A stretch of DNA of 60,152 nucleotides from Methanolacinia paynteri (GCF_000784355.1 NZ_KN360943.1:33366-93517); one strand, 5' to 3'; positions 1 through 60,152 are shown, counted from the first letter of the stretch. Made by a program: numbers and translations. Notes: generated by a model not told the origin, from the sequence alone.

Positions 1-1
1 A

Positions 2-607
2 TTCACGAAAATAATATTCTTCCTGGTGATCTCTGTAGTAATCGGCTTTGTGGGGAGTTATCTGCTTCAAAAGACAGCTTCATTCATGCTGCGGAATGCA
101 AAACGCACTGTAAACAAGAGTATCATCCGGCTGAACTGGATAGCGGTTGCATTAATGTCGTTCAGCAACGGTTCGAACGATTCCCAGAAAGAACTCGGGA
201 TAATTGTACTTGTCCTGTTCAGTGCAGGCGAGATGGCGGTTCTTGAAGTTCCCCTGTGGGCGAGGATCATATGTGCGGCCCTTCTGGGGCTCGGTACGCT
301 CAGCGGGGGATGGAGAATAATGAAAACGCTCGGGGACAGGATATTCAAACTTCATCCCCTGCATTCCTTCGATTCCCAGCTGTCATCCGGAATCTCGGTA
401 GCTCTTTCGACCAGCCTGGGTGCACCGGTCTCGTCGACCCATATCATCTCGACCTCGATTATAGGTGTCGGAGCCGCGGAAAACCCGAAGAAGGTCAAAT
501 GGTCGACAGGGCGGGATATCGTGATAGCAATGATAATGACCATCCCGGTTACAATGGTTATTTCAGGTACAATCTACTATTTCATCTCATACCTGACAGG
601 GATCTGA
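2..607 (+). CDS. pitA: PiT family inorganic phosphate permease, C-terminal part (5' cut by window edge)
   Basis: This is the C-terminal part of a sodium/proton-coupled phosphate permease in the cytoplasmic membrane. The frame is open from base 2, so the internal GTG at 26 is not the true start. Visible are a hydrophobic first segment, the family signature in which SFSNGSNDSQKELG corresponds to the second PiT repeat's GANDxQ-like motif, and several further membrane helices, ending in a hydrophobic tail. A DUF47 (PhoU-like) gene follows after only four bases, the usual Pit/DUF47 pair. The family assignment rests on the repeat motif, the SSTHIISTSIIGVG segment and the neighbour. The actual ion coupled is not visible. 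Confidence 0.88.
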   Translation, partial: FTKIIFFLVISVVIGFVGSYLLQKTASFMLRNAKRTVNKSIIRLNWIAVALMSFSNGSNDSQKELGIIVLVLFSAGEMAVLEVPLWARIICAALLGLGTLSGGWRIMKTLGDRIFKLHPLHSFDSQLSSGISVALSTSLGAPVSSTHIISTSIIGVGAAENPKKVKWSTGRDIVIAMIMTIPVTMVISGTIYYFISYLTGI

Positions 608-611
608 TAAT

Positions 612-1256
612 ATGGCACGAAAATCGAAGGTGACCGAAAAGATAAAAATCCTCGACAATATCTTTCCCCCCGAATATGATTTCAAAGGAATGCTTGAGGA
701 GCAGGCGGTAAGCACACAGAAAGGAGTGGGAACGTTCGTTTTCTGGCTCAAGGATGTCCCGCTGAAAGATCCCCACAATATCGACAAAATCGCCGCCGAA
801 GTCGACGATTTAAGGCACAACCTGGAGCAGAAGATGGTGGAGGCATTCTCGACTCCGTTTGACAGGCAGGACATGTACACCTTATCAAGGCATATGGACT
901 ATATCCTGAACCATACGAAAGAGACGGCAAGGGAGATGTATTCCTTCGGTGTTTCGCCTGACGAGGCGATTGTCAAAATCGCCGACCAGATATTCCTGGG
1001 GACGGGACTAATGGTAGATGCAGTCAGGGCGATGAACAACGAAGAATCGAAGGTTGAAGAATACATCAGGCTGGCAAGAAGGTCGATGCATGAAATCGAT
1101 GACACCTACATAGAGAGTATGGCCGAACTCCTCCATACCGAAGATCCCATGAATGCATTGAGGAAGGGAGAGATCTATCATCATTTAAGGGAGATCGAAA
1201 GAGCTCTGAGGAGGGCGGTCGATCTTCTTCACAAGGCATTTTTAGGGATGAACTGA
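612..1256 (+). CDS. DUF47 family (PhoU-like) phosphate transport accessory protein
   Basis: A 214-residue, all-helical, charged cytosolic protein with the layout of the DUF47/PhoU_div family. Members are normally encoded next to PiT permeases and are thought to regulate phosphate uptake. The start ATG lies four bases after the permease stop, so the two are co-transcribed. The sequence has heptad-like charged helices throughout and ends in LREIERALRRAVDLLHKAF, typical of the last helix of PhoU-like bundles. No signal peptide or membrane segment is present. The role in phosphate uptake is inferred from family and context. Confidence 0.85.
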   Translation: MARKSKVTEKIKILDNIFPPEYDFKGMLEEQAVSTQKGVGTFVFWLKDVPLKDPHNIDKIAAEVDDLRHNLEQKMVEAFSTPFDRQDMYTLSRHMDYILNHTKETAREMYSFGVSPDEAIVKIADQIFLGTGLMVDAVRAMNNEESKVEEYIRLARRSMHEIDDTYIESMAELLHTEDPMNALRKGEIYHHLREIERALRRAVDLLHKAFLGMN

Positions 1257-1342
1257 TCATTCCCAACTCTGATATTTTTTTGATCGACGCGATTATCAAA
1301 ATCAACATTAATTCCGGTTAAAAACGAAATTCAACTGATACG

Positions 1343-1355
1343 AAATAATAAATAC
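1343..1355 (+). promoter_or_regulatory. TATA-type promoter box of first Cache-HAMP sensor gene
   Basis: AAATAATAAATAC begins 40 bases before the ATG at 1383. With archaeal spacing (about 25 bases from TATA centre to start site) transcription would begin at or just before the ATG, and no Shine-Dalgarno is present, so a leaderless or near-leaderless mRNA is expected. The identical 13-mer precedes the third paralogue at 4503-4515 at nearly the same distance. Confidence 0.55.
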
Positions 1356-1382
1356 GAACGACTTTAAAAATACCCCTTACCC

Positions 1383-2819
1383 ATGGACCTTAGAAAAAAG
1401 GTAATAGTCCTTTATCTTTGCATTACGCTGATGATAATCTTGTTCATAGGAATCTCCCTCCCGATATCATTAGAAGAAGAAAATATCCATATCACCTCTG
1501 AAAAATCGATAGATAATCTAAACCATGTAGATTTTGCACTTACAAATTTTATTGATCATTCAAAATACGACGTATATGCCTTGTCACTCAATGAGAATAT
1601 AGAGACAGACGATACTTCAGGATTCTCCAATTTTTTGAATAATTCCGATAATTACGGGTATTCCTCAAACAAAACTGAACAGGAGATCATCAAAGTACTG
1701 AGGGATTTTCAATACACGCACCCTTATGTCCAGTCCGCCTACCTGGGTTACGAAAACGGGGCATTCATAAGATCACAGCAACTGGGAAATATTACGACCT
1801 ATGATCCCAGGACGAGACCGTGGTATACTCTTGCAAAAGAGAAACCCGGAGAGGTGGTAATTACACAGCCGTATATGCCGATAACATCATCCGACATAAA
1901 AATTGGAATCTCAAAGGCCGTCATCGATCAAAACGGGACAGTATCCGGTGTTGTGGGTACAGATATCACCCTGGTAAACCTGACAAATTATATCTCCGGC
2001 ATAAAAACAGGCAATGAAGAAGGAGTAATACTGACCGACCGGAACGGGGTTATTCTTGCAAGCGGGAACTCATCTCTCCTTTTTACCAACATTCAAAATA
2101 TATTGAAGGATCAGACCGATAATTTCCTGAATACGGATGAAGGCATTATTGTTATCGACGATTCATATTTCAGCTATTATACATCCCCGGAGCTTGGATG
2201 GAAGATGGGGGAGATAATTCCGTTCAGGGTATTAAACCAGCAGATTTACGAATCATTTATCCAGATCCTGATCTTCGTGGTTTTTGCACTGGTTCTTCTC
2301 AGTATAATAACCATTTTTATGATTAATCGCACAGTGATCAGGCCGATTTCAGAACTAACCGAAGTCAGCAGGAAAATTGCCGAGACCAGGGATCTCGACC
2401 AGGAGATCAATACGGATATCGGGGATGACGAGATCGCAACACTTGCCCGTTCCCTGAAATTGATGGTAGATACCATCCGCAAAGACGACCTGGAAAGGAA
2501 AGAGATGGAAAAGCAGGTCGCAATTTCAATAAAACAGATCGAGGATAACATAAGCAAATTGTCTATATTGAACGACGAGATCAGAAATCCGCTGACAGTT
2601 ATCCTCGCCTGGGCCGAGATGGTCGAGGACGAGAAGACCAAAGAATTGTTGCTTAAACAGATCTATGAGATCGATTCCAAAATTACCGATCTCGACAGGG
2701 GATGGCTGCAGTCTGAGAAGGTCTGGAAGTTCCTGCACCGGTATTACGGTATTCAGTGCGGAGAGGGAACATGCGATGTTGAGAATAACGGCAAGGAACC
2801 GGATGAAAATCCGGAATAA
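1383..2819 (+). CDS. Membrane sensor: Cache domain, HAMP, kinase-like H-box with Asp in place of His (paralogue 1 of 3)
   Basis: A 478-residue transmembrane signalling protein. TM1 is at about 7-29, followed by an extracellular Cache-type sensor (about 30-290) with the typical YDPRTRPWY segment at 140-148. TM2 lies at about 293-316, a HAMP linker follows, then a coiled region leading to NDEIRNPLTVI at about 397-407. That segment matches the dimerisation (H-box) helix of histidine kinases, but the phosphoacceptor His is Asp398. No ATPase (N, G box) domain follows, and the protein ends in a short conserved tail including GWLQSEKVWKFLHRYYGI. It is therefore not a normal histidine kinase. It is the first of three tandem paralogues. 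Ligand and output are unknown; the domain reading is strong, the signalling mode is inference. Confidence 0.82.
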   Translation: MDLRKKVIVLYLCITLMIILFIGISLPISLEEENIHITSEKSIDNLNHVDFALTNFIDHSKYDVYALSLNENIETDDTSGFSNFLNNSDNYGYSSNKTEQEIIKVLRDFQYTHPYVQSAYLGYENGAFIRSQQLGNITTYDPRTRPWYTLAKEKPGEVVITQPYMPITSSDIKIGISKAVIDQNGTVSGVVGTDITLVNLTNYISGIKTGNEEGVILTDRNGVILASGNSSLLFTNIQNILKDQTDNFLNTDEGIIVIDDSYFSYYTSPELGWKMGEIIPFRVLNQQIYESFIQILIFVVFALVLLSIITIFMINRTVIRPISELTEVSRKIAETRDLDQEINTDIGDDEIATLARSLKLMVDTIRKDDLERKEMEKQVAISIKQIEDNISKLSILNDEIRNPLTVILAWAEMVEDEKTKELLLKQIYEIDSKITDLDRGWLQSEKVWKFLHRYYGIQCGEGTCDVENNGKEPDENPE

Positions 2820-2904
2820 TTTTTTTTTATTTGTTGGCGGCAAAATCTTTCCCAATCGACAATATAATGAAATTCCGGGAAGAATAAGACTGTTCTAAAG
2901 ACAA

Positions 2905-2918
2905 GATATATATACTTT
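2905..2918 (+). promoter_or_regulatory. TATA-type promoter box of second sensor gene
   Basis: GATATATATACTTT lies about 27 bases (centre) before the GTG at 2938. No ribosome-binding site is seen, so the mRNA is probably leaderless. The T-rich run just after the previous stop (2820-2828) is a plausible archaeal terminator for paralogue 1. Confidence 0.5.
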
Positions 2919-2937
2919 ATTACCGTCCCTTAACATT

Positions 2938-4368
2938 GTGAATCTTAGAACAAAGGTTATAGTCCTGTATGTTATCATTACCCTCCTGATAATTTTGTGC
3001 ATAGGGGTGATACTGCCAATATCATTGCAGGAGCAGAACCTTAACGCAATCTCTGAGAAATCGATCGAAAAGTCGATGCATGTCGACTTTGCACTCTCCA
3101 ATTATATAAATGAAGCAAAATATGATGTCCTCGGGTTGTCGCTGAATAATATCGTCAGAACCCCCGACGACTCGGAATTTACCTGTTACCTGATCGGCCG
3201 GGACGGATCTTTTCATTTCTCTGATAGCGGAACTGAAAGGGAGATCGTTGACGTCCTGGACGGATTCCAGGTGAGCCATCCCAACGTACAGTCGGTATAC
3301 ATGGGCCGCGAGAACGGGGCGTTCGTCAGGTCCTATGCCTGGGAAAATGCTTCAGACTACGATCCCCGGTCAAGACCCTGGTATATCCTTGCGACCGAAA
3401 ACCCCGGGGAGGTTGTTATCACTGACCCGTACATCCCGATTACGACACCGTACGTTAAGATCGCGATCGCCAAGGCCCTCGTCGACAATGAAAGCAATGT
3501 CTACGGGGTAGTCGGTACGGATCTCAATCTTATGAACCTGACCGGTTATATTACCGGGATTGAAACGGACTATGAAGGTGAAATGATTCTGACCGATCGC
3601 AACGGAGTAATCATTGCCAGCAGGAATGAATCAGCCTTGTTTACGAATATCAGCGGCATACTCAATAACCAGACGGGAGCCTTTATGAACTCGGATGAAG
3701 GGGTTTTAGTTGTCGACGACGGGTATTTCGTATACTATACGTCTCCCGATCTCGGGTGGAAGATCGGGGAGATCATTCCGTTCAATGTTATCAACAGGCA
3801 GATTTACGAATCAATCCTCCAGATCCTGATCTTTGTGATCTTCGCCCTGTTTCTCCTCAGTATAATTACAATGCTTGCCCTGAACCGCACGATTCTCAGG
3901 CCACTTTCGGACCTGACCGAGGTCAGCACGAGAATTGCCGAAACCGGGGATCTCGACCAGGAGATTCGCGAGGAGAAGACGGACGGGGAGATAAGAAAAC
4001 TCGCCTGTTCGTTCAAGGCGATGGTCGAGAAGATCCGCAGCGAGGAAGAGGAGAGAAAGAATATGGAGATCCAGGTGGCCGACTCCATAAAGCAGATCGA
4101 AGGGAATATGGGAGATATGGCGATCCTGAACGACGAAATCAGGAATCCGCTGACCGTGATCGTCGCCTGGGCCGAGATGGCTGACAAGGAGATAAGGGAC
4201 AAGATCCTCGAACAGGTCGCGGTTATCGATAAGATCATAAATTCTCTCGACCGGGGCTGGCTCCAGTCCACGAAGGTCTGGAAATTCCTCAACCGCTACT
4301 ACGGGATTCACAACAGGACGGATCAGGACAACAAAAAAGAGGAGGAGGGCAAAGAAGAACACAGGTGA
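2938..4368 (+). CDS. Membrane sensor: Cache domain, HAMP, kinase-like H-box with Asp in place of His (paralogue 2 of 3)
   Basis: A 476-residue paralogue of the gene just upstream, same architecture and length: TM1 near the N-terminus, Cache sensor with YDPRSRPWYIL, TM2, HAMP, then ILNDEIRNPLTVIVAWAEM and the tail GWLQSTKVWKFLNRYYGI. As in its neighbours the H-box His is Asp and no ATPase domain follows. The start is GTG, supported by the TATA box at the right distance and by alignment with the MNLRTKV/MDLRKKV starts of the paralogues. The Cache domains differ more than the C-terminal module, suggesting different ligands feeding one kind of output. Function beyond sensing is not visible. Confidence 0.82.
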   Translation: MNLRTKVIVLYVIITLLIILCIGVILPISLQEQNLNAISEKSIEKSMHVDFALSNYINEAKYDVLGLSLNNIVRTPDDSEFTCYLIGRDGSFHFSDSGTEREIVDVLDGFQVSHPNVQSVYMGRENGAFVRSYAWENASDYDPRSRPWYILATENPGEVVITDPYIPITTPYVKIAIAKALVDNESNVYGVVGTDLNLMNLTGYITGIETDYEGEMILTDRNGVIIASRNESALFTNISGILNNQTGAFMNSDEGVLVVDDGYFVYYTSPDLGWKIGEIIPFNVINRQIYESILQILIFVIFALFLLSIITMLALNRTILRPLSDLTEVSTRIAETGDLDQEIREEKTDGEIRKLACSFKAMVEKIRSEEEERKNMEIQVADSIKQIEGNMGDMAILNDEIRNPLTVIVAWAEMADKEIRDKILEQVAVIDKIINSLDRGWLQSTKVWKFLNRYYGIHNRTDQDNKKEEEGKEEHR

Positions 4369-4383
4369 TCTGATTCGGAAAAA

Positions 4384-4468
4384 CCGGGCCGGTTGCTGTG
4401 ATTACTTCACGTTCGTGCCGAATGATTCATGAGAAGATCATGATTTCATTGAATCGGCTTTGGCCCGG
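4384..4468. other. Structured intergenic element (nested inverted repeats) between sensor paralogues 2 and 3
   Basis: A GC-only stem, CCGGGCC (4384-4390) with GGCCCGG (4462-4468), encloses a second long hairpin: GCCGA (4417-4421) with TCGGC (4454-4458), then ATGA/TCAT, then TCATGA/TCATGA around a GAAGA loop. It stands out from the AT-rich surroundings. It could be a small RNA, the terminator of paralogue 2, or a regulatory leader remnant. The TATA box of paralogue 3 lies downstream of it at 4503, so it is probably not in that gene's mRNA. Confidence 0.4.
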
Positions 4469-4502
4469 CGATATTACAGGCATTTCACCCCGGTGGTGCA
4501 AC

Positions 4503-4515
4503 AAATAATAAATAC
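4503..4515 (+). promoter_or_regulatory. TATA-type promoter box of third sensor gene
   Basis: AAATAATAAATAC, identical to the box at 1343-1355, starts 39 bases before the ATG at 4542. No Shine-Dalgarno is visible, consistent with a leaderless transcript. Confidence 0.55.
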
Positions 4516-4541
4516 ACAATTATTAATATAGAGACTTTATC

Positions 4542-5945
4542 ATGGATCTTAAAACAAAGGTCATTTTTTTATACCTCATTATAGCCGTTATTGTTTTGAT
4601 CCTGGTTGGCGTAGTCCTGCCGTCCTCGCTTGAAAAACAAAATCTCGACACAATATCCGACATATCAGTCAGAGAACTGAAATATATCGATTTTTCACTT
4701 ACAAACCTGATCAGTGAAGCGAAATACGACATCAATGAGCTTTCGGTGAAAGAGGTCGTACAGACACGTGACGATTCGGATTTTACAAGTTTCCTTAATG
4801 CATCGGAAGATACATTCGAGTATTCGATCGGGGAGACGGAACAGGATATCATCGATTTAATGCTGGAATACCAGACTACGCATCCGTATGTGAATTCGGT
4901 TTACATGGGAAGGGAGAACGGCACTTTCGTAAGGTCGCAGGAGAGGGCAAGAAACACGGCTTACGACCCGCGTGAAAGACCGTGGTATATTCTGGCAAAA
5001 GAGAATCCCGAAGAGGTTATGGTTACCGAACCGTACAGTTCGCTCACGACACCGGATATAAATCTCGGAGTCGTCAAAGCCCTCGTCGATCAGGACGGCG
5101 AGGTTTACGGGGTCATCGGAGCGGACATCACCCTGGAAAAACTGAGGGAATATATTAACTCCATAAATACGGTGGAAGAGGGGGACATCATTCTCACCGA
5201 CAGCAACGGGATAATCCTTGCGTACCGTAACTCATCATACCTTTTTACGGATATAGAAGGGATCCTGCAGAACTATACGCCTGCATTCCTGAACGAGGAG
5301 CAGGGGGTAATCTTCCTGGACGGAGACTATTTTGTATATTACACCTCGCCGGAACTTGGATGGAAGATTGGCGAGATATTCCCGGCCGAGTACATCAACC
5401 AGAAGATCAACGAATCGATCGTGAAGATCCTCGTATATGTAATAATCACACTGATTTTGCTGAGTGCACTGACCCTGCTGACACTGAATTATACAATAAT
5501 CAAACCCATCTCCGCTCTTACCGCGGTCAGCAGGAAGATTGCAGAGACTGGTGATCTCGACCAGGAGATCGATGTGAAAGGCACGGGAGAGATCGGATCG
5601 CTGGCACGTTCCTTCAAGGCGATGGTTGACAGGATAGAAACGGACGAGATCGAAAGGCTGGAGATGGAGAGGCAGATTGCAAACGCAGTGGTGCAGATAG
5701 AGGAGAATATGGGCCAGCTTGCAATTCTGAACGACGAGATCAGGAACCCCCTGACTGTCATCGTGGTTAATGCAGAACTGGCCCCGGAAGAGAACGGGGA
5801 GCCGATTCTAAACCAGGCTTATGAGATCGACAGGATTGTCAGGCAGCTTGACAGGGAATGGCTCAGTTCGGAGAAGGTCTGGTCTTTCCTTCGCCGGTAT
5901 TACGGGATCGATCACAGGAAAAACGATGACGAAGATTCGAAATGA
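4542..5945 (+). CDS. Membrane sensor: Cache domain, HAMP, kinase-like H-box with Asp in place of His (paralogue 3 of 3)
   Basis: A 467-residue third paralogue. TM1 is at the N-terminus, the Cache domain contains YDPRERPWYIL, TM2 is at about 288-312, HAMP follows with the shared SRKIAETGDLDQEI, then AILNDEIRNPLTVI and the tail EWLSSEKVWSFLRRYYGI. It has Asp at the H-box His position and lacks a catalytic ATPase domain, like the other two. The three genes are separated by 118 and 173 bases, each with its own TATA box, so they look like independently transcribed duplicates, not an operon. A T-rich run follows the stop at 5949-5955. Confidence 0.82.
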   Translation: MDLKTKVIFLYLIIAVIVLILVGVVLPSSLEKQNLDTISDISVRELKYIDFSLTNLISEAKYDINELSVKEVVQTRDDSDFTSFLNASEDTFEYSIGETEQDIIDLMLEYQTTHPYVNSVYMGRENGTFVRSQERARNTAYDPRERPWYILAKENPEEVMVTEPYSSLTTPDINLGVVKALVDQDGEVYGVIGADITLEKLREYINSINTVEEGDIILTDSNGIILAYRNSSYLFTDIEGILQNYTPAFLNEEQGVIFLDGDYFVYYTSPELGWKIGEIFPAEYINQKINESIVKILVYVIITLILLSALTLLTLNYTIIKPISALTAVSRKIAETGDLDQEIDVKGTGEIGSLARSFKAMVDRIETDEIERLEMERQIANAVVQIEENMGQLAILNDEIRNPLTVIVVNAELAPEENGEPILNQAYEIDRIVRQLDREWLSSEKVWSFLRRYYGIDHRKNDDEDSK

Positions 5946-6333
5946 ATTTTTTTCCAAGATCAGATCTCTTCTTTAAGATATTTTCAGGATTTTTTTCGTT
6001 AACAAATGTGATCCGAAAACCTTGTATGATAAAGTAAAGCTTAAATAGACCTTAAAATAAGCGAAAAACGGGTTTTTTTGCATCCACACAGAAGCCTCAG
6101 ATTCTACGATCTCCTTGTCATTCGATATGAACATCGTCCTGAAAAAACAGGGCGATGACGTGTCGTTATATCGAGGCAATTTGGGTTTTATTCCCTGTAA
6201 AAACGGCATATTCGCGTTGTTTAAATCCGACCTTCAAAACCCCGTTCAAAACGGCAAAATAAGCTCAAATTGAGGAGTTTTTGGAGGAGGATCTCATCAA
6301 AAATAAGACCTTAACAGGATATTTGGGATATTA
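5946..6333. other. Gene-free interval with a 10-bp hairpin
   Basis: No convincing gene is seen in these roughly 390 bases. The only clear structure is the inverted repeat CATCGTCCTG (6132-6141) with CAGGGCGATG (6148-6157), one G-T pair, around an A6 loop. An open frame on the minus strand (5973-6209) shows no family resemblance and no ribosome-binding site. Confidence 0.4.
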
Positions 6334-6690
6334 TCATTTCCCTTCTTTGTGAAATTCGAGGGCATTCAGTGCGAACCGGGAGTATGCAGCGGCCGGACCT
6401 CCTCCCATCTCGATTGCGACATCGATTGTCTCGAAGATCTCCTTTTCGGATGCACCCGCCAGATGAGCCTGCTGGACATGCCATTCGATGCAGGGCTCGC
6501 ATTTTGTAACGATGGATATCGACAGTGCCATGAGCTCCTTATGTTTCCGGGAAAGAGCTCCGTCCTCGAACGCCTTCTTTTCCAGCTCGGTGAAAGACCC
6601 GTAAGTGCTACAGTTCTCCAGGTACCTTGAATGAAGTTCTCTCCTGTCGACTATACTCTGGTTGATCTTTTCCCTGACGAATTTTTCCAT
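6334..6690 (-). CDS. Carboxymuconolactone decarboxylase / AhpD-like protein
   Basis: A 118-residue soluble protein of the AhpD-like family. The core shows KHKELMALSISIVTKCEPC, with the family's CxxC redox pair (CEPC), then EWHVQQAHLAGASEKEIFETIDVAIEMGGGPA, the usual His and helix pattern. Such proteins act as small thiol peroxidases or thiol-disulfide partners. The specific substrate in this organism cannot be told. It stands alone, on the strand opposite to the sensors, and its codon use resembles the rest of the genome, unlike the AT-rich genes that follow. Confidence 0.85.
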   Translation of the reverse strand: MEKFVREKINQSIVDRRELHSRYLENCSTYGSFTELEKKAFEDGALSRKHKELMALSISIVTKCEPCIEWHVQQAHLAGASEKEIFETIDVAIEMGGGPAAAYSRFALNALEFHKEGK

Positions 6691-6977
6691 ACGCTTCCGT
6701 CCTGATCAATAGGTTGCTCCGGTTTCAATTATTTTTTTCCGTTGGAGAAAATGCGAAAAAGTCAGGGAGTTAAGAAAGGCCTGACGGAATTCATAGAACT
6801 TACTCTCTAAACGTGGTATCTAACGTCGTTCGGGTTTTCAAGGCAACTCAAAAAAATTATGAACCAGAAAGGAAAAGGACTGGAATCATTACTTTAACGT
6901 TGAAATGTAGAATGAGAATAGCGATAGCTCTAAAAATATTTATTGTAATCATTGAAATTCTAAAACAATAGTAACTT
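6691..6977. other. Gene-free interval at the edge of the AT-rich island
   Basis: These roughly 290 bases mark the change from ordinary composition to the strongly AT-rich stretch that starts near 6880. They include a short inverted repeat (TCAGG near 6762, CCTGA near 6780). No gene or RNA is recognised. Confidence 0.35.
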
Positions 6978-8228
6978 TTAATCAAATCCCTGTAATTTTA
7001 TATAATTAGTTAATTCTTCATATTCTTTAAATAGATATTTCAAGAGAATCTTTTCAATAAGTTCCTTATGTAAATTAATCACTTTATATGTAAAAAAAGG
7101 AGTCACATTATCAGAAGAACCATTATGGATTATTTCACTTCTGATTCTATAACAATCTTTGAAGAACTTATAACATTCATTTTGGCCTTTAATGTCATCA
7201 TACAATAAAGATGCGATATTTTTAGAAACTTTTTCTGATAATCCACTCCTTTCATTATTGAGTAATAATATTTCAAATGAAGAAATAATCTTTAAAAATT
7301 TCAATTGAATGTTGAAATCAGTAAATGCATCTCCTACCCACATAACAGAATCAATAATTTTTTTATCTAAATTTGTTTTATTTTCTTTATTATAACGAAT
7401 TATAAGAGCATCAAATATTTTATCATTGAATAAATCTTGCATATTGGCTGTTCCAGATTTAATATTGATTTTTTCAGAATAAGAGGAATAATTCAGATTA
7501 GAAATATTTACATAAAATCCTCTTTTAGATTCTTCTTTTTTATTAGAGACAGGTTTTAGATAACCAAAATAACGGATAATTTTCGCTATTTCATCAAAAA
7601 ATAAATCTGCTTCTTCAATCGAAGCCGATGAAGTAAAATTCCGATTTTGTATTTCAAAGATAGGAATATCTTTATAAAAAATTCCTTTTTCTATATCTCT
7701 TCCTATACCCTTGATTATAAATTCTCGATCTTCTTCTTTTAGCTTATTAATATTTTCAGATTTCTCCATTAAATCATATATTGAGGGGTAAATAAAGCAA
7801 TTTCCAATTTTTATTATATCTGATGTCTCAATATTATAAATATGTAAAATATTTAAATAACTTTTTAACTTTAATAAATTACTAATATCCTTAACTAATT
7901 GCTCTTCATTCTTATAATCCCCATATGCATATTTTCTAGCAATTTCACTTAATTCCCCCGAAATTCCATTTCGTTGTAATTTAGAGAGAGTTCCTTTTCT
8001 TTCTTTTACAATTTTTTCATTTATCAGACTAATTTTTGAATGAAATGTTTCATTTCCATACAAACAAAATCCACCAATGAAAAATCGAGATATATAATCT
8101 CGATTATATTCACTACTTTTTGGTACAACAATTAATTCTTTTGCAGCTTCTTTTATCCCTTCTTTTACAGTTTCTTTTAATTTAATATTGAACCCTTCTT
8201 GTATGTCAGTGAATAAATTCTTCATCAC
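6978..8228 (-). CDS. Apea-like HEPN domain protein, AT-rich (probable defence gene)
   Basis: A 416-residue soluble protein. The C-terminal third carries the HEPN hallmark: LKIISSFEILLLNNERSG, then CYRIRSEIIHNGSS with the R-x4-H motif at Arg363-His368, as in Apea-like HEPN domains, which are usually metal-independent RNases in defence or toxin systems. The N-terminal 250 residues are Lys, Ile and Asn rich and unrecognised. The gene is far more AT-rich than its surroundings, pointing to recent transfer. A small membrane protein gene is encoded just upstream on the same strand. The HEPN call is fairly firm; a role in virus defence is inference. Confidence 0.7.
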   Translation of the reverse strand: MMKNLFTDIQEGFNIKLKETVKEGIKEAAKELIVVPKSSEYNRDYISRFFIGGFCLYGNETFHSKISLINEKIVKERKGTLSKLQRNGISGELSEIARKYAYGDYKNEEQLVKDISNLLKLKSYLNILHIYNIETSDIIKIGNCFIYPSIYDLMEKSENINKLKEEDREFIIKGIGRDIEKGIFYKDIPIFEIQNRNFTSSASIEEADLFFDEIAKIIRYFGYLKPVSNKKEESKRGFYVNISNLNYSSYSEKINIKSGTANMQDLFNDKIFDALIIRYNKENKTNLDKKIIDSVMWVGDAFTDFNIQLKFLKIISSFEILLLNNERSGLSEKVSKNIASLLYDDIKGQNECYKFFKDCYRIRSEIIHNGSSDNVTPFFTYKVINLHKELIEKILLKYLFKEYEELTNYIKLQGFD

Positions 8229-8353
8229 AATTGATTATTAATATGCTTATGCAAACAGAACTCTAAATTGGTTAAATTAATACTTTAATTAAAATCAAAA
8301 AAATAACTGCATAACGCCAGTATTGAAGTTTTTAAAGGAAATAATAATCCTGA

Positions 8354-8809
8354 TTATTTCAATGAATTTATTGCAGTATCGATACTTTTAATCGCACAGT
8401 CTAATTCATAATAACTTTTACCTGCGTTCTGTTTATTTTCAAAATAGTCTTTTGCATTTTTGATATGATCATATACTTTACTGATTTTTTCTTCTGCATT
8501 ACTATCGAAATATGACAATTTATCATAGTTCATATCGTAAAATCGAAATAAATCATCAAAATAATTTCTATTAAATGCTCTATCAAAATTTGACATTCGC
8601 TGATGACCCTTTTCTTTTTCTATATCTCGCATTAATTCATCGATTTTTTTTGGTAATGAGTTAAGATCGCTAATAAAGAGATTTTGGTATCTCTTTTTTA
8701 TTTTATTGTTTATTGAATTATCATAAAGGAATTTTAAAGCAAAACCAACTACAACTCCAAAAAGAGTAAATAATCCTGTAATTATTGCACTAAAATCAGT
8801 AATTTGCAT
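8354..8809 (-). CDS. Small membrane-anchored hypothetical protein, AT-rich
   Basis: A 151-residue protein with one N-terminal membrane helix (about residues 5-28, TDFSAIITGLFTLFGVVVGF) followed by a charged, helical cytosolic part rich in Lys, Asn and Tyr. No family is recognised. It has the same extreme AT content as the HEPN gene about 125 bases downstream on the same strand, and both sit beside tRNA-Thr, so they probably arrived together. A membrane-bound partner or sensor for the HEPN protein is possible but nothing in the sequence shows it. Confidence 0.65.
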   Translation of the reverse strand: MQITDFSAIITGLFTLFGVVVGFALKFLYDNSINNKIKKRYQNLFISDLNSLPKKIDELMRDIEKEKGHQRMSNFDRAFNRNYFDDLFRFYDMNYDKLSYFDSNAEEKISKVYDHIKNAKDYFENKQNAGKSYYELDCAIKSIDTAINSLK

Positions 8810-8953
8810 TTTATCCCTGTATTACCTTATACTTCACAATTGGATTTAACTTTTAATGTAATCTTTTTACAAAAAACCAAAATATTTTCCAAACAAAATA
8901 AGCTTAAAAATCACTTAAAATCAAAAAAGAACATCTTCATGTCCCAAAAAGAA

Positions 8954-9024
8954 GCCGCTGGGGGGACTTGAACCCCCGACCTGCTGATTACGAATCAGCC
9001 GCTATACCGCTAAGCCACAGCGGC
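8954..9024 (-). tRNA. tRNA-Thr (anticodon CGT)
   Basis: On the minus strand the 71 bases fold into a full cloverleaf: acceptor GCCGCTG/CAGCGGC (seven perfect pairs), D-arm GCT/AGC, anticodon stem GCTGA/TCAGC around the loop TTCGTAA giving anticodon CGT (codon ACG, threonine), and T-arm GGGGG-TTCAAGT-CCCCC. No intron is present and CCA is not encoded. It borders the AT-rich HEPN island on its 3' side. Confidence 0.96.
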
Positions 9025-9096
9025 GAACCTTCCTCGAAGTTTCCTTAATGTATTGCGTCTTTAAAATTATAAGTTTGGTGTATTGATCCGGGAGAC

Positions 9097-9396
9097 TTAC
9101 GAATAGCCGTGGATCGTTACGTTGTTCTGGGCCTCGTCCTTCGAGTCCGCATGGGCGGAGATCTCGCCGAACTTTGCCTCGTAATCCACGATCGTCTTCG
9201 AAAGGACCTGCGAGAAGTTCTTCGCATGCTTCGGGCTGATCGATACGACGGACTTCGCACGCGCCTGGTTCGTTCCCGGGATCTCGTGAAGGAAGACGAA
9301 CGTGAACTCGTCGTCCTTGTATGCCACCTGGATCCTGTTCGAGTAGACCGGATCGAGATCAGGCGGAAGATTGACTGTAATTTCGCGCTTTTCCAT
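9097..9396 (-). CDS. DUF3467 family protein
   Basis: A 99-residue protein matching the DUF3467 pattern: YSNRIQVAYKDDEFTFVFLHEIP in the first half and VVSISPKHAKNFSQVLSKTIVDYEAKFG in the second. Members are small soluble proteins of unknown function, common in methanogens and other prokaryotes. It is divergently transcribed from the Cas4-like gene at 9462, with a short shared promoter region between them. Family recognised by pattern; no function can be given. Confidence 0.8.
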   Translation of the reverse strand: MEKREITVNLPPDLDPVYSNRIQVAYKDDEFTFVFLHEIPGTNQARAKSVVSISPKHAKNFSQVLSKTIVDYEAKFGEISAHADSKDEAQNNVTIHGYS

Positions 9397-9461
9397 AGAT
9401 ATTATTAGACCTCACCGACAATAAGAATTATCGGGGAAGATTAAATGCAGAGGGGGAATGC

Positions 9462-10127
9462 ATGGATTTCGTAACTATATCGGGGATTGTCTCGTGCAAT
9501 TTCTGCCCGGTAAGATACTATCTTGAAAAGAGCCGCGAGTACGGATCCGAGAAGCCGGAATATACAATGTCGAAGCAAATCTCGTACAGGCTCGGGAGGG
9601 AGTTGTGCGAATACGAGATCTGGGACGAGATCCTGCTTGTCAACCCGGATGTCGGTGAAGATAGCTATCCGCAATTCCTGGAATGGTTAGATAAATGCAG
9701 GAATTCGGAATGGCCTATCCCCTCCGAAACCGATCTTTCAGTAAGATCGAACAGACTCGGGATTATAGGAAAGATCGACTTCCTCTATGAAGAAGACCCG
9801 AAGATCGGGATCGTCAGGGCGTCACCAGCCCCGGAGACAGGGATCTACAAATCCGACAGGATACGTTCGGCGATGGCTGCGATCTGCGCAGGAGAGACAT
9901 TCGGGTATGATATCGAAGATGTCGCTCTGCTCTATGTCCCGGACGGAAAGATGAAGATCTGTCACCCCTCGCCTTCCGACAGGAGAGCAGGACTTCGGGC
10001 GTTGTCGGTTGCAAAAAAGATAGACCGTGGATACATCCCGGAGAAGAAAAACACCGGCAGGTGCGATTACTGCTACCTGAAGGACTACTGCGATTCCGAA
10101 CCCAAAAAGCTCTCGGACCTCTTGTAA
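9462..10127 (+). CDS. Cas4-like (PD-(D/E)XK, four-cysteine) protein, not linked to CRISPR, active site apparently degenerate
   Basis: A 221-residue Cas4/DUF83-type protein. An N-terminal cysteine segment (CNFCPVRYYLEKS, about residues 12-24) and a C-terminal cluster (RCDYCYLKDYCDSE, near 202-215) match the iron-sulphur ligands of Cas4. The nuclease core keeps GKIDFLYE, but where family members have E-x-K the sequence reads IVRASPA, so the metal-binding Glu and catalytic Lys seem absent. The ATG has a GAGGGGG ribosome-binding site. No other cas gene or repeat array is in the window. A structural or DNA-binding role, not cleavage, is inferred. Confidence 0.7.
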   Translation: MDFVTISGIVSCNFCPVRYYLEKSREYGSEKPEYTMSKQISYRLGRELCEYEIWDEILLVNPDVGEDSYPQFLEWLDKCRNSEWPIPSETDLSVRSNRLGIIGKIDFLYEEDPKIGIVRASPAPETGIYKSDRIRSAMAAICAGETFGYDIEDVALLYVPDGKMKICHPSPSDRRAGLRALSVAKKIDRGYIPEKKNTGRCDYCYLKDYCDSEPKKLSDLL

Positions 10128-10196
10128 TTTTTAAAGACACAAAAAATTGTTTCAAAAGAAACCGGGATTGTCAAAGGACTGCAGATCCCCGAATAA

Positions 10197-11270
10197 TTAT
10201 AATATAAAATACTGCCACACCGCGAACAGGAACTCAAACCCGATCAGCAGTATGACAATCCATTCCAGGAAATAGGAATGCTGGATTCTCACTTCGTCGG
10301 AAAGCATCGAGTAGTTCTCCCTCAGGACATCGATCTTTCTCGTGACACTCCCGCTCCACTGGCCGATCCTGAACTCCTTTAATGCAGTCTCGTACACCCT
10401 TGCGTAATAGACATCCTCGGTGACCTTAATGAGGTTGTTCACTCTCTCGATAATCTCGTCGAGGTCCGCGTAAATCTCCATCGTGGCGACCATGATCCCG
10501 TGGTACCTGTACATTCTCCGGAACCACGACATCCTGTCGGCATCCTCGATGTCGTCGTACATATTTTCAATCCGGTTCGTAAGTTCGCGATCGTAATACC
10601 TGAACTCGAACACCTGAACATTTGCATATTCTATGAGATCGATGATATCGTCCAGGGATTCGGGCGAGACTATCAGTGCACCGTCCCAGGATATGATCAC
10701 CTTGTCGTTGCGGCTGTAGCTTAGAACATTCCTTAAAGTCTCCTCCCTGAACTGATCCGAGAAGTCCGTTCCGTCGCACAGGAAGAGAGATACCGGATCG
10801 GGAGCATCAGCCTCTTTTTCGACCGTATAGATCGTATAATCCTCGTAGAAATCATCCTCTATCACAAAGTCACGGATATATATCGAGAAGATCTCGTCGA
10901 GGGTTTTTAGCGTAGTGTAGAAATGATCGGACAGACAATCCTTGTCGCCGAACGACAATGCGGTTTCATAAAGTACGGCAGGACTGCTCTCCCCGAGATC
11001 GCAGATGATACAGATACTGATTACACCGATATCGAGAATCTTTACCGACATCGACATCTCATATGTTTTCCCGCCCGCCTCAACCGTAATCTGCCCCATA
11101 TTAAGCACGAGCGGAGGTGTATCCATGACAATAGACTTCGGGTGAATCCTCCTGAAACGGGCCCTCGACGTAATATACTTCTCTGCAAAGGCCTCTTCAA
11201 GTTCATCGAGATTTACCGCCATCCCGGCATCGTATATCCTGTAAAACCGGATAGTTGTCATGTTAATCAA
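10197..11270 (-). CDS. RMD1/YagE-like (DUF155-type) C-terminally membrane-anchored protein
   Basis: A 357-residue protein. Residues 1-250 are a mixed alpha/beta soluble domain. The last third is helical (RMYRYHGIMVATMEIYADLDEI onward, with SMLSDEVRIQHSYFLEWIVILLIGFEF at the end) and finishes in one hydrophobic helix. This arrangement, including the LEWIVILLIGFE-type tail, resembles the RMD1/Sif2 (DUF155) family, whose members are membrane-tethered and of poorly known function. The first domain is more divergent, so the call is tentative. It is transcribed convergently with the Cas4-like gene. Confidence 0.5.
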   Translation of the reverse strand: MINMTTIRFYRIYDAGMAVNLDELEEAFAEKYITSRARFRRIHPKSIVMDTPPLVLNMGQITVEAGGKTYEMSMSVKILDIGVISICIICDLGESSPAVLYETALSFGDKDCLSDHFYTTLKTLDEIFSIYIRDFVIEDDFYEDYTIYTVEKEADAPDPVSLFLCDGTDFSDQFREETLRNVLSYSRNDKVIISWDGALIVSPESLDDIIDLIEYANVQVFEFRYYDRELTNRIENMYDDIEDADRMSWFRRMYRYHGIMVATMEIYADLDEIIERVNNLIKVTEDVYYARVYETALKEFRIGQWSGSVTRKIDVLRENYSMLSDEVRIQHSYFLEWIVILLIGFEFLFAVWQYFIL

Positions 11271-11545
11271 TCCACCTGGATAATATCTCCATATGAGGAT
11301 GCAAACGATATAAACTCTCGCGGGCGGTTAAAAGCGGGAACACCGATTCCTTAGATAAACAGGAATTTCCCCCACTAAAACCGTGCGAAATCCGTAACAT
11401 CGAAATACGCGCCGCCGGGATGCAGGCAGACCGCACCCGTCCCGGAACCCTGTCTCCTGTAGTCTTTGAATCGATTCGTTCCGCACCGGAAATGCAGCCT
11501 TCAAAACCTATAACTAATCAGAAAATAAACCAGAATCTGCAGGAA

Positions 11546-12220
11546 ATGGATGATTCAGTAATTCACGCAATAAGCATCCTGAGCGACAACTCAAAAGGCG
11601 TATTACGGGATGTTTCAGATATAATGGCTTCAAACGAAGCAAATATCGTCATGGCCCAGGCTTCCGTCCTCCAGGGCGGCCCGAGCATGGGAAGATCTTT
11701 TCTCTACTTCGAATACGAAGAGATAAACGAAACGGGAAAACTACTTGAGGAACTGAGAAATCTCCCGTGCGTCCATGAGGTGAGGACTTATCAGCCGTTA
11801 TCCAGAATATACGGAAAAAGAATCATAATACTCGGCGGCGGAGCACAGGTCGCACAGGTCGCGATGGGTGCAGTCAACGAGGCGGACCGCCACAATATCA
11901 GGGGAGAGAGGATCTCCGTAGACACGATCCCCCTCGTAGGCGAGATTACCCTTGCCGATTCCATCGATGCCGTGTGCAGACTCCCGAGAGTCTCCGTTCT
12001 CGTCCTTGCAGGCTCCCTTATGGGCGGTGAAGTCTCCCGTGCTGTAGAACGTGTAAAAGAGTTCGGAATACCGGTAATCTCACTCAATATGGCAGGAAGC
12101 GTGCCGCAGCATGCGGATCTCGTCGTGACCGACCCGATACAGGCAGGAGTATTCGCGGTTATGCAGGCAAGCGATCTCGCCGTCTTTGATATAGACAGGG
12201 TAAGGGGGCGTGTATTCTGA
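11546..12220 (+). CDS. ACT domain plus DUF5612 protein (methanogen conserved)
   Basis: A 224-residue protein from ATG 11546. The first part is an ACT-like domain (IHAISILSDNSKGVLRDVSD onward), the usual amino-acid sensor fold. The rest is an alpha/beta domain with GKRIIILGGGAQVAQVAMGA and GIPVISLNMAGSVPQHADL, the pattern of DUF5612 proteins of methanogens. The open frame extends up to 11420, but a TATA-like CCTATAACTA at about 11508-11517 sits at the right distance for a near-leaderless start at 11546, and the ACT homology begins there. It overlaps the Sua5 gene. A regulatory or sensing role is inferred. Confidence 0.72.
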   Translation: MDDSVIHAISILSDNSKGVLRDVSDIMASNEANIVMAQASVLQGGPSMGRSFLYFEYEEINETGKLLEELRNLPCVHEVRTYQPLSRIYGKRIIILGGGAQVAQVAMGAVNEADRHNIRGERISVDTIPLVGEITLADSIDAVCRLPRVSVLVLAGSLMGGEVSRAVERVKEFGIPVISLNMAGSVPQHADLVVTDPIQAGVFAVMQASDLAVFDIDRVRGRVF

Positions 12221-12795
12221 GGCTTAAAATAGATGAAGCGGTACGGGTTCTCAGGAGAGACGGGATAATCGTATATCCCACGGAGACGGTTTACGGGCTC
12301 GGGTGCGACGCCCTTTCGGATGAAGCCATCAGCCGCCTCTATGAGGCTAAATGCCGCCCGCTCTCAAAACCAGTCTCGATCGCAGTATCCGATATGGAGA
12401 TGCTCCATGCAGTGGCAATAATCGACGATGCGGAAGAAGAGTTCATAAAACGATTCCTTCCCGGCCCTGTCACTGTTATAGTCCGTGCGAAAAAATGCAT
12501 TCCCCCCGTCCTCACCGGAGGGACCGGCCTCATCGGAATCAGGATGCCGGACAACGATATCGCAATAGAAATCATAGAAAAATTCGGATCGCCCATTACA
12601 TCCACGAGTGCGAATCTGTCGGGAGACGTCAGTCCCGTCACTGTAAGCCAGGTGAATGTAATATACGATCATATCATCGACTCCGGAACACTTCCCGGAA
12701 ACCCGAGCACGGTCGTAGACCTCGTAAACAGGAAGATAATACGTGTCGGAGCCCAGATCGAGGAAGTGGCCTCTTTTATCGCTGAAATGGATTGA
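12214..12795 (+). CDS. sua5: L-threonylcarbamoyladenylate synthase (Sua5/YrdC); no ATG/GTG/TTG start, ATT 12214 proposed
   Basis: About 193 residues of a YrdC-fold enzyme that makes threonylcarbamoyl-AMP for the t6A tRNA modification; the partner KEOPS subunit Pcc1 is at 52855. Motifs: IIVYPTETVYGLGCDAL at the N-terminus, KCRPLSKPVSIAV, PGPVTVIV and STSANLSG. Clear homology begins well before the first in-frame ATG (12394). The frame is closed by a stop at 12187-12189 and contains no ATG, GTG or TTG before the conserved region. The best candidate start is ATT 12214 (or CTG 12217), six to nine bases after AAGGGGG. The start overlaps the stop of the upstream gene. It is shorter than two-domain Sua5. 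Confidence 0.85.
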   Translation: MLRLKIDEAVRVLRRDGIIVYPTETVYGLGCDALSDEAISRLYEAKCRPLSKPVSIAVSDMEMLHAVAIIDDAEEEFIKRFLPGPVTVIVRAKKCIPPVLTGGTGLIGIRMPDNDIAIEIIEKFGSPITSTSANLSGDVSPVTVSQVNVIYDHIIDSGTLPGNPSTVVDLVNRKIIRVGAQIEEVASFIAEMD

Positions 12796-12801
12796 TTTTT
12801 T

Positions 12802-13731
12802 ATGAAACAGATCAGACTGAGAGATTTTATCGAAGACAGGGATGGCTGCATCTACGCCGTTTCGGCCTACGATAACGACGAAGCCGTAGGCTGCATCCTG
12901 AGATACGTACCCGACGAAAACGGCAGCAGGCAGTCTCCCGACGGAACCAGGTATACGAAATACGATTTCGAGGAGGCCTTCGATTATATCAGGAAGAACA
13001 AACCCGAATATCTCGATACAGTTCATCGCGTCCCGCTCGGGGATATAAAAACGGTTCATAAACCCGAAGAGAAGATCGGAGATCTCTGCCAAAGAGACAA
13101 GAGAGTCAACAAACTCGTCTCCCTCTTCGATGTTCCGCCCGGAAATGCAGGATGCACCGGCTCTCTCCTTGTCGGACTTGAAAACGAGGCATCCGATATC
13201 GACATGGTCGTGTACGGGGACCACTGGTTTACCGCACAAAAAAACCTCATGAATGCCGTCGAAAGAGGCGGGATGAAACCGCTGTCCGAGGAACTCTGGA
13301 AGAAGGTCTACAACAAGCGGGTTCCCGAGATCGATTATGAAACCTTCGTCCTGCATGAAAAGAGGAAATGGAACAGGGGAGAGATCGACGGCACATACTT
13401 CGATCTTCTCTACACGAGAAATTACGGCGATCTTAACAGGGTCAATATTTCCAAAGGCAAGGTCCTCGGGAAGAAGACGATCGAAGCCGAAGTAACAGAT
13501 TCATCCCTGATCTTCGACAGTCCGGCGATCTATTCGGTCGATCACGAAGAGATCTCGAAAGTCCTTTCGTTCACTCATACATACAGCGGGCAGGCGGTTT
13601 CCGGCGAGACCATCGAGGCGTGCGGATATGTCGAGGATCACGGAGATGAAAAGTGGCTCGTGATAGGATCGACACGCGAGGCAAAGGGCGAGTATATCAT
13701 ATCAAAGACCCTTATCGAAAATTCAGAATAG
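12802..13731 (+). CDS. Nucleotidyltransferase-fold protein
   Basis: A 309-residue protein with a central polymerase-beta-like nucleotidyltransferase signature: GCTGSLLVGLE followed by SDIDMVVYG, i.e. the GS motif and the paired metal-binding aspartates (DxD). The N-terminal about 120 residues and the C-terminal region, with EISKVLSFTHTYSGQAVSGE, are not recognised. It begins seven bases after the Sua5 stop with no clear ribosome-binding site, so it is probably co-transcribed with the two genes before it. Substrate unknown. The fold assignment is from the metal-site motif only. Confidence 0.65.
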   Translation: MKQIRLRDFIEDRDGCIYAVSAYDNDEAVGCILRYVPDENGSRQSPDGTRYTKYDFEEAFDYIRKNKPEYLDTVHRVPLGDIKTVHKPEEKIGDLCQRDKRVNKLVSLFDVPPGNAGCTGSLLVGLENEASDIDMVVYGDHWFTAQKNLMNAVERGGMKPLSEELWKKVYNKRVPEIDYETFVLHEKRKWNRGEIDGTYFDLLYTRNYGDLNRVNISKGKVLGKKTIEAEVTDSSLIFDSPAIYSVDHEEISKVLSFTHTYSGQAVSGETIEACGYVEDHGDEKWLVIGSTREAKGEYIISKTLIENSE

Positions 13732-13775
13732 ATATTAGAATTTATAATATTCTCAATACTTTTTCCCGAAAAGGA

Positions 13776-14270
13776 TTATTCCGGATTATTTCCCGTCAAT
13801 GAAACGACCTTCGCCTTTACCTCTTCCGCGTGGCCTTTGACCTTCACCTTCGGCCAGACCTCTACGATTACACCCTCGGGATTTATCAGGTAGGTCGTCC
13901 TTTCTACACCGAAGTATTCCCTCCCGTAAAGTTTCTTCTTCTGCCAGACACCGTATTTTTCCAGGACAACATGAGTTTCGTCGGACAGCAGAATGAGATC
14001 GAGGGAGTGTTTCTTAACGAATTTTTCATGGCTCTCGCACGAATCAGGGCTGATCCCGATTACAATCGTATTCATCCCCCTGAAATCGTTCATCCCGGCT
14101 GAAAATGTCTGTGCCTCAAGCGTGCAGCCTGTTGTGTTGTCCTTCGGGTAAAAGTAAAGAACGACCCATCTCCCCTTGAATGCTTCGATACATACCTCCG
14201 AATGCCAGGAATCAGGGAGGCAGAACGGCGGTGCGGTCTCTCCTACAGCTATCAGATCCATAATATTCAC
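13776..14270 (-). CDS. bcp: Peroxiredoxin of the Bcp/PrxQ type
   Basis: A 164-residue thiol peroxidase that reduces hydroperoxides in the cytosol. Thioredoxin fold with KGRWVVLYFYPKDNTTGCT, placing the peroxidatic cysteine at Cys49, followed by EAQTF. The second cysteine that many PrxQ enzymes carry five positions later is absent; Cys83 (SPDSCESHEKF) may serve instead. The C-terminal part, GVERTTYLINPEGVI, is typical of the family. Transcribed convergently with the nucleotidyltransferase gene. Confidence 0.93.
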   Translation of the reverse strand: MNIMDLIAVGETAPPFCLPDSWHSEVCIEAFKGRWVVLYFYPKDNTTGCTLEAQTFSAGMNDFRGMNTIVIGISPDSCESHEKFVKKHSLDLILLSDETHVVLEKYGVWQKKKLYGREYFGVERTTYLINPEGVIVEVWPKVKVKGHAEEVKAKVVSLTGNNPE

Positions 14271-14377
14271 AGCAGATAGTGAGCAGACGGGAATAAATAA
14301 CTATTTATCATCTGCACTGCCTGTAAGCCTTCGGATTTATAAACCGACAACATACACTTATACTTAGGGAGATTGAG

Positions 14378-15097
14378 ATGCCGGTAATAAGAACTGAAAA
14401 GATCGCAAAGGAATATGGAGATTTAAAGGCCGTCGACGAGGTCAGCCTGGAAGTCGAAAAGGGCAGTCTTTTCGGGCTCCTGGGGCCGAACGGCTCGGGG
14501 AAGACTACTATGATCAGGATGCTCACCGGCCAGATCAAACCTTCATCGGGTTCTGCCGAGGTTCTCGGAACCGACCCGGCAAAGGAAGGCATAAAGGTCA
14601 GGGAGCTCGTCGGAATTATTCCCGAACAGGAAACCCCGCCGAGTTTTCTCACTGCCGGCGAATACCTGTCGTTTGTAGCAAAGATCAGAAAGATCGAAGG
14701 AAAGGAACTTGAAGAAAAATCGGACTGGTGGTTCGACTATCTCGACTTCGCAGATAAAAAAGATGTCCTCTGCAAAGACCTGTCACGCGGAACAAGACAG
14801 AAGCTGATGTTTGCACAGGCTTTCCTTCACGAGCCCGAAGTCGCACTGATCGATGAACCGCTGATAAACCTCGACCCGGTTATGCAGAGGAAAGTGAAAG
14901 AGTTCCTGAAAGATTATGCCGCTTCGGGCAACACGATCTTCCTCTCAACCCATATACTTGAGATCGCAGAGGAGATCTGCACCGAATTTGCGATCCTTCA
15001 CAAGGGCAGGCTCCTCCACATCGGAAAAACGGACGAACTGAAGGAAAAAGGCGTTCATCTCGACGATTTCTTCATGGAACTCGTGGAGCGGAGCTGA
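14378..15097 (+). CDS. ABC transporter ATP-binding protein (ABC-2 exporter type)
   Basis: A 239-residue ABC ATPase: Walker A GPNGSGKTT at about 36-44, signature LSRGTRQKL, Walker B VALIDEP, and the switch His in LSTHILE. The short length and its pairing with a multi-spanning protein starting four bases after its stop indicate an ABC-2 type exporter or membrane-remodelling transporter. TTTATAAAC at about 14337-14345 is a likely TATA box, and GGGAG ahead of the ATG is the ribosome-binding site. The substrate cannot be inferred. Confidence 0.92.
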   Translation: MPVIRTEKIAKEYGDLKAVDEVSLEVEKGSLFGLLGPNGSGKTTMIRMLTGQIKPSSGSAEVLGTDPAKEGIKVRELVGIIPEQETPPSFLTAGEYLSFVAKIRKIEGKELEEKSDWWFDYLDFADKKDVLCKDLSRGTRQKLMFAQAFLHEPEVALIDEPLINLDPVMQRKVKEFLKDYAASGNTIFLSTHILEIAEEICTEFAILHKGRLLHIGKTDELKEKGVHLDDFFMELVERS

Positions 15098-15101
15098 AAG
15101 G

Positions 15102-16514
15102 ATGCTCACACTGTTTGCAAACATGTTCAGGGAGGAGTGGCGTATGCACTCCACGCTCTTCGGCAGCCTCAATTTCGCCCTCTTCCCCGTCCTGATATTT
15201 GCCATCGCGTTCATGGGCACGTTCATCCTCCCCCTTATATCGAATGTGATGGACGTCATGCTCCTGAGCATCACAGTCCATGCACAGTTCGTTCTCCTCG
15301 GGATAATGGTCGGATCTTTCGGAATCATGGGAAAGGAAGTGATGAACCGGCGATTCGGACAGGGAAGCCTGATCGCATATTCTGCACGGAGCCTGCCGGT
15401 CTCGGAACGGATTGTGTTTCTCAACTTCGTCGTGAAGGACATCGTTTATTACTTCATTCTCTGGATTCTTCCTTTCGGGCTGGGATTTCTGGCGGCTTCC
15501 CCATTCAACGGAATCGGAATTCAATATCCCCTGCTGCTTTTGCTTACGATGTCAATAGGGTTCCTTTTTGGATTATGCACGATCTTCCTGCTTTCCGCAA
15601 TCTATTCGAGGAGCAAACCGGCGCTGTTTGCAGTCCTGGCAGCGATCATCGTAGCATTCCTGGCGGCAGGAACAATGTATTCACCCGAAACGATCTTATC
15701 AGCCCTTATTCTCCCCGTTCTTCTCTTCAACTCGTTTACAATTTCCGGGCTTGTGTTCACTATCTGCATAATTGCTATCCTCTTCGCACTCTCCATAGCA
15801 TTCTTTACCCCTGCAGACACCGGTTCTGAAAAGCACTATAGGAATATGCTGGATTCGTTCTCTCAAAGACTTGGATTTTTAAAAGAAAACACCCTTGTCG
15901 CAAAGGATTTCATCGACCTCTACAGGAGCGGAATCGGAGTCGGCCAGATCATCTTTTCCTTTATTCTTCCGCTGGGACTGATCTGGCTGATATTGTCATT
16001 TTTAACCGGTTTCATTACGCAGGACAATATCCTGTTTACGATCGCGGTAGTAACGGGCATCATCGCGTCGACGATGTATACATGGCTCACCGAATTCGAT
16101 TCGATCTCCGTATATTATTTTCTTCCCCTGAATATTTCATCGGTTATAAGGGCGAAGGTCGGGACATTTACGGTCCTGCAGGCGGTCCCGGTCATATTTT
16201 TAGTTGCTGTAGGGCTTTTATCCGGCGATCCCGGAAGCATTCCCAATGCAGTCGTTCTCTGCCTCTCGATATCTTTCTTCGAACTGGCTCTTATGATCAG
16301 GATGTGCGGGCTTCAGCCGGGAACGATGATCTACAATGTAAAGGTATTTTTAACATACATACTCGTAACCGGCCCGGTGATTCTCGTTCTCCTCGGGCTG
16401 ACATTTGTCAGTACGTACCTGGCGTATTTTTCAGTAATCCTCTTTATACCGGCGTGGCTCCTTATTAAAAGCGGTTTTAAGAAATGGGACAGTGCCGATT
16501 ATGCGGGATTTTAG
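15102..16514 (+). CDS. ABC-2 type transporter permease
   Basis: A 470-residue integral membrane protein with about ten or more hydrophobic helices in two halves separated by a charged loop near residues 240-270 (NMLDSFSQRLGFLKENTLVAKDFIDLYR). It is the partner of the ATPase just upstream. The length and the two-half layout suit a fused ABC-2 permease. No conserved substrate motif is visible. It ends before the convergent pilin genes. Confidence 0.85.
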   Translation: MLTLFANMFREEWRMHSTLFGSLNFALFPVLIFAIAFMGTFILPLISNVMDVMLLSITVHAQFVLLGIMVGSFGIMGKEVMNRRFGQGSLIAYSARSLPVSERIVFLNFVVKDIVYYFILWILPFGLGFLAASPFNGIGIQYPLLLLLTMSIGFLFGLCTIFLLSAIYSRSKPALFAVLAAIIVAFLAAGTMYSPETILSALILPVLLFNSFTISGLVFTICIIAILFALSIAFFTPADTGSEKHYRNMLDSFSQRLGFLKENTLVAKDFIDLYRSGIGVGQIIFSFILPLGLIWLILSFLTGFITQDNILFTIAVVTGIIASTMYTWLTEFDSISVYYFLPLNISSVIRAKVGTFTVLQAVPVIFLVAVGLLSGDPGSIPNAVVLCLSISFFELALMIRMCGLQPGTMIYNVKVFLTYILVTGPVILVLLGLTFVSTYLAYFSVILFIPAWLLIKSGFKKWDSADYAGF

Positions 16515-16566
16515 AACAAATAAGCCCTGAAAAAAAGTAGTTTTTGAATATCCATACACTAAAATT

Positions 16567-17274
16567 TTAACTGTTTGAAATAGTGAACAATGGTACCTGA
16601 ATATCTCCGGAAGTAATTACCTTCCCCGAGTTCTTATCGATGATATCGTACGTCAGAACGTCGCCTGCATCGACCCAGAACTGGTAGACTGCGTCATTGT
16701 TCATCCAGCAGATTGAATTTGTACTACCAAGTTGTGTTACGAAATCGGTATGCATCACAAACTTGTCGCCGGGATTCACCACGGTTCCGTGATCAGGAAA
16801 TGTCTCAAGATAAGTGGCCCAGTTTTCTGAAAATCCGGCGATACTGCTTTTATCACCGACGGATCCGATGTAGCTGTTGCCGCCTTCATAAGGCGTATAT
16901 GAATTCGACACGAGAGACTTCTCGTCGCTCTTCGACATGGAACTCAGCTGCATCTCGATGTTGTTCAGGTTGATTGAATCGCCGCCCTTGTGCTCGAAGA
17001 CCACATAGACGTCAGTCATCTTTCCGCTGACGGCCGTCGGCCTGGCTACACCCTGTCCATAACGGTCACTTGAATCTCCATTTCCATCATATGCACCATC
17101 AAACACTATCTCTGTGGCAATGATCGATGCCTGAGGAGCTGCAGAAGTATCGCCGGCAACTCCAGACGCGAATGCCGAAACAACAGCGGCAAGGATGATT
17201 GTAACGACAAGCATCATCATAACACCCACAACAGGCGAGACTGCACTCTCATTTAATTGTTTTATGTACTTCAT
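16567..17274 (-). CDS. Archaeal pilin (type IV pilin N-terminal domain), second of pair
   Basis: A 235-residue secreted pilin-like protein. The class III signal region is ESAVSPVVGVMMMLVVTIIL followed by AAVVSAFASG, the hydrophobic assembly helix of archaeal type IV pilins, normally cleaved just before it by a prepilin peptidase (EppA/PibD type). The remainder is a Gly, Ser and Asp rich globular head. It follows the other pilin gene by six bases and has a GGGGTGAGAT ribosome-binding site. The assembly helices of the two are nearly identical while the heads differ, as expected for subunits of one filament. Confidence 0.88.
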   Translation of the reverse strand: MKYIKQLNESAVSPVVGVMMMLVVTIILAAVVSAFASGVAGDTSAAPQASIIATEIVFDGAYDGNGDSSDRYGQGVARPTAVSGKMTDVYVVFEHKGGDSINLNNIEMQLSSMSKSDEKSLVSNSYTPYEGGNSYIGSVGDKSSIAGFSENWATYLETFPDHGTVVNPGDKFVMHTDFVTQLGSTNSICWMNNDAVYQFWVDAGDVLTYDIIDKNSGKVITSGDIQVPLFTISNS

Positions 17275-17280
17275 TTCATC

Positions 17281-18006
17281 TCACCCCTGTAATGCCACTG
17301 TTTCGTCCAGAATATACTTACCGCTCGGGACGTGCAGGATCTTGACTTCAAGCTGGGCGTTTGAGGATACACAGTCTTCCAAAACATCCACGGCAGCATC
17401 ATATGTGCTTGCATCGCCCGGGAATTCTTCTCCCGCCGGGACAAGCCCGAGGAGTTCGGCGGCACCGTAGGCCATGTATGTCCTCGCGATATCTCCCGGC
17501 ATCCATGTAACTACCCCGAACCATGCAGGTGAATCGCCGGTTTCGTTAATCCCTCCAATTACATAGGTATTGGGAAGAGTGACATTCTCCGTCGATTTAC
17601 ACGGGTAGCCGTACTTCTGCTGGTCGTATACGTGAGGTACTCGTGAATACGATGGGTGTCCTGCAATAGAACTGGTGCTTAGTAGTGCATAAGGTGAGTC
17701 CGCGGCCTGGACATGCTTTACAACCGTCCCGTTGGGCAGGGTAAGCCACGTTATAATCTCAATATCCTTCGTGGGGATGGGGTCACCGCTGAGATGCTCT
17801 ATACTGATGTCATATTCACCATTGGCTATATCTCCGCCTGTACTGATCCTTAAACTCGCCTGCGGCGCCACCTGCGTATCGCCGGTGACACCCGAGGCAA
17901 AGGCTGAAACAACTGCTGCAAGAATAATAGTAACGACGAGCATCAGCATTACTCCCACAACCGGAGAAACAGCACCATATTTTTCAACAACAATTCCTTT
18001 CTTCAT
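17281..18006 (-). CDS. Archaeal pilin (type IV pilin N-terminal domain), first of pair
   Basis: About 241 residues from ATG 18006; the in-frame TTG at 18024 is rejected because GGAGAG between the two is a good ribosome-binding site for the ATG. The N-terminus reads MKKGIVVEKYGAVSPVVG, then a long hydrophobic helix with TIILAAVVSAFASGVTGDT, the archaeal pilin pattern. The head is unrelated to that of the second pilin. Co-transcribed with it. Role: subunit of a surface filament for adhesion or similar, inferred from family. Confidence 0.87.
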   Translation of the reverse strand: MKKGIVVEKYGAVSPVVGVMLMLVVTIILAAVVSAFASGVTGDTQVAPQASLRISTGGDIANGEYDISIEHLSGDPIPTKDIEIITWLTLPNGTVVKHVQAADSPYALLSTSSIAGHPSYSRVPHVYDQQKYGYPCKSTENVTLPNTYVIGGINETGDSPAWFGVVTWMPGDIARTYMAYGAAELLGLVPAGEEFPGDASTYDAAVDVLEDCVSSNAQLEVKILHVPSGKYILDETVALQG

Positions 18007-18245
18007 CGAATATACTCTCCACAAGTACTACATAAATAAAGAATTTACTTTAAAAGTAATACGAATAGATCATATTATAATAATATATTAAATAAATGAT
18101 CAAAATCAGACTATATATTTTATCATTATAATAGAAACCAACATAATAATTCGTGGAAACATATTAGGGTAATAAATTAACTAAAAGTTTAAGTGAGGAC
18201 TCTATTCCCCAGGGAGTTTAAATAACAACATATTTTATAAAAAAA

Positions 18246-19283
18246 TTATTTTTTGAAGAAGAGAACAAGACAACACAGGAGCCCGGATATTACCAGAACA
18301 GGTGACAATGGGGAAGCCTGTGTCGGTGCTGAAGTTGTCGATGCAGTCTTTGCAACTGTCGATGTTCCGATTACCTTCTCCTCTTCCGCATCCACCGATC
18401 CTTCTATGGCACCTTCAGGCATTACCAGCCCTTTGTTGTATTCAAGAACATCGGGAATGGTATCCACACCGTCGAGCGATTTCGGGAAATTGGTAAAGAT
18501 AACCCTCTCCGCATCGATTCCGAGATCGTTCAGGGCCTCTTCAACACCCTTGGCAAGCTCTCCGGACTGCATGTTCTCGATAACATACTTCACATTCCGG
18601 TACTTCTCAGGGTCCGCCTGGATCTTGTCGATAAGTTTTGCAGCCGTGTACTCGCCCTTCATGTAAAAGTCAGGTGCATAGAAATCCACGATGTTTAATC
18701 CCAGCCACTGTTCGGCGGGTTTCTTCTGCCAGATCATAACGATAACATCCTGCCCGCCGATCGCTTCTGCTTCATCGTCAGAAAGATCGGCAAGGTTTAT
18801 CGAATCGATGTATTCGGCATAATTTTGTTGATAGTAGGACTCGTTTCCGGGATCGGCATTGATGAGCCAGCCTTTGACTTCATCTGCCAGCAGAACTGCA
18901 TCGTCGGGCGTGTTCCATGACATGTCCGGGTCTTTGAGGAACACCCAGTCGATTGTTCCGTAATCGTTCGCTTCCATGAACTTGTCCAGTGGCGGAATCA
19001 CGTACTGGCTGTCGACACTGCTGTTATGGCCGACGAAAAGATCCGCCGTCGCGATGAAATCCCTGTTCATCTGGATCCTGTTGTTGATTATGTCTCCCTG
19101 GAGATGGGGACAGATCGCCGGATCGGCGACGTAAATTGCTTCGACGCGATCACCGCCGATTTGCGTTACAGGGTCCCAGAGGACACTTGTCGTAGAGACA
19201 ACATTCAGAGCACAGACCGCAGGACAGCACAGAACCAGAACTGCGATTGCACAGATCGAAAAGAAAAAACCTAAACTTTTCAT
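18246..19283 (-). CDS. Metal ABC transporter substrate-binding protein (ZnuA-like), membrane-anchored
   Basis: A 345-residue secreted metal-binding lipoprotein-like component. A signal helix at 1-25 is followed by NVVSTTSVLWDPVTQIGGDRV, the opening of cluster A-I metal receptors. Candidate metal ligands include the His in CPHLQGD and that in LFVGHNSS. The C-terminus has a Ser/Thr linker and a hydrophobic helix ending KK, which would hold it on the outer face of the membrane. It is the last gene of an operon whose other members are an FmdE-like protein, an ATPase and a permease. Metal identity (Zn, Mn or other) cannot be read from the sequence. Confidence 0.85.
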   Translation of the reverse strand: MKSLGFFFSICAIAVLVLCCPAVCALNVVSTTSVLWDPVTQIGGDRVEAIYVADPAICPHLQGDIINNRIQMNRDFIATADLFVGHNSSVDSQYVIPPLDKFMEANDYGTIDWVFLKDPDMSWNTPDDAVLLADEVKGWLINADPGNESYYQQNYAEYIDSINLADLSDDEAEAIGGQDVIVMIWQKKPAEQWLGLNIVDFYAPDFYMKGEYTAAKLIDKIQADPEKYRNVKYVIENMQSGELAKGVEEALNDLGIDAERVIFTNFPKSLDGVDTIPDVLEYNKGLVMPEGAIEGSVDAEEEKVIGTSTVAKTASTTSAPTQASPLSPVLVISGLLCCLVLFFKK

Positions 19284-19306
19284 AAAAAGGTGTTAAGAAA
19301 TATTAT

Positions 19307-20140
19307 TTAATATCCTTTGCTGTATGAAATTTTTCTCTTTGGTGATATGAACATCGAAATTACGAATACAGATGTAATCATAATGGCCGTTAGAGGCGCA
19401 ACAGGGACCGAATAGGCCAGACCTATCAGTGCACCGGCAACGCTCACCGTTCCGGCAATTACCGGCGCGAGTATAAACATGGATTTCAGGCTGTTGCAGA
19501 ACTGGTAGGCCGCAGCGGCAGGGGTCACCAGCCAGACAAAGAGCAGGAGGCCGCCGACTATATTCAGGCTCAGCGAGACCGCGAGCGCGATCATGAACAA
19601 TATGACAAAATACAACGGCTTGACACAAATTCCAGCGGCTTCGGCAATCTTCATATCGAATATGATAGCCGAGATCTCCTTGTAGAAGAGATAGACGAAA
19701 ACTATCGAAATTACGGATATTATCGCAAGTGCGTAGATCTCCTCGCGGTAAAGTGAAATGACATCGCCGAAAAGAAGTGCGCTCGCGCTCATTCCCTTTC
19801 CGAGATACTGCATATACGCGATGAAAAAAACCGCGATCGCCATCGTCATACCGAAGAAGACCCCGAGAATCGAATCCGTTGACATTCTCGAGTATTCTGC
19901 TACGGGTCCGAGAAGGATCGCAACAAAGACTCCTGCGACGACGGCGGCGAGTGTTGCATTTATTCCTGCAAACATCCCGATTGCAGCACCGGCAAATGCC
20001 GCATGGGCCATTGTAAATCCTATTGACGAAACATTGAACTGGGTAACGATGACGCCGAGTATGCTGCACGAAATGGATGCAAACAGCATCGCCTCTACCG
20101 CGTGGCAGACGATGTTGTTCGATATGATAAATTCAAGCAC
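19307..20140 (-). CDS. Metal ABC transporter permease (ZnuB/MntB type)
   Basis: About 277 residues from a GTG start at 20140, which has GGAGG eight bases upstream and overlaps the stop of the ATPase gene (GTGCTTGA). Eight or so membrane helices carry the family features FTMAHAAFAGAAIG and GGLLLFVWLVTPAAAAYQF. Longer in-frame starts would run deep into the ATPase gene. It forms the membrane channel for the metal taken up by the neighbouring binding protein. Confidence 0.9.
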   Translation of the reverse strand: MLEFIISNNIVCHAVEAMLFASISCSILGVIVTQFNVSSIGFTMAHAAFAGAAIGMFAGINATLAAVVAGVFVAILLGPVAEYSRMSTDSILGVFFGMTMAIAVFFIAYMQYLGKGMSASALLFGDVISLYREEIYALAIISVISIVFVYLFYKEISAIIFDMKIAEAAGICVKPLYFVILFMIALAVSLSLNIVGGLLLFVWLVTPAAAAYQFCNSLKSMFILAPVIAGTVSVAGALIGLAYSVPVAPLTAIMITSVFVISMFISPKRKISYSKGY

Positions 20141-20891
20141 GGGGCGAACCTCCGGACACGGAGCGTATTTTTCCCTCCACTTCACCGGGATCACAAGTTT
20201 CGTCAAGGGCGATCTTTCCGTCGTTCATCGCAATGATCCGGATACCGGTATCGGGCAGGGCATCGAATGCATGCGATACGATTACGATCGTACATCCTTT
20301 CTTGGCAAGATCTCCGAGAACACCGCTTACATATTCCCTGGTCAACAGGTCGAGATTGCTGAAGGGTTCGTCGAGAAGAAGTATATCGGGTTCCTTTGCA
20401 ATGCACTGGGCGATCAGGACCTTCTGCTGCTGGCCGCCGCTGAGCTTTCCGATGGGAGTCTTTGCGATATCCGTAATCCCGAGAAGTTTCATCGCGTCCG
20501 AAGCCTTTTCGAGGTCCTCTCCGGATGGTTTTTTCAGGGGGCCGATAAGACCGTATCTTCCCATGAGGACTACCTCTTCCGCGGAAAAAGGGGTCATGGG
20601 ATCGAATGAAAAGTTCTGGATCACGTAGCCGACCCTTTTGCGGACATCCCTGCCGCAGGAACCGACATCCATGTCGAGCACCTTCGCTTCGCCATGCGTG
20701 ATCTTCAGCATCCCATTGATCGTTTCGAGAAGAGTCGTCTTTCCCGCACCGTTGGGACCCCCGATTATTGCAAACTCTCCGTGCCTGATCTCGATCGAGA
20801 CATCCTTAATTACAGGATATTCAGCACCTTCGTAGGCCGTATAGATATTTTTCAGGCAGATTGCCGGCTCGCCGGCAGCTTTAACATCCAT
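20133..20891 (-). CDS. Metal ABC transporter ATP-binding protein (ZnuC type)
   Basis: 252 residues from ATG 20891, one base after the FmdE-like stop. Walker A GGPNGAGKTT at about 43-52, signature LSGGQQQKV, Walker B ILLLDEPFSNLD and VSHAFDA. The last stretch resembles other cluster A-I metal importers. A longer start at 20951 would lie inside the preceding gene and is rejected. It overlaps the permease gene by eight bases, so the operon is translationally coupled. Confidence 0.92.
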   Translation of the reverse strand: MDVKAAGEPAICLKNIYTAYEGAEYPVIKDVSIEIRHGEFAIIGGPNGAGKTTLLETINGMLKITHGEAKVLDMDVGSCGRDVRKRVGYVIQNFSFDPMTPFSAEEVVLMGRYGLIGPLKKPSGEDLEKASDAMKLLGITDIAKTPIGKLSGGQQQKVLIAQCIAKEPDILLLDEPFSNLDLLTREYVSGVLGDLAKKGCTIVIVSHAFDALPDTGIRIIAMNDGKIALDETCDPGEVEGKIRSVSGGSPRA

Positions 20892-20892
20892 T

Positions 20893-21333
20893 TCAGATCC
20901 CGGAGACTTCGAACAGTTCGGAATCTTCGAGACCGTACATCTTCTCGGCAAATTCTTCGATGATCAATTCATAATCGACGTCGGAAGACTTTGGAATCTC
21001 AAATTTTTTGGGGACCAGGACAATCTTCTTCCCGCCCGATTCAAATTCGCATTTCAGATCGTCCGAGATCTCCAGTTCGATATTTCTCTTGCCGATTGTA
21101 CAGCCGCTCCCGAGCTGAACTCCGTCCGCAAGGCAGCTCTGGGGAGTTTTCCCGGAACAGTACACCTTCGCCTTCATCCCGAAGGGGTTATTGCCGAAAT
21201 ATTCTGATGCATATCGCCCGATCCTGTATCCCAGGACGATGTAAGGGCCGAGGTGGCCGTGAAAGAGGGCGAGGTCCCTGACGGAATACTCCCTCTCCAG
21301 TTCCATATACCTGCAATGTTCATGCCATTTCAT
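20893..21333 (-). CDS. FmdE family protein heading the metal-transport operon
   Basis: 146 residues with the FmdE N-terminal domain signature FHGHLGPYIVLGYRIG, then GSGCTIGKRNIELEI, a motif containing likely metal-ligand cysteine (CSGKTPQSCLADG is also present). FmdE-like proteins were named for a protein copurifying with molybdenum formylmethanofuran dehydrogenase; their biochemical role is not settled. A strong AGGAGGAG ribosome-binding site precedes ATG 21333. Here it is the first gene of a metal ABC operon, which suggests a metal-binding or metal-delivery job. That link is inference. The lone FmdE domain lacks the zinc-ribbon extension of longer members. Confidence 0.82.
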   Translation of the reverse strand: MKWHEHCRYMELEREYSVRDLALFHGHLGPYIVLGYRIGRYASEYFGNNPFGMKAKVYCSGKTPQSCLADGVQLGSGCTIGKRNIELEISDDLKCEFESGGKKIVLVPKKFEIPKSSDVDYELIIEEFAEKMYGLEDSELFEVSGI

Positions 21334-21489
21334 GTTTTTTCTCCTCCTGTTGCACGTCCTGTAAATATCGATAATTTTGATCTTTGCAGGGCCTGCAGTG
21401 TGTTAAAAATTCACTCTTAAAGATTAAAAAATTTTCAAATTTTACATGAATGTATGATTTATAATTATCATCTGCTTCAAATACTATAC

Positions 21490-22158
21490 ATGGAGAAAGC
21501 GGAAGAGCACTTCAACAATACAGCCCAAAATTACGAAAACGACATAGAAAAAATCGTAACCGACCATGAATCATTTTTTAATCAGGCCGTAAGCCTCGTC
21601 CCGGATGGCGGGATAGATATTCTCGAACTTGGCAGCGGAACAGGTTACCTCACCGAAAAGATCATCGAAAAAAATCCCGGCGCATCCGTCACTTGCATCG
21701 ACATGACGCCCGAGATGATCGATGTTGCGATGGCGAAAAAAAATCTCGAAGTTGTCGAATTTATTTTAGGCGACTTTCGGGAGAAATGGCCGGATAAAAA
21801 ATTTGACCTGACCATATCTACATTATGCTTCCATCACCTGCCCGACATTGACAGGGAATATATTATCGGAAAGGTCCGTGATTCCTTAAAGGACAACGGA
21901 ATCTTTGTCAACGGCGACGTCTTCAAAGCCGGTGACACCCTGATGGATGAGATACTGAACGACAGGTGGGAGAAGGCCATGATCAAAAACGGCCTTTCCG
22001 CAGAACGGGCATCAGGAATGATCAATAAGAGAAAGGCGGCCGCAAAATTCATCGACACTCCTGAAGGATACAGGGAAAAACTGCTGAATGCGGGGTTCGA
22101 AAGAGTGTTCTGCTTCTACTCATACGATATCTACGGGGTATTTGCAGCCTTCAAATAA
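21490..22158 (+). CDS. Class I SAM-dependent methyltransferase
   Basis: 222 residues from ATG 21490. Motif I is ILELGSGTGYLTEKI, followed by the acidic end of strand 2 (TCIDMTPEMID) and LTISTLCFHHLPD, a UbiE/Coq5-like layout. A TATA-like TTTATAATT at about 21462 is at the right spacing for a leaderless mRNA starting at 21490, so the upstream in-frame ATG 21454 is not preferred. Substrate unknown. It stands alone between divergent operons. Confidence 0.85.
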   Translation: MEKAEEHFNNTAQNYENDIEKIVTDHESFFNQAVSLVPDGGIDILELGSGTGYLTEKIIEKNPGASVTCIDMTPEMIDVAMAKKNLEVVEFILGDFREKWPDKKFDLTISTLCFHHLPDIDREYIIGKVRDSLKDNGIFVNGDVFKAGDTLMDEILNDRWEKAMIKNGLSAERASGMINKRKAAAKFIDTPEGYREKLLNAGFERVFCFYSYDIYGVFAAFK

Positions 22159-22210
22159 CCAGACTTCGGATGAAAAGATTCATTGGTTTATATTTTCGAA
22201 AATAAAAGCA

Positions 22211-23428
22211 ATGAATGGTTTGATGAATTATAAACGGGCGATAGTTCTCCTCATTTTTCTTTTCCTCTTGCCGGTTGCAGCGGCGGCCGATTCGCAATGG
22301 GTAAACAAAGATATTAATTTAGAAAATGAGAGCGTCAACAGTGGGGTAATCTCTGGAGATTACATCATATTTTTGACAGTAGGAGGAGGATTCAACCAAA
22401 GTGAGAACAGGATTAAACTGTATAATATAAGTTCGGAAGAGAGCAAAACCGTCGGAATACCTTCTGAAGGGATGACGGTTACGGGAGAAGATATCTCGGG
22501 GGATTATGCGGTATGGTTCGAAACACAGGCAATGGAGGATTTCGAGATAAACGAATCCGATACAAAACTGAATTCGGTATATTTGATGGAGATATCTGAG
22601 AATACCACAACAATTCTCGATCTGCCCGGAGATGCAGAATGGCCGAAGATCACAGGAAACAATATTTTCTGGTCGAACTCATCTGAGAATTCTTTTGAGA
22701 CAGAATTTTACTTTTATAATATCACAACCGGAGAATCGAAACATATCCTTACAACCGACAGCGTAAGCCCTGCTGGTATAAAGGTCAGCGAAGGGGCTAT
22801 CGCATACGAAAACCTGACGTCCCTGCATATTTACAACATCGAATCCGGCAAAGACACCGTGGTGTTTGAATATGAATACAGCAATGAGTCTGGTTCGAAT
22901 ATAGACTCTTTCGATATGTCCGGCGATTACCTAATCTACATCAAGCATTCGATGATTTCTGAAGGGGACGACAAGGGAGTTTATTATGAACCTGTCCTCT
23001 ATACGATTTCAGCCAATAAAACGGAATCGCTGAACCCAAAGACAGGAGAAATTTCGGAATCCGTTGCCCTGGCCGATCAAAAGACACAACTTTTTTCTCC
23101 CTTTACAGACGGAAAAAGAGTTGGCTGGAGTTACCAGGATACCGATGCCGATTCGAAGATAATCCTATTCGATCCTGCCGAAGATAATGTTTCGATTATC
23201 ACCGCTTCAGGTACAGTGGAAGAGGTCAACATTGACAACGACAGAATGATCTGGACAGAGTCGTTCTTCCCTTCATTCCACAGTTCGCTTGTATATGCAG
23301 AAGAAGATGTTACTGAAGAAGGAAATCCTTCAACGTCAACTCCCGGCTTTTCATTCATTGCATGCTTTTCCGGGATACTTGCAGCTATCCTGATCTTTAC
23401 AGGATTTTCCGGCAAAAGAAAAATATGA
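22211..23428 (+). CDS. Secreted beta-propeller-like surface protein with PGF-CTERM anchor
   Basis: 405 residues from ATG 22211, following a TATA-like TTTATATTTT at about 22188. A signal helix (YKRAIVLLIFLFLLPVAAAA) is followed by repeated blades with the pattern ISGDYIIF / ISGDYAVWF / ITGNNIFWS / MSGDYLIYI, as in TolB-type propellers. The C-terminus, STPGFSFIACFSGILAAI then a basic end, matches the PGF-CTERM sorting signal processed by archaeosortase A. It is therefore probably an exported, lipid-anchored surface protein. It resembles the propeller protein at 46307. The longer frame up to 22088 overlaps the methyltransferase and is rejected. Confidence 0.75.
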   Translation: MNGLMNYKRAIVLLIFLFLLPVAAAADSQWVNKDINLENESVNSGVISGDYIIFLTVGGGFNQSENRIKLYNISSEESKTVGIPSEGMTVTGEDISGDYAVWFETQAMEDFEINESDTKLNSVYLMEISENTTTILDLPGDAEWPKITGNNIFWSNSSENSFETEFYFYNITTGESKHILTTDSVSPAGIKVSEGAIAYENLTSLHIYNIESGKDTVVFEYEYSNESGSNIDSFDMSGDYLIYIKHSMISEGDDKGVYYEPVLYTISANKTESLNPKTGEISESVALADQKTQLFSPFTDGKRVGWSYQDTDADSKIILFDPAEDNVSIITASGTVEEVNIDNDRMIWTESFFPSFHSSLVYAEEDVTEEGNPSTSTPGFSFIACFSGILAAILIFTGFSGKRKI

Positions 23429-23578
23429 CCTGAAAAATTTATTTTTTTATTCGCCCGCACTTTTGAAACATACCCTTGAGCATTCGGGTATTTATATCTA
23501 TACCTTCCCTCTCATGAATTATTTTGGCTTTGCAAAAATCAATAATACATTTCAAAAAAATTAAATAATCGACTTCTC

Positions 23579-24763
23579 TCATTGTAAAACCAAATTATCT
23601 CTCCTATTAAGATCAAAAAGACGTGTTCTTGCACTCCATCTAATTTGATCGTCTATTTTTGGATTGGAGGCATTATTACTAAAGAAATTTTTCCGATCAT
23701 AGGGTGCAAAGGATTGATCGTTACTCTGCGAATACTGCATTCCACAATTATGACATATCGAACCAGACTTATTATTTATAATAGATCTCCGGAGTTGTCG
23801 ATAATAATGTCCATTCCAAACTGACGAAAAACCCTTTCCAATGTTTCCGCATGAAAATCCTCTATGCGAATGACATGGATAGAGATCACCATTATAATCA
23901 ATCCATGTCTGATACCATGGATTTTTACAATTTACTCTTTTTAAATCAAGATCTCTTATATGAGTGGAATATTCTGCCAGTTCAATCTGCATACTGTATG
24001 ATTTTGCAAGATCATGAGCTTCTGATAAATAGGATCTGTATTCCTCATCCTCCCCGGCAAGAACTTCGTCATCAGTTTCAGAACGATAAGAGATCAAATA
24101 ATATGCTTTCACTCTGTCTGCTCCGGCACTATAAGCCAGATTAACAATATCCGGGATTTCTGAAATATTCCTCCTGAGGATTGTAGACTGTACTGTTATC
24201 TCAGGATATTGTGGATATGCTATCTCCTGACGAATGGAGCTAAGTTCCAATAATTTTCTTTCTACAAGTCCTTTTTTTGCCCCACAACGTATACCTTCAA
24301 AAGTCACGTTGTTAAATCCATCAAAAGAGATCTTGATATCTGCTGCAACGGAAAGAATTTTTTCGCTGATATCCCGGTTCAATAATGTCCCGTTTGTTGT
24401 TAAATCCAATAAAACATCATACTCTTTTAAAAGATTACAAATTTTATCGAACCATGGATAAATTAATGGTTCTCCAATATCTGTTGGTGAAAATAAGATC
24501 GAATATGGGAATACTGCATGAGCAATATTTTCAAAAACTTCAATGTCCATTACATGTGGATTCTTTAATGGACGTTTTATTGGACAGATAATACAATTAA
24601 GATTACAGGCATCCGTTATCTGAGCATTAATTTTTACGGGATATAGGGATGATTCTAATGAATTGTTAGAATATGCCGCTTCAGCAGTTCTGAGATTATC
24701 CATTTTTTCCTGATAAAACCGAGAATCAACATTCATTTTTTCTATATAAACAGGAAAACTCAT
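23579..24763 (-). CDS. Radical SAM/SPASM protein (accessory operon, last gene)
   Basis: 394 residues. The radical SAM [4Fe-4S] motif is CNLNCIIC (Cys53, Cys57, Cys60). A C-terminal SPASM-like cysteine region contains CKNPWYQTWIDYNGDLYPCH, CGNIG and CHNCGMQ for auxiliary clusters. Such enzymes modify peptides, sugars or other small molecules by radical chemistry. It is the fifth gene of a tightly packed minus-strand operon; its ATG overlaps the carbamoyltransferase stop by one base (TGATG). Together with the other genes it suggests synthesis of a carbamoylated glycan or secondary metabolite. The substrate is unknown. Confidence 0.85.
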   Translation of the reverse strand: MSFPVYIEKMNVDSRFYQEKMDNLRTAEAAYSNNSLESSLYPVKINAQITDACNLNCIICPIKRPLKNPHVMDIEVFENIAHAVFPYSILFSPTDIGEPLIYPWFDKICNLLKEYDVLLDLTTNGTLLNRDISEKILSVAADIKISFDGFNNVTFEGIRCGAKKGLVERKLLELSSIRQEIAYPQYPEITVQSTILRRNISEIPDIVNLAYSAGADRVKAYYLISYRSETDDEVLAGEDEEYRSYLSEAHDLAKSYSMQIELAEYSTHIRDLDLKRVNCKNPWYQTWIDYNGDLYPCHSHRGFSCGNIGKGFSSVWNGHYYRQLRRSIINNKSGSICHNCGMQYSQSNDQSFAPYDRKNFFSNNASNPKIDDQIRWSARTRLFDLNRRDNLVLQ

Positions 24764-26385
24764 CAGGCAATCACCGCGTCAAGTCCAATTCTTTCTCCAA
24801 CCTCTACAGCTTCATTGGAAGTCTGGACGAGTGGCATTCCCTTACTGTTGAATGAAGTCTGGATCATACCCAAAATACTATACTTACCAGCTAACTCCTT
24901 TAGAACAGAAACAATGAAATCTGTCTGAGGATCACCCGGGTAAACCACCTGAGCACGTATAGTCCCGTCAGCATGTATAACACCTGAAAACGCGGCCTGA
25001 TATTCCGGTTTTACAGTAAATGATCCTAACATATATTTTGGAAGAAAACTTTGGGAGAAATCTTCCTTAAGAACCATTAAGGCTACATCTGATAAAATTA
25101 CAGGCGCCAATGGCCTGTACCATTCTCTTTTTTTTATCACTTCACTGACATGCCGACGCAATTCAATATTGTCTGGACGGGCAAGAATACTTCGATGGCA
25201 AAGAGACCGAGGGCCAACCTCCCCTCCTCCAAGACAAATTCCAATCGTCCTTCCTTCTGAAATTAATTTTGCTGCTTTTTCAGGCGATACCGACGGAGTT
25301 TTATTGTTAGGAGCACGGAACGTATCAAGGTATGGACTATGAAGAGAAAGTCTTCCATTATCCAGGTATTCTCTCCATGCTGCTGCACCAAGTGCAAGAC
25401 CCCCATCACTGGTACAGGGTGGAATAAATACACTTCTAAATCCACACTCAGTCTCAATTCTTCGGTTTGTAAGAATATTCAATCCGGCACCACCGGAATA
25501 ATAAAGATTTTCAAGACCTGTTTCTTCCCTCCATAAACTAAGATAATTAACTACAGAATCTTCAAAAGAAGACTGAATCGTAGCAGCTATATCCACAAAC
25601 AATTTTTCATGCTGATCAAAATTCGTAAAGTCAGTATTGAAATTAAGGTTTATTTCCTTTAGAAGACTCTCTGGATCTCCCGAATACGATAAAAACCATT
25701 TATTATCAATTAGCCAGTCGTGGATTTTGTCTGAAGACGTTCCGTAAGAAGCATAACCCATCAGTTTTCCTGGCATCGAAAGATGATCTTCTTTTTTTAA
25801 TCCAAGAATGGCCTGCATTAATGGACTGGAATTAAAGTTATTTGCCATATCTTTCAAATCATTCCAGCTTGAATGAAGATATTCCGGAGAACCTGATTCG
25901 TAATGCCAAACCGACGATGCAGAATCATAAGCACCCCCATCAATGTGAACTAAAAGACTGTTCTCTTTAAACTCACCCGCAAATGGAAGACATGAGGCAA
26001 TATGTGCAAATTCATGACAGATAGTCCATGCAGGTATATGGTCGCCATCATAGATACAAACGGAAGGTGTTAGAATATCAGCAATCTTTGGTGTTGTCTT
26101 TGGACGGATCGAAAAAGTCACGTCTCCTGATATCAGATCGTTGCCAAGAAAAGAATTTGCAGATATTATCTGTAGATTCTCTTTTTTGGGAATTAATTTT
26201 TGAAGAAGTTCAGGCAGATATTGTGGCAGTCTGTTGTCATGTTTCCTTCTGGTATACCGTTCAAGTTGTGTCATTGAGAGGACTTTACCGTCCTTAAGAA
26301 CAGAAATTCCATGATCATGAGTATTTCCATCTGGAGATACCTTTTGACCATCATCAGGTATGCCATATAAGCCAACAGTCAGCAT
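24763..26385 (-). CDS. NodU/CmcH-family carbamoyltransferase
   Basis: 540 residues. The N-terminal domain has HEFAHIASCLPFAG and LLVHIDGGAYDSAS, the metal and carbamoyl-phosphate side of the TobZ/CmcH fold; then SGGAGLNILTNRRIE, IPPCTSDGGLALGAA and the C-terminal YrdC-like part with GPRSLCHRSILARP. These enzymes use carbamoyl phosphate and ATP to carbamoylate hydroxyl groups of sugars or antibiotics. ATG 26385 has GGAG at proper distance and overlaps the upstream stop by seven bases. The acceptor is probably the product of the neighbouring glycosyltransferase, which is inference. Confidence 0.86.
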   Translation of the reverse strand: MLTVGLYGIPDDGQKVSPDGNTHDHGISVLKDGKVLSMTQLERYTRRKHDNRLPQYLPELLQKLIPKKENLQIISANSFLGNDLISGDVTFSIRPKTTPKIADILTPSVCIYDGDHIPAWTICHEFAHIASCLPFAGEFKENSLLVHIDGGAYDSASSVWHYESGSPEYLHSSWNDLKDMANNFNSSPLMQAILGLKKEDHLSMPGKLMGYASYGTSSDKIHDWLIDNKWFLSYSGDPESLLKEINLNFNTDFTNFDQHEKLFVDIAATIQSSFEDSVVNYLSLWREETGLENLYYSGGAGLNILTNRRIETECGFRSVFIPPCTSDGGLALGAAAWREYLDNGRLSLHSPYLDTFRAPNNKTPSVSPEKAAKLISEGRTIGICLGGGEVGPRSLCHRSILARPDNIELRRHVSEVIKKREWYRPLAPVILSDVALMVLKEDFSQSFLPKYMLGSFTVKPEYQAAFSGVIHADGTIRAQVVYPGDPQTDFIVSVLKELAGKYSILGMIQTSFNSKGMPLVQTSNEAVEVGERIGLDAVIA

Positions 26386-27764
26386 GACAAAGACTCCAGA
26401 CAATAAGGAACTCCCCGCCAGTAGAGATAATAGTCTGTACCTTTTCTGAGAATTACGATACCTTCAAGGAAATCAACCCAGGTATTTTCAAATGAAAAAC
26501 CTGTCAATTCACTCAGAAACATAACTAATACTGCATCATGACTTACACATAACGAAAGACTGGAATCTTTTTCGAGCATTGAATCAAAATATTCCAAAAT
26601 CAGGTTTGTTCCTTCCTTTGAAGTCCTATGACCGGGCAATATCTCACCATTCAGGTAGCGCAAAACAAGATTTCTGGCCGGTGAATTTGCATAAATTTCA
26701 TCCGTTAGTTCAGTATCATGAATATATGCCCCGGGATCTCCAAGAATACATGACTGAACAGGTTCCAAGTTCCATTCCGCACCATTGGAAACTTCTTTTG
26801 CAGTATCCAGACATCTTATAATTGGGCTGCTAAACAGGGAAACATCAATTCTTTTCTGTAAACTTGCTAGATCTTTCCCAAAATTAAATGATGCAAGACA
26901 TCCGCTTTCTGTAAGCATCTGACTTCCTACATCACTTTCGCCTCTAAATATCGGTTCACGTTCTGCATGCCGTATAAAAATTATACCAGAATCCCAGTCA
27001 TTTTCTTTCAAAACCGGAATGATATAATCAGGCCTTTTAATCCTGTAAGGTTGATCCTCAAGGTGCATTACAGGGATAATTTCGCCCTTAATTGTCCTGA
27101 TAACCTGCCTGCCTGAAAATTCTCTGCAAAATGCACGTCCATTGTAAAATGGCTCCACTTTTGCATATCTCTCAGAGTATAACGGCCTCCCCTTAAGATC
27201 TATATGTGTCCAGCCGCATTCATCACGTACCGCTGCACACCCTTTGTGGTAATTATCACACTCGTAGAACCATCGATAATGAACGAGATCCCCTTTGTTG
27301 CTTATATGAGTAGCACCCTTTCCTTCCTCATATACAACCGCAATTCCGTACTTAAAATCCCCTGCATAAGCGAATTTTTTTGAATAAATCGGATTACCTT
27401 CACAATCTATATGAAAATACAATCCATGACAATCCCTGACCGGGCAACAGAACTCCTGAAAGTTTCCTACCCATTGATATCTTTCCTTGTAAAGGGGGTT
27501 GCCATTCAAATCTATATGATACATTCCGGTTTCATCACATACACCAGCACAATCATCATAATATCCAAAAGTTTCTAGGAATCTTTTATCAGAGAGAGGT
27601 TTTCCATCCGTATTGATATGATAGGAGCCCGAATCATCAACAACTGCCGCGACTCCAGGAGGGTGAAAACTCAATACTTTCCTGAACCTTTCCGGGTACA
27701 ATGGTTTCCCATTGATCAGATGATGTGTTTCACAACGGCTGATTCTAATTTCATCTCTTTTCAT
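26379..27764 (-). CDS. WG-repeat protein fused to a histidine phosphatase domain
   Basis: 461 residues with two parts. Residues about 14-225 hold five to six repeats of about 38 residues of the WG type, each with a pattern like HIDLNGNPLYKERY followed by a short aromatic and glycine segment and AVRDECG. Residues about 255-461 are a histidine phosphatase (phosphoglycerate-mutase-like) domain with the catalytic IFIRHAERE (His266) and second catalytic CVSHDAVLVMF. WG repeats are usually binding modules. The fusion sits between a radical SAM and a carbamoyltransferase gene, suggesting removal of a phosphate from a pathway intermediate. The pairing of domains is clear; substrate unknown. Confidence 0.8.
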   Translation of the reverse strand: MKRDEIRISRCETHHLINGKPLYPERFRKVLSFHPPGVAAVVDDSGSYHINTDGKPLSDKRFLETFGYYDDCAGVCDETGMYHIDLNGNPLYKERYQWVGNFQEFCCPVRDCHGLYFHIDCEGNPIYSKKFAYAGDFKYGIAVVYEEGKGATHISNKGDLVHYRWFYECDNYHKGCAAVRDECGWTHIDLKGRPLYSERYAKVEPFYNGRAFCREFSGRQVIRTIKGEIIPVMHLEDQPYRIKRPDYIIPVLKENDWDSGIIFIRHAEREPIFRGESDVGSQMLTESGCLASFNFGKDLASLQKRIDVSLFSSPIIRCLDTAKEVSNGAEWNLEPVQSCILGDPGAYIHDTELTDEIYANSPARNLVLRYLNGEILPGHRTSKEGTNLILEYFDSMLEKDSSLSLCVSHDAVLVMFLSELTGFSFENTWVDFLEGIVILRKGTDYYLYWRGVPYCLESLSC

Positions 27765-28763
27765 TCATATCCCCCCCTTTGTAATTCTCATATTACATTT
27801 TTGGCAGAGGTCGTAACTCCCCCATCCTGAAAAAAAATCCAGATATTTTGGGGAGTTCCAAAGTTCAAGGAAATCATCGTCATTTACATTTCCAAAATTT
27901 CCAAAAACTTCACGTTCTTCAGCGGGCGCACAACAGACATGGAATTGCCCGTTTGATCCAATCCAGGCCTCTTTTCCGATAAAAGGGCATATAGAATCCA
28001 AAGGAAGAGATGACGAGTCATCGAAGGGTACAATATTTGCAAGTTCAATTTGATTTCCCGCGATTTTTCTTAGCTCATCTACTGTTTCATTCCATATATT
28101 CCTAAACTCAGGATTTTTCAGAGTTTCGCCTTCAATTTTAGGATTTGTAACCCATACATGATGACCTTTGAATCTGTCAAATCCCATATTAATTGCATTT
28201 TCAAGCATTGCAGGGAGTTCAAATACATTTGAACGCATGAAAGTAACCTGCATGGTAACTGTCGGATCATGACCCATAGACCGGTAAAAATCCCGTTGCC
28301 TGAGGAATTTATCTGCATTTTCAGTTTGTTTCCGAAGATCCAGATTTCGCATTATGTTTTCTGCTGTATTTTTTGTAGCACCGTTTATGGAAATTTTGAC
28401 ATCACTTGCAACAGGGAGAATTTTTCGCCCCCAATTGGTCACGCCGATCCCCGGGAATGTCCCGTTGGTTGTGAGGTTAAGCCTGAGATCAAGTTCGGAT
28501 ATCAGATCAAGGAGCTTATCAAACTCAGGATACATTAGTGGTTCACCCATGGTGCTTGGTATAACCTCCCGAAGACCATGATCTGCTGCTGAACGGATTA
28601 CACTCTCAATCACAGAAAAAGGAAGGAATCTATTTTTGCTGTCCCTCTTAGAATCCAGATACGGACTATGAGTATCACACATTATGCACCTGAGATTACA
28701 GGTATCAGGATTTGTTTCAAATGTAATTCTCCATGGAGAATCTGCATAGCTGCACTGCTTCAT
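27765..28763 (-). CDS. Radical SAM protein with C-terminal cysteine cluster (accessory operon)
   Basis: 332 residues. The radical SAM motif is CNLRCIMC (Cys22, Cys26, Cys29), followed by STMGEPLMYPEFDKLL, DVKISINGATKNT and a C-terminal SPASM-like set including CPFIGKEAWI, FHVCCAPAEE and LCQKCNM. It is related to but clearly distinct from the other radical SAM protein in the operon. Its ATG overlaps the stop of the epimerase-glycosyltransferase gene (ATGA at 28760-28763) and the next ATG directly follows its stop. Substrate unknown. Confidence 0.86.
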   Translation of the reverse strand: MKQCSYADSPWRITFETNPDTCNLRCIMCDTHSPYLDSKRDSKNRFLPFSVIESVIRSAADHGLREVIPSTMGEPLMYPEFDKLLDLISELDLRLNLTTNGTFPGIGVTNWGRKILPVASDVKISINGATKNTAENIMRNLDLRKQTENADKFLRQRDFYRSMGHDPTVTMQVTFMRSNVFELPAMLENAINMGFDRFKGHHVWVTNPKIEGETLKNPEFRNIWNETVDELRKIAGNQIELANIVPFDDSSSLPLDSICPFIGKEAWIGSNGQFHVCCAPAEEREVFGNFGNVNDDDFLELWNSPKYLDFFSGWGSYDLCQKCNMRITKGGI

Positions 28764-30916
28764 AAGAAACTCCGGTATATGTCAATTACTTTCTGTGTGT
28801 GATATTCTATAGGAAGAACAACAGACGGATCAATATTGAGACCATTAAGAACTGTAGGATTATCCGCTATTCTCTGTAATAACTCCTGAAGTGCCTTTTC
28901 ATCTCCGGGAGGAACTTTATAACCATTAATTCCTTCATCAACAAGTTCCTTCATTCCTCCCAAATCACTGGTAATTACAGGTTTTCCTGCAAGAAACGCT
29001 TCCTGAATAACAAGCGGAGATACTTCATACCATAACGAAGGTGCAACCAAAACATCAAATTCCTTTAAGACATCATTGACACTGTTCGTATGATAATCTC
29101 CATGAAAGGATACACGGTCATCATTTTTTGACTTCAGGAATGGTAGGGCTGATCCAGCTCCGCCGAATATTTTCAGTTTTATGTCAGAATTTTTTATCCT
29201 GGAAAAGGAACGTATCAGCATATCAACTCCTTTTACCGGGATTACTCGGCCGGTAAACCCAAACACTACAGCTGAATTTTCATCATATATGCGTCTGTCA
29301 AATTCAATTTTTTCCGTTTCAAAACCATATCTCAGATGTGAAATTTTCTCTTTGGGTATTCCCTTTGATATGAAAAAATCCCTGATATGTTCTGAAGGAG
29401 CTATGAAGTGATCAATATCATTTATAACTGAATCCAGCTTTTCCCTGTACCTTTCAAAATCCTCTTCAAACGCATGCTCCTTAAATTTCTGGCACAAGCA
29501 TGCCATACAGAGATCTTTTCCCGGCCCTTTGCAAATTTGGGCTTCAGGATCAATCATCTGTCCACGGAAGCAAAACAGCCAGAAATCATGTAGAGTGAAG
29601 ATTACAGGCACATTATGTTTTTTTGCAATTGTAACAATATCTGACGAAAGATGAGACAGATGACCTATGTGCACAACATCCGGTTTGAAATTAACCAGAT
29701 AATCCTCGAAAGCTGAAGAAATATTTTCGTTCTCATAATTGTCCTTTAAAGTATAGTTTCTTTCAGGATTGTTTATCCTTCTGATAAATACCCCGTCTTC
29801 AATTGAATCTTCAATAGAATATGGCTTATCAAAGGGATTTTCGATTCTTGTGAATACTGCAACCTCATGCCCCTTACGGACAAGTTCACGGGCAAGATGA
29901 TAGGAATAGACTTCCGACCCGGCCATGTAATATGGAGGATATCCATGAATGACCTTTAATACACGCATTGCATCTTTTTTATATTCACTCAATGTTTTCT
30001 TTATTCCATCTTCAAGAGATATTTGAGCCTTGAAACCGATTACTTCTGCAGCCTTTTTTGGATCTCCAATGAATTTCTTAACATCATATGCTCGCGGAGG
30101 CCTATTTACAACCTTCAGGGATTTTCCTTCAGAAGAAGCAATAATTGATGCAAGATCCTGAAGAGAATGAGACTTCCCTTTAAGAATGTCTATTTTATCA
30201 AAATGTTCACCCCCAGGAAATGTCTCCAGATATTGAATAGTTTTTATAATAGCTTCTACAGTATCAGAGACATGAGTAAAATCAAATAAATGATCGCCCC
30301 CCTCAATTTGCATAGGTTCATCATTCGAAGCATTCCCGATAAATGCCGGAATTACTCTTGTTTTATGATCAAAACGACTTCCATAGACATTCGAGAAGCG
30401 TAATGCAACTGCAGGAACGGAGACTGCTTTTGAATACTTTTCAGCAATTTTTTCACCGGCAACCTTAGACTCTCCATAGATATTTACAGGATTTGGATCA
30501 TCCGATTCTGTTGATGGAAAATCTTTTGACTCCCCATATACTTCCCTGCTGCTGCCATAGATAAGCCATGGATTTTCACCGGAATTTTGTGCAATTTCCA
30601 AAAGATTTTTCGTCCCGGATACATTTACATCCCAGCATAATTCCGGGTCCTCCTGAGCATCGATAACTCTTGACACAGCTGCCAAATGGATGATACCACG
30701 AACAGGATATCTGTTAAAAATGCCTTCAAGAACATTTTTATCACGAATCTCGCCGGTTTTCCAGATTGCATTACTAATTTTTCCTGTCGACATGGGGAGT
30801 TGCCTGTCAAAAAGAATGACATTGCAACCGCAGTCTGTGAGCCGGTATGCGAGGTTTAAACCAATTAAACCTGCTCCGCCAGTGACAAGAATATAACCTT
30901 TGTTGGTTTTTTCCAT
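28760..30916 (-). CDS. Fusion of NAD-dependent sugar epimerase/dehydratase and GT4 glycosyltransferase
   Basis: About 718 residues. Part one (about 1-320) is an extended SDR enzyme: Rossmann motif VTGGAGLIG near the N-terminus, LIYGSSREVYGES, and the catalytic Tyr/Lys in IYGESKVAGEKI. Part two (about 325-718) is a GT-B glycosyltransferase of family 4 type: GYPPYYMAGSEVYSYHLAREL, GFTGRVIPVKGVDML and the EVSPLVIQEAFLAGKPVI donor site with two conserved Glu. It would make or modify a nucleotide sugar and transfer it. ATG 30916 is preferred over GTG 30928 because GTGA-GTGA between them resembles a ribosome-binding site. First full gene of the operon. Confidence 0.82.
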   Translation of the reverse strand: MEKTNKGYILVTGGAGLIGLNLAYRLTDCGCNVILFDRQLPMSTGKISNAIWKTGEIRDKNVLEGIFNRYPVRGIIHLAAVSRVIDAQEDPELCWDVNVSGTKNLLEIAQNSGENPWLIYGSSREVYGESKDFPSTESDDPNPVNIYGESKVAGEKIAEKYSKAVSVPAVALRFSNVYGSRFDHKTRVIPAFIGNASNDEPMQIEGGDHLFDFTHVSDTVEAIIKTIQYLETFPGGEHFDKIDILKGKSHSLQDLASIIASSEGKSLKVVNRPPRAYDVKKFIGDPKKAAEVIGFKAQISLEDGIKKTLSEYKKDAMRVLKVIHGYPPYYMAGSEVYSYHLARELVRKGHEVAVFTRIENPFDKPYSIEDSIEDGVFIRRINNPERNYTLKDNYENENISSAFEDYLVNFKPDVVHIGHLSHLSSDIVTIAKKHNVPVIFTLHDFWLFCFRGQMIDPEAQICKGPGKDLCMACLCQKFKEHAFEEDFERYREKLDSVINDIDHFIAPSEHIRDFFISKGIPKEKISHLRYGFETEKIEFDRRIYDENSAVVFGFTGRVIPVKGVDMLIRSFSRIKNSDIKLKIFGGAGSALPFLKSKNDDRVSFHGDYHTNSVNDVLKEFDVLVAPSLWYEVSPLVIQEAFLAGKPVITSDLGGMKELVDEGINGYKVPPGDEKALQELLQRIADNPTVLNGLNIDPSVVLPIEYHTQKVIDIYRSFL

Positions 30917-30920
30917 AAAA

Positions 30921-31091
30921 TCACTCACAATAAATTGTTAAATTAAGGACTGATGTTTCAGTCCTTCTTACTTTCGATTTTTCGCGGCAGCACTCTGTGC
31001 ACGGTTTGCAAAATCGACGTTCTTTCCTGTTTTAGCTGCAGAAGACTGGATGCGTGAAGCAGCTTTTTGATCCATAGAGCTTTTCTTCATA
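30921..31091 (-). pseudogene. Small seed-maturation-protein-like gene with an apparent one-base frameshift
   Basis: From ATG 31091 (AGGAG six bases upstream) the frame reads MKKSSMDQKAASRIQSSAAK and continues, out of family, to a stop at 30921-30923. The neighbouring frame downstream, ending at TAA 30968-30970, reads NVDFANRAQSAAAKNRK. Joined, they give a 40-residue protein with the RIQS...FAxRAQSAAAKN pattern of small SMP/LEA-like proteins. One extra base near 31018-31024 separates the halves. Either it is a pseudogene, a base-call error, or the 57-residue cysteine-rich frame is genuine; its stop lies five bases before the next ATG. Recognition of the family is from memory of the pattern. 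Confidence 0.5.
30947..30964 (-). terminator. Hairpin between the small gene and the operon
   Basis: GGACTGA (30947-30953) pairs with TCAGTCC (30958-30964) around a four-base loop, followed on the minus strand by an AT-rich stretch. It lies between the end of the SMP-like frame and the first large gene of the operon and could act as a partial terminator or mRNA stabiliser. Confidence 0.4.
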
Positions 31092-31102
31092 ATTGACTCC
31101 TG

Positions 31103-31120
31103 CCTCTTTTCCCAGAGGCA
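31103..31120. other. Hairpin in the divergent intergenic region
   Basis: GCCTCT (31103-31108) pairs with AGAGGC (31115-31120) around TTTCCC. On the minus strand it lies immediately upstream of the AGGAG ribosome-binding site of the small gene, so it may influence its translation. Confidence 0.35.
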
Positions 31121-31154
31121 TAATTAAATCTGTAGTTATCAATTATAAATATTG

Positions 31155-31172
31155 TGAATTCATATGAATTCA
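31155..31172. promoter_or_regulatory. 18-bp perfect palindrome, probable operator of the ribbon-helix-helix/B-box gene
   Basis: TGAATTCATATGAATTCA is a perfect 18-bp dyad. It follows the TATA-like ATTATAAAT (about 31142-31150) at the distance where plus-strand transcription would begin, so bound protein would block initiation. The same AT-rich box can serve the divergent small gene. The downstream product has a ribbon-helix-helix-like N-terminus, suggesting autoregulation. Confidence 0.55.
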
Positions 31173-31222
31173 TAATCAACAGAATTATTATTATTGATTC
31201 AATACAGATCTATTCAAAAGTT

Positions 31223-32068
31223 ATGAGCAATTCAATGGGGACCGAGAAGATCCCAATAAAAACATCAGAAAAAAGGACTACATTAACGATAGATCAGGAT
31301 ACAAAACTTGTTTTTGACTGGGCTATGAAAAACCAAGGTGCAAAGAGTGTCTCAAAATATCTGCAGCACCTCCTGTTAACAGAGCAGCAGGTTAATGAAC
31401 CCGATAAAGAAGATGAGACATGGTCACATCTGCTAAATCAGGCCAGGGCAGAAAAAAAAGTATGCGAAAAACATGGCAAACCTCTTGTGTATATCTGCAG
31501 TTGTGGCGATAAACTGTGTACTGATTGTGATATACAAATGCACATAAATGCAGGGCATATTGTCCAGAACTACTGTAGAATCCATGATACAGGATATGGG
31601 GAAAACTGCCTTATGTGCGAAAAGGAACGCTGGGAAAATGTTGTTGCTGTGGATGGGATAATTCCTAAAGACCTAATGGAGTTACTGGATTCAACCAGGG
31701 ATATTGCAGTGATAGATGTAAGAGATCAAAAGGAATGGAATGAGGGCCATCTTCCAGAAGAGTATGGATCGCATAAGGATTATCTCAGGTTATTCGCGTA
31801 CCGTGAATTTGTAAGGCAGAAAGAAATGAAAGATGAATTTGCGGAGATAAAAGAATTTCTGGCCAAACACAGTCAAAGTTTATTCATTGTTATCAGCCAC
31901 GGCGGAAAACAAAATGTTCCCGATGAAAAGAAAGAAAGCGGTCGTGGGTTTTTGGTTGCAGCACATATGAAATGTCTATTCGGTGTTGAAAATGTCTGTT
32001 ATTTAAGAGGTGGATATTACGCATTTCATGAGCAGTTTCCGCATATAGAAGAAAAAAAGGGACCATAG
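31223..32068 (+). CDS. Ribbon-helix-helix-like / B-box zinc finger / rhodanese-like three-part protein
   Basis: About 281 residues from ATG 31223. Residues about 15-55 (KRTTLTIDQDTKLVFDWAM, then SVSKYLQHLL) look like a ribbon-helix-helix DNA-binding unit. Residues about 81-112 fit a B-box zinc finger: CEKH, CSCGDKLCTDC, then His at QMH and AGH; a further CRIH/CLMC pair follows. The C-terminal half is rhodanese-like (AVIDVRDQKEWNEGHLPEEY), but the active-site loop is VISHGGKQ, with Ser where the catalytic Cys should be. This combination is unusual in archaea. It is divergent from the glycan-type operon and has a palindrome at its start region, so it may be its regulator; that is inference. Confidence 0.68.
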   Translation: MSNSMGTEKIPIKTSEKRTTLTIDQDTKLVFDWAMKNQGAKSVSKYLQHLLLTEQQVNEPDKEDETWSHLLNQARAEKKVCEKHGKPLVYICSCGDKLCTDCDIQMHINAGHIVQNYCRIHDTGYGENCLMCEKERWENVVAVDGIIPKDLMELLDSTRDIAVIDVRDQKEWNEGHLPEEYGSHKDYLRLFAYREFVRQKEMKDEFAEIKEFLAKHSQSLFIVISHGGKQNVPDEKKESGRGFLVAAHMKCLFGVENVCYLRGGYYAFHEQFPHIEEKKGP

Positions 32069-32302
32069 AAAATATATCGCTATTTATAGGAGTGATTTTA
32101 TGAATTAATATTCTACTTTCATTCTTCTTATCTGGTAATAATATCTGTTTGATCTAAATTTTTCCATATTTCTTCTTTTAACCACTGAAAAACAGTTTCA
32201 ACCAGTTTTTTTGGCCACACCCATACTTGATGATTTTAATTATCTTTAGACCATATACGGAAGTTTCTGAATAATATTCTTTTTTCAAAGTTCAATATTC
32301 TT
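32069..32302. other. Gene-free AT-rich interval
   Basis: About 230 bases between convergent genes. Composition is AT-rich with several T-runs (for example near 32278 and 32300), suitable as terminators for both flanking genes. Nothing else is recognised. Confidence 0.35.
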
Positions 32303-32974
32303 TTATTTACCCGCACTTTTGAAACATACTCCTGATCTCGCTGCCCTTCCGGATGCGGCAAGATCGGCCAGTGCATCCCTGAGCATTCCGGTATCAACAT
32401 CAAAACCATATATCTCATGTAATTTTTTTTGGATTTCCCCGGGGGTGGCATATTCACCGGAGAGAACCTTTTCCGAAAAACCGAAAGTTTCCTCGTACAG
32501 TGCCCAGGGATATACGATCCATCTCCATTTTTCGACGTACTTTGCATAGAAATCGGGTTCGTAAAACGAACAGTCCTTGTGATGGAGGACGCCGGTCCTG
32601 ATCTCCGCAGGATCAAGGGAGCTGATGTAATCTACCGCCGCTTCAAGGGTTTCACCGGTGTCGGTGACATCATCGATCACCAAAACACTAAGACCGGAAA
32701 TATCCGTTGAAAGAGGAAAGACCACAGTGGCCTTATCCTTTTTTTCAGCCGCAATTCCCCAGTGCTCTATCCTGATGCTGGTCAGTTTTTCATGCAGCAT
32801 GTAATCGCAAACTATTCTTGCAGGTACATAGCCTCCCCTTCCGATTGCGATTACGATATCCGGGCAATATCCCGAATTACGGATTTTATATGCCAGAGTT
32901 CGTGAAAGATCCGCCGCCTCTTCCCATCCAATCAACTCACATGAAAACGATCCTGCCTCTTCTCCCGGTGTCAT
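32303..32974 (-). CDS. Purine-type phosphoribosyltransferase
   Basis: 223 residues from ATG 32974. PRTase motifs: VIAIGRGGYVPARIVCDYM (substrate-side hood) and the PRPP loop VLVIDDVTDTGETLEAA; then GVLHHKDCSFYEPDFYAKYVEKWRWIVYPW, as in hypoxanthine/xanthine-guanine phosphoribosyltransferases. An extra C-terminal domain of about 65 residues follows. AATTATAAATTTG at about 32998-33008 is a TATA box at leaderless distance from 32974. The open frame upstream to 33169 runs through a dispersed repeat and is not coding. Base specificity is not certain. Confidence 0.85.
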   Translation of the reverse strand: MTPGEEAGSFSCELIGWEEAADLSRTLAYKIRNSGYCPDIVIAIGRGGYVPARIVCDYMLHEKLTSIRIEHWGIAAEKKDKATVVFPLSTDISGLSVLVIDDVTDTGETLEAAVDYISSLDPAEIRTGVLHHKDCSFYEPDFYAKYVEKWRWIVYPWALYEETFGFSEKVLSGEYATPGEIQKKLHEIYGFDVDTGMLRDALADLAASGRAARSGVCFKSAGK

Positions 32975-33034
32975 TAACGGAGAAAAGGAAGGATTCAAAT
33001 TTATAATTTTGGGGGGGAACACATCTCCAACAGG

Positions 33035-33158
33035 CAACCCTTGCGCAAGTTCGCTTCGCAGGCTCAGCGGACACGCCCTGACCTCAGGGCTTCGCGCTTG
33101 TGATAATGCTGCCCTCACGGGCAGCCTAAACAAAAAAAGAAGCAATAGAGATCTAAAA
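33035..33158. repeat. Dispersed structured repeat, copy 1
   Basis: About 120 bases closely similar, in the same orientation, to 58049-58191: both begin CAACCCTTGCGCAAGTTCGC and continue with aligned blocks, including ACACGCCCTGACC versus ACACACCCTGACC. Both contain the palindrome CTTGCGCAAG and a 7-bp hairpin with changed but still paired bases: GCTGCCC/GGGCAGC here (33108-33125), GCTACCC/GGGTAGC in copy 2. The paired change argues for a conserved folded RNA or hairpin. It lies upstream of the phosphoribosyltransferase promoter. Confidence 0.75.
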
Positions 33159-33192
33159 TCTTTTCCCATTATTACTGCTTCAATAACTCAAA

Positions 33193-33402
33193 TCACTCCC
33201 CGAAAATAACCTTCACCCTTCCGACCTGTCCATCTTCAAGCCTGACTTTAATCCCGTGCGGGTGAAACGAGGAGTTGGTTAGGATCTCCTTCACTATTCC
33301 TTCGGTTGTCTTTCCGCTTTTCTGATCCTTCTTCAGGACAATGCCAACCTTCGCCCCGGCATCTATATTTTTACGATCCCTCGGATCTTTACCTGCTCCC
33401 AT
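33193..33402 (-). CDS. YwbE family small protein
   Basis: 69 residues from ATG 33402, which has GGAG at suitable distance; the frame upstream to 33546 is not family-like. The sequence RKNIDAGAKVGIVLKKDQKSG, then TEGIVKEILTNSSFHPHGIKVRLEDG matches the YwbE (DUF2196) family, small conserved proteins of unknown function with a KOW-like beta-barrel pattern, hinting at RNA or ribosome contact. Confidence 0.85.
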   Translation of the reverse strand: MGAGKDPRDRKNIDAGAKVGIVLKKDQKSGKTTEGIVKEILTNSSFHPHGIKVRLEDGQVGRVKVIFGE

Positions 33403-33608
33403 ATTCCAAACTCCGTTACCAGTTAACCTGAAGAAGGTATAGACATTCTGGTGAAAACAGCAAACACAGAACAAAGAAGATACAGGAACTGAGATCCGAG
33501 GGGAAATGAAAAAGGAGTGATTGCTCAACCCGAAAATAAATGGCAAAAACGGATTGAAAATGGCTCCTTCCCACAGTTTTTAAAATATTTGGGGGTAGGG
33601 AAAGCTCC

Positions 33609-35315
33609 CTACCTTGCCGGGATTATGAGAGATCTTTCTCCCGCAGGAGTGAACTCACGTACCGCACCTTTGGCAAACTCACGCCTAGGCTCCGCGAAGT
33701 CGAACGAAAGTGAAGGGTCGGCGAACGTGATCTTGATCAGGGGCTGAAGACAGTAACCGTCTCCGCGACCATAGTGCGCACTTGAAACAATGGCCGCATA
33801 TTCTCCCTGGTGACCGACGTTCATCGCATAGTTGGGATAGTTCGGACCCCTGAATTCGCCTACGAGACCGCGGTCGGGCTCCATCGAGAGCGAGTTCGCA
33901 GATCCGCACTGGTCCTGAAGATCGTACCCGAAGAAACCTAAGCGGCTCCATCCGTCCTTATGCATCAACATGCACAGGTACCATGCATTGAGACCGGCAT
34001 TCGAATTCCCGGTTGCAATCGAGGTCGAAAGACCGCATGCCGCAGCCATTACACCCGCACGCTGCGAACCGCCGAAGTGATCCTCCATCATAGTCGGGAA
34101 CTGCTCGTACTGCTCCATCGCATTAAGGCAGACCTCGGTCGCGATATCGTTGACGATATCCTGGGTCGGTTTCACCTTATCAGCAGGCGACGGGTTCTTC
34201 CAGTCGACGTTGTACTTGTCCCCGATATAATCCATTCCGTAGTAAGTGAACTCGTCGAGGATGTTGTCGGTATATGCCGCGGTTGCATACTGTGTGAAAC
34301 CCACACCGCCGGACATATACGATCCGAGCCAAATCTGGTCAAAGAGCATACATCCGCCACCTACAACCTCGAGAGCTGCTTTTGCAGGATCGTTCGGGTA
34401 TTTCCTGTTGGCCTGGATCATATCACCGAAGAAACCGAATTTTATTCCTCCGGGTTCGTTCGGACCCCTGGCACGGCGGGCAGGGAGGATGGTTCCCATC
34501 TGAATAACACCTGCGTGCTTTGCGGCGAATGAAAGATCCGCAACCGCCGCTTCACCGGCGCACATGCGGTATGCGGCGATGAAGGACATTCCGATCTGCA
34601 TTGCAGACCAGCGCGAGGTAGTACCTCCGTCACACGTCCTAGAAACGATGGTCGGTATATGAATCGCCTGGAAGATGGACTTTCCGACCTCTTCCTTAAG
34701 CTCGGCCGCCTGGTTTTCAGGGAATAACTTGTCGACGTTGATCAGGTACTGGGGATCGATGTCATCCGCCAGTTCGTCGTCACCTGTAAAAATTTTGACA
34801 AAACAGTCATCGGTAAGGGCGGGGTGGGTCTCGACCATGTGTTCCTGGACGACAGCTCCGCCGGGCATTGCATGGTTCAGGATATGCAGGTACTCGTTGA
34901 TCGTCTCCGGAGTTACCTCCTTTCCGAGACGCTTCTGGAGTGTTGCGTGAGCCATATCCATACCGACGATAACGGTCCTCCTGATCTCGTCCCACATCTG
35001 CTGCATTGCGGCGTTATTTACGAAATGCAGATCGTCACCTTCGACAAATGTTTCGGTACCGGATACCTCGTAGGTCATAAGCTGGCGCTGGCCCATAGGG
35101 ATACCACCGAGATGGCATCTCTCAGGATCGTACATCGAAATTCCGCGCCTCTTCTCAATCTCCACGGTCTCTGCCATGAACTCGCGCTTACGCGGGGACT
35201 GGCGGACGCCACCGAAGTTGTAGAATGTCGTTCTTTCGGATTCTATGTCCTGGCCCTGGAATTTTTCCTTAAGGGCGTTCAGGAAAAGTTTCTGGCTCCT
35301 TTCAATTTTTCCCAT
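33609..35315 (-). CDS. mcrA: Methyl-coenzyme M reductase alpha subunit
   Basis: 568 residues, full length. This is the catalytic subunit of the F430 nickel enzyme that releases methane from methyl-coenzyme M and coenzyme B. Visible features include [13 protein letters not shown] (methyl-histidine region), [12 protein letters not shown] (methyl-arginine region), and [15 protein letters not shown] with the residue that becomes thioglycine (Gly463) and the S-methylated cysteine position (Cys470). It is last in the order mcrB-mcrG-mcrA, three bases after mcrG. The usual mcrD and mcrC genes are missing from this operon. Whether this is the main or a second isoenzyme cannot be judged here. Confidence 0.98.
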
Positions 35316-35318
35316 AAA

Positions 35319-36080
35319 TTACTCCTCCTGGGGCATGAAACCATATTTGGTCCTGAGCGAATGAATACGCTGAATATACTTCACATATTCCTTGTCGTCA
35401 CGAAGTGCGGTTCCCACAAGTGAGTGGAATATCGTACTCTTCTCCTTCAGCCATTCCTCGTCCATCGGTTTTCCGACATAGACAGGACGGTCGAGCGGGA
35501 TACCGATCTGGTCCTTTACATAACAGACATTCCCGTCTTCGGCCAGAATACATCTCTGAAGGGCATCGAACATCAGGCCGTCTTCGGCAAGGCGGAGGGA
35601 ATGGCCGTGAACCGTTGCTCCCCTGCATGAGACAGTCGCCGGATCGAACACCTCGGTCTCGATAAGGATCTTCGAATACTGTTCCAGATCCCTTTCGCGG
35701 CATTCCACGATCTGTCTGCCGGATAAGGTTCCGGGATCGATTGCACGGAAACGGTACATCTCCATGTATGTCCGCTGGTAGGGCTGGCACGGTGCATTGA
35801 ACATGGAGTCGGCGAACTGGATATAACGAACGCGGTCTCCCGCCTTTGCACCGTCAGTCGGTTTCACGAGTTTTCTCATCGGGTCGTCGGGTTCCTGCTG
35901 CTCGGCAAGAGGAGGGTGTGCCGACGGATATGCCTGTCCCGGTGCACGGTGTCCGAGAATAAGAATTATATCTTCATCCGTAACCGAGCGGATCTTGGAT
36001 AGTTCATATTCCGGGTTCATCTGGTTGCGCCTGTTCTGAGCGACAACGGAAGTTCCCGGACCATATTGCGGTTTGTACAT
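35319..36080 (-). CDS. mcrG: Methyl-coenzyme M reductase gamma subunit
   Basis: 253 residues with the typical McrG start MYKPQYGPGTSVVAQNRR, the segment DDIILILGHR equivalent, GHRAPGQAYPSAHPPLAE, and CRGATVHGHSLRLAEDGLMFDALQR. It forms part of the alpha2-beta2-gamma2 enzyme and helps bind F430 and coenzymes. It follows mcrB after about 66 bases, with none of the mcrD or mcrC coding that normally lies between, and precedes mcrA by three bases. Confidence 0.98.
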   Translation of the reverse strand: MYKPQYGPGTSVVAQNRRNQMNPEYELSKIRSVTDEDIILILGHRAPGQAYPSAHPPLAEQQEPDDPMRKLVKPTDGAKAGDRVRYIQFADSMFNAPCQPYQRTYMEMYRFRAIDPGTLSGRQIVECRERDLEQYSKILIETEVFDPATVSCRGATVHGHSLRLAEDGLMFDALQRCILAEDGNVCYVKDQIGIPLDRPVYVGKPMDEEWLKEKSTIFHSLVGTALRDDKEYVKYIQRIHSLRTKYGFMPQEE

Positions 36081-36146
36081 ATTATCACATCGTCCAAATA
36101 ACTCAGATTTTTGTAAATCCTTAAATTACTGCCCGTTTTGGCAGAA

Positions 36147-37469
36147 TCAGGATAATGCGCTCACTCCTTTGGCAATCTGGTGAATAGGCTTGTTGAAAAC
36201 GTCTATCTTGCCGTATGTTTCACCCATGACTTTCGAGGTGCTCTCCGGAGAGAACATCTGGGTACCTGCATCAAGAGCACACGCGGCGACCACACACGGG
36301 ATTGCAACACCATTTGCGTGTCTTGTCACAACGTGGTTTCCGTTGAAAATACCCGGACCTCCGCCACCATAGATCGAATGGCTGAAGAACGAGAATCCGA
36401 CCGAAGTTCCCATCATTCGCCCGAAGTCGCACGAGGGGAGACCCGTCTCATGCTCGATCAGGTCGTTGAAGTAGAGTAGAGTTGCTGAAGCTGCCTGGGC
36501 AAATCTTCCTGCACCACAGTTAACAATTGTCGCGGCGAGCTGGCCGGCTGCAACATATGCATTCCACATCATCGGGTCCTTCGTGTCGTAGAACTGGAAG
36601 AAGCCGTCCTTACTGCCCGGAGAGATTACCCTGTCTTCGAGAGCACGCTCTACAAGGGACTGAACGACGGTTCCGACTGTACCGCTCTCTCCGTTCGCCT
36701 TAACAATATCATAGACCATGTTATTCGCATTGAGACCCTGGTAGCCGTAGGCCAGGAGCAGATTCCGTTCGAAGGGTCCGATTGCCATTCCCATTTCATA
36801 ATGGCCGGCCATCTCGAGAGTCGAAGCGAGGGCAACACCCTGGAGAGAGTTCCTGTTGGTCATCATAACGTAGTGGTTTACAGGAATGTTTCTCAGTGCA
36901 AATCCGATTCCCTCGTTGTTCTGCGGGATGGAAAGAATAGATGAAACGAGCGCACCCTCCATATCCATCGTCTGCGGGTATGCTCCCCAGCACGCCGCCT
37001 TAACAACAGAAGCGTCAAAAGCGCCGATATCGAATTGGTCGACGATTGCATATGTTGTCGCGGATGCAACGGACGTGATTGCTGCATCATAGGTTGCGGC
37101 ATTTATAAGGCGTTTCGACGGAACCTGAACAAGGAGAAGATTTCCGTTGTTGAACTCAAGGATTTCAGTGTCATCGTTGTCTTCGACCTGGATCATGTTC
37201 CTGATCTTTTCTACGATTGCATCCTTGTTTTCCATTATCGGAAGATCAAGTTCCCTTCCCCTGATCCTGCTTTTGTGTTTCCCGAGCCTTCCGGTTTTGA
37301 GAGCAGTTTCGATACCCCCAAGATTGACATTAATCGTTCTTTTCGTCAAATCGATAATTTTCCCGGCCGCAGGATTAATCATCGGACTGATCTGTCCGAG
37401 ATTAACATCGCTTTTGAGAAGTTTACCATCATCGGAATATAGATCGATTGTATCTGAATATGCTACCAT
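36147..37469 (-). CDS. mcrB: Methyl-coenzyme M reductase beta subunit
   Basis: 440 residues starting MVAYSDTIDLYSDDGKLL, typical of McrB, with the later motifs NIPVNHYVMMTNRNSLQG, MAIGPFERNLLLAYGYQGLNA and HSIYGGGGPGIFNGNHVVTRH near the coenzyme B channel. First gene of the operon. A TATA-like TTTATAAAC on the minus strand at about 37586-37595 gives a leader of about 90 bases. Overlapping palindromes adjoin this box. Confidence 0.98.
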   Translation of the reverse strand: MVAYSDTIDLYSDDGKLLKSDVNLGQISPMINPAAGKIIDLTKRTINVNLGGIETALKTGRLGKHKSRIRGRELDLPIMENKDAIVEKIRNMIQVEDNDDTEILEFNNGNLLLVQVPSKRLINAATYDAAITSVASATTYAIVDQFDIGAFDASVVKAACWGAYPQTMDMEGALVSSILSIPQNNEGIGFALRNIPVNHYVMMTNRNSLQGVALASTLEMAGHYEMGMAIGPFERNLLLAYGYQGLNANNMVYDIVKANGESGTVGTVVQSLVERALEDRVISPGSKDGFFQFYDTKDPMMWNAYVAAGQLAATIVNCGAGRFAQAASATLLYFNDLIEHETGLPSCDFGRMMGTSVGFSFFSHSIYGGGGPGIFNGNHVVTRHANGVAIPCVVAACALDAGTQMFSPESTSKVMGETYGKIDVFNKPIHQIAKGVSALS

Positions 37470-37585
37470 ATCAGTTCATCCTTAAATCTTTATTCAGATC
37501 TTTAACTTCACAGACTTCCATAATTGAAAATTTACTAAAGCATGTGAAAATCCCTAAATGGAACTATAGATCTTTTTTGGATTTT

Positions 37586-37617
37586 GTTTATAAAAGTTAG
37601 TTATTTTAATAACTTTT
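37586..37617 (-). promoter_or_regulatory. mcr promoter: TATA box with adjoining overlapping palindromes
   Basis: On the minus strand a TTTATAAAC box occupies about 37586-37595. Immediately upstream and overlapping, AAAAGTTA (37592-37599) pairs with TAACTTTT (37610-37617), and inside it GTTATT/AATAAC forms a second dyad (37600-37613). These are good candidates for a regulator site controlling the mcrBGA operon. Confidence 0.5.
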
Positions 37618-37762
37618 TTATTACTAATTAAAAAAATATTACTTAAAACTTGGCATTTAATAATTATTATGCATATAAATTTTATGATCTATTGCTAACA
37701 ATTGCGCGCATAAATATTACCACATCTTGTTAAAATTTTCTGAACGAAAATTATTCAAACCC

Positions 37763-38302
37763 TTACAGACCCGCAATGCAATAATCGCACTGTTTTATTG
37801 CAGAATGTATGGTAAAAAATTTACATGAGCTACTATAGTCCACACCTACAAGATCAAACACCATCCTGAGGGCCTTGGGAATCGCTCTTCGGACTTCATG
37901 GGAGAGACCGATCTCCATCTTTAGCTTAACAGCATTTTTTGGCTGACACCCGATTACAATCACCTCAATATAATCCTTAATCGAGTGAAGCGATTCAGAA
38001 ATCCCGCCGGGTTCGGCATCATGAATTCTGTTCCGGGGGATGTCGGTAAATTTTATAAGTTTTGTTTCACCAGGCGCAGATCCGAAATCAACAATATCAA
38101 TGATTATGAGTTTTTTTGTCTTCCGTGGATCGAGCATACTGAAGACATAATCGGGACCGGCAGTGCCGGCATCCACCGCCTTTACATTGCCGGGAAGGAA
38201 CACTTTTTTAAGTTCTTCAATTACGGCAGGTCCGAAACCATCGTCCGCAAACAAAGGATTTCCACATCCTGCAACAACTATTTCAGGATAAAGCATATGC
38301 AT
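37763..38302 (-). CDS. frhD: Coenzyme F420-reducing hydrogenase maturation protease (FrhD/HycI type)
   Basis: 179 residues of the hydrogenase maturation endopeptidase fold: VVAGCGNPLFADDGFGPAVIEEL with the nickel-sensing Asp/Glu region, then KAVDAGTAGPDYVFSML and IIIDIVDFGSAPGE. Such proteases trim the C-terminus of the large subunit of nickel-iron hydrogenases after nickel is inserted. Its substrate (probably Frh) is not encoded here. A TATA-like stretch at about 38322-38334 supports the ATG 38302 start without leader. It lies between mcrBGA and the hcg genes. Confidence 0.88.
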   Translation of the reverse strand: MHMLYPEIVVAGCGNPLFADDGFGPAVIEELKKVFLPGNVKAVDAGTAGPDYVFSMLDPRKTKKLIIIDIVDFGSAPGETKLIKFTDIPRNRIHDAEPGGISESLHSIKDYIEVIVIGCQPKNAVKLKMEIGLSHEVRRAIPKALRMVFDLVGVDYSSSCKFFTIHSAIKQCDYCIAGL

Positions 38303-38583
38303 CAGGCCTGATCTTTTGAATAATAATTAATATTCATAATTAGTATTAAAATTTTTTATTATCTTAATAATAAATAATACAATAATTCAAACTATTGTTA
38401 ATAACCTATGAAAGATCTGCCAAAAATCAGCCAGGTACTTTTAACTTTTAGATCTCACCTGCCAAAGAAAGATCAGCATAAACAATCTTTACAAAACACC
38501 AGTTCAAAAGACAGTAATAAAAAAATAAATTTTAATATGAATAATTAATAAGATATTTGTATTAATTATTATGAGCCCTGACA
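38303..38583. promoter_or_regulatory. Divergent promoter region frhD/hcgA with inverted repeats
   Basis: This very AT-rich interval holds ACAATA/TATTGT (about 38379-38396) and a perfect 10-bp inverted repeat AATAATTAAT (38540-38549) with ATTAATTATT (38561-38570), spaced by 11 bases and ending 13 bases before the hcgA ATG. The second dyad lies where a regulator could block the start of the hcg operon. Confidence 0.45.
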
Positions 38584-39639
38584 ATGATTGCAAATATTTT
38601 ATCAAAGATTGAAAACGGAAAAGAACCGGCAAAAAAAGAGCTGATACAGTTGTTTAATCCGGCAAATGATGAAGAATTTGCCAGACTCATTGAAACCGCC
38701 TTCAATATCAGCAGGGATAATAAAAAATTCATAAAACTTACATCTACGATACATATAACAAATCTTTGTTATATCACTCCAAAATGCAAATACTGTGGTT
38801 TTGCAGCAGGAACATCCACAGCCGGATACTACAGACCGTTCTCCAAAACCAATGAGGAGATCCTGAAATCCGCAAAAATAATCGAGGAGGCAGGAATACC
38901 GAGAGTAAGCTGCTCTGGAGCCCACGGATATCACGGAGAACAGGCAGTCAGGGCCGCTGAAATTGTAAAACAGGAAACTTCACTTGAACTTCTCGTCAAC
39001 GTCGGCTTTGATTTCGACTCAAATATATTAAGAAGACTTGAGGATCTGGGAACAGACACCGTCTGCTGCAATATTGAAACAATAAACGAAGCAATATTCA
39101 ACGATCTAAAACCCGGAGAAGTACTGGATAACCGGATCAAGGCATGCCGGATGATATCGGAATCCGGGATTGAACTCTCTTCAGGACTCCTCATCGGACT
39201 GGGGGAATCGCATGAAGACCGAATTAATCACCTGAATTTTTTACGCACGATTAAAGGGCTCGGTGAAATTCCGATTATGGGCTTTAACCCGTATAAAGGA
39301 ACACCGATGGAGAATCACCCCCCATGCCCGCTCAGGGAACAGATGATAACCATAGCGGTAACAAGAATTTTATTCCCTGATATTCGCATTACCGTCCCCA
39401 CGCCGACCATAGGGCCGGAAAATGTGAAGTATTCCCTGATGGCCGGCGCAGACAATCTTGCAACTGTAATTCCGGAGAACTACCCCGTCGAAATAAAAGG
39501 TGTTGGATCTCCAATCTGCGGGACATTGAAAGATGTTATTGCAGTTATCAGGGAGATGGGCCTCAAACCGCAGCCGGGGCCAAAAAAATACCACATGACT
39601 AAAACAATCCCGGTCGGCCATGTAGTCCGGCACGACTGA
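38584..39639 (+). CDS. hcgA: HcgA (HmdB) radical SAM enzyme of FeGP-cofactor synthesis
   Basis: 351 residues related to biotin synthase-type radical SAM enzymes but with the cluster motif CYITPKCKYC, i.e. Cys62-x5-Cys68-x2-Cys71, the unusual CX5CX2C spacing known for HcgA. Later segments VSCSGAHGYHGEQAVRAAE and SGLLIGLGESHEDRINHL fit the TIM barrel of this group. It acts early in making the guanylylpyridinol part of the iron cofactor of Hmd. First gene of hcgA-F. Confidence 0.93.
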   Translation: MIANILSKIENGKEPAKKELIQLFNPANDEEFARLIETAFNISRDNKKFIKLTSTIHITNLCYITPKCKYCGFAAGTSTAGYYRPFSKTNEEILKSAKIIEEAGIPRVSCSGAHGYHGEQAVRAAEIVKQETSLELLVNVGFDFDSNILRRLEDLGTDTVCCNIETINEAIFNDLKPGEVLDNRIKACRMISESGIELSSGLLIGLGESHEDRINHLNFLRTIKGLGEIPIMGFNPYKGTPMENHPPCPLREQMITIAVTRILFPDIRITVPTPTIGPENVKYSLMAGADNLATVIPENYPVEIKGVGSPICGTLKDVIAVIREMGLKPQPGPKKYHMTKTIPVGHVVRHD

Positions 39640-39659
39640 TCGATAAGAGAGGTGATCAG

Positions 39660-40145
39660 ATGGATTTGGAACATTTCATATCAAAAGCCTGTATTGAATC
39701 CTCAAGTGGTGTGCGCAGGGGAGACAAAATAGAGGAAACAAAGGCGATCAGGGAATATATTCTCAATTCAAAAACGATTGTGATTCCTAATTGCAATGAC
39801 GAAAAAGTTGCAGCCGTAAACGAGGTTCTGGAGGAACTGGATCTCCCAAAAGCCGGTCACCTCAATATTCACACGGACAGCTGTGACGTCAGCCGGATGC
39901 CGGCAGTAACAAAAGCGTTAATGGCGCTGGATATGACAAACGCGGACCTCATAATTGCAAGGGGAAGACTGGGAGTTCCGGGATCCGGCTCCATGCTTGT
40001 AATTGTGGACTGCAAAGGAAGACTGCTTTCCGCTTCTATCTCCCCGTCGCATCATATTCACGGGAAAACGGTCTATCAGGCGGTGAAAGACGAGATGACG
40101 GATGCCCTTTCAAGAATAGGCTTCGACATAAGCGGTAGGGGGTAG
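39660..40145 (+). CDS. hcgB: HcgB guanylyltransferase of FeGP-cofactor synthesis
   Basis: 161 residues of the DUF3236 family, with CNDEKVAAVNEVLEELDLP and ADLIIARGRLGVPGSGSMLV followed by ISPSHHIHGKTV. HcgB joins GMP from GTP to the pyridinol hydroxyl, giving guanylylpyridinol. A strong GAGGTGATCAG ribosome-binding site precedes ATG 39660, 21 bases after hcgA. Co-transcribed with hcgA and hcgC. Confidence 0.93.
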   Translation: MDLEHFISKACIESSSGVRRGDKIEETKAIREYILNSKTIVIPNCNDEKVAAVNEVLEELDLPKAGHLNIHTDSCDVSRMPAVTKALMALDMTNADLIIARGRLGVPGSGSMLVIVDCKGRLLSASISPSHHIHGKTVYQAVKDEMTDALSRIGFDISGRG

Positions 40146-40152
40146 CAAATTC

Positions 40153-40947
40153 ATGACGAAAAATCATTCTGAATACGGTATTACCAGGACAGTAAGGACT
40201 TTTTTTTCAAATTATACAATCTGTAACATTGTCGATGGAATCACGGACAAAAAATCAGATGCCCTGCTCCGGTGGATGAACGAAAATGGGATCTGCCCGG
40301 AGAACGTCCTTGTAATAGGTGCATACCTTACAGGAGCCGGTCTTTCAAAAGCTCTCTCAAAAAAATCAGAAGTAACTGTTCTCGATATAAATCCCGAAAT
40401 TCAAAATCTGCTTGATCCCGGTGTAACTTTCAGTTGCAGTATTGATGAGGCCGTATGCAGGAATTACGACATGATAATAGACACTTCAGGATTCGGCGGG
40501 ATAGATCCCGACGACCTGTTGAAACTGAACAGACCTGACGTATTAATTGTTGAAAATCCCTGTTCTGAAGGCAGCGATAATTTCCTGAACAGGTTTAACA
40601 GGAGTGTTCAGCTTTTAAGAAGTTCAAAAGCTGAAAATAAAGGGATTTTATGGACATCTGGACTCAATTCCAAAACATCGGGAACCATGACACTCACAAT
40701 AGATACTCTTCGCAGATCGATGAATGACGCCAATAAAATCAACGGAGTATTATACAGCACTACGAATATGGAATTCTTCGAGAGAATACTTTTCAAGGAA
40801 AAAAATCCGGATAAATTCCTGAAAACCCTGGATAAAAAAGCACTGGCAGTATCTTCTCTCGCTGAGACCGACTGCGACGAGATCATTGACAACAATCTCA
40901 AAAAAATTAATTCAACTATTCTGGATTTTAGAGGTGATTACAATTAA
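40153..40947 (+). CDS. hcgC: HcgC pyridinol C-methyltransferase of FeGP-cofactor synthesis
   Basis: 264 residues of the DUF1188 family. It has a Rossmann-like SAM-binding segment NVLVIGAYLTGAGLSKALS with the strand-2 acidic end VTVLDINPEI, and later ENKGILWTSGLNSKTSGTMTL. HcgC is the SAM-dependent methyltransferase that adds a methyl group to the pyridinol ring. GGGGG upstream of ATG 40153 is the ribosome-binding site. Its last codons overlap the start region of hcgD. Confidence 0.9.
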   Translation: MTKNHSEYGITRTVRTFFSNYTICNIVDGITDKKSDALLRWMNENGICPENVLVIGAYLTGAGLSKALSKKSEVTVLDINPEIQNLLDPGVTFSCSIDEAVCRNYDMIIDTSGFGGIDPDDLLKLNRPDVLIVENPCSEGSDNFLNRFNRSVQLLRSSKAENKGILWTSGLNSKTSGTMTLTIDTLRRSMNDANKINGVLYSTTNMEFFERILFKEKNPDKFLKTLDKKALAVSSLAETDCDEIIDNNLKKINSTILDFRGDYN

Positions 40948-41698
40948 AGCAAAATTACTTTTCTGGAAGATAGAAAGAAAGGTTCCATTGTCACTGGCGT
41001 TCCCCTATGATACCGTCGGGTATCTCGGTACAGAATCTGCAGAAAATCTTGATGTCAACAAAATCCTTATGATGATGGATTATATTCCGGTTCAAAAGGG
41101 GATTGAAATAGATTATGATGCCTATGATCTTCTTGTTCTTCATCATCCGCCCGTAACAAAGCCCAAAATTCCTTCATACGTAATCCACTCAAACTGGGAC
41201 ATCGTTTCCGGCGGTGCATGCGATGCACTTGCCGACTGCCTGAATATTACCGTTCATGACGTTTTTGATAAGAAAGCCAGGCTCGGAAGGATAGGAACAT
41301 TAGAACGAGGGCCTGTTCCGCTGCCTGAATTCTGCAAAACCGTTAAGGAAAAACTTTCACTAAATACACTCAGGGTCGTAAATTTCGATGAAAATACAGA
41401 GATTAACAAAATCTGTTTAATACCGGGTTTTGGTCTTAATCCAAAATACATAGAGATGGCACATGAAGAAGGTGCAGATCTTTATCTGTCGGGTGATCTT
41501 ACACATCCCGGGGCCATACTTGCAAAAAATTCAGGACTCGTGCTTATAGATGCAACCCATCACGCTACTGAAGTCCCGGGATTATACAAGCTGCGGGAAC
41601 TGATCTCCGAGCTTGGGATTGAAACTGAGATCATAGATACAAAAGTTCCGTGGGAGTATTATACCGGAAATAGAGAGAATATTCAAAATTTGTTATAA
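40934..41698 (+). CDS. hcgD: HcgD, NIF3-like iron-binding protein of FeGP-cofactor synthesis
   Basis: 254 residues if started at GTG 40934, overlapping the hcgC stop. NIF3 family motifs: DAYDLLVLHHPPV (metal-ligand His pair), HSNWDIVSGGACDALAD, EEGADLYLSGDLTHP and DATHHATEVPG. HcgD is thought to supply iron. The start is uncertain: GAGGTGA at 40931 is a perfect ribosome-binding site that would place translation at ATT 40943 (IKAKLL..., resembling the MKAK start of relatives), while GTG 40934 lies inside that site. Confidence 0.9.
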   Translation: MITIKAKLLFWKIERKVPLSLAFPYDTVGYLGTESAENLDVNKILMMMDYIPVQKGIEIDYDAYDLLVLHHPPVTKPKIPSYVIHSNWDIVSGGACDALADCLNITVHDVFDKKARLGRIGTLERGPVPLPEFCKTVKEKLSLNTLRVVNFDENTEINKICLIPGFGLNPKYIEMAHEEGADLYLSGDLTHPGAILAKNSGLVLIDATHHATEVPGLYKLRELISELGIETEIIDTKVPWEYYTGNRENIQNLL

Positions 41699-41717
41699 GA
41701 TACCGGGTGATGAGAGA

Positions 41718-42374
41718 ATGTCACTGGAAAAAGAAGAGAACACTGAAGATATGGAGAAAAAAAAAGTCCCGCGGGGAGAAGTTACTCTGATCGGTCTCGG
41801 GAGGCTTGGCTTCAGAACCGGACTTAACCTCATCGAAGTTCACCGGGGCGGACCTGAAAGAATAACTGCAATCGACGGTCAGAAGATCTCCGACGACGAT
41901 CTTGTATTCAAAATCCTGGGAGCAAAACCCGGTGAATACAAGGTTGATTTCTTTGAAAAACTTGCAGGGCCGGACAACTCAAAAAAAGTTAAAGGTATAA
42001 GCCGGAATATTTCAGGAGATAATCTTGACCTGATACGCGGGGACGTAGTATGCATTGAGATTGCCGGAGGGAATACCCTGCCTTTAACGGCCGGAATAAT
42101 AAAAAAAGCTCATGAAAAAGGGATATCTACAATCAGCACGATGGGCGTTTTCGGGCTGGGACACGAGGAGATAAAGGCAACCGATATCAGTGTAGGAGAT
42201 CCCGGCAATCCCGTTGTAAGCGGTCTTAGAGAATACGGGATCGATGAAAATCATCTCCTTGTCGGAACGGGAAAGCTGATCAGGGACTGGGAACCTGTAA
42301 CACCGGCAATTCTCGAGAAAACAGCTGTCGTTATGACTTCGGAGATATTGAAAACCCTGAAGGATAAAAGATGA
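41718..42374 (+). CDS. hcgE: HcgE, E1/ThiF-like adenylyltransferase of FeGP-cofactor synthesis
   Basis: 218 residues with the nucleotide-binding start EVTLIGLGRLGFRTGLNLIE and RITAIDGQKISDDDL of ubiquitin-activating E1/ThiF-like enzymes. HcgE adenylylates the carboxyl group of guanylylpyridinol with ATP so that HcgF can take it. GGGTGATGAGAGA precedes the ATG. The first 18 residues are charged and probably unstructured. Its stop overlaps the hcgF ATG (ATGA). Confidence 0.92.
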   Translation: MSLEKEENTEDMEKKKVPRGEVTLIGLGRLGFRTGLNLIEVHRGGPERITAIDGQKISDDDLVFKILGAKPGEYKVDFFEKLAGPDNSKKVKGISRNISGDNLDLIRGDVVCIEIAGGNTLPLTAGIIKKAHEKGISTISTMGVFGLGHEEIKATDISVGDPGNPVVSGLREYGIDENHLLVGTGKLIRDWEPVTPAILEKTAVVMTSEILKTLKDKR

Positions 42375-42865
42375 TCAGGATAGCCACCGCCGAATGTTTC
42401 ACTCATGGCAGAATCGGTCTGGAGATCCACGCCATCTCACGCGGATATTATATGAACATCAGCCATACGCTGAACTTTGAACCGTCACGGCTTTCATTAA
42501 TTGCATCCCTCTTTATACCGACTCTTTCAGGAGTGAGAAGCATACTCGGATTCGAACCGCTTGAACCTGACGATCTGCTGGACGGGATCAAGGTATACAA
42601 TGATGAAAAGGATAAAATTATGGCCGTAAAAATGGCGGAAGCCGTCAGATCAATAACAGGAGCTGATATCGGAATCGGCAGTACTGCAGGGATCGGAAAA
42701 GGAGCTGTTGCCGTTGCAGATGAAAGAACCGTACTTACCGGCTTCTCCGAGGTTTATGCAGATCTCAGAACATCCGATGCCGACATAATTATGAAGAGAC
42801 AGGAATCCGGTATAGAAGAAGCCTTTGTACTCCTTGAAAAAATTTTAATTGAAAACTATTCCTAA
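42371..42865 (+). CDS. hcgF: HcgF, thioester-forming protein of FeGP-cofactor synthesis
   Basis: 164 residues beginning MIRIATAECFTHGRIG. The Cys9 that takes the activated guanylylpyridinol carboxyl as a thioester in characterised HcgF is present. Later ITGADIGIGSTAGIGKGAVAV is typical. It is the last gene of the compact hcgA-F operon and starts by overlap with hcgE. An AT-rich gap of 170 bases with its own TATA box separates it from hcgG. Confidence 0.92.
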   Translation: MIRIATAECFTHGRIGLEIHAISRGYYMNISHTLNFEPSRLSLIASLFIPTLSGVRSILGFEPLEPDDLLDGIKVYNDEKDKIMAVKMAEAVRSITGADIGIGSTAGIGKGAVAVADERTVLTGFSEVYADLRTSDADIIMKRQESGIEEAFVLLEKILIENYS

Positions 42866-43035
42866 AATCATCCTTTAAATTAACCTGCATAATTGCAGAG
42901 TATTTTAACTGAAATCTGCTATATCCGGTCATAAGTATGTACAATTATTTTTTAATACAATTTTGATAAAACATATGAATAAGTAAATTAAATTTTATAT
43001 ATTATCTTACTTTAGAGAAATAATCAGGTGTAAAA

Positions 43036-44553
43036 ATGTATGATTTAGTTAAAAAGGCCGTTCTCGATCCCTACGCAGCGTGGGAATTATCAAAACTGGA
43101 GAAGGATCCTGCTGAAATTGTCGAAGCCGTCTCACGGCTCGACCGCGATGAGGCTATGAAACTGGGAATGAACTTCAAAAGATTCCCGCTCGGGTGCGAT
43201 CTCACCGAAATACTGGTCGGAACATGTGCTTCCGATCTCGATAAAATAGATATTCTGGGCAACAGCATCCTCTCCGATTCAATAGGTGCATCTATTCACG
43301 TTTGCGCATATGCCTTTGCGGATATCGCCGAGGCAAACGGAATGAGAGGGATCGATCTGTTCAGGGAAGTAAGGGAAAACACCGAGGTTCCTCTCGACCT
43401 CGATCATTTCGGAAAATTCGGCCCGATGAGATTCCCGAAGGACATAACCGGATGCTGGGGTCAGTGTTACAACGAAGGGCCACCTTTCGACGGATGTCCC
43501 AGGGACAGGATACATTCCAGGCTCATAGATAAGGAGGAAGATGCACTGGGCGAAAGGGACGAATGGATTAAACTCTCATCGTCAGTTGCAATAAACCTCA
43601 CATGCATACAGGGCGCCGAAGGGCACGCTGCGCCTCTGGACGAAGCCATTGAAGTTGCGCAGCTCGGAAAAAAATATGGCAAGGGAATAGAGGCGATCAT
43701 GTTTGTCGGCGACGGGTATGAAGATCTCATCAAAGGTTTTACAACTGCAATAGATATGGGGGTTGACGTGTTTGTAATCGAAGGCGGACCTTTCAACCTG
43801 GCTGAAAACCGGCTTGATGCATTTGCTCGTGCCATTGCCATGGCAAGAATTCTTGTACCGGGGAAAATTGTAGTAACCAACGGAGCCTATGAAGACGAAT
43901 GCCGTGTAGGTCTCCGTGCAGGATTAAATGGAATAATTACAGGATTCCCAAAAAATCATCACGGTTATATGTGCGGCTATTCGCCCGGTACGGCAAGAAG
44001 GGGAAAATTCGGTCTCCCCAGGATAATGCGAATAATAAAGGAAGAAGTTAAGGAGGACCTTACAAAGGCGCCAATCCGGAAAGACGAACTCGAATCGCTT
44101 GCGCGTGCTGTAAAAGTTGTTGATCCAGCCAATGTATATCCACGAAAAATAGGTTATGCACCCGTAGGAGACGCACACTGGGTGTGCCTGCCGGCGACTC
44201 CGATCTACGAAAGAGTAACTGTTAAAAGAACAGTGCATGACATAAGAAAAATGGCCGAAGAAGGAAAGATCGGGGATAGCATTGCACTTCTCGGCGGCAG
44301 ATTTGCATCATGGGTCATTGCAAAGGAGCTTGACAGTTATGTTGACCAGATCACAATCAGCGATATCGATACATGGGTTGAAAAAATTTCTGTGGAAAAT
44401 CTTCAGTCCGAATTGAAGGCAAATATATACACGGGAAATTCAGATGACAATGCCACATATAAAAACTCCGAAACATCAATTATTTGCACAACAATCCCCT
44501 CCATCTCAAATAAAATTTCAAAAAATCTGAGTGATGCCATAACTCTCATTTAA
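43036..44553 (+). CDS. hcgG: HcgG (HmdC), iron-ligand synthesis protein of FeGP-cofactor assembly
   Basis: 505 residues. The N-terminal two thirds contain the HmdC signatures HFGKFGPMRFPKDITGCWGQ, EAIMFVGDGYEDLIKGF, GFPKNHHGYMCGYSPGTARR; the C-terminal part resembles a fibrillarin-like nucleotide-binding domain (IALLGGRFASWVIAKEL). HcgG takes part in late cofactor assembly, including the carbonyl/acyl iron ligands in current models. CAGGTG precedes the ATG and TTTATATATTATC at about 42992 is the TATA box. Single-gene unit between hcgF and hmd. Confidence 0.92.
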   Translation: MYDLVKKAVLDPYAAWELSKLEKDPAEIVEAVSRLDRDEAMKLGMNFKRFPLGCDLTEILVGTCASDLDKIDILGNSILSDSIGASIHVCAYAFADIAEANGMRGIDLFREVRENTEVPLDLDHFGKFGPMRFPKDITGCWGQCYNEGPPFDGCPRDRIHSRLIDKEEDALGERDEWIKLSSSVAINLTCIQGAEGHAAPLDEAIEVAQLGKKYGKGIEAIMFVGDGYEDLIKGFTTAIDMGVDVFVIEGGPFNLAENRLDAFARAIAMARILVPGKIVVTNGAYEDECRVGLRAGLNGIITGFPKNHHGYMCGYSPGTARRGKFGLPRIMRIIKEEVKEDLTKAPIRKDELESLARAVKVVDPANVYPRKIGYAPVGDAHWVCLPATPIYERVTVKRTVHDIRKMAEEGKIGDSIALLGGRFASWVIAKELDSYVDQITISDIDTWVEKISVENLQSELKANIYTGNSDDNATYKNSETSIICTTIPSISNKISKNLSDAITLI

Positions 44554-44742
44554 AAATCAATTTTTAATCACATCCACGGATGATTAATTGATACGAATTA
44601 TGTGATGCCCTGTCTGTGAACAAAGAATACTGACATACATAAATTCAGGGCCCTGATCATTAACCGGCCCCATATCCCCCCAGGTTCAAATAAAAAAATT
44701 TATATCAATTAAAGTACACTTTTTCATATTGTTTGAGATAAA

Positions 44743-44824
44743 TGTAATAATTCATATTACAATTTATTCAAATAATAAAAATTCATATTACATTAGTGAA
44801 ATATAATCTAAAAAAATTAGATTA
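44743..44824 (+). promoter_or_regulatory. hmd promoter region with spaced direct repeats and dyads
   Basis: AATTCATATTACA occurs at 44749-44761 and again at 44780-44792, exactly 31 bases apart (about three helical turns). The first copy is part of a dyad TGTAAT...ATTACA (44743-44761). A TATA-like GAAATATAATC follows at about 44798, then the inverted repeat AATCTAA/TTAGATT (about 44806-44824). This is a probable multi-site operator for hmd, whose expression is metal-dependent in other methanogens. Confidence 0.5.
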
Positions 44825-44857
44825 GATTTGATTAATGTAACATTGAGAGGGTATATT

Positions 44858-45886
44858 ATGACCATTAAAAAAGTCGCAATCTTAGGAGCAGGATGCTACA
44901 GAACGCATTCTGCAACTGGAATAACCAACTTTGCAAGAGCATGCGAAGTTGCGGAAATGGTTGGAAAACCGGAGATAGCGATGACGCACTCCACAATCGC
45001 CATGGCTGCAGAGTTAAAGTACCTGGCCGGAATTGACAATATCGTCATCTCGGATCCGTCATTTGCAGGTGAATTCACCGTCGTGAAAGACTTCGATTAC
45101 AATGAAGTAATTAAAGCCCACAAAGAAAATCCCGAAACGATTATGCCGAAGATCAGGGAGAAGGTCAATGAACTTGCCAAGACAGTTCCAAAACCCCCGA
45201 AGGGCGCCATACACTTTGTCCATCCCGAAGACCTTGGCCTGAAGGTAACGACAGACGACAGGGAAGCAGTACGTGACGCAGACCTGATAATCACCTGGCT
45301 GCCAAAAGGCGACATGCAGAAAGGCATCATCGAAAAATTCGCAGGAGATATCAAACAGGGAGCAATAATCACCCACGCCTGTACAATTCCGACAACCCTG
45401 TTCTATAAGATATTCGAGGAACTCGGTATCGCAGATAAGGTGGAAGTTACATCCTATCACCCCGGAGCCGTTCCGGAAATGAAAGGCCAGGTCTACATTG
45501 CGGAAGGATATGCCTCAGAAGAAGCTATCAATACAATATATGAACTTGGAAAGAAAGCCCGCGGACATGCCTTCAAGCTTCCTGCAGAACTTATCGGACC
45601 GGTCTGCGACATGTGTGCAGCACTTACTGCTATAACATACGCCGGACTGCTTGTATACCGTGATGCCGTTATGAATATTCTCGGTGCACCCGCCGGATTC
45701 AGCCAGATGATGGCGACGGAATCACTGGAACAGATCACCGCCTATATGAAGAAAGTAGGCATAAAGAACCTTGAAGAAAACCTTGACCCGGGTGTATTCC
45801 TTGGAACTGCAGACTCAATGAACTTCGGACCTATCGCCGAAATTCTTCCCACAGTCCTTAAATCACTTGAGAAAAGGGCAAAATAA
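44858..45886 (+). CDS. hmd: [Fe]-hydrogenase, H2-forming methylenetetrahydromethanopterin dehydrogenase
   Basis: 342 residues from ATG 44858, matching known Hmd starts (VAILGAGCYRTHSATGITNF); the upstream in-frame start at 44828 adds nothing conserved. Reduces methenyl-tetrahydromethanopterin with H2 without nickel or iron-sulphur clusters, using the FeGP cofactor. The iron-ligand cysteine is in ITHACTIPTT (Cys175, equal to Cys176 of characterised enzymes) and the catalytic His14 equivalent is His17. Both being present argues for active Hmd and not the HmdII paralogue. All seven hcg genes lie just upstream. Confidence 0.96.
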   Translation: MTIKKVAILGAGCYRTHSATGITNFARACEVAEMVGKPEIAMTHSTIAMAAELKYLAGIDNIVISDPSFAGEFTVVKDFDYNEVIKAHKENPETIMPKIREKVNELAKTVPKPPKGAIHFVHPEDLGLKVTTDDREAVRDADLIITWLPKGDMQKGIIEKFAGDIKQGAIITHACTIPTTLFYKIFEELGIADKVEVTSYHPGAVPEMKGQVYIAEGYASEEAINTIYELGKKARGHAFKLPAELIGPVCDMCAALTAITYAGLLVYRDAVMNILGAPAGFSQMMATESLEQITAYMKKVGIKNLEENLDPGVFLGTADSMNFGPIAEILPTVLKSLEKRAK

Positions 45887-45905
45887 TCTCATTTTTTGAG
45901 ATTAT
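45883..45905 (+). terminator. Hairpin terminator after hmd
   Basis: ATAATCTCA (45883-45891) pairs with TGAGATTAT (45897-45905) around a T5 loop, overlapping the hmd stop codon. Nine perfect pairs next to AT-rich DNA suit a terminator or mRNA 3'-end stabiliser. Confidence 0.5.
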
Positions 45906-46306
45906 AACCTATTATATTTGACAGGTTTGTATTCTATTCATAACACCTTACCGGGAGAAGAAGATTACTTCTGTGCAACACACATATTTCGGATTAATTT
46001 GCCTCAAGTCCCCGCATGAAATGAGCAGATCCAAAATATAAAATCTTTTGACTAAATAATAATGCACTTAAAATTGAATAATCACTGATTTATCATAAAC
46101 GGATTCCAAGACCTGTTCCAAAATTGACAGGACATCCACATTTTTAAAAGCAGTTTAATATTGGCAATTCATAGCAGGTAATCCTAAAATCCATTCACCT
46201 GAGACCAGGGATTAACTAATTAATATAACGAAATATAAATCCGAAATCAAAGCAAAATTTCCAAAAAAGACCAATTCTTCATAAGAGCTGATTAGAAGTT
46301 AAATAA
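45906..46306. other. Gene-free AT-rich interval between hmd and the surface-protein operon
   Basis: About 400 bases between convergent transcription units. No open frame with family features, no tRNA and no long hairpin apart from the terminator at its left edge. Nothing further recognised. Confidence 0.4.
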
Positions 46307-47704
46307 TTAATACCAGCAGACATCGTAATCAATTTTTCCGGCCACTTCCTTCCCGATAACGGCAACCGTCCACCGGCCTGAATTCAGAATGTCATTACTG
46401 ATGTTCGAAATTGTCATGCGGACTGCACAATCATCATTGCCGTCGACATCATCGTCGAAGATCCAAATATTGCCCGACGGACTCACAACAGACAATGACA
46501 ATTCTGAAGCATTGTCAGTCCACCTGAGTTCAAAAGATAACTGCTCTGTAAATTCAGTAGGAACAAGCGAGTACCAGTCCGTATCTCCTTCCAGGATGCT
46601 GCTGTAAAAACGTACTTTGGTTGAAGGGGTTGGGAGAGGAGTTGGAGTTGCATCGGCGGTGCCGTCCTCATCATCACTCAAAAAATCTCTCCCGTCATCT
46701 AAAAAACTGTGAAGATAGATCTCGTGATCGTCTCCCCTGGCATCCAGCCAGACGACATAATCACCCGAAACTTTAGGGAACTCCTGTTTTGAACCGGGAG
46801 ATATCTCCCGGGTAACTCCGGAGTCAAGATCATGCATGAACAGATGTCCGCCCCAGGGGAGGTTACTGGGGTATGGTCCCAGATCAAGCCAGACGATATG
46901 ACTTCCCGAGATATCAGGACACAACTGTGCAGATTCCGTCCGATACACCAGGCCCGACTTATCCGTATCGATATCGTAAATGTATGTGTTATAGTAGCCG
47001 TCGTCATTCATACCGGTCCATACAACACGGTTCCCGTCGATTGACGGGGGCTGATAAACAACCGGAACCTCTGCTCCTGTGAATGACATATAACCGTTCT
47101 GTTCGTTCAGGTTATGAAGACAAAGTTCCATCGTCCCTTCATAGACATCCGTTTTGATGAAAGCGATCCAGTCCCCGGATATCTCTGGATAATCAAATGA
47201 ATCAAACATCCCGCCGGATATTTCACTATATTCGCCTGTGGAGATGTTATATATCCTGAGTATAGATCTCTTGTCGTCGATCTTTTCCACCCATACTATA
47301 GTATCTCCGTCGATCACCGGCGAATACTGCGAATTATTGGAATATAAGAATGTGATCTCCCCTTCGGATTCATCATAAAGGAATATCCCTCTCTGGTCGG
47401 ACCATACATACCTGTCGCCTGAAAAGTCAAGACTGAACTTACCTGAAGGGTCCGCAACCACGAGCTCCTGCATACCTGTGGATATATTATACCTGTGAAT
47501 CGAACTCTGGAGAAGACGGTTCTGGTCCAGATCATATTCGAGCCATGCCACTACATCATTATCAAAAACTATGGAGTTATATCTCGCAACATCCCCCAGC
47601 GAGATAAGTTCGGCATCTGAGATCTCCTGTGCGTAGCAGGGGCATACAATGATTAATACCGGGATTAACAGGATAATAATGACTTTTTTCATAATCCCGG
47701 TCAT
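46307..47704 (-). CDS. Secreted TolB-like beta-propeller protein with C-terminal PPC-like domain
   Basis: 465 residues. A signal helix (VIIILLIPVLIIVCPCYA) precedes propeller blades with repeated patterns such as FSGDRYVWSD, IDGDTIVWVE, ISGDWIAFI, IDGNRVVWTG, ISGSHIVWLD and VSGDYVVWLD. After a Thr/Pro linker (TPTPLPTPSTKV) comes a jelly-roll-like domain (DTDWYSLVPTEFTEQLSFELRW) resembling bacterial pre-peptidase C-terminal domains. GGAGGA lies before ATG 47704, which overlaps the upstream stop (ATGA). Extracellular; role unknown. Related in blade pattern to the protein at 22211. Confidence 0.78.
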   Translation of the reverse strand: MTGIMKKVIIILLIPVLIIVCPCYAQEISDAELISLGDVARYNSIVFDNDVVAWLEYDLDQNRLLQSSIHRYNISTGMQELVVADPSGKFSLDFSGDRYVWSDQRGIFLYDESEGEITFLYSNNSQYSPVIDGDTIVWVEKIDDKRSILRIYNISTGEYSEISGGMFDSFDYPEISGDWIAFIKTDVYEGTMELCLHNLNEQNGYMSFTGAEVPVVYQPPSIDGNRVVWTGMNDDGYYNTYIYDIDTDKSGLVYRTESAQLCPDISGSHIVWLDLGPYPSNLPWGGHLFMHDLDSGVTREISPGSKQEFPKVSGDYVVWLDARGDDHEIYLHSFLDDGRDFLSDDEDGTADATPTPLPTPSTKVRFYSSILEGDTDWYSLVPTEFTEQLSFELRWTDNASELSLSVVSPSGNIWIFDDDVDGNDDCAVRMTISNISNDILNSGRWTVAVIGKEVAGKIDYDVCWY

Positions 47705-48792
47705 TTCATCCTCCTGCCATACCCTGCGATACCAATTGCCAAAGCGATCATGGAAACAAGATATGCCGTCTCTACCGGGCTCTGCTGCATATTTCCGGAA
47801 TTATCACCTGCATTATCCGGTGTGGAATCGGGGACCTGATCTCCGGACAGGTCTTTCGTATCTGGATCTACCGCATATGTTTGTACTAAGAGGTCATCAT
47901 CTTCGTTATCGGTCACCGAATAGCTCTCATTATAGACGTTGAATGTCGTTACTGACTCCGTATCGACATCTGATCCCTCTACGACAACCATATACTCCCC
48001 GGGCCCCAGGCCGGACGTATCGATACTCTGCTCCCATGTATTGTAGGGATCGCCCTCAATAATCCCGGTCCGTTCAATGATCTGGTCCTTGAAATACGGA
48101 TCATCAAGAGCTGTAGGTCCAATCGAGACGATCAGATCCTTTCCGGATGCAATATTCGTGGTCCCGGACAGCTTCAACTCTTCACCTGTCGTAATGTCCG
48201 GCAGGGTACTCTGGTCATAACGAATCCAGGGTACTTCAGAATACATCTCAAGCTTAATGTAAGGGCTGCCGTCATCTTTCAGTTCCTTCTCGAACTCATC
48301 GCTCGATTCAGGGAAATAATCAGATTGAACCAGCCCGGATTTTCCGTCAACGAAATAAAGATAATATCTTCCCGAAGGCAGCTTGTAAGCCTGAGTGTCA
48401 TCAAGGATCACGCCGCTGCCATCAAGCCTGCCGTTGCTGCCGATGCTGTACTTCACATATACGTTTTTATCAGGATTGCCGACAGCTCCGGCCTTGTACA
48501 ACCATATGCCTATCTCCGATCCGGGCTCTCCCGTCACCGTCACCGTGAACTTTTGATCCTTTGCCAGAACGCCATCCGACTTTGTAATATCCGGATATAG
48601 CCCCACTTCATAGTCAAAGCCTGGAGAAATATAGCAGTTCTCCGAATATAGAGAATCTTCGGTTATAACTCCTGCGGAGGATACCGATACGATAAGGCAC
48701 AGGAGGAAAAATGCAATAAATCCCCTGATGGTAATTACAGGATTTCGTGCGGGCGAAAATTCAGTTGATTTTCCCGCGACATTAGATCTCAT
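47701..48792 (-). CDS. Secreted surface protein with C-terminal membrane helix (paralogue of next gene)
   Basis: 363 residues. A signal helix at about 22-40 is followed by beta-rich domains. Segments GEPGSEIGIWLYKAG, LPSGRYYLYFVDGKSGL and SIDTSGLGPGEYMVVVEG are shared with the upstream gene's product, so the two are diverged paralogues. A linker rich in Asp, Asn and Pro leads to a single membrane helix (AYLVSMIALAIGIAGYG) and a basic end. It resembles Methanomicrobiales cell-surface (S-layer-associated) proteins but a precise family is not claimed. AGGTGG is its ribosome-binding site; middle gene of a three-gene operon. Confidence 0.7.
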   Translation of the reverse strand: MRSNVAGKSTEFSPARNPVITIRGFIAFFLLCLIVSVSSAGVITEDSLYSENCYISPGFDYEVGLYPDITKSDGVLAKDQKFTVTVTGEPGSEIGIWLYKAGAVGNPDKNVYVKYSIGSNGRLDGSGVILDDTQAYKLPSGRYYLYFVDGKSGLVQSDYFPESSDEFEKELKDDGSPYIKLEMYSEVPWIRYDQSTLPDITTGEELKLSGTTNIASGKDLIVSIGPTALDDPYFKDQIIERTGIIEGDPYNTWEQSIDTSGLGPGEYMVVVEGSDVDTESVTTFNVYNESYSVTDNEDDDLLVQTYAVDPDTKDLSGDQVPDSTPDNAGDNSGNMQQSPVETAYLVSMIALAIGIAGYGRRMK

Positions 48793-48793
48793 A

Positions 48794-50071
48794 TCACAAC
48801 CACCTCATTGCAGATGGGATTATCTTCGTTACCGGAGAACCGGAAATCGCCTTTAGATCTTTAGTATTCTTATCCACAACATAGGATGTCACCGAAACCC
48901 GGCCTTCACCCGGATCTTTCACCGAGTAGTTGCCGTCAAAGACGTTGAAGAGGCAGGATACATTACCAAGGCCCTGGGTACTTTCCACCGAAATCAAATA
49001 TTCTCCTGCCCCCAGACCGGAGGTATCGATAGTATAATTCCACTTATTTACAGGCCCATTATCTTCAACCCGAATACCTCTTTTGATCAGGTTACCGAAA
49101 TTATCCTGGTCTACAGCAGTAGGATTTATCAATACTTCGAGTATAGTCTGATCTTTGAGATTTGTCTCACCTTCAAATGTAAGGACGGTCCCTGCAACCA
49201 CCATGATTTCCTCGTCGGAACACATACTAATCCAGGGATCTTCCGCATTAAAATCGAATTTTTGGTACTTCAAGCCTTTTGTTGCGTCAAGTTCATTTTC
49301 GAAATCTGAATACCCGGCAGGAGCTTCGGTTTCTTCAGTCAAACCAGAATCGCCTGATACTGCATACACATAGTACTTCCCTGACGAAAGAATATAGGAA
49401 TCAAAGACCGAAAGAATCTCTTCATCAACATCACCGTTGCAATCGGCGCTGATTTTTATATAAACAGGGAAATCATCAGCGATGGTATCTGAATATATCC
49501 ATACTCCGATTTCGGATTCCGCCGGAGCTTCGCCTATCAGATTAAGAGCCTGCCCTTTTGCAAGATTCACACCGTCTTCTTCATTATCAAGCCTTAACTT
49601 GGGATTTGAAACTGAGGTTCCCCTACATATATCCGGGTTTCCGGAACTTTGGATAACTCCGTAAATCGAGGTGTCAGGGAAGATATGGATCATCTTCACG
49701 TATTCCTGGTCTTTATGATCCTCCTCCCAAATCGCCAGTTTCCAGTCTCCCGGGATATTTTCTTTCAGAGATATCTTTTTCGATAATGTGCTCTGACCTT
49801 CCGAAAGTCGTGTCCTGCTCCACTGACCACCATGACCGCTCAGTCTACCGCGATGAGGATACGAAGTCACCAGTGTGAAATTGTAACAGATAATAGATCC
49901 CGCCGGATATGTCGTCTCCACAAATATTCTCATAGAATCGTTCTGTGAAAATTCATCAGGTATCTCCTTGACGATTATTTTGTCGTCAGCAGAAACCTGA
50001 ACGATCCCTCCCATGAATATTAATAAAAATAATACCAGGAGGCATTTTATTCCGATTAAACTTTTATTCAT
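48794..50071 (-). CDS. Secreted surface protein, first of three-gene operon
   Basis: 425 residues from ATG 50071, preceded by GAGAGTGATC. Signal helix (CLLVLFLLIFMGGIVQVSA), then beta-sandwich-like regions. GEAPAESEIGVWIYSD, LSSGKYYVYAVSGDSGL and TIDTSGLGAGEYLISVES are shared with the next gene. Unlike it, this protein has no C-terminal membrane helix; it stops at MRWL shortly after the last shared segment, so it may be released or held by its partner. Function not known; extracellular location inferred from the signal helix. Confidence 0.68.
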   Translation of the reverse strand: MNKSLIGIKCLLVLFLLIFMGGIVQVSADDKIIVKEIPDEFSQNDSMRIFVETTYPAGSIICYNFTLVTSYPHRGRLSGHGGQWSRTRLSEGQSTLSKKISLKENIPGDWKLAIWEEDHKDQEYVKMIHIFPDTSIYGVIQSSGNPDICRGTSVSNPKLRLDNEEDGVNLAKGQALNLIGEAPAESEIGVWIYSDTIADDFPVYIKISADCNGDVDEEILSVFDSYILSSGKYYVYAVSGDSGLTEETEAPAGYSDFENELDATKGLKYQKFDFNAEDPWISMCSDEEIMVVAGTVLTFEGETNLKDQTILEVLINPTAVDQDNFGNLIKRGIRVEDNGPVNKWNYTIDTSGLGAGEYLISVESTQGLGNVSCLFNVFDGNYSVKDPGEGRVSVTSYVVDKNTKDLKAISGSPVTKIIPSAMRWL

Positions 50072-50702
50072 TTGATCACTCTCCGATTCGAGATACAACA
50101 ATCTTTTATGCCTCCTATGTAAGTGATTTCTGTGAGAGATTTCGCTTTTATTTAATAATACGTAATAATCAGATTAAGAGCTGACAACTTCAGTCATCTT
50201 ATTAGAAGTCCGGCGTTTACTGAACGAACAACCCCGATTACATGCACTCCGATACGTCAGTATTACATTTTGATTATATTATCAGATCTCTCACATAAAT
50301 CAAATATTACAACCGGATGATAGAATAAAAAAAAGGAGGTGACCTCAAGAAATCCCCGGCATAATTTATGACACTATAAAAAATTGTTACATAAGACAAA
50401 TTCCAAAAAACGTTTATGAAACAAAGGTTTCATGGACTGTTTCATGTAAATCACAACGTGATTTTCATGTAAAAAGAAATCGCAGAATAAAAGACAAAAT
50501 AATCGGTGCAGTTTCAATTAGACCAGAATTGTGAAAACCAGACCAGAAGAGTAACAATCAGAATCACTATGACACCACAGCAATTCAATAACCAAATATA
50601 TCAATAATTTTTTTGTGACAGGTACGGATCGCACTTTATAATGCACAGATCCTGCTAAATATTTCAGAAAAAATAACCAGGAACACTTTATAGAGAAAAG
50701 AA
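50072..50702. other. Gene-free interval with hairpins upstream of the surface operon
   Basis: About 630 bases without a convincing gene. Contents: two adjoining hairpins, ATGAAAC/GTTTCAT (50416-50433) and CATG-AAATCAC/GTGATTT-CATG (50443-50469); and GGAGGTGACCTC near 50335-50346, a Shine-Dalgarno-like palindrome with no start codon after it. The AAATCAC/GTGATTT hairpin recurs at 51111-51127. Confidence 0.45.
50416..50469. repeat. Double hairpin, copy 1 of AAATCAC-N3-GTGATTT
   Basis: ATGAAAC (50416-50422) pairs with GTTTCAT (50427-50433). Nine bases later CATG (50443-50446) plus AAATCAC (50448-50454) pair with GTGATTT (50458-50464) plus CATG (50466-50469), with one T-T mismatch. The core hairpin AAATCAC-N3-GTGATTT recurs at 51111-51127 between the RNA candidate and rps15. 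Confidence 0.5.
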
Positions 50703-50773
50703 TGCGATAACCGGGATTCGAACCCGAGTCAGAGGCTTGGGAAGCCACCGTCCTACCGCTAGACTATTATCGC
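50703..50773 (-). tRNA. tRNA-Gly (anticodon CCC)
   Basis: On the minus strand: acceptor GCGATAA/TTATCGC, D-arm GTC/GAC, anticodon loop TTCCCAA giving CCC (codon GGG, glycine), T-arm CGGG-TTCGAAT-CCCG and discriminator A. The anticodon stem GTGGC/GCCTC has one T-T mismatch. CCA is not encoded. Confidence 0.94.
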
Positions 50774-50883
50774 ATAGCTGCTGATGCAGAATTATTTGTT
50801 GTTGTTTTTATCAGATAAATCTTATTTATGGAGATCGCCGGCATTCCCTAAGATCCCAATGCGATTGTTTTATTATCACTTAT

Positions 50884-50897
50884 TTGAAATATATACG
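50884..50897 (+). promoter_or_regulatory. TATA-type promoter ahead of the structured RNA / rps15
   Basis: TTGAAATATATACG has the form of an archaeal TATA box. Transcription about 25 bases downstream would begin near 50915-50922, just before the four-helix element at 50925, so that element would be the 5' end of a transcript running toward rps15. Confidence 0.45.
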
Positions 50898-50924
50898 AAG
50901 CACTGATTTCTATCGTGCTGGCTT

Positions 50925-51026
50925 ATGTAAGTCCGACGTGCCCGACCACATTGAGACGGCACTGCCCGGGATCCGGGCTTTGGGATTACAAAAAGGTCAG
51001 TTATGGCTCTTTTTGTGGACTTACAT
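50925..51026 (+). ncRNA. Candidate four-helix-junction RNA or rps15 leader element
   Basis: About 102 bases fold into a closed four-helix junction. P1: ATGTAAGTCC (50925-50934) with GGACTTACAT (51017-51026), ten perfect pairs. P2: GTGCC (50938-50942) with GGCAC (50958-50962). P3: GCCCGG (50964-50969) with CCGGGC (50973-50978). P4: ACAAAAAG (50988-50995) with CTTTTTGT (51009-51016). It is not a tRNA (no T-loop, wrong stem lengths). Further hairpins follow at 51031-51058 (TGCGGAC/GTCCGCA), 51076-51097 and 51109-51129 before rps15. Either an independent small RNA or a regulatory leader of rps15. No known family is recognised. Confidence 0.6.
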
Positions 51027-51108
51027 GACATTGCGGACTATTTTTCTTGTGTCCGCAGGAAGTATCTTAAAACACGCGTGAAAAGATTCTTTCATGCGAT
51101 GTTTGCCG

Positions 51109-51129
51109 GAAATCACACAGTGATTTCGA
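51109..51129 (+). repeat. Hairpin, copy 2 of AAATCAC-N3-GTGATTT, upstream of rps15
   Basis: GGAAATCAC and GTGATTTC pair around ACA, 20-odd bases before the rps15 ATG, sharing the core with 50448-50464. It may end the upstream RNA or influence rps15 expression. Confidence 0.45.
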
Positions 51130-51151
51130 AATAAAAATAAGGTGGTGAAAA

Positions 51152-51610
51152 ATGGCAAGAATGCATGCCCGTCGGCGCGGAAAATCCGGTTCGGTTCGTC
51201 CGCTCCGCACAGAGGCACCAGAATGGTCAAACAAGGACCCCTCAGAGATCGAAAAAACCATCATTGATCTTAGAAAGGAAGGAATGTCCAGTGCAGGCAT
51301 AGGTCTCGTACTGCGTGACAAATACGGAGTTCCAAGCGTAAAACTTGCAACAGGCAAGAAGATCGAACAGGTCCTCGCAGAGAACGGACTTGCGCCCGAG
51401 ATCCCTGAAGACCTCAGGAACCTTATAGTAAAGGCTCTCGGAATGCGCAAACATCTCGATGAGAACAAGAAGGATATCCACAACAAGAGGCAGCTCCTTC
51501 TCACCGAAGCAAAGGTTCGCAGACTCGGGAAGTACTACGCAAAATCCGGCAAGATGCCAAAAGACTGGACATACAAGCCGGATACAGCAGAGTTCCTGTT
51601 ATCAAGATAA
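51152..51610 (+). CDS. rps15: 30S ribosomal protein S15
   Basis: 152 residues, typical archaeal uS15 length: basic N-terminal extension (MARMHARRRGKSGSVRPL), then PEWSNKDPSEIEKTI and the conserved helix GLVLRDKYGVPSVK, ending in RQLLLTEAKVRRLGKYYAKSG. It binds a helical junction of 16S rRNA. AAGGTGGTG precedes the ATG. First gene of the conserved archaeal order rps15-recJ-pcc1-rps3ae. A strongly structured region upstream may regulate it. Confidence 0.98.
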   Translation: MARMHARRRGKSGSVRPLRTEAPEWSNKDPSEIEKTIIDLRKEGMSSAGIGLVLRDKYGVPSVKLATGKKIEQVLAENGLAPEIPEDLRNLIVKALGMRKHLDENKKDIHNKRQLLLTEAKVRRLGKYYAKSGKMPKDWTYKPDTAEFLLSR

Positions 51611-51637
51611 TCGTAGCATCAGGATAATCGAAGATAT

Positions 51638-52855
51638 ATGTCCATTGAAACATCGGCAGGCCTTGTTGCTGAGAAACTTGAAAAATCCGACTATGTAAGG
51701 GTGTTCGGGCACCACGATGCAGACGGCATAGCCGCGGCCTCGATAATATGCCACGCACTCTACAGGCAGAAAAAGAAGTTTCACCTCAGCATAAAATCAG
51801 GGATAAAACCGGAAGATATCAGGAGCCACGAGATTACTGTTCTCTGCGACCTGGGATCATCCATGGAAGATCTGCCCGAAGACACGGTGGTAATCGATCA
51901 TCACATTCCGTGTTTCAATGGAGAGTATCATATCAACCCGCGTCTTTTCGGAATCGACGGAGAACTGGATCTCGCCGCATCAGCGGTCGCCTACATGGTC
52001 GCAGACCATATGGGAGACAACCGCGACCTGTGCAGCCTCGCACTGCTCGGGATGATCGGAGACCACCAGGAGATCGCCGGCAAAAACGCCGGAATCGTGA
52101 ACGAAGGGATTGCAAACCAGTTCATAACCCCGGGACGGGGAGTCCCTCTTGCAGGGGACGATATAACCGAGAAGATATACACGGCAACAGACCCTTACCT
52201 GCCCGGAATCAGCGGCAACCCGGAAAAAGCTCAAAAGATGGTCGAAAAATACTTCGACGACAGCGAAAACGGATACGAACAGCTTATGTCGGCAATTGTC
52301 CTCGAGACAGCCTCCGCAAGCAACGAGAGAGCGATGTGCTCCCTGTGGGGAGATACATGGGAACTCCAGAGGGCGGTAATCCACGATGCCCACACGCTTG
52401 CATCGGTAACAGAATCATGCGGACTCTCCGGAAGAGGAGGTCTTGCAGCGATGCTATGCATGAGAAACGATGAAGCCGTGGACGAGGCAAAGGAGATCGC
52501 ATTAAAACACAGGCTAGATACGATCGAGGCGATTGCATCTGCAAAAAGATTCAACGAGGCAGGTCCGGCGATATTCAAGATCGAGAATCCGTCCGTATCA
52601 AGCAGTGTGGCAGACGTTCTTGCAAGAGACGGACTGCTCGACGTACCCGTTCTCACAATAGCAAAGATCAAAGGAAACTATTCGGTATCGGCCCGCTGTC
52701 CCGCCAAGATCAACATAGACTTATCGACAGTCATGAAAGAGGCGGCGGAATCTGCAGGAGGCACCGGAGGCGGCCACAGATCGCGTGCAGGAGCAAAGAT
52801 CGGAGAGGATCAGCTTATGCCTTTTATCAAAAACATCGAGGAGGCACTTGCATAA
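51638..52855 (+). CDS. recJ: RecJ-like single-stranded-DNA exonuclease of the DHH family (archaeal GAN type)
   Basis: 405 residues. DHH motifs: FGHHDADGIAAA (about 24-34), VLCDLGSS, VVIDHHIP with DHH at 87-89, and the C-terminal DHHA1 motif GGTGGGHRSRAGA. Archaeal RecJ homologues (GAN) associate with GINS at the replication fork or act on RNA. Its stop overlaps the pcc1 start (TAATG), so they are translationally coupled. Placement beside ribosomal protein genes is conserved in archaea. Confidence 0.93.
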   Translation: MSIETSAGLVAEKLEKSDYVRVFGHHDADGIAAASIICHALYRQKKKFHLSIKSGIKPEDIRSHEITVLCDLGSSMEDLPEDTVVIDHHIPCFNGEYHINPRLFGIDGELDLAASAVAYMVADHMGDNRDLCSLALLGMIGDHQEIAGKNAGIVNEGIANQFITPGRGVPLAGDDITEKIYTATDPYLPGISGNPEKAQKMVEKYFDDSENGYEQLMSAIVLETASASNERAMCSLWGDTWELQRAVIHDAHTLASVTESCGLSGRGGLAAMLCMRNDEAVDEAKEIALKHRLDTIEAIASAKRFNEAGPAIFKIENPSVSSSVADVLARDGLLDVPVLTIAKIKGNYSVSARCPAKINIDLSTVMKEAAESAGGTGGGHRSRAGAKIGEDQLMPFIKNIEEALA

Positions 52856-53127
52856 TGCAAATTTCCGGCAGAATAGTCTCAAAACACACCAATGCCCGTT
52901 GCATCGCGGAATCATTGTCAGCGGACAATCTCCTTTCCATGGAAACGAAGGCAGACGGATACGACGTGGTGTGTGAGATCAGGGGAGAAAAGCTGAGGTC
53001 GGTTATCGCATCGGTCGACGATTATCTGATGAATCTCTCGGTTGCAGAGGAGATCTGCAGTCTGGGAAATAAAAACGAAGATCAAATCACGATTACAGGA
53101 AAATCAGAGAAAACAGAGGTGAATTAA
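52855..53127 (+). CDS. pcc1: KEOPS complex subunit Pcc1
   Basis: 90 residues with the Pcc1 pattern: ISGRIVSKHTNARCIAESL, a central beta segment and RSVIASVDDYLMNLSVAEEI in the last helix. Pcc1 dimerises and bridges KEOPS, which completes the t6A tRNA modification using the product of Sua5 (12214). Starts and ends in TAATG overlaps with recJ and rps3ae, so it is fully embedded in this operon. Confidence 0.9.
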   Translation: MQISGRIVSKHTNARCIAESLSADNLLSMETKADGYDVVCEIRGEKLRSVIASVDDYLMNLSVAEEICSLGNKNEDQITITGKSEKTEVN

Positions 53128-53732
53128 TGGCACCAAGAAGAAAATCAGTTGGAAGAAGAGTTGAAGGCTGGAAAGCCAAAAGCTGGTACAAGGTATACGC
53201 TCCCGACTACTTTGACAAGGCGTACCTTGGCGATACAATCGCAAACGAGCCCGAGAAAGTCAACGGGCGCGTAATGCAGACAACACTCGGCGAGATGGTT
53301 CAGGATTACTCCAAGCAGAACATCAAGATGAGGTTCAGGATCACAAACGTTGCAGGAGATTCCGCATACTCAGATTTCGTCGGGCATGAACTGACAAAAG
53401 ACTACCTCCGTGCAATGGTCAAGCGCCGCACATCAAGGATAGACAGCATTGTTCAGGTAACAACAAAGGACGAAAGAAAGATCCGCGTAACCACGAGCTG
53501 CTTCACGATTAACCGTGCAGATGCAAGCCAGGCGCATGCGATCAGAAAAGCAGTGACTGAATATGTCGTTGCAAGGGCAGCGGAACTCACCTACGACCAG
53601 TTCGTAAAAGAAATGGTCATGGGCGACATCTCCCGCGAAGTCTTCAAGATCGTAAAGAAGCTTCACCCCATCCGCCGTGTTGAAGTGATCAAATCAAAGG
53701 GAACCGATACAAAGGCCGCAATCGTCCAGTAG
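53127..53732 (+). CDS. rps3ae: 30S ribosomal protein S3Ae (eS1)
   Basis: 201 residues with the family start KSWYKVYAPDYFDKAYLG and the later conserved RKIRVTTSCFTINRADASQ and VFKIVKKLHPIRRVEVIKSK. Archaeal/eukaryotic-specific small-subunit protein. GAGGTGAATT upstream of the ATG is the ribosome-binding site. Last of the four-gene operon, perhaps continuing into the basic protein gene 19 bases later. Confidence 0.98.
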   Translation: MAPRRKSVGRRVEGWKAKSWYKVYAPDYFDKAYLGDTIANEPEKVNGRVMQTTLGEMVQDYSKQNIKMRFRITNVAGDSAYSDFVGHELTKDYLRAMVKRRTSRIDSIVQVTTKDERKIRVTTSCFTINRADASQAHAIRKAVTEYVVARAAELTYDQFVKEMVMGDISREVFKIVKKLHPIRRVEVIKSKGTDTKAAIVQ

Positions 53733-53750
53733 ACTTAAGAGGTGTAATAA

Positions 53751-54035
53751 ATGGGAAAAACAGGAATCACAGCATGGACCCAGATCAAGAGCGTCGGCGG
53801 TCAGGTAAGGCTTGTACCCCAGAAGGAGACAAACTACAAGAAGCCCGGCCCCAACCAGCGCTTTAAGTCAGGTTCGAAGCTCAGAAGAGCAACACAGAAG
53901 ACCCAGGACACAGGCCGCGGAGGACCACGCGGCGGCAGAAGACCGGCACGCGGAAGAGGCCCCGTGCACGATCCGCGCTGCAGAAGGCGCATCAAGAGAT
54001 CGCAGTCTTCGATAAAGGGTGCAAAGGGCAAATAA
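53751..54035 (+). CDS. Highly basic Gly/Arg-rich small protein of unknown function
   Basis: 94 residues with very high Arg, Lys and Gly content. The second half has RGG-like stretches (TGRGGPRGGRRPARGRGP) followed by CRRRIKRSQSSIKGAKGK. This composition suggests nucleic-acid, probably RNA, binding. AGGTG precedes the ATG at 53751, 18 bases after rps3ae, so it is probably part of the ribosomal protein operon. No family is recognised. Codon use is normal, which supports it as a real gene. Confidence 0.65.
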   Translation: MGKTGITAWTQIKSVGGQVRLVPQKETNYKKPGPNQRFKSGSKLRRATQKTQDTGRGGPRGGRRPARGRGPVHDPRCRRRIKRSQSSIKGAKGK

Positions 54036-54078
54036 TTCTTAAGAATTAAATCCCTTTATTTATATTAGGCGAATTGAA

Positions 54079-54438
54079 ATGACACAGAAAAAACAGGCAG
54101 TAATGAATTATCTTTTTTCCGAAAGAGCCAAAACAAACCTGATAACCGCTTCAAAGATGCTTGCCCTCGTCGAAGGCTTCAAAGGGGCAGAAAAATCCGG
54201 GGCAAAGAAATTACTCACGATCTTCATTGAATCCGTCCAGTCGGAACTCGGGGAAGGATACGGAAAGACCGGTCAGGCTGAATTTAATAACGCCTCGGGG
54301 CTGCTTGACAACGCCAAACAGTTCATCGAATTCGATGACTTCGAAAAGGCGGCACTTGAGATCAGCAAAGCGGTAACCGAATGCACAACACCTGCACAGA
54401 ATTCATGGCAGGTACTCTCTGAAAATGAACTCGTCTGA
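54079..54438 (+). CDS. Conserved-looking small helical protein, unknown function
   Basis: 119 residues, predicted mainly helical from the pattern of hydrophobic and charged residues (LITASKMLALVEGFKGAEKSG and FEKAALEISKAVTECTT), with no membrane segment or cysteine motif. No family is recognised. Its end overlaps the start of the nitroreductase gene by 14 bases, which supports translation. It starts 44 bases after the basic protein gene. Confidence 0.6.
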   Translation: MTQKKQAVMNYLFSERAKTNLITASKMLALVEGFKGAEKSGAKKLLTIFIESVQSELGEGYGKTGQAEFNNASGLLDNAKQFIEFDDFEKAALEISKAVTECTTPAQNSWQVLSENELV

Positions 54439-54952
54439 ATTTTATGAATTCCTCTCCGGGAGGTCTTCGGTCAGGGAATTTTCTCCTGAAGAAGTCTCAG
54501 ACGAAGAGATCGAATTTATTATGAGATGTGCATCTGCGGCACCCAGCGCAGGAAACAGGGAATCGTGGGATGTCGTAATTGTCACTGACGAAAGCATAAA
54601 GGAAGACCTCTCCGATGCGGCATTCGGCCAGGAGCACCTGGTTACCGCCCCCGTCATCCTTGCAGTCTGCGCCAATTACGTGCGTTCGATGTCGCAGTAC
54701 GGCGAGAGAGGAATTCTTTACGGGATAGAAGACGCCTCCATAGCATGCACATATATGATGCTCGCAGCACATTCAGCCGGGCTTCATTCATGCTGGACCG
54801 GCGCTTTCGACGATGAGGCGGTAAGTGAAATCCTCGATCTTCCCCAGCACGCGAGACCCGTGGCCCTGCTTGCAGTCGGAAAAGGAAAGATGCCGCATAA
54901 GAGAACCGGCAGAATGCCTGTTTTGGAACATACACATAATGATACCTGGTAG
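54425..54952 (+). CDS. Nitroreductase family flavoprotein
   Basis: 175 residues with the family's FMN-binding start RSSVREFSPEEVSDEEI, then CASAAPSAGNRESWDVV and near the end HSCWTGAFDDEAVSEILDLP and ALLAVGKGK. Such enzymes use FMN and a reduced nicotinamide or F420-type donor to reduce nitro or quinone-like compounds; the true substrate is not visible. Overlaps the preceding gene and is followed closely by the DUF555 gene. Confidence 0.9.
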   Translation: MNSSEFYEFLSGRSSVREFSPEEVSDEEIEFIMRCASAAPSAGNRESWDVVIVTDESIKEDLSDAAFGQEHLVTAPVILAVCANYVRSMSQYGERGILYGIEDASIACTYMMLAAHSAGLHSCWTGAFDDEAVSEILDLPQHARPVALLAVGKGKMPHKRTGRMPVLEHTHNDTW

Positions 54953-54961
54953 TTGTTGATT

Positions 54962-55300
54962 ATGACCGATTATCTTGTGACACTGGATGCGGCATGGATC
55001 CTGAAGGATGTAAAATCCCTTGATGACGCAATCGGCATCGCCATAAGCGAGGCCGGAAAACGCCTGAATCCAAGTGCGAAATTTGTTGAGATTGAGATCG
55101 GGCAGCTGGCCTGCCCCTATTGTGAACAGGAGATGAGCAGCGCCCTGATCGTGGGGACTACGGCTCTTGTAGGACTAGCTCTTGAGATGAAGGTGTATAA
55201 AGCCGAATCGGAAGAGCACGCGAAAAGGATCGCGAAATCGGTTGTAGGAAAGGCATTGAGAGATATTCCGCTTACAATCGTCGATGTAGAGGAGATATAA
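54962..55300 (+). CDS. DUF555 (UPF0212) family protein
   Basis: 112 residues from ATG 54962 (TTG 54953 is less likely). The start [17 protein letters not shown] and the motif [19 protein letters not shown], with a CxxC pair, match DUF555, an archaeal protein family of unknown function found mainly in methanogens and haloarchaea. Spaced nine bases from the nitroreductase stop and four from the kinase start, so part of one operon. Confidence 0.85.
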
Positions 55301-55303
55301 TCC

Positions 55304-56197
55304 ATGATTACGGTCGTCGGCCACACAGCGATTGATCATATCTGCAAAGTTCCGGTCTTCCCGGAAAGGCACGGTTCCGTACCTGTTACCGACCATAAGG
55401 TATACTATGGCGGCGGGGCGGCCAATATCGCCACAGGTATCGCAAAGCTTGGCGGTAAATGCGAACTCCTGAGTGCGGTGGGCGACGAATTTGAAGGAAG
55501 CGATTACGACAATTGGCTGACCTCTCTCGGGGTCGGAAAGAGATTCATCGTTGTCGACGGGAAGAGAACCGCAACCTGCTTCCTTTTCAATGACGAGGCA
55601 GGAGACCAGATGACCTTCTTTGAATGGGGTGCATCGAGGGCTTTTGCCGAATCGGAACCTCCAGCACTCGACTTCGTTCATATGGCGACGGCCGATCCGG
55701 GATACAACGTAAAAGTCGCTGAGAAGGCAGGTTTTTCTTCATTCGACCCGGGCCAGGATCTTATCAACTACTCCAAAGAGCAGCTTGAAGCGATCATAGA
55801 AAACATAGATATTCTCTTTGCAAACCTTCATGAGGTCAGAAGGATGACCAAAATGCTCGGTGTGCAGGAAGACGAGCTTATCGGCCGGATACCGGTCTCC
55901 ATAGTTACAATGTCCGGAGACGGAAGCGAGATTCATGCCGAAGGCAGAGTACATAAGATTCCAGTGGTACCCGTGAAACTTGCGGACCCGACAGGTGCGG
56001 GTGATGCATACAGGGCCGGTTTCCTGACGGCTTACCAGAAAGGATATGATATTCTTACGGCCTGCAAAATAGGAACCGTATCGGCTTCCTTCACCGTAGA
56101 GGTAATCGGATGCCAGACAAATCTTCCGGACTGGAAGGTTATGTCTGCAAGATACAATGAAAATTTCGGCAGGCTTAAAGAACCGAAAACCGAATGA
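55304..56197 (+). CDS. PfkB-family carbohydrate/nucleoside kinase
   Basis: 297 residues of the ribokinase fold: GGGAANIATGIAKLGGKCELLSAVGDE near the N-terminus and the catalytic and anion-hole motif ADPTGAGDAYRAGFL near the C-terminus with its conserved Asp. It phosphorylates a sugar or nucleoside with ATP; the substrate cannot be told. It starts four bases after the DUF555 stop. Confidence 0.93.
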   Translation: MITVVGHTAIDHICKVPVFPERHGSVPVTDHKVYYGGGAANIATGIAKLGGKCELLSAVGDEFEGSDYDNWLTSLGVGKRFIVVDGKRTATCFLFNDEAGDQMTFFEWGASRAFAESEPPALDFVHMATADPGYNVKVAEKAGFSSFDPGQDLINYSKEQLEAIIENIDILFANLHEVRRMTKMLGVQEDELIGRIPVSIVTMSGDGSEIHAEGRVHKIPVVPVKLADPTGAGDAYRAGFLTAYQKGYDILTACKIGTVSASFTVEVIGCQTNLPDWKVMSARYNENFGRLKEPKTE

Positions 56198-56232
56198 TAG
56201 ATAATAGAAGACCGGAATAATAAAAACAGGAT

Positions 56233-57984
56233 TTGGTAGGGTTGGCGCAGTCTGGTGATACTAAGATAGAGGGTCTAAGCAGATATCTATTTATTGCACC
56301 ATCATGGCAGAGATCGCTACTGTTTATTTTTATAATGGCATTTGCCATTGATGCGGTAAGTTTTTTAAAAAGTCATGAGATCCAGCTTTTCGGATTTTTC
56401 GGGTACTTCCTTCCGGCACTACTGGCATTCATACTTACAATTCCCCTTGTCGCGATATGGGGAAAAAGAATTACACTCAACAGATCGGCACTTCTCGCCC
56501 TTGCATGTACAGTGTTTTCAATACTGGTCAGTCTCTTTCCCATACTTCTGATATTTGAAGGCATATTCCCGCTTCTTTACTCCGTATCACTTGGATTGAT
56601 CTTTGCCATACGCCTGATTGTTCTCGTAGCTATTGCAGATTACAGGATCTCAAGGATGCTCCTTCCGGCATCAGTACAGAGTCTGGCGGCGATGGCGGCG
56701 GGAACATACTATTTCGGGACGGAATTTCTCCTGTTCGCGATATTCATACATATACTGTTCGGCATATGTGTCTTCCTCTTCCTGTGGCTCATAGAGAGAC
56801 CGCTGAAGAAAAATTTCCACATAAGCGCCCTTAATTTCATAAATGCATTTATTGCGCACAATACCGACGGGTCAAAAGCACTTGAGGACTTCTTCCGTGA
56901 TATCGGTGAAGAGGTATTTGTCCCGCAGACCTCCTTCTTCTTCAGCAGGGAAGGAAAAACGGATGTCATGGTTACCATCCCTAACCTCCATCCCGGACCA
57001 ATGGGGGAGATCGGTGGCGGGAACCTCCCGAAGATTCTCTGCCATTCTTTCGACGTAGATACCATGGTTCCGCACGGGTGTGCGACACATGATTTCAATC
57101 TTGTCTCAGAGGATGAGATAAAAAAGATTGTATCAGCAATAAATAAAACGCGGGATGAGATCGATTACAGTCCTTATGCAGGCAAATCGCAGAGATACGA
57201 ATATAAATCTGTTCAGGTTCTCGCCCAGCAGTTCGGTGATTCAATTCTGCTTGTCACGACAAGATCCCCTGAGATGACCGAGGATCTTGATTATTCGATC
57301 GGCCTCTCGATCATGTCTGAAGGCCACAGGCTTTTCCAGGATGTAGGATTCATAGACGGGCATAACTGCATGGTGGATGTTACTAGTCCGATAATGCCTG
57401 CATCCAGGCTTGCCTATGAGTATATCACCGCCTCGGTTACCGCGATGGAAGAGACAAAGAAAGAGAATCATATGCAGGAATTTGAGATCGGCTACTGTCA
57501 TTACGAAATGCCATTCTCAAGAGAAGAGGGATTCGGCGATCTCGGGATGCAGGTCCTCGCCGTAAGGACAAACGACCAGACGACAGCCTACATACTCTTT
57601 GACGGAAACAATATCGAAAAAGGCGTCAGGGAGAAGATCAGGAACAAGGTTCTGGATATCGTCGACGAATGTGAACTGATGACTACCGATACGCATGTTG
57701 TCAATACGATTAGCGGGAAGAATCCCGTGGGCTACAGGATCGAAGCAGAAGAGATATTGCCTCACGTGATTTCGGCAGTTGAGGCAGCCATAGAAGACCT
57801 TTCACCTGCCCAGGCAGGTGCGACCACGGCGTGGTGCGAAGGGGTTGTCGTATTCGGTTCCCAGAGGATCTCCCAGCTTGCAAGTACTGTCAACACGATG
57901 CTGACGTTTATTGCGCCCCTTGGTGCAACCATCGTCGTTCTTGCGTTCATATTTTCGATTATTGCGTATCTGTTTTTGGTTTGA
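56233..57984 (+). CDS. DUF2070 family membrane protein
   Basis: About 583 residues. The N-terminal third has about six membrane helices; a large cytosolic domain follows (about 200-545) with TIPNLHPGPMGEIGGGNLPK, PHGCATHDFNLVSED and EGHRLFQDVGFIDGHNCMVD, the pattern of archaeal DUF2070 proteins; a final helix closes the chain. Function unknown. The start is uncertain: TTG 56233 and TTG 56242 are possible, the latter having GGTAGGG just upstream. Last gene of the run before the tRNA-Leu repeat region. Confidence 0.83.
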   Translation: MVGLAQSGDTKIEGLSRYLFIAPSWQRSLLFIFIMAFAIDAVSFLKSHEIQLFGFFGYFLPALLAFILTIPLVAIWGKRITLNRSALLALACTVFSILVSLFPILLIFEGIFPLLYSVSLGLIFAIRLIVLVAIADYRISRMLLPASVQSLAAMAAGTYYFGTEFLLFAIFIHILFGICVFLFLWLIERPLKKNFHISALNFINAFIAHNTDGSKALEDFFRDIGEEVFVPQTSFFFSREGKTDVMVTIPNLHPGPMGEIGGGNLPKILCHSFDVDTMVPHGCATHDFNLVSEDEIKKIVSAINKTRDEIDYSPYAGKSQRYEYKSVQVLAQQFGDSILLVTTRSPEMTEDLDYSIGLSIMSEGHRLFQDVGFIDGHNCMVDVTSPIMPASRLAYEYITASVTAMEETKKENHMQEFEIGYCHYEMPFSREEGFGDLGMQVLAVRTNDQTTAYILFDGNNIEKGVREKIRNKVLDIVDECELMTTDTHVVNTISGKNPVGYRIEAEEILPHVISAVEAAIEDLSPAQAGATTAWCEGVVVFGSQRISQLASTVNTMLTFIAPLGATIVVLAFIFSIIAYLFLV

Positions 57985-58048
57985 ATTTTCCTTTCGAAAA
58001 AAACAGATTTTCATTTATTCTATTTAAATTACATTATTTTTTCAAAGA

Positions 58049-58191
58049 CAACCCTTGCGCAAGTTCGCGTCGCAAGCTCCGCGAACACACCCTGACCCCT
58101 GCGCTTTGCGCTATTGTGATAGCCCGGCCTGGATGCTACCCGTACGGGTAGCCTCGGCCGGGGAGAAGAAGAGGATGAAAAAGATCTGAAA
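58049..58191. repeat. Dispersed structured repeat, copy 2
   Basis: Same family as 33035-33158 (see there). Here the 7-bp hairpin GCTACCC/GGGTAGC (58135-58152) is extended by an outer stem CCCGGCC (58123-58129) with GGCCGGG (58155-58161), which copy 1 lacks. It lies just after the DUF2070 gene in non-coding DNA. Confidence 0.75.
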
Positions 58192-58237
58192 TATTTGAAT
58201 AAATAATAAACTTTAATCTGGACAATCGATTTGGAGT

Positions 58238-58287
58238 CTCTTTCGGAGCAAAGGGGATGCCTGTCCATCCCCTTTTCGACCGAAAGG
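58238..58287. other. Long nested hairpin after the DUF2070 gene
   Basis: CTTTCGG (58238-58244) pairs with CCGAAAG (about 58280-58286), enclosing AAAGGGGATG / CATCCCCTTT (about 58248-58275). About 17 pairs with a small internal loop. It may be a strong terminator or a small RNA. The segment directly after it recurs at 58396. Confidence 0.5.
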
Positions 58288-58307
58288 CTGTCGCCCTTTC
58301 GAAACCC
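58278..58307 (+). repeat. Short direct repeat, copy 1
   Basis: GACCGAAAGGCTGTCGCC followed by CTTTCGAAACCC resembles 58396-58428 (GACCGAAGGGACGTTCCGCC, then CCTTTCGAAACCC). Each copy has an inverted CGAA(A/G)GG / CCTTTCG pair. Confidence 0.5.
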
Positions 58308-58334
58308 CAAATATTTTGAAATATTTATTCCAAA

Positions 58335-58395
58335 AAAGCGATTCTTTATTTAATTTTAATAACTATTTTATTCTGCATTTTTTGCGAGGGTTGCT
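58335..58395 (+). repeat. Duplicated tRNA-Leu upstream region plus first bases of the tRNA
   Basis: From AAAAAGCGATTCTTTATT to CTATTTTATTCTGCATTTTT and then GCGAGGGTTG, this closely matches 58558-58618, the region directly upstream of and entering the intact tRNA-Leu. Here the tRNA breaks off after about ten bases and runs into the short repeat copy at 58396. Confidence 0.65.
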
Positions 58396-58428
58396 GACCG
58401 AAGGGACGTTCCGCCCCTTTCGAAACCC
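58396..58428 (+). repeat. Short direct repeat, copy 2
   Basis: Second copy of the element at 58278-58307; it replaces the body of the broken tRNA-Leu copy that starts at 58384. Confidence 0.5.
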
Positions 58429-58452
58429 GGGAAAAGTGTAAAAATATTATCG

Positions 58453-58495
58453 GCGAGGGTTGCCGAGCTTGGCCAAAGGCGCTGGACTTAAGATC
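58453..58495 (+). pseudogene. tRNA-Leu 5' fragment, ending at the anticodon loop
   Basis: Forty-three bases beginning GCGAGGGTTGCCGAGCTTGG and ending CTGGACTTAAGATC form the acceptor 5' strand, D-arm and anticodon stem-loop 5' side of an ordinary archaeal tRNA-Leu (TAA). The 3' half is missing. A further degenerate piece, AAGGCACTGGATTTAA (about 58507-58522), resembles its anticodon part. The break at the anticodon loop is a typical integrase crossover site. Confidence 0.65.
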
Positions 58496-58608
58496 TTATA
58501 CACTATAAAGGCACTGGATTTAATTTTTTATTGATAATCAGAAATCCCAAATATATAAAAAGCGACTCTTTATTAAATTTCAACAACTATTTTATTCTGC
58601 ATTTTTTT

Positions 58609-58693
58609 GCGAGGGTAGGTAAGCCAGGCCAAAACCGGCGGACTTAAGATCCGTTCTCGCAGGAGTCCATGGGTTCGAATCCCATCCCTCGCA
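58609..58693 (+). tRNA. tRNA-Leu (anticodon TAA)
   Basis: Class II tRNA of 85 bases: acceptor GCGAGGG/CCCTCGC, D-arm closed by GGT/ACC, anticodon stem GCGGA/TCCGT around CTTAAGA (anticodon TAA), a long variable arm typical of leucine, T-arm ATGGG-TTCGAAT-CCCAT and discriminator A. CCA is not encoded. Upstream lie partial copies; downstream begins a gene cluster of element type. Confidence 0.95.
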
Positions 58694-58800
58694 TCTAACG
58701 AATCCTCTTTCTGATTTTTTTCTTCCACTTGGCACTCTTCAACTTTATAACACGCTCATTCCTATCCTGTTCTGGTGCTAAAATCGCACCAGGAACAAAC

Positions 58801-58944
58801 ATGAAAGAAATCAATAAACAAACACTCGATCACATCTACGATCCCATAGCAAAGCTAGTCTGGGAGAAATGGATCGCCGAAGGAAAAGCAAAACTCATCG
58901 ACAACACGCCCGGAGGCGAAACATGTCAGGCTCAGAACAGATAG
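58801..58944 (+). CDS. Small element protein, 47 residues
   Basis: From ATG 58801 (AGGAA upstream) the product starts MKEINKQTLDHIYDPIAKLV, an amphipathic helical small protein ending KLIDNTPGGETCQAQNR. No family is recognised. It is the first gene after tRNA-Leu and overlaps the next start by about 20 bases, a packing seen in the following genes as well, as in viral or plasmid-like elements. Confidence 0.5.
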   Translation: MKEINKQTLDHIYDPIAKLVWEKWIAEGKAKLIDNTPGGETCQAQNR

Positions 58945-59195
58945 ACGGCAGCCCCCAAAACAAATCGTGCGGGAACACAAATTCGACGGGAACTGCCAAC
59001 AACTCTTCTACCTCTGAAAACTTAAGCAAAGCGGCCGGGCCCGTCCCCCTCTATCTCCTGCCACAGACACTCTCACAGGAGATCCACGAATTCGGAGATT
59101 CGATCATCGAAGTCAATATACGGAGAACACGCGGCCACAACTACCTTATCAGGCTGACCGCATCCGCAAAGGAGGAAGGGGCCGATGAATCCTGA
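58923..59195 (+). CDS. Small element protein, 90 residues, unknown function
   Basis: From ATG 58923, preceded by GGAGG at seven bases. The N-terminal half is Ser/Asn/Thr rich and probably unstructured; the C-terminal half (PLYLLPQTLSQEIHEFGDSI onward) may be a small folded domain with a basic patch NIRRTRGHNY. No family is recognised. It overlaps both neighbours, consistent with one transcript. Confidence 0.55.
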   Translation: MSGSEQIDGSPQNKSCGNTNSTGTANNSSTSENLSKAAGPVPLYLLPQTLSQEIHEFGDSIIEVNIRRTRGHNYLIRLTASAKEEGADES

Positions 59196-59538
59196 ACCCG
59201 GAAAGATCAGCATATGCGGTGACGACTCGCTCCGGATCGAAGCCGGGGGCATGCGTCTCTTCATCACGACAGAGGACGTGAAGAGCCTCATCTTCTACGG
59301 CCGTGTCGTCCCGATCTCGAAATCGGTTTGCAGGACCGGGGAAGGAGGGATCACTGAAAGCTTACTATCCATCGAGGGCCACGCCGCGATGAATGCCGGA
59401 GGAAAGGCGGTGACCTTCTTCACCACAAACGGTCACTACATCCTCCCGCTCATCTCCCTGCAGAGAGTCGCAAGGGGAGAGGCTGTATCCGCACCACTCT
59501 TCCCCCTTGAATACGATTCACCCGAGGGAAGAAAATGA
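59185..59538 (+). CDS. Small element protein, 117 residues, unknown function
   Basis: A mainly beta-strand protein from ATG 59185 (GGAGGAAGGGG upstream), with GGMRLFITTEDVKSLIFYGR and FFTTNGHYILPLISLQRVARG. No family is recognised. Overlaps the preceding gene and, by ATGA, the primase-like gene that follows, so probably works with it in the element's replication module; that is inference. Confidence 0.6.
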   Translation: MNPEPGKISICGDDSLRIEAGGMRLFITTEDVKSLIFYGRVVPISKSVCRTGEGGITESLLSIEGHAAMNAGGKAVTFFTTNGHYILPLISLQRVARGEAVSAPLFPLEYDSPEGRK

Positions 59539-60152
59539 CCGGAGAGATCGAAAAGGCCCTCTCCATTCTTTTTCCCGCGGGAGGAATTGTCGAGCTCCGG
59601 GCGCTTGCCGATTACAACACTCACAGCGGGTACTTCGATGACTACGCCGCACTCGCGGAGAAGGCAGATCAGATCAACCGTCTCTCCGGTGTGTCGGGCG
59701 TCTACGTAACCCTGAACGAAGTCAACCCGGCCCTTCTCTCACGGAGGGCCAATCGCGTGAAGATGAAGCTCGGGCGAAAGGACGCAACAACGGCAGACGC
59801 CGATATCATCCGCCGGCGGTGGCTCCCTATTGACCTCGACCCCGTCAGGCCGAGCGGGGTTTCATCGACCGACGGGGAACACGTTGCAGCCATTTCGAAG
59901 GCGGAGAAGATCGCCGGGTTCCTGGAAACTATCGGGTTCCCCCGGCCAGTCCTTGCCGACTCCGGGAACGGGGCCCATCTGCTATACCGGATCGACCTCC
60001 CGAACGATGACGACGCAACCGCCCTGATCAAAGATTGCCTGAACACACTCGACGCCCTCTTCTCCGATGATTCGGTCATGGTCGATGCGGCGAACTACAA
60101 CGCGGCCCGTATCTGGAAATTGTATGGGACAATTTCCTGTAAGGGCGACGAC
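59535..60152 (+). CDS. Primase/polymerase-like protein of an integrated element (3' cut by window edge)
   Basis: 206 codons are visible, open to the window end. The sequence contains WLPIDLDPVRPSGVSSTDGE and, further on, LADSGNGAHLLYRIDLP, then DAANYNAARIWKLYGT. Asp-x-Asp after a hydrophobic strand, the SGNGxH segment and the late Arg/Lys-containing strand resemble the catalytic core of archaeo-eukaryotic primase-type proteins of plasmids and viruses, often fused to a helicase. Starts within the stop of the previous gene. Codon use is more GC-rich than in the preceding region. Confidence 0.65.
   Translation, partial: MTGEIEKALSILFPAGGIVELRALADYNTHSGYFDDYAALAEKADQINRLSGVSGVYVTLNEVNPALLSRRANRVKMKLGRKDATTADADIIRRRWLPIDLDPVRPSGVSSTDGEHVAAISKAEKIAGFLETIGFPRPVLADSGNGAHLLYRIDLPNDDDATALIKDCLNTLDALFSDDSVMVDAANYNAARIWKLYGTISCKGDD

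Follow-up and report, generated by a model that had tools for sequence, protein, structure and literature searches.

Archaea are already known to encode sensor proteins that carry a HisKA-like domain and no HATPase domain. Galperin et al. (2018) described such proteins from Archaeoglobi and Methanomicrobia as 'nonenzymatic HK-like', named Methanolacinia petrolearia and Archaeoglobus fulgidus as carriers, and noted that the class is mostly misannotated as histidine kinases (PMC5847659). The authors stated that a His is conserved in the domain and suggested phosphatase activity (PMC5847659). Three tandem genes of Methanolacinia paynteri, in a window of 60,152 nucleotides (GCF_000784355.1, NZ_KN360943.1:33366-93517; the window is this whole stretch), encode proteins of the same build: N-terminal sensors, a C-terminal HisKA-like domain and no HATPase, the arrangement listed in P2CS as 'possible incomplete histidine kinase'. 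The protein class is therefore known; what is new is the Asp in place of His, together with the operon and fusion origin of the triplet, neither of which was described in 2018. A search of the literature, largely outside subscription journals, turned up no account of the Asp, of the residue pattern, of the operon or of the fusion origin.

Among the closest known counterparts of the domain are the HisKA-type DHp hairpins of the bifunctional kinases EnvZ, CrdS and HK853. In CrdS, whose motif reads HEIKNP, the acidic residue at +1 is required for the kinase reaction only and Asn(+4) for the phosphatase reaction only; an H-to-A variant retains most of the phosphatase activity, shortening the half-life of CrdA~P from 53.5 min when alone to 2.6 min (PMC3510030). 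The archaeal module shares with this group the helical hairpin, the pattern (H/D)-x-I-(R/K)-N-P-L and the phosphatase-required Asn/Thr at +4, but it has Asp for His, does not keep the +1 acid and lacks the ATPase domain. Where the catalytic domain would start, it has instead a conserved tail, GW..SEK(I/V)..FL..HYG. The D-x3-Q site of CheZ also has, on a helix, an acidic residue four positions ahead of an amide one. NarX, of the HisKA_3 type, has a D-x3-Q site as well (PMC3510030). The amide residue of the archaeal module is Asn and not Gln, and sequence homology to CheZ is not claimed.

Anatomy of the triplet

Pfam places a dCache_1 domain (E 5e-15 to 9e-18) and a HAMP domain (E 5e-10 to 5e-14) in each of the three proteins (Table 1). 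The hairpin that follows scores 23.8-26.4 bits against HisKA, just under the cut-off of 26.9, and HATPase_c has no Pfam match in any of the three. A preliminary description of the locus had read the genes as Cache-HAMP sensors whose kinase-like end has Asp where the phosphoacceptor His belongs and lacks an ATPase domain; the open reading frames and Pfam agree with it for all three proteins, except that the first frame starts at 1383 and not at 1343. Each C-terminus carries ILNDEIRNPLTVI and a tail of the form (G/E)WLxSxKVWxFLxRYYGI, in a segment referred to below as the D-module.

Table 1. Features of the three receptor genes, in window coordinates
Feature	Coordinates	Strand	Evidence
ORF1, dCache_1-HAMP-D-module receptor, 478 aa	1383..2819	+	ORF call, Pfam
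ORF2, dCache_1-HAMP-D-module receptor, 476 aa, GTG start	2938..4368	+	ORF call, Pfam
ORF3, dCache_1-HAMP-D-module receptor, 467 aa	4542..5945	+	ORF call, Pfam
ORF1 extracytoplasmic Cache region; dCache_1AA residues Y140 R145 W147 Y148 Y164 D194	1473..2252	+	HMMER alignment to PctA
ORF2 extracytoplasmic Cache region; six equivalent dCache_1AA residues	3028..3807	+	HMMER alignment to PctA
ORF3 extracytoplasmic Cache region; six equivalent dCache_1AA residues	4632..5411	+	HMMER alignment to PctA
ORF1 D-module (two-helix DHp-like hairpin and conserved tail); Asp398 codon 2574-2576, Asn402 codon 2586-2588	2502..2753	+	
ORF2 D-module; Asp399 codon 4132-4134, Asn403 codon 4144-4146	4060..4308	+	
ORF3 D-module; Asp398 codon 5733-5735, Asn402 codon 5745-5747	5661..5909	+	
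ORF1 approximate fusion junction, HAMP end / 'ERKEMEKQ' linker	2484..2501	+	alignment and two trees
ORF2 place equivalent to the fusion junction	about 4039-4059	+	
ORF3 place equivalent to the fusion junction	about 5643-5660	+	

The three proteins are membrane receptors and paralogues over their full length, with 53-60% mutual identity. By region, identity rises from 52-59% for the Cache domain through 59-64% for HAMP to 64-67% for the module at the C-terminus. The earlier view that the sensors differ while the output is conserved is right about the module and overstates the difference between the sensors. The suggestion that the triplet reports three different ligands finds no support, as all three Cache domains retain the six residues of the dCache_1AA motif, which in PctA are Y121, R126, W128, Y129, Y144 and D173 (PMC10104139). 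Amino-acid binding is thus predicted, as in PctA and PctB; the output differs from that of the dCache_1AA sensors, being a D-module and not chemotaxis, a kinase or a cyclase.

AlphaFold2 models the D-module of ORF2 as a two-helix hairpin with a mean pLDDT of 90.7, while a full-length window protein, run with an alignment of three rows only, reached a pLDDT of 39. A Foldseek search of the module hairpin against the PDB returned nothing at E <= 0.001, and such searches are uninformative for long two-helix hairpins, which resemble numerous coiled coils of unrelated origin.

The module family and its acceptor column

How widely does the module occur outside the triplet? In the host genome (2.79 Mb in 46 contigs) a single-sequence search finds 12 copies and a profile search 13, following sensors of the PAS, GAF, solute-binding, receiver and Cache types. 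All 12 host reading frames end 0-28 residues past the module, and none of the module places coincides with any of the genome's 42 HATPase_c sites. By profile search the module is present in 171 of 232 genomes and in 35 of the 40 genera of the class, with up to 23 copies; the named loci from a contig scan with the pattern LND[EQH]IRNP all belong to Methanomicrobiales or to unassigned Euryarchaeota. It is also found in a second class, represented by one further family of the phylum that we take to be the Archaeoglobaceae (Archaeoglobi), and once in a 4-Mb genome. With that putative assignment, the distribution matches the Methanomicrobia and Archaeoglobi of Galperin et al. Genus g17, a single clade, lacks both receivers and modules and was left out of the evidence.

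The module is nearly always C-terminal. Among 60 full-length module proteins, Pfam found PAS in most, REC in 12, HAMP in nine, CHASE4 in eight and HATPase_c in two, the last being giant Methanospirillum proteins with an internal module. The window protein is the only one of the 60 with a dCache domain.

Is the Asp a constant feature of this family? Where a conserved His had been stated for the class, all 72 module copies found by profile carry Asp, and all 72 carry Asn(+4). The +1 column varies (E/H/Q/R/K/S/A/G); it is His in 24 of the 72 copies and in none of the three window proteins. Asp(0) and Asn(+4) are the sole invariant columns in an alignment of 110 non-redundant copies; about half of these rows come from a scan that fixed both columns, and the weight rests on the profile-found rows, archaeoglobal ones included. 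The published statement of a conserved His thus seems to disagree with the sequences of the D-module family, and we would guess that the frequent +1 His was taken for it.

The pattern LND[EQH]IRNP is itself biased at the D column, and the counts of Asp rest on the profile searches and on a DNA pattern open to Asp, His, Asn or Tyr, in which every match listed has Asp save one, with Asn. Only seven rows of the profile search have His; each is a low-scoring, complete kinase of the haloarchaeal type, with an ATPase domain after the hairpin. A change from Asp to His costs only 4.2 bits of the module profile, so copies with His would not have escaped the search. A search of 150 genomes of the order for the motif with His yielded 15 matches; nine were recovered as reading frames, none of them a module and two of them ordinary kinases with HDMRNPL.

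Which position of a kinase does the Asp correspond to? In full kinases from haloarchaea it lines up with the His in an ungapped alignment (AILNDEIRNPL against AILAHDIRNPL), and a weak profile match to EnvZ (E 0.037) sets it against the phosphoacceptor His. Against the RHDILN kinases of the host genome the module profile aligns weakly, over 28 columns and with a gap at the His, so the correspondence rests on the haloarchaeal kinases and EnvZ. In 23 kinase DHp domains of the host genome, which were picked by an HD..N pattern and represent the common type rather than every kinase, His(0), Asp(+1) and Asn(+4) are invariant. The modules are members of an extensive archaeal family that has Asp in place of the acceptor His and no ATPase domain. 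The expectation of the preliminary description, an output module unable to autophosphorylate that recurs in archaea with its Asp kept, is supported.

The same column bears on the idea that the module is a phosphotransfer station, in which the Asp, or the frequent +1 His, takes phosphate from kinases or receivers. Such a role was proposed for the class by Galperin et al. on the assumption of a conserved His (PMC5847659). It is highly improbable for this family: no module copy has His in the acceptor column, and the +1 His is missing from most copies and from the triplet. The earlier suggestion that the Asp is a phosphate acceptor has likewise become less likely, since the residue takes the place of the His on a helix, is paired with an invariant Asn at +4 and lacks the surrounding acidic pocket of a receiver.

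Origin of the triplet

A sister genome (G111; 2,843,290 bases), presumably Methanolacinia petrolearia DSM 11571, carries the orthologous triplet at the corresponding position, preceded by genes for a kinase, a PiT permease and a DUF47 protein. If that putative naming is right, the 13-15 module matches in G111 compare with seven genes counted in M. petrolearia by Galperin et al. The triplet is under purifying selection: between the host and G111, dN/dS is 0.09-0.12 for whole genes and 0.02-0.22 for the module.

The sensor half has a history of its own. Beyond the host and G111, residues 1-376 find their best matches in complete dCache-HAMP-HisKA-HATPase kinases with the H-box SHELRTPL, from genomes G112, G115, G106, G120 and G118. 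In five of five cases the kinase gene is followed by a gene for a CheY-like receiver of 123-127 aa and then by one for a REC-(GAF)-PAS-D-module protein, mostly with overlapping ends. An operon of this build at locus L227, on the minus strand, has its kinase at 4464-6410, its receiver at 4108-4479 and its REC-PAS-module gene at 2942-4138. The sensor tree groups the triplet with the G112 kinase (support 100/100), and the module tree groups it with the third gene of the G112 operon (SH-aLRT 97). In ORF1 the junction lies just past HAMP; upstream the protein resembles the kinase (LARSFKAMV), and downstream it resembles the PAS-module linker of the third gene (ERKEME.Q).

On the evidence of the two trees and the junction, the triplet arose by fusion of the sensor half of a kinase to the module from two genes downstream in an ancestral operon. 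The simplest history would be a deletion of the kinase core, the receiver and the REC-PAS part, which welded the sensor to the module, followed by two duplications. No clear orthologue of the CheY-like receiver was found in the host genome or G111, where the best candidates have 35-37% identity, compared with 61-63% between operons; any receiver that the triplet does act on must therefore be a different one. The anatomy and evolution of the triplet can be regarded as real and well supported.

Might the three proteins simply be decayed kinases without function? Complete kinases are indeed close relatives of the sensor half. The preliminary description had proposed to recognise decay by a His or an ATPase domain in close relatives, and the answer differs between the two halves, as the relatives of the sensor have both and the module itself has neither. 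The module is kept across two classes, the dN/dS values given above indicate purifying selection, the syntenic triplet is retained in G111, and the module tree derives the output from a separate module family and not from the remains of a lost kinase core. Loss of function is thus the least probable of the readings considered. Decay of the module itself from a kinase was rejected on the strength of purifying selection and the module tree.

A candidate response-regulator phosphatase

What would such an output do? The residues that the module has lost are those for the kinase reaction and the ones that it has kept are those for dephosphorylation, which favours a phosphatase or binding function. 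We put at about one in two the probability that the triplet encodes sensor-controlled response-regulator phosphatases, driven by ligand via HAMP. Ligand binding at the Cache domain would be passed through HAMP to the dimeric helical hairpin, which would dock a phosphorylated receiver and speed hydrolysis of its phospho-Asp. The invariant Asn(+4) would place the water, and Asp(0) could serve as the base or as a salt-bridge residue, comparable to the acidic residue of the CheZ and NarX sites. The net effect of the sensors would be to lower response regulator phosphorylation, not to raise it.

A broader version, held with somewhat less confidence, extends the proposal to the D-module family, whose members would be monofunctional, sensor-controlled phosphatases with an Asp-x3-Asn pair, derived from HisKA by replacement of the His. 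They would form a separate dephosphorylating arm in Methanomicrobiales and Archaeoglobi, and the triplet would be a case of a kinase output swapped for its opposite. If this is true, methanogens would possess, next to their kinases, many phosphatases under ligand control, and the triplet would amount to a natural experiment, one sensor having been moved from a kinase output to the opposite one. The residue pattern and the kinase-receiver-module operons make the annotation puzzle testable, as removal of phosphate from the neighbouring receiver.

Published work on phosphatase activity points in both directions. The activity of EnvZ and HK853 is stimulated by ATP or ADP and by the ATP lid (PMC7005713), and the EnvZ DHp domain alone had no phosphatase activity in mammalian cells (PMC8971529); both results count against a phosphatase that lacks the catalytic domain. 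The title of a study by Zhu et al. (2000), as cited in PMC8971529, refers to activity without that domain.

Conservation of Asn(+4) alone cannot separate a phosphatase from a role in folding or docking, because full kinases keep this residue too. The main rival is docking without catalysis: bound to receivers, or to phosphorylated receivers, the module would sequester or localise them in response to the ligand. The conservation fits this as well, as does the association with receivers, and catalytically dead EnvZ cut OmpR-driven output as strongly as presumed phosphatases did, apparently by sequestration (PMC8971529). Docking by itself offers no ready explanation, however, for an invariance confined to the phosphatase residue Asn(+4) and an acid in place of the His, and we consider it rather unlikely.

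Next in rank, and more doubtful, is a hetero-dimeric regulator, in which the module would pair with complete kinases and turn their activity up or down. There are precedents: RocA binds CsrS (PMC6635533), and the pseudokinase ChrS is active in a strain with ChrS-HrrS heterodimers (PMC9491836). The host genome, with about 42 HATPase_c genes, offers many possible partners, but most of its kinases have the RHDILN type of DHp domain, to which the module profile aligns so poorly. The gene neighbourhood also argues against it. Among 79 module loci with long flanks, a receiver gene adjoins the module gene at 16 and a kinase gene at six; receivers are thus more frequent neighbours than kinases. The pairing with full kinases put forward in the preliminary description keeps its precedents, while neighbours and fusions point to receivers.

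For the phosphatase proposal, the form of these associations is informative. At several loci an overlapping receiver gene on the same strand lies directly downstream of the module gene, and four of these receivers are REC-MetOD2 proteins. Three further REC-MetOD2 cases, identified from coordinates, occur within the host's own family (G113, G119 and G120). The REC domains detected by Pfam in 12 of the 60 module proteins place a receiver in the same chain as the module, and the host genome encodes about 28 receivers.

Receiver-domain genes beside D-module genes

A response regulator gene coding for a receiver domain joined to MetOD2 (REC-MetOD2) lies directly 3' of genes for the D-module, the HisKA-like hairpin with Asp at the phosphoacceptor site, at loci L054, L059, L068, and L103, and likewise in genomes G113, G119, and G120. 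The D-module protein and the REC-MetOD2 regulator are a candidate cognate pair. MetOD2, which D-module genes adjoin via these REC-MetOD2 genes, is a domain of unknown function.

Kinases, phosphate genes, and module variants

Directly 5' of the sensor triplet, across L197 and the window start, the gene order is kinase, PiT phosphate permease, and DUF47/PhoU-like gene; the order is identical in the sister genome, again directly 5' of the triplet. A kinase domain and a D-module were seen in one chain only in two giant Methanospirillum proteins (L098 and L099), where the D-module is followed by PAS domains and an ATPase domain, the latter detected by HMM. The divergent D-module variants at L175 (genome G193) and L176 (genome G194) carry FSDRIRNPLQVIKGYAF and lack the conserved GW..SEK tail; they may form a separate subfamily.

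Other features of the window

The gene cluster listed below looks like hcg, the cluster that serves the cofactor of [Fe]-hydrogenase. The stretch flanking the tRNA-Thr gene is possibly a recent acquisition.

Coordinates of kinases, giant proteins, and other window features
Feature	Position	Strand	Remark
Complete kinase, degenerate N-terminal receiver domain	L197:5087-6841		Just upstream of window; window 26-1256 follows
Giant Methanospirillum protein	L098:494-5065		D-module internal
Giant Methanospirillum protein	L099:1287-6761		D-module internal
416-aa protein	window 6978-8228	-	No match in Pfam search
tRNA-Thr gene	window 8953-9024		Between 416-aa and 221-aa protein genes
221-aa protein	window 9462-10127	+	No match in Pfam search
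Gene cluster	window 38584-44553		
Radical SAM/BATS protein	window 38584-39639		Cluster member
FeGP cofactor biosynthesis protein, fibrillarin family	window 43036-44553		Cluster member; Pfam E 4e-275
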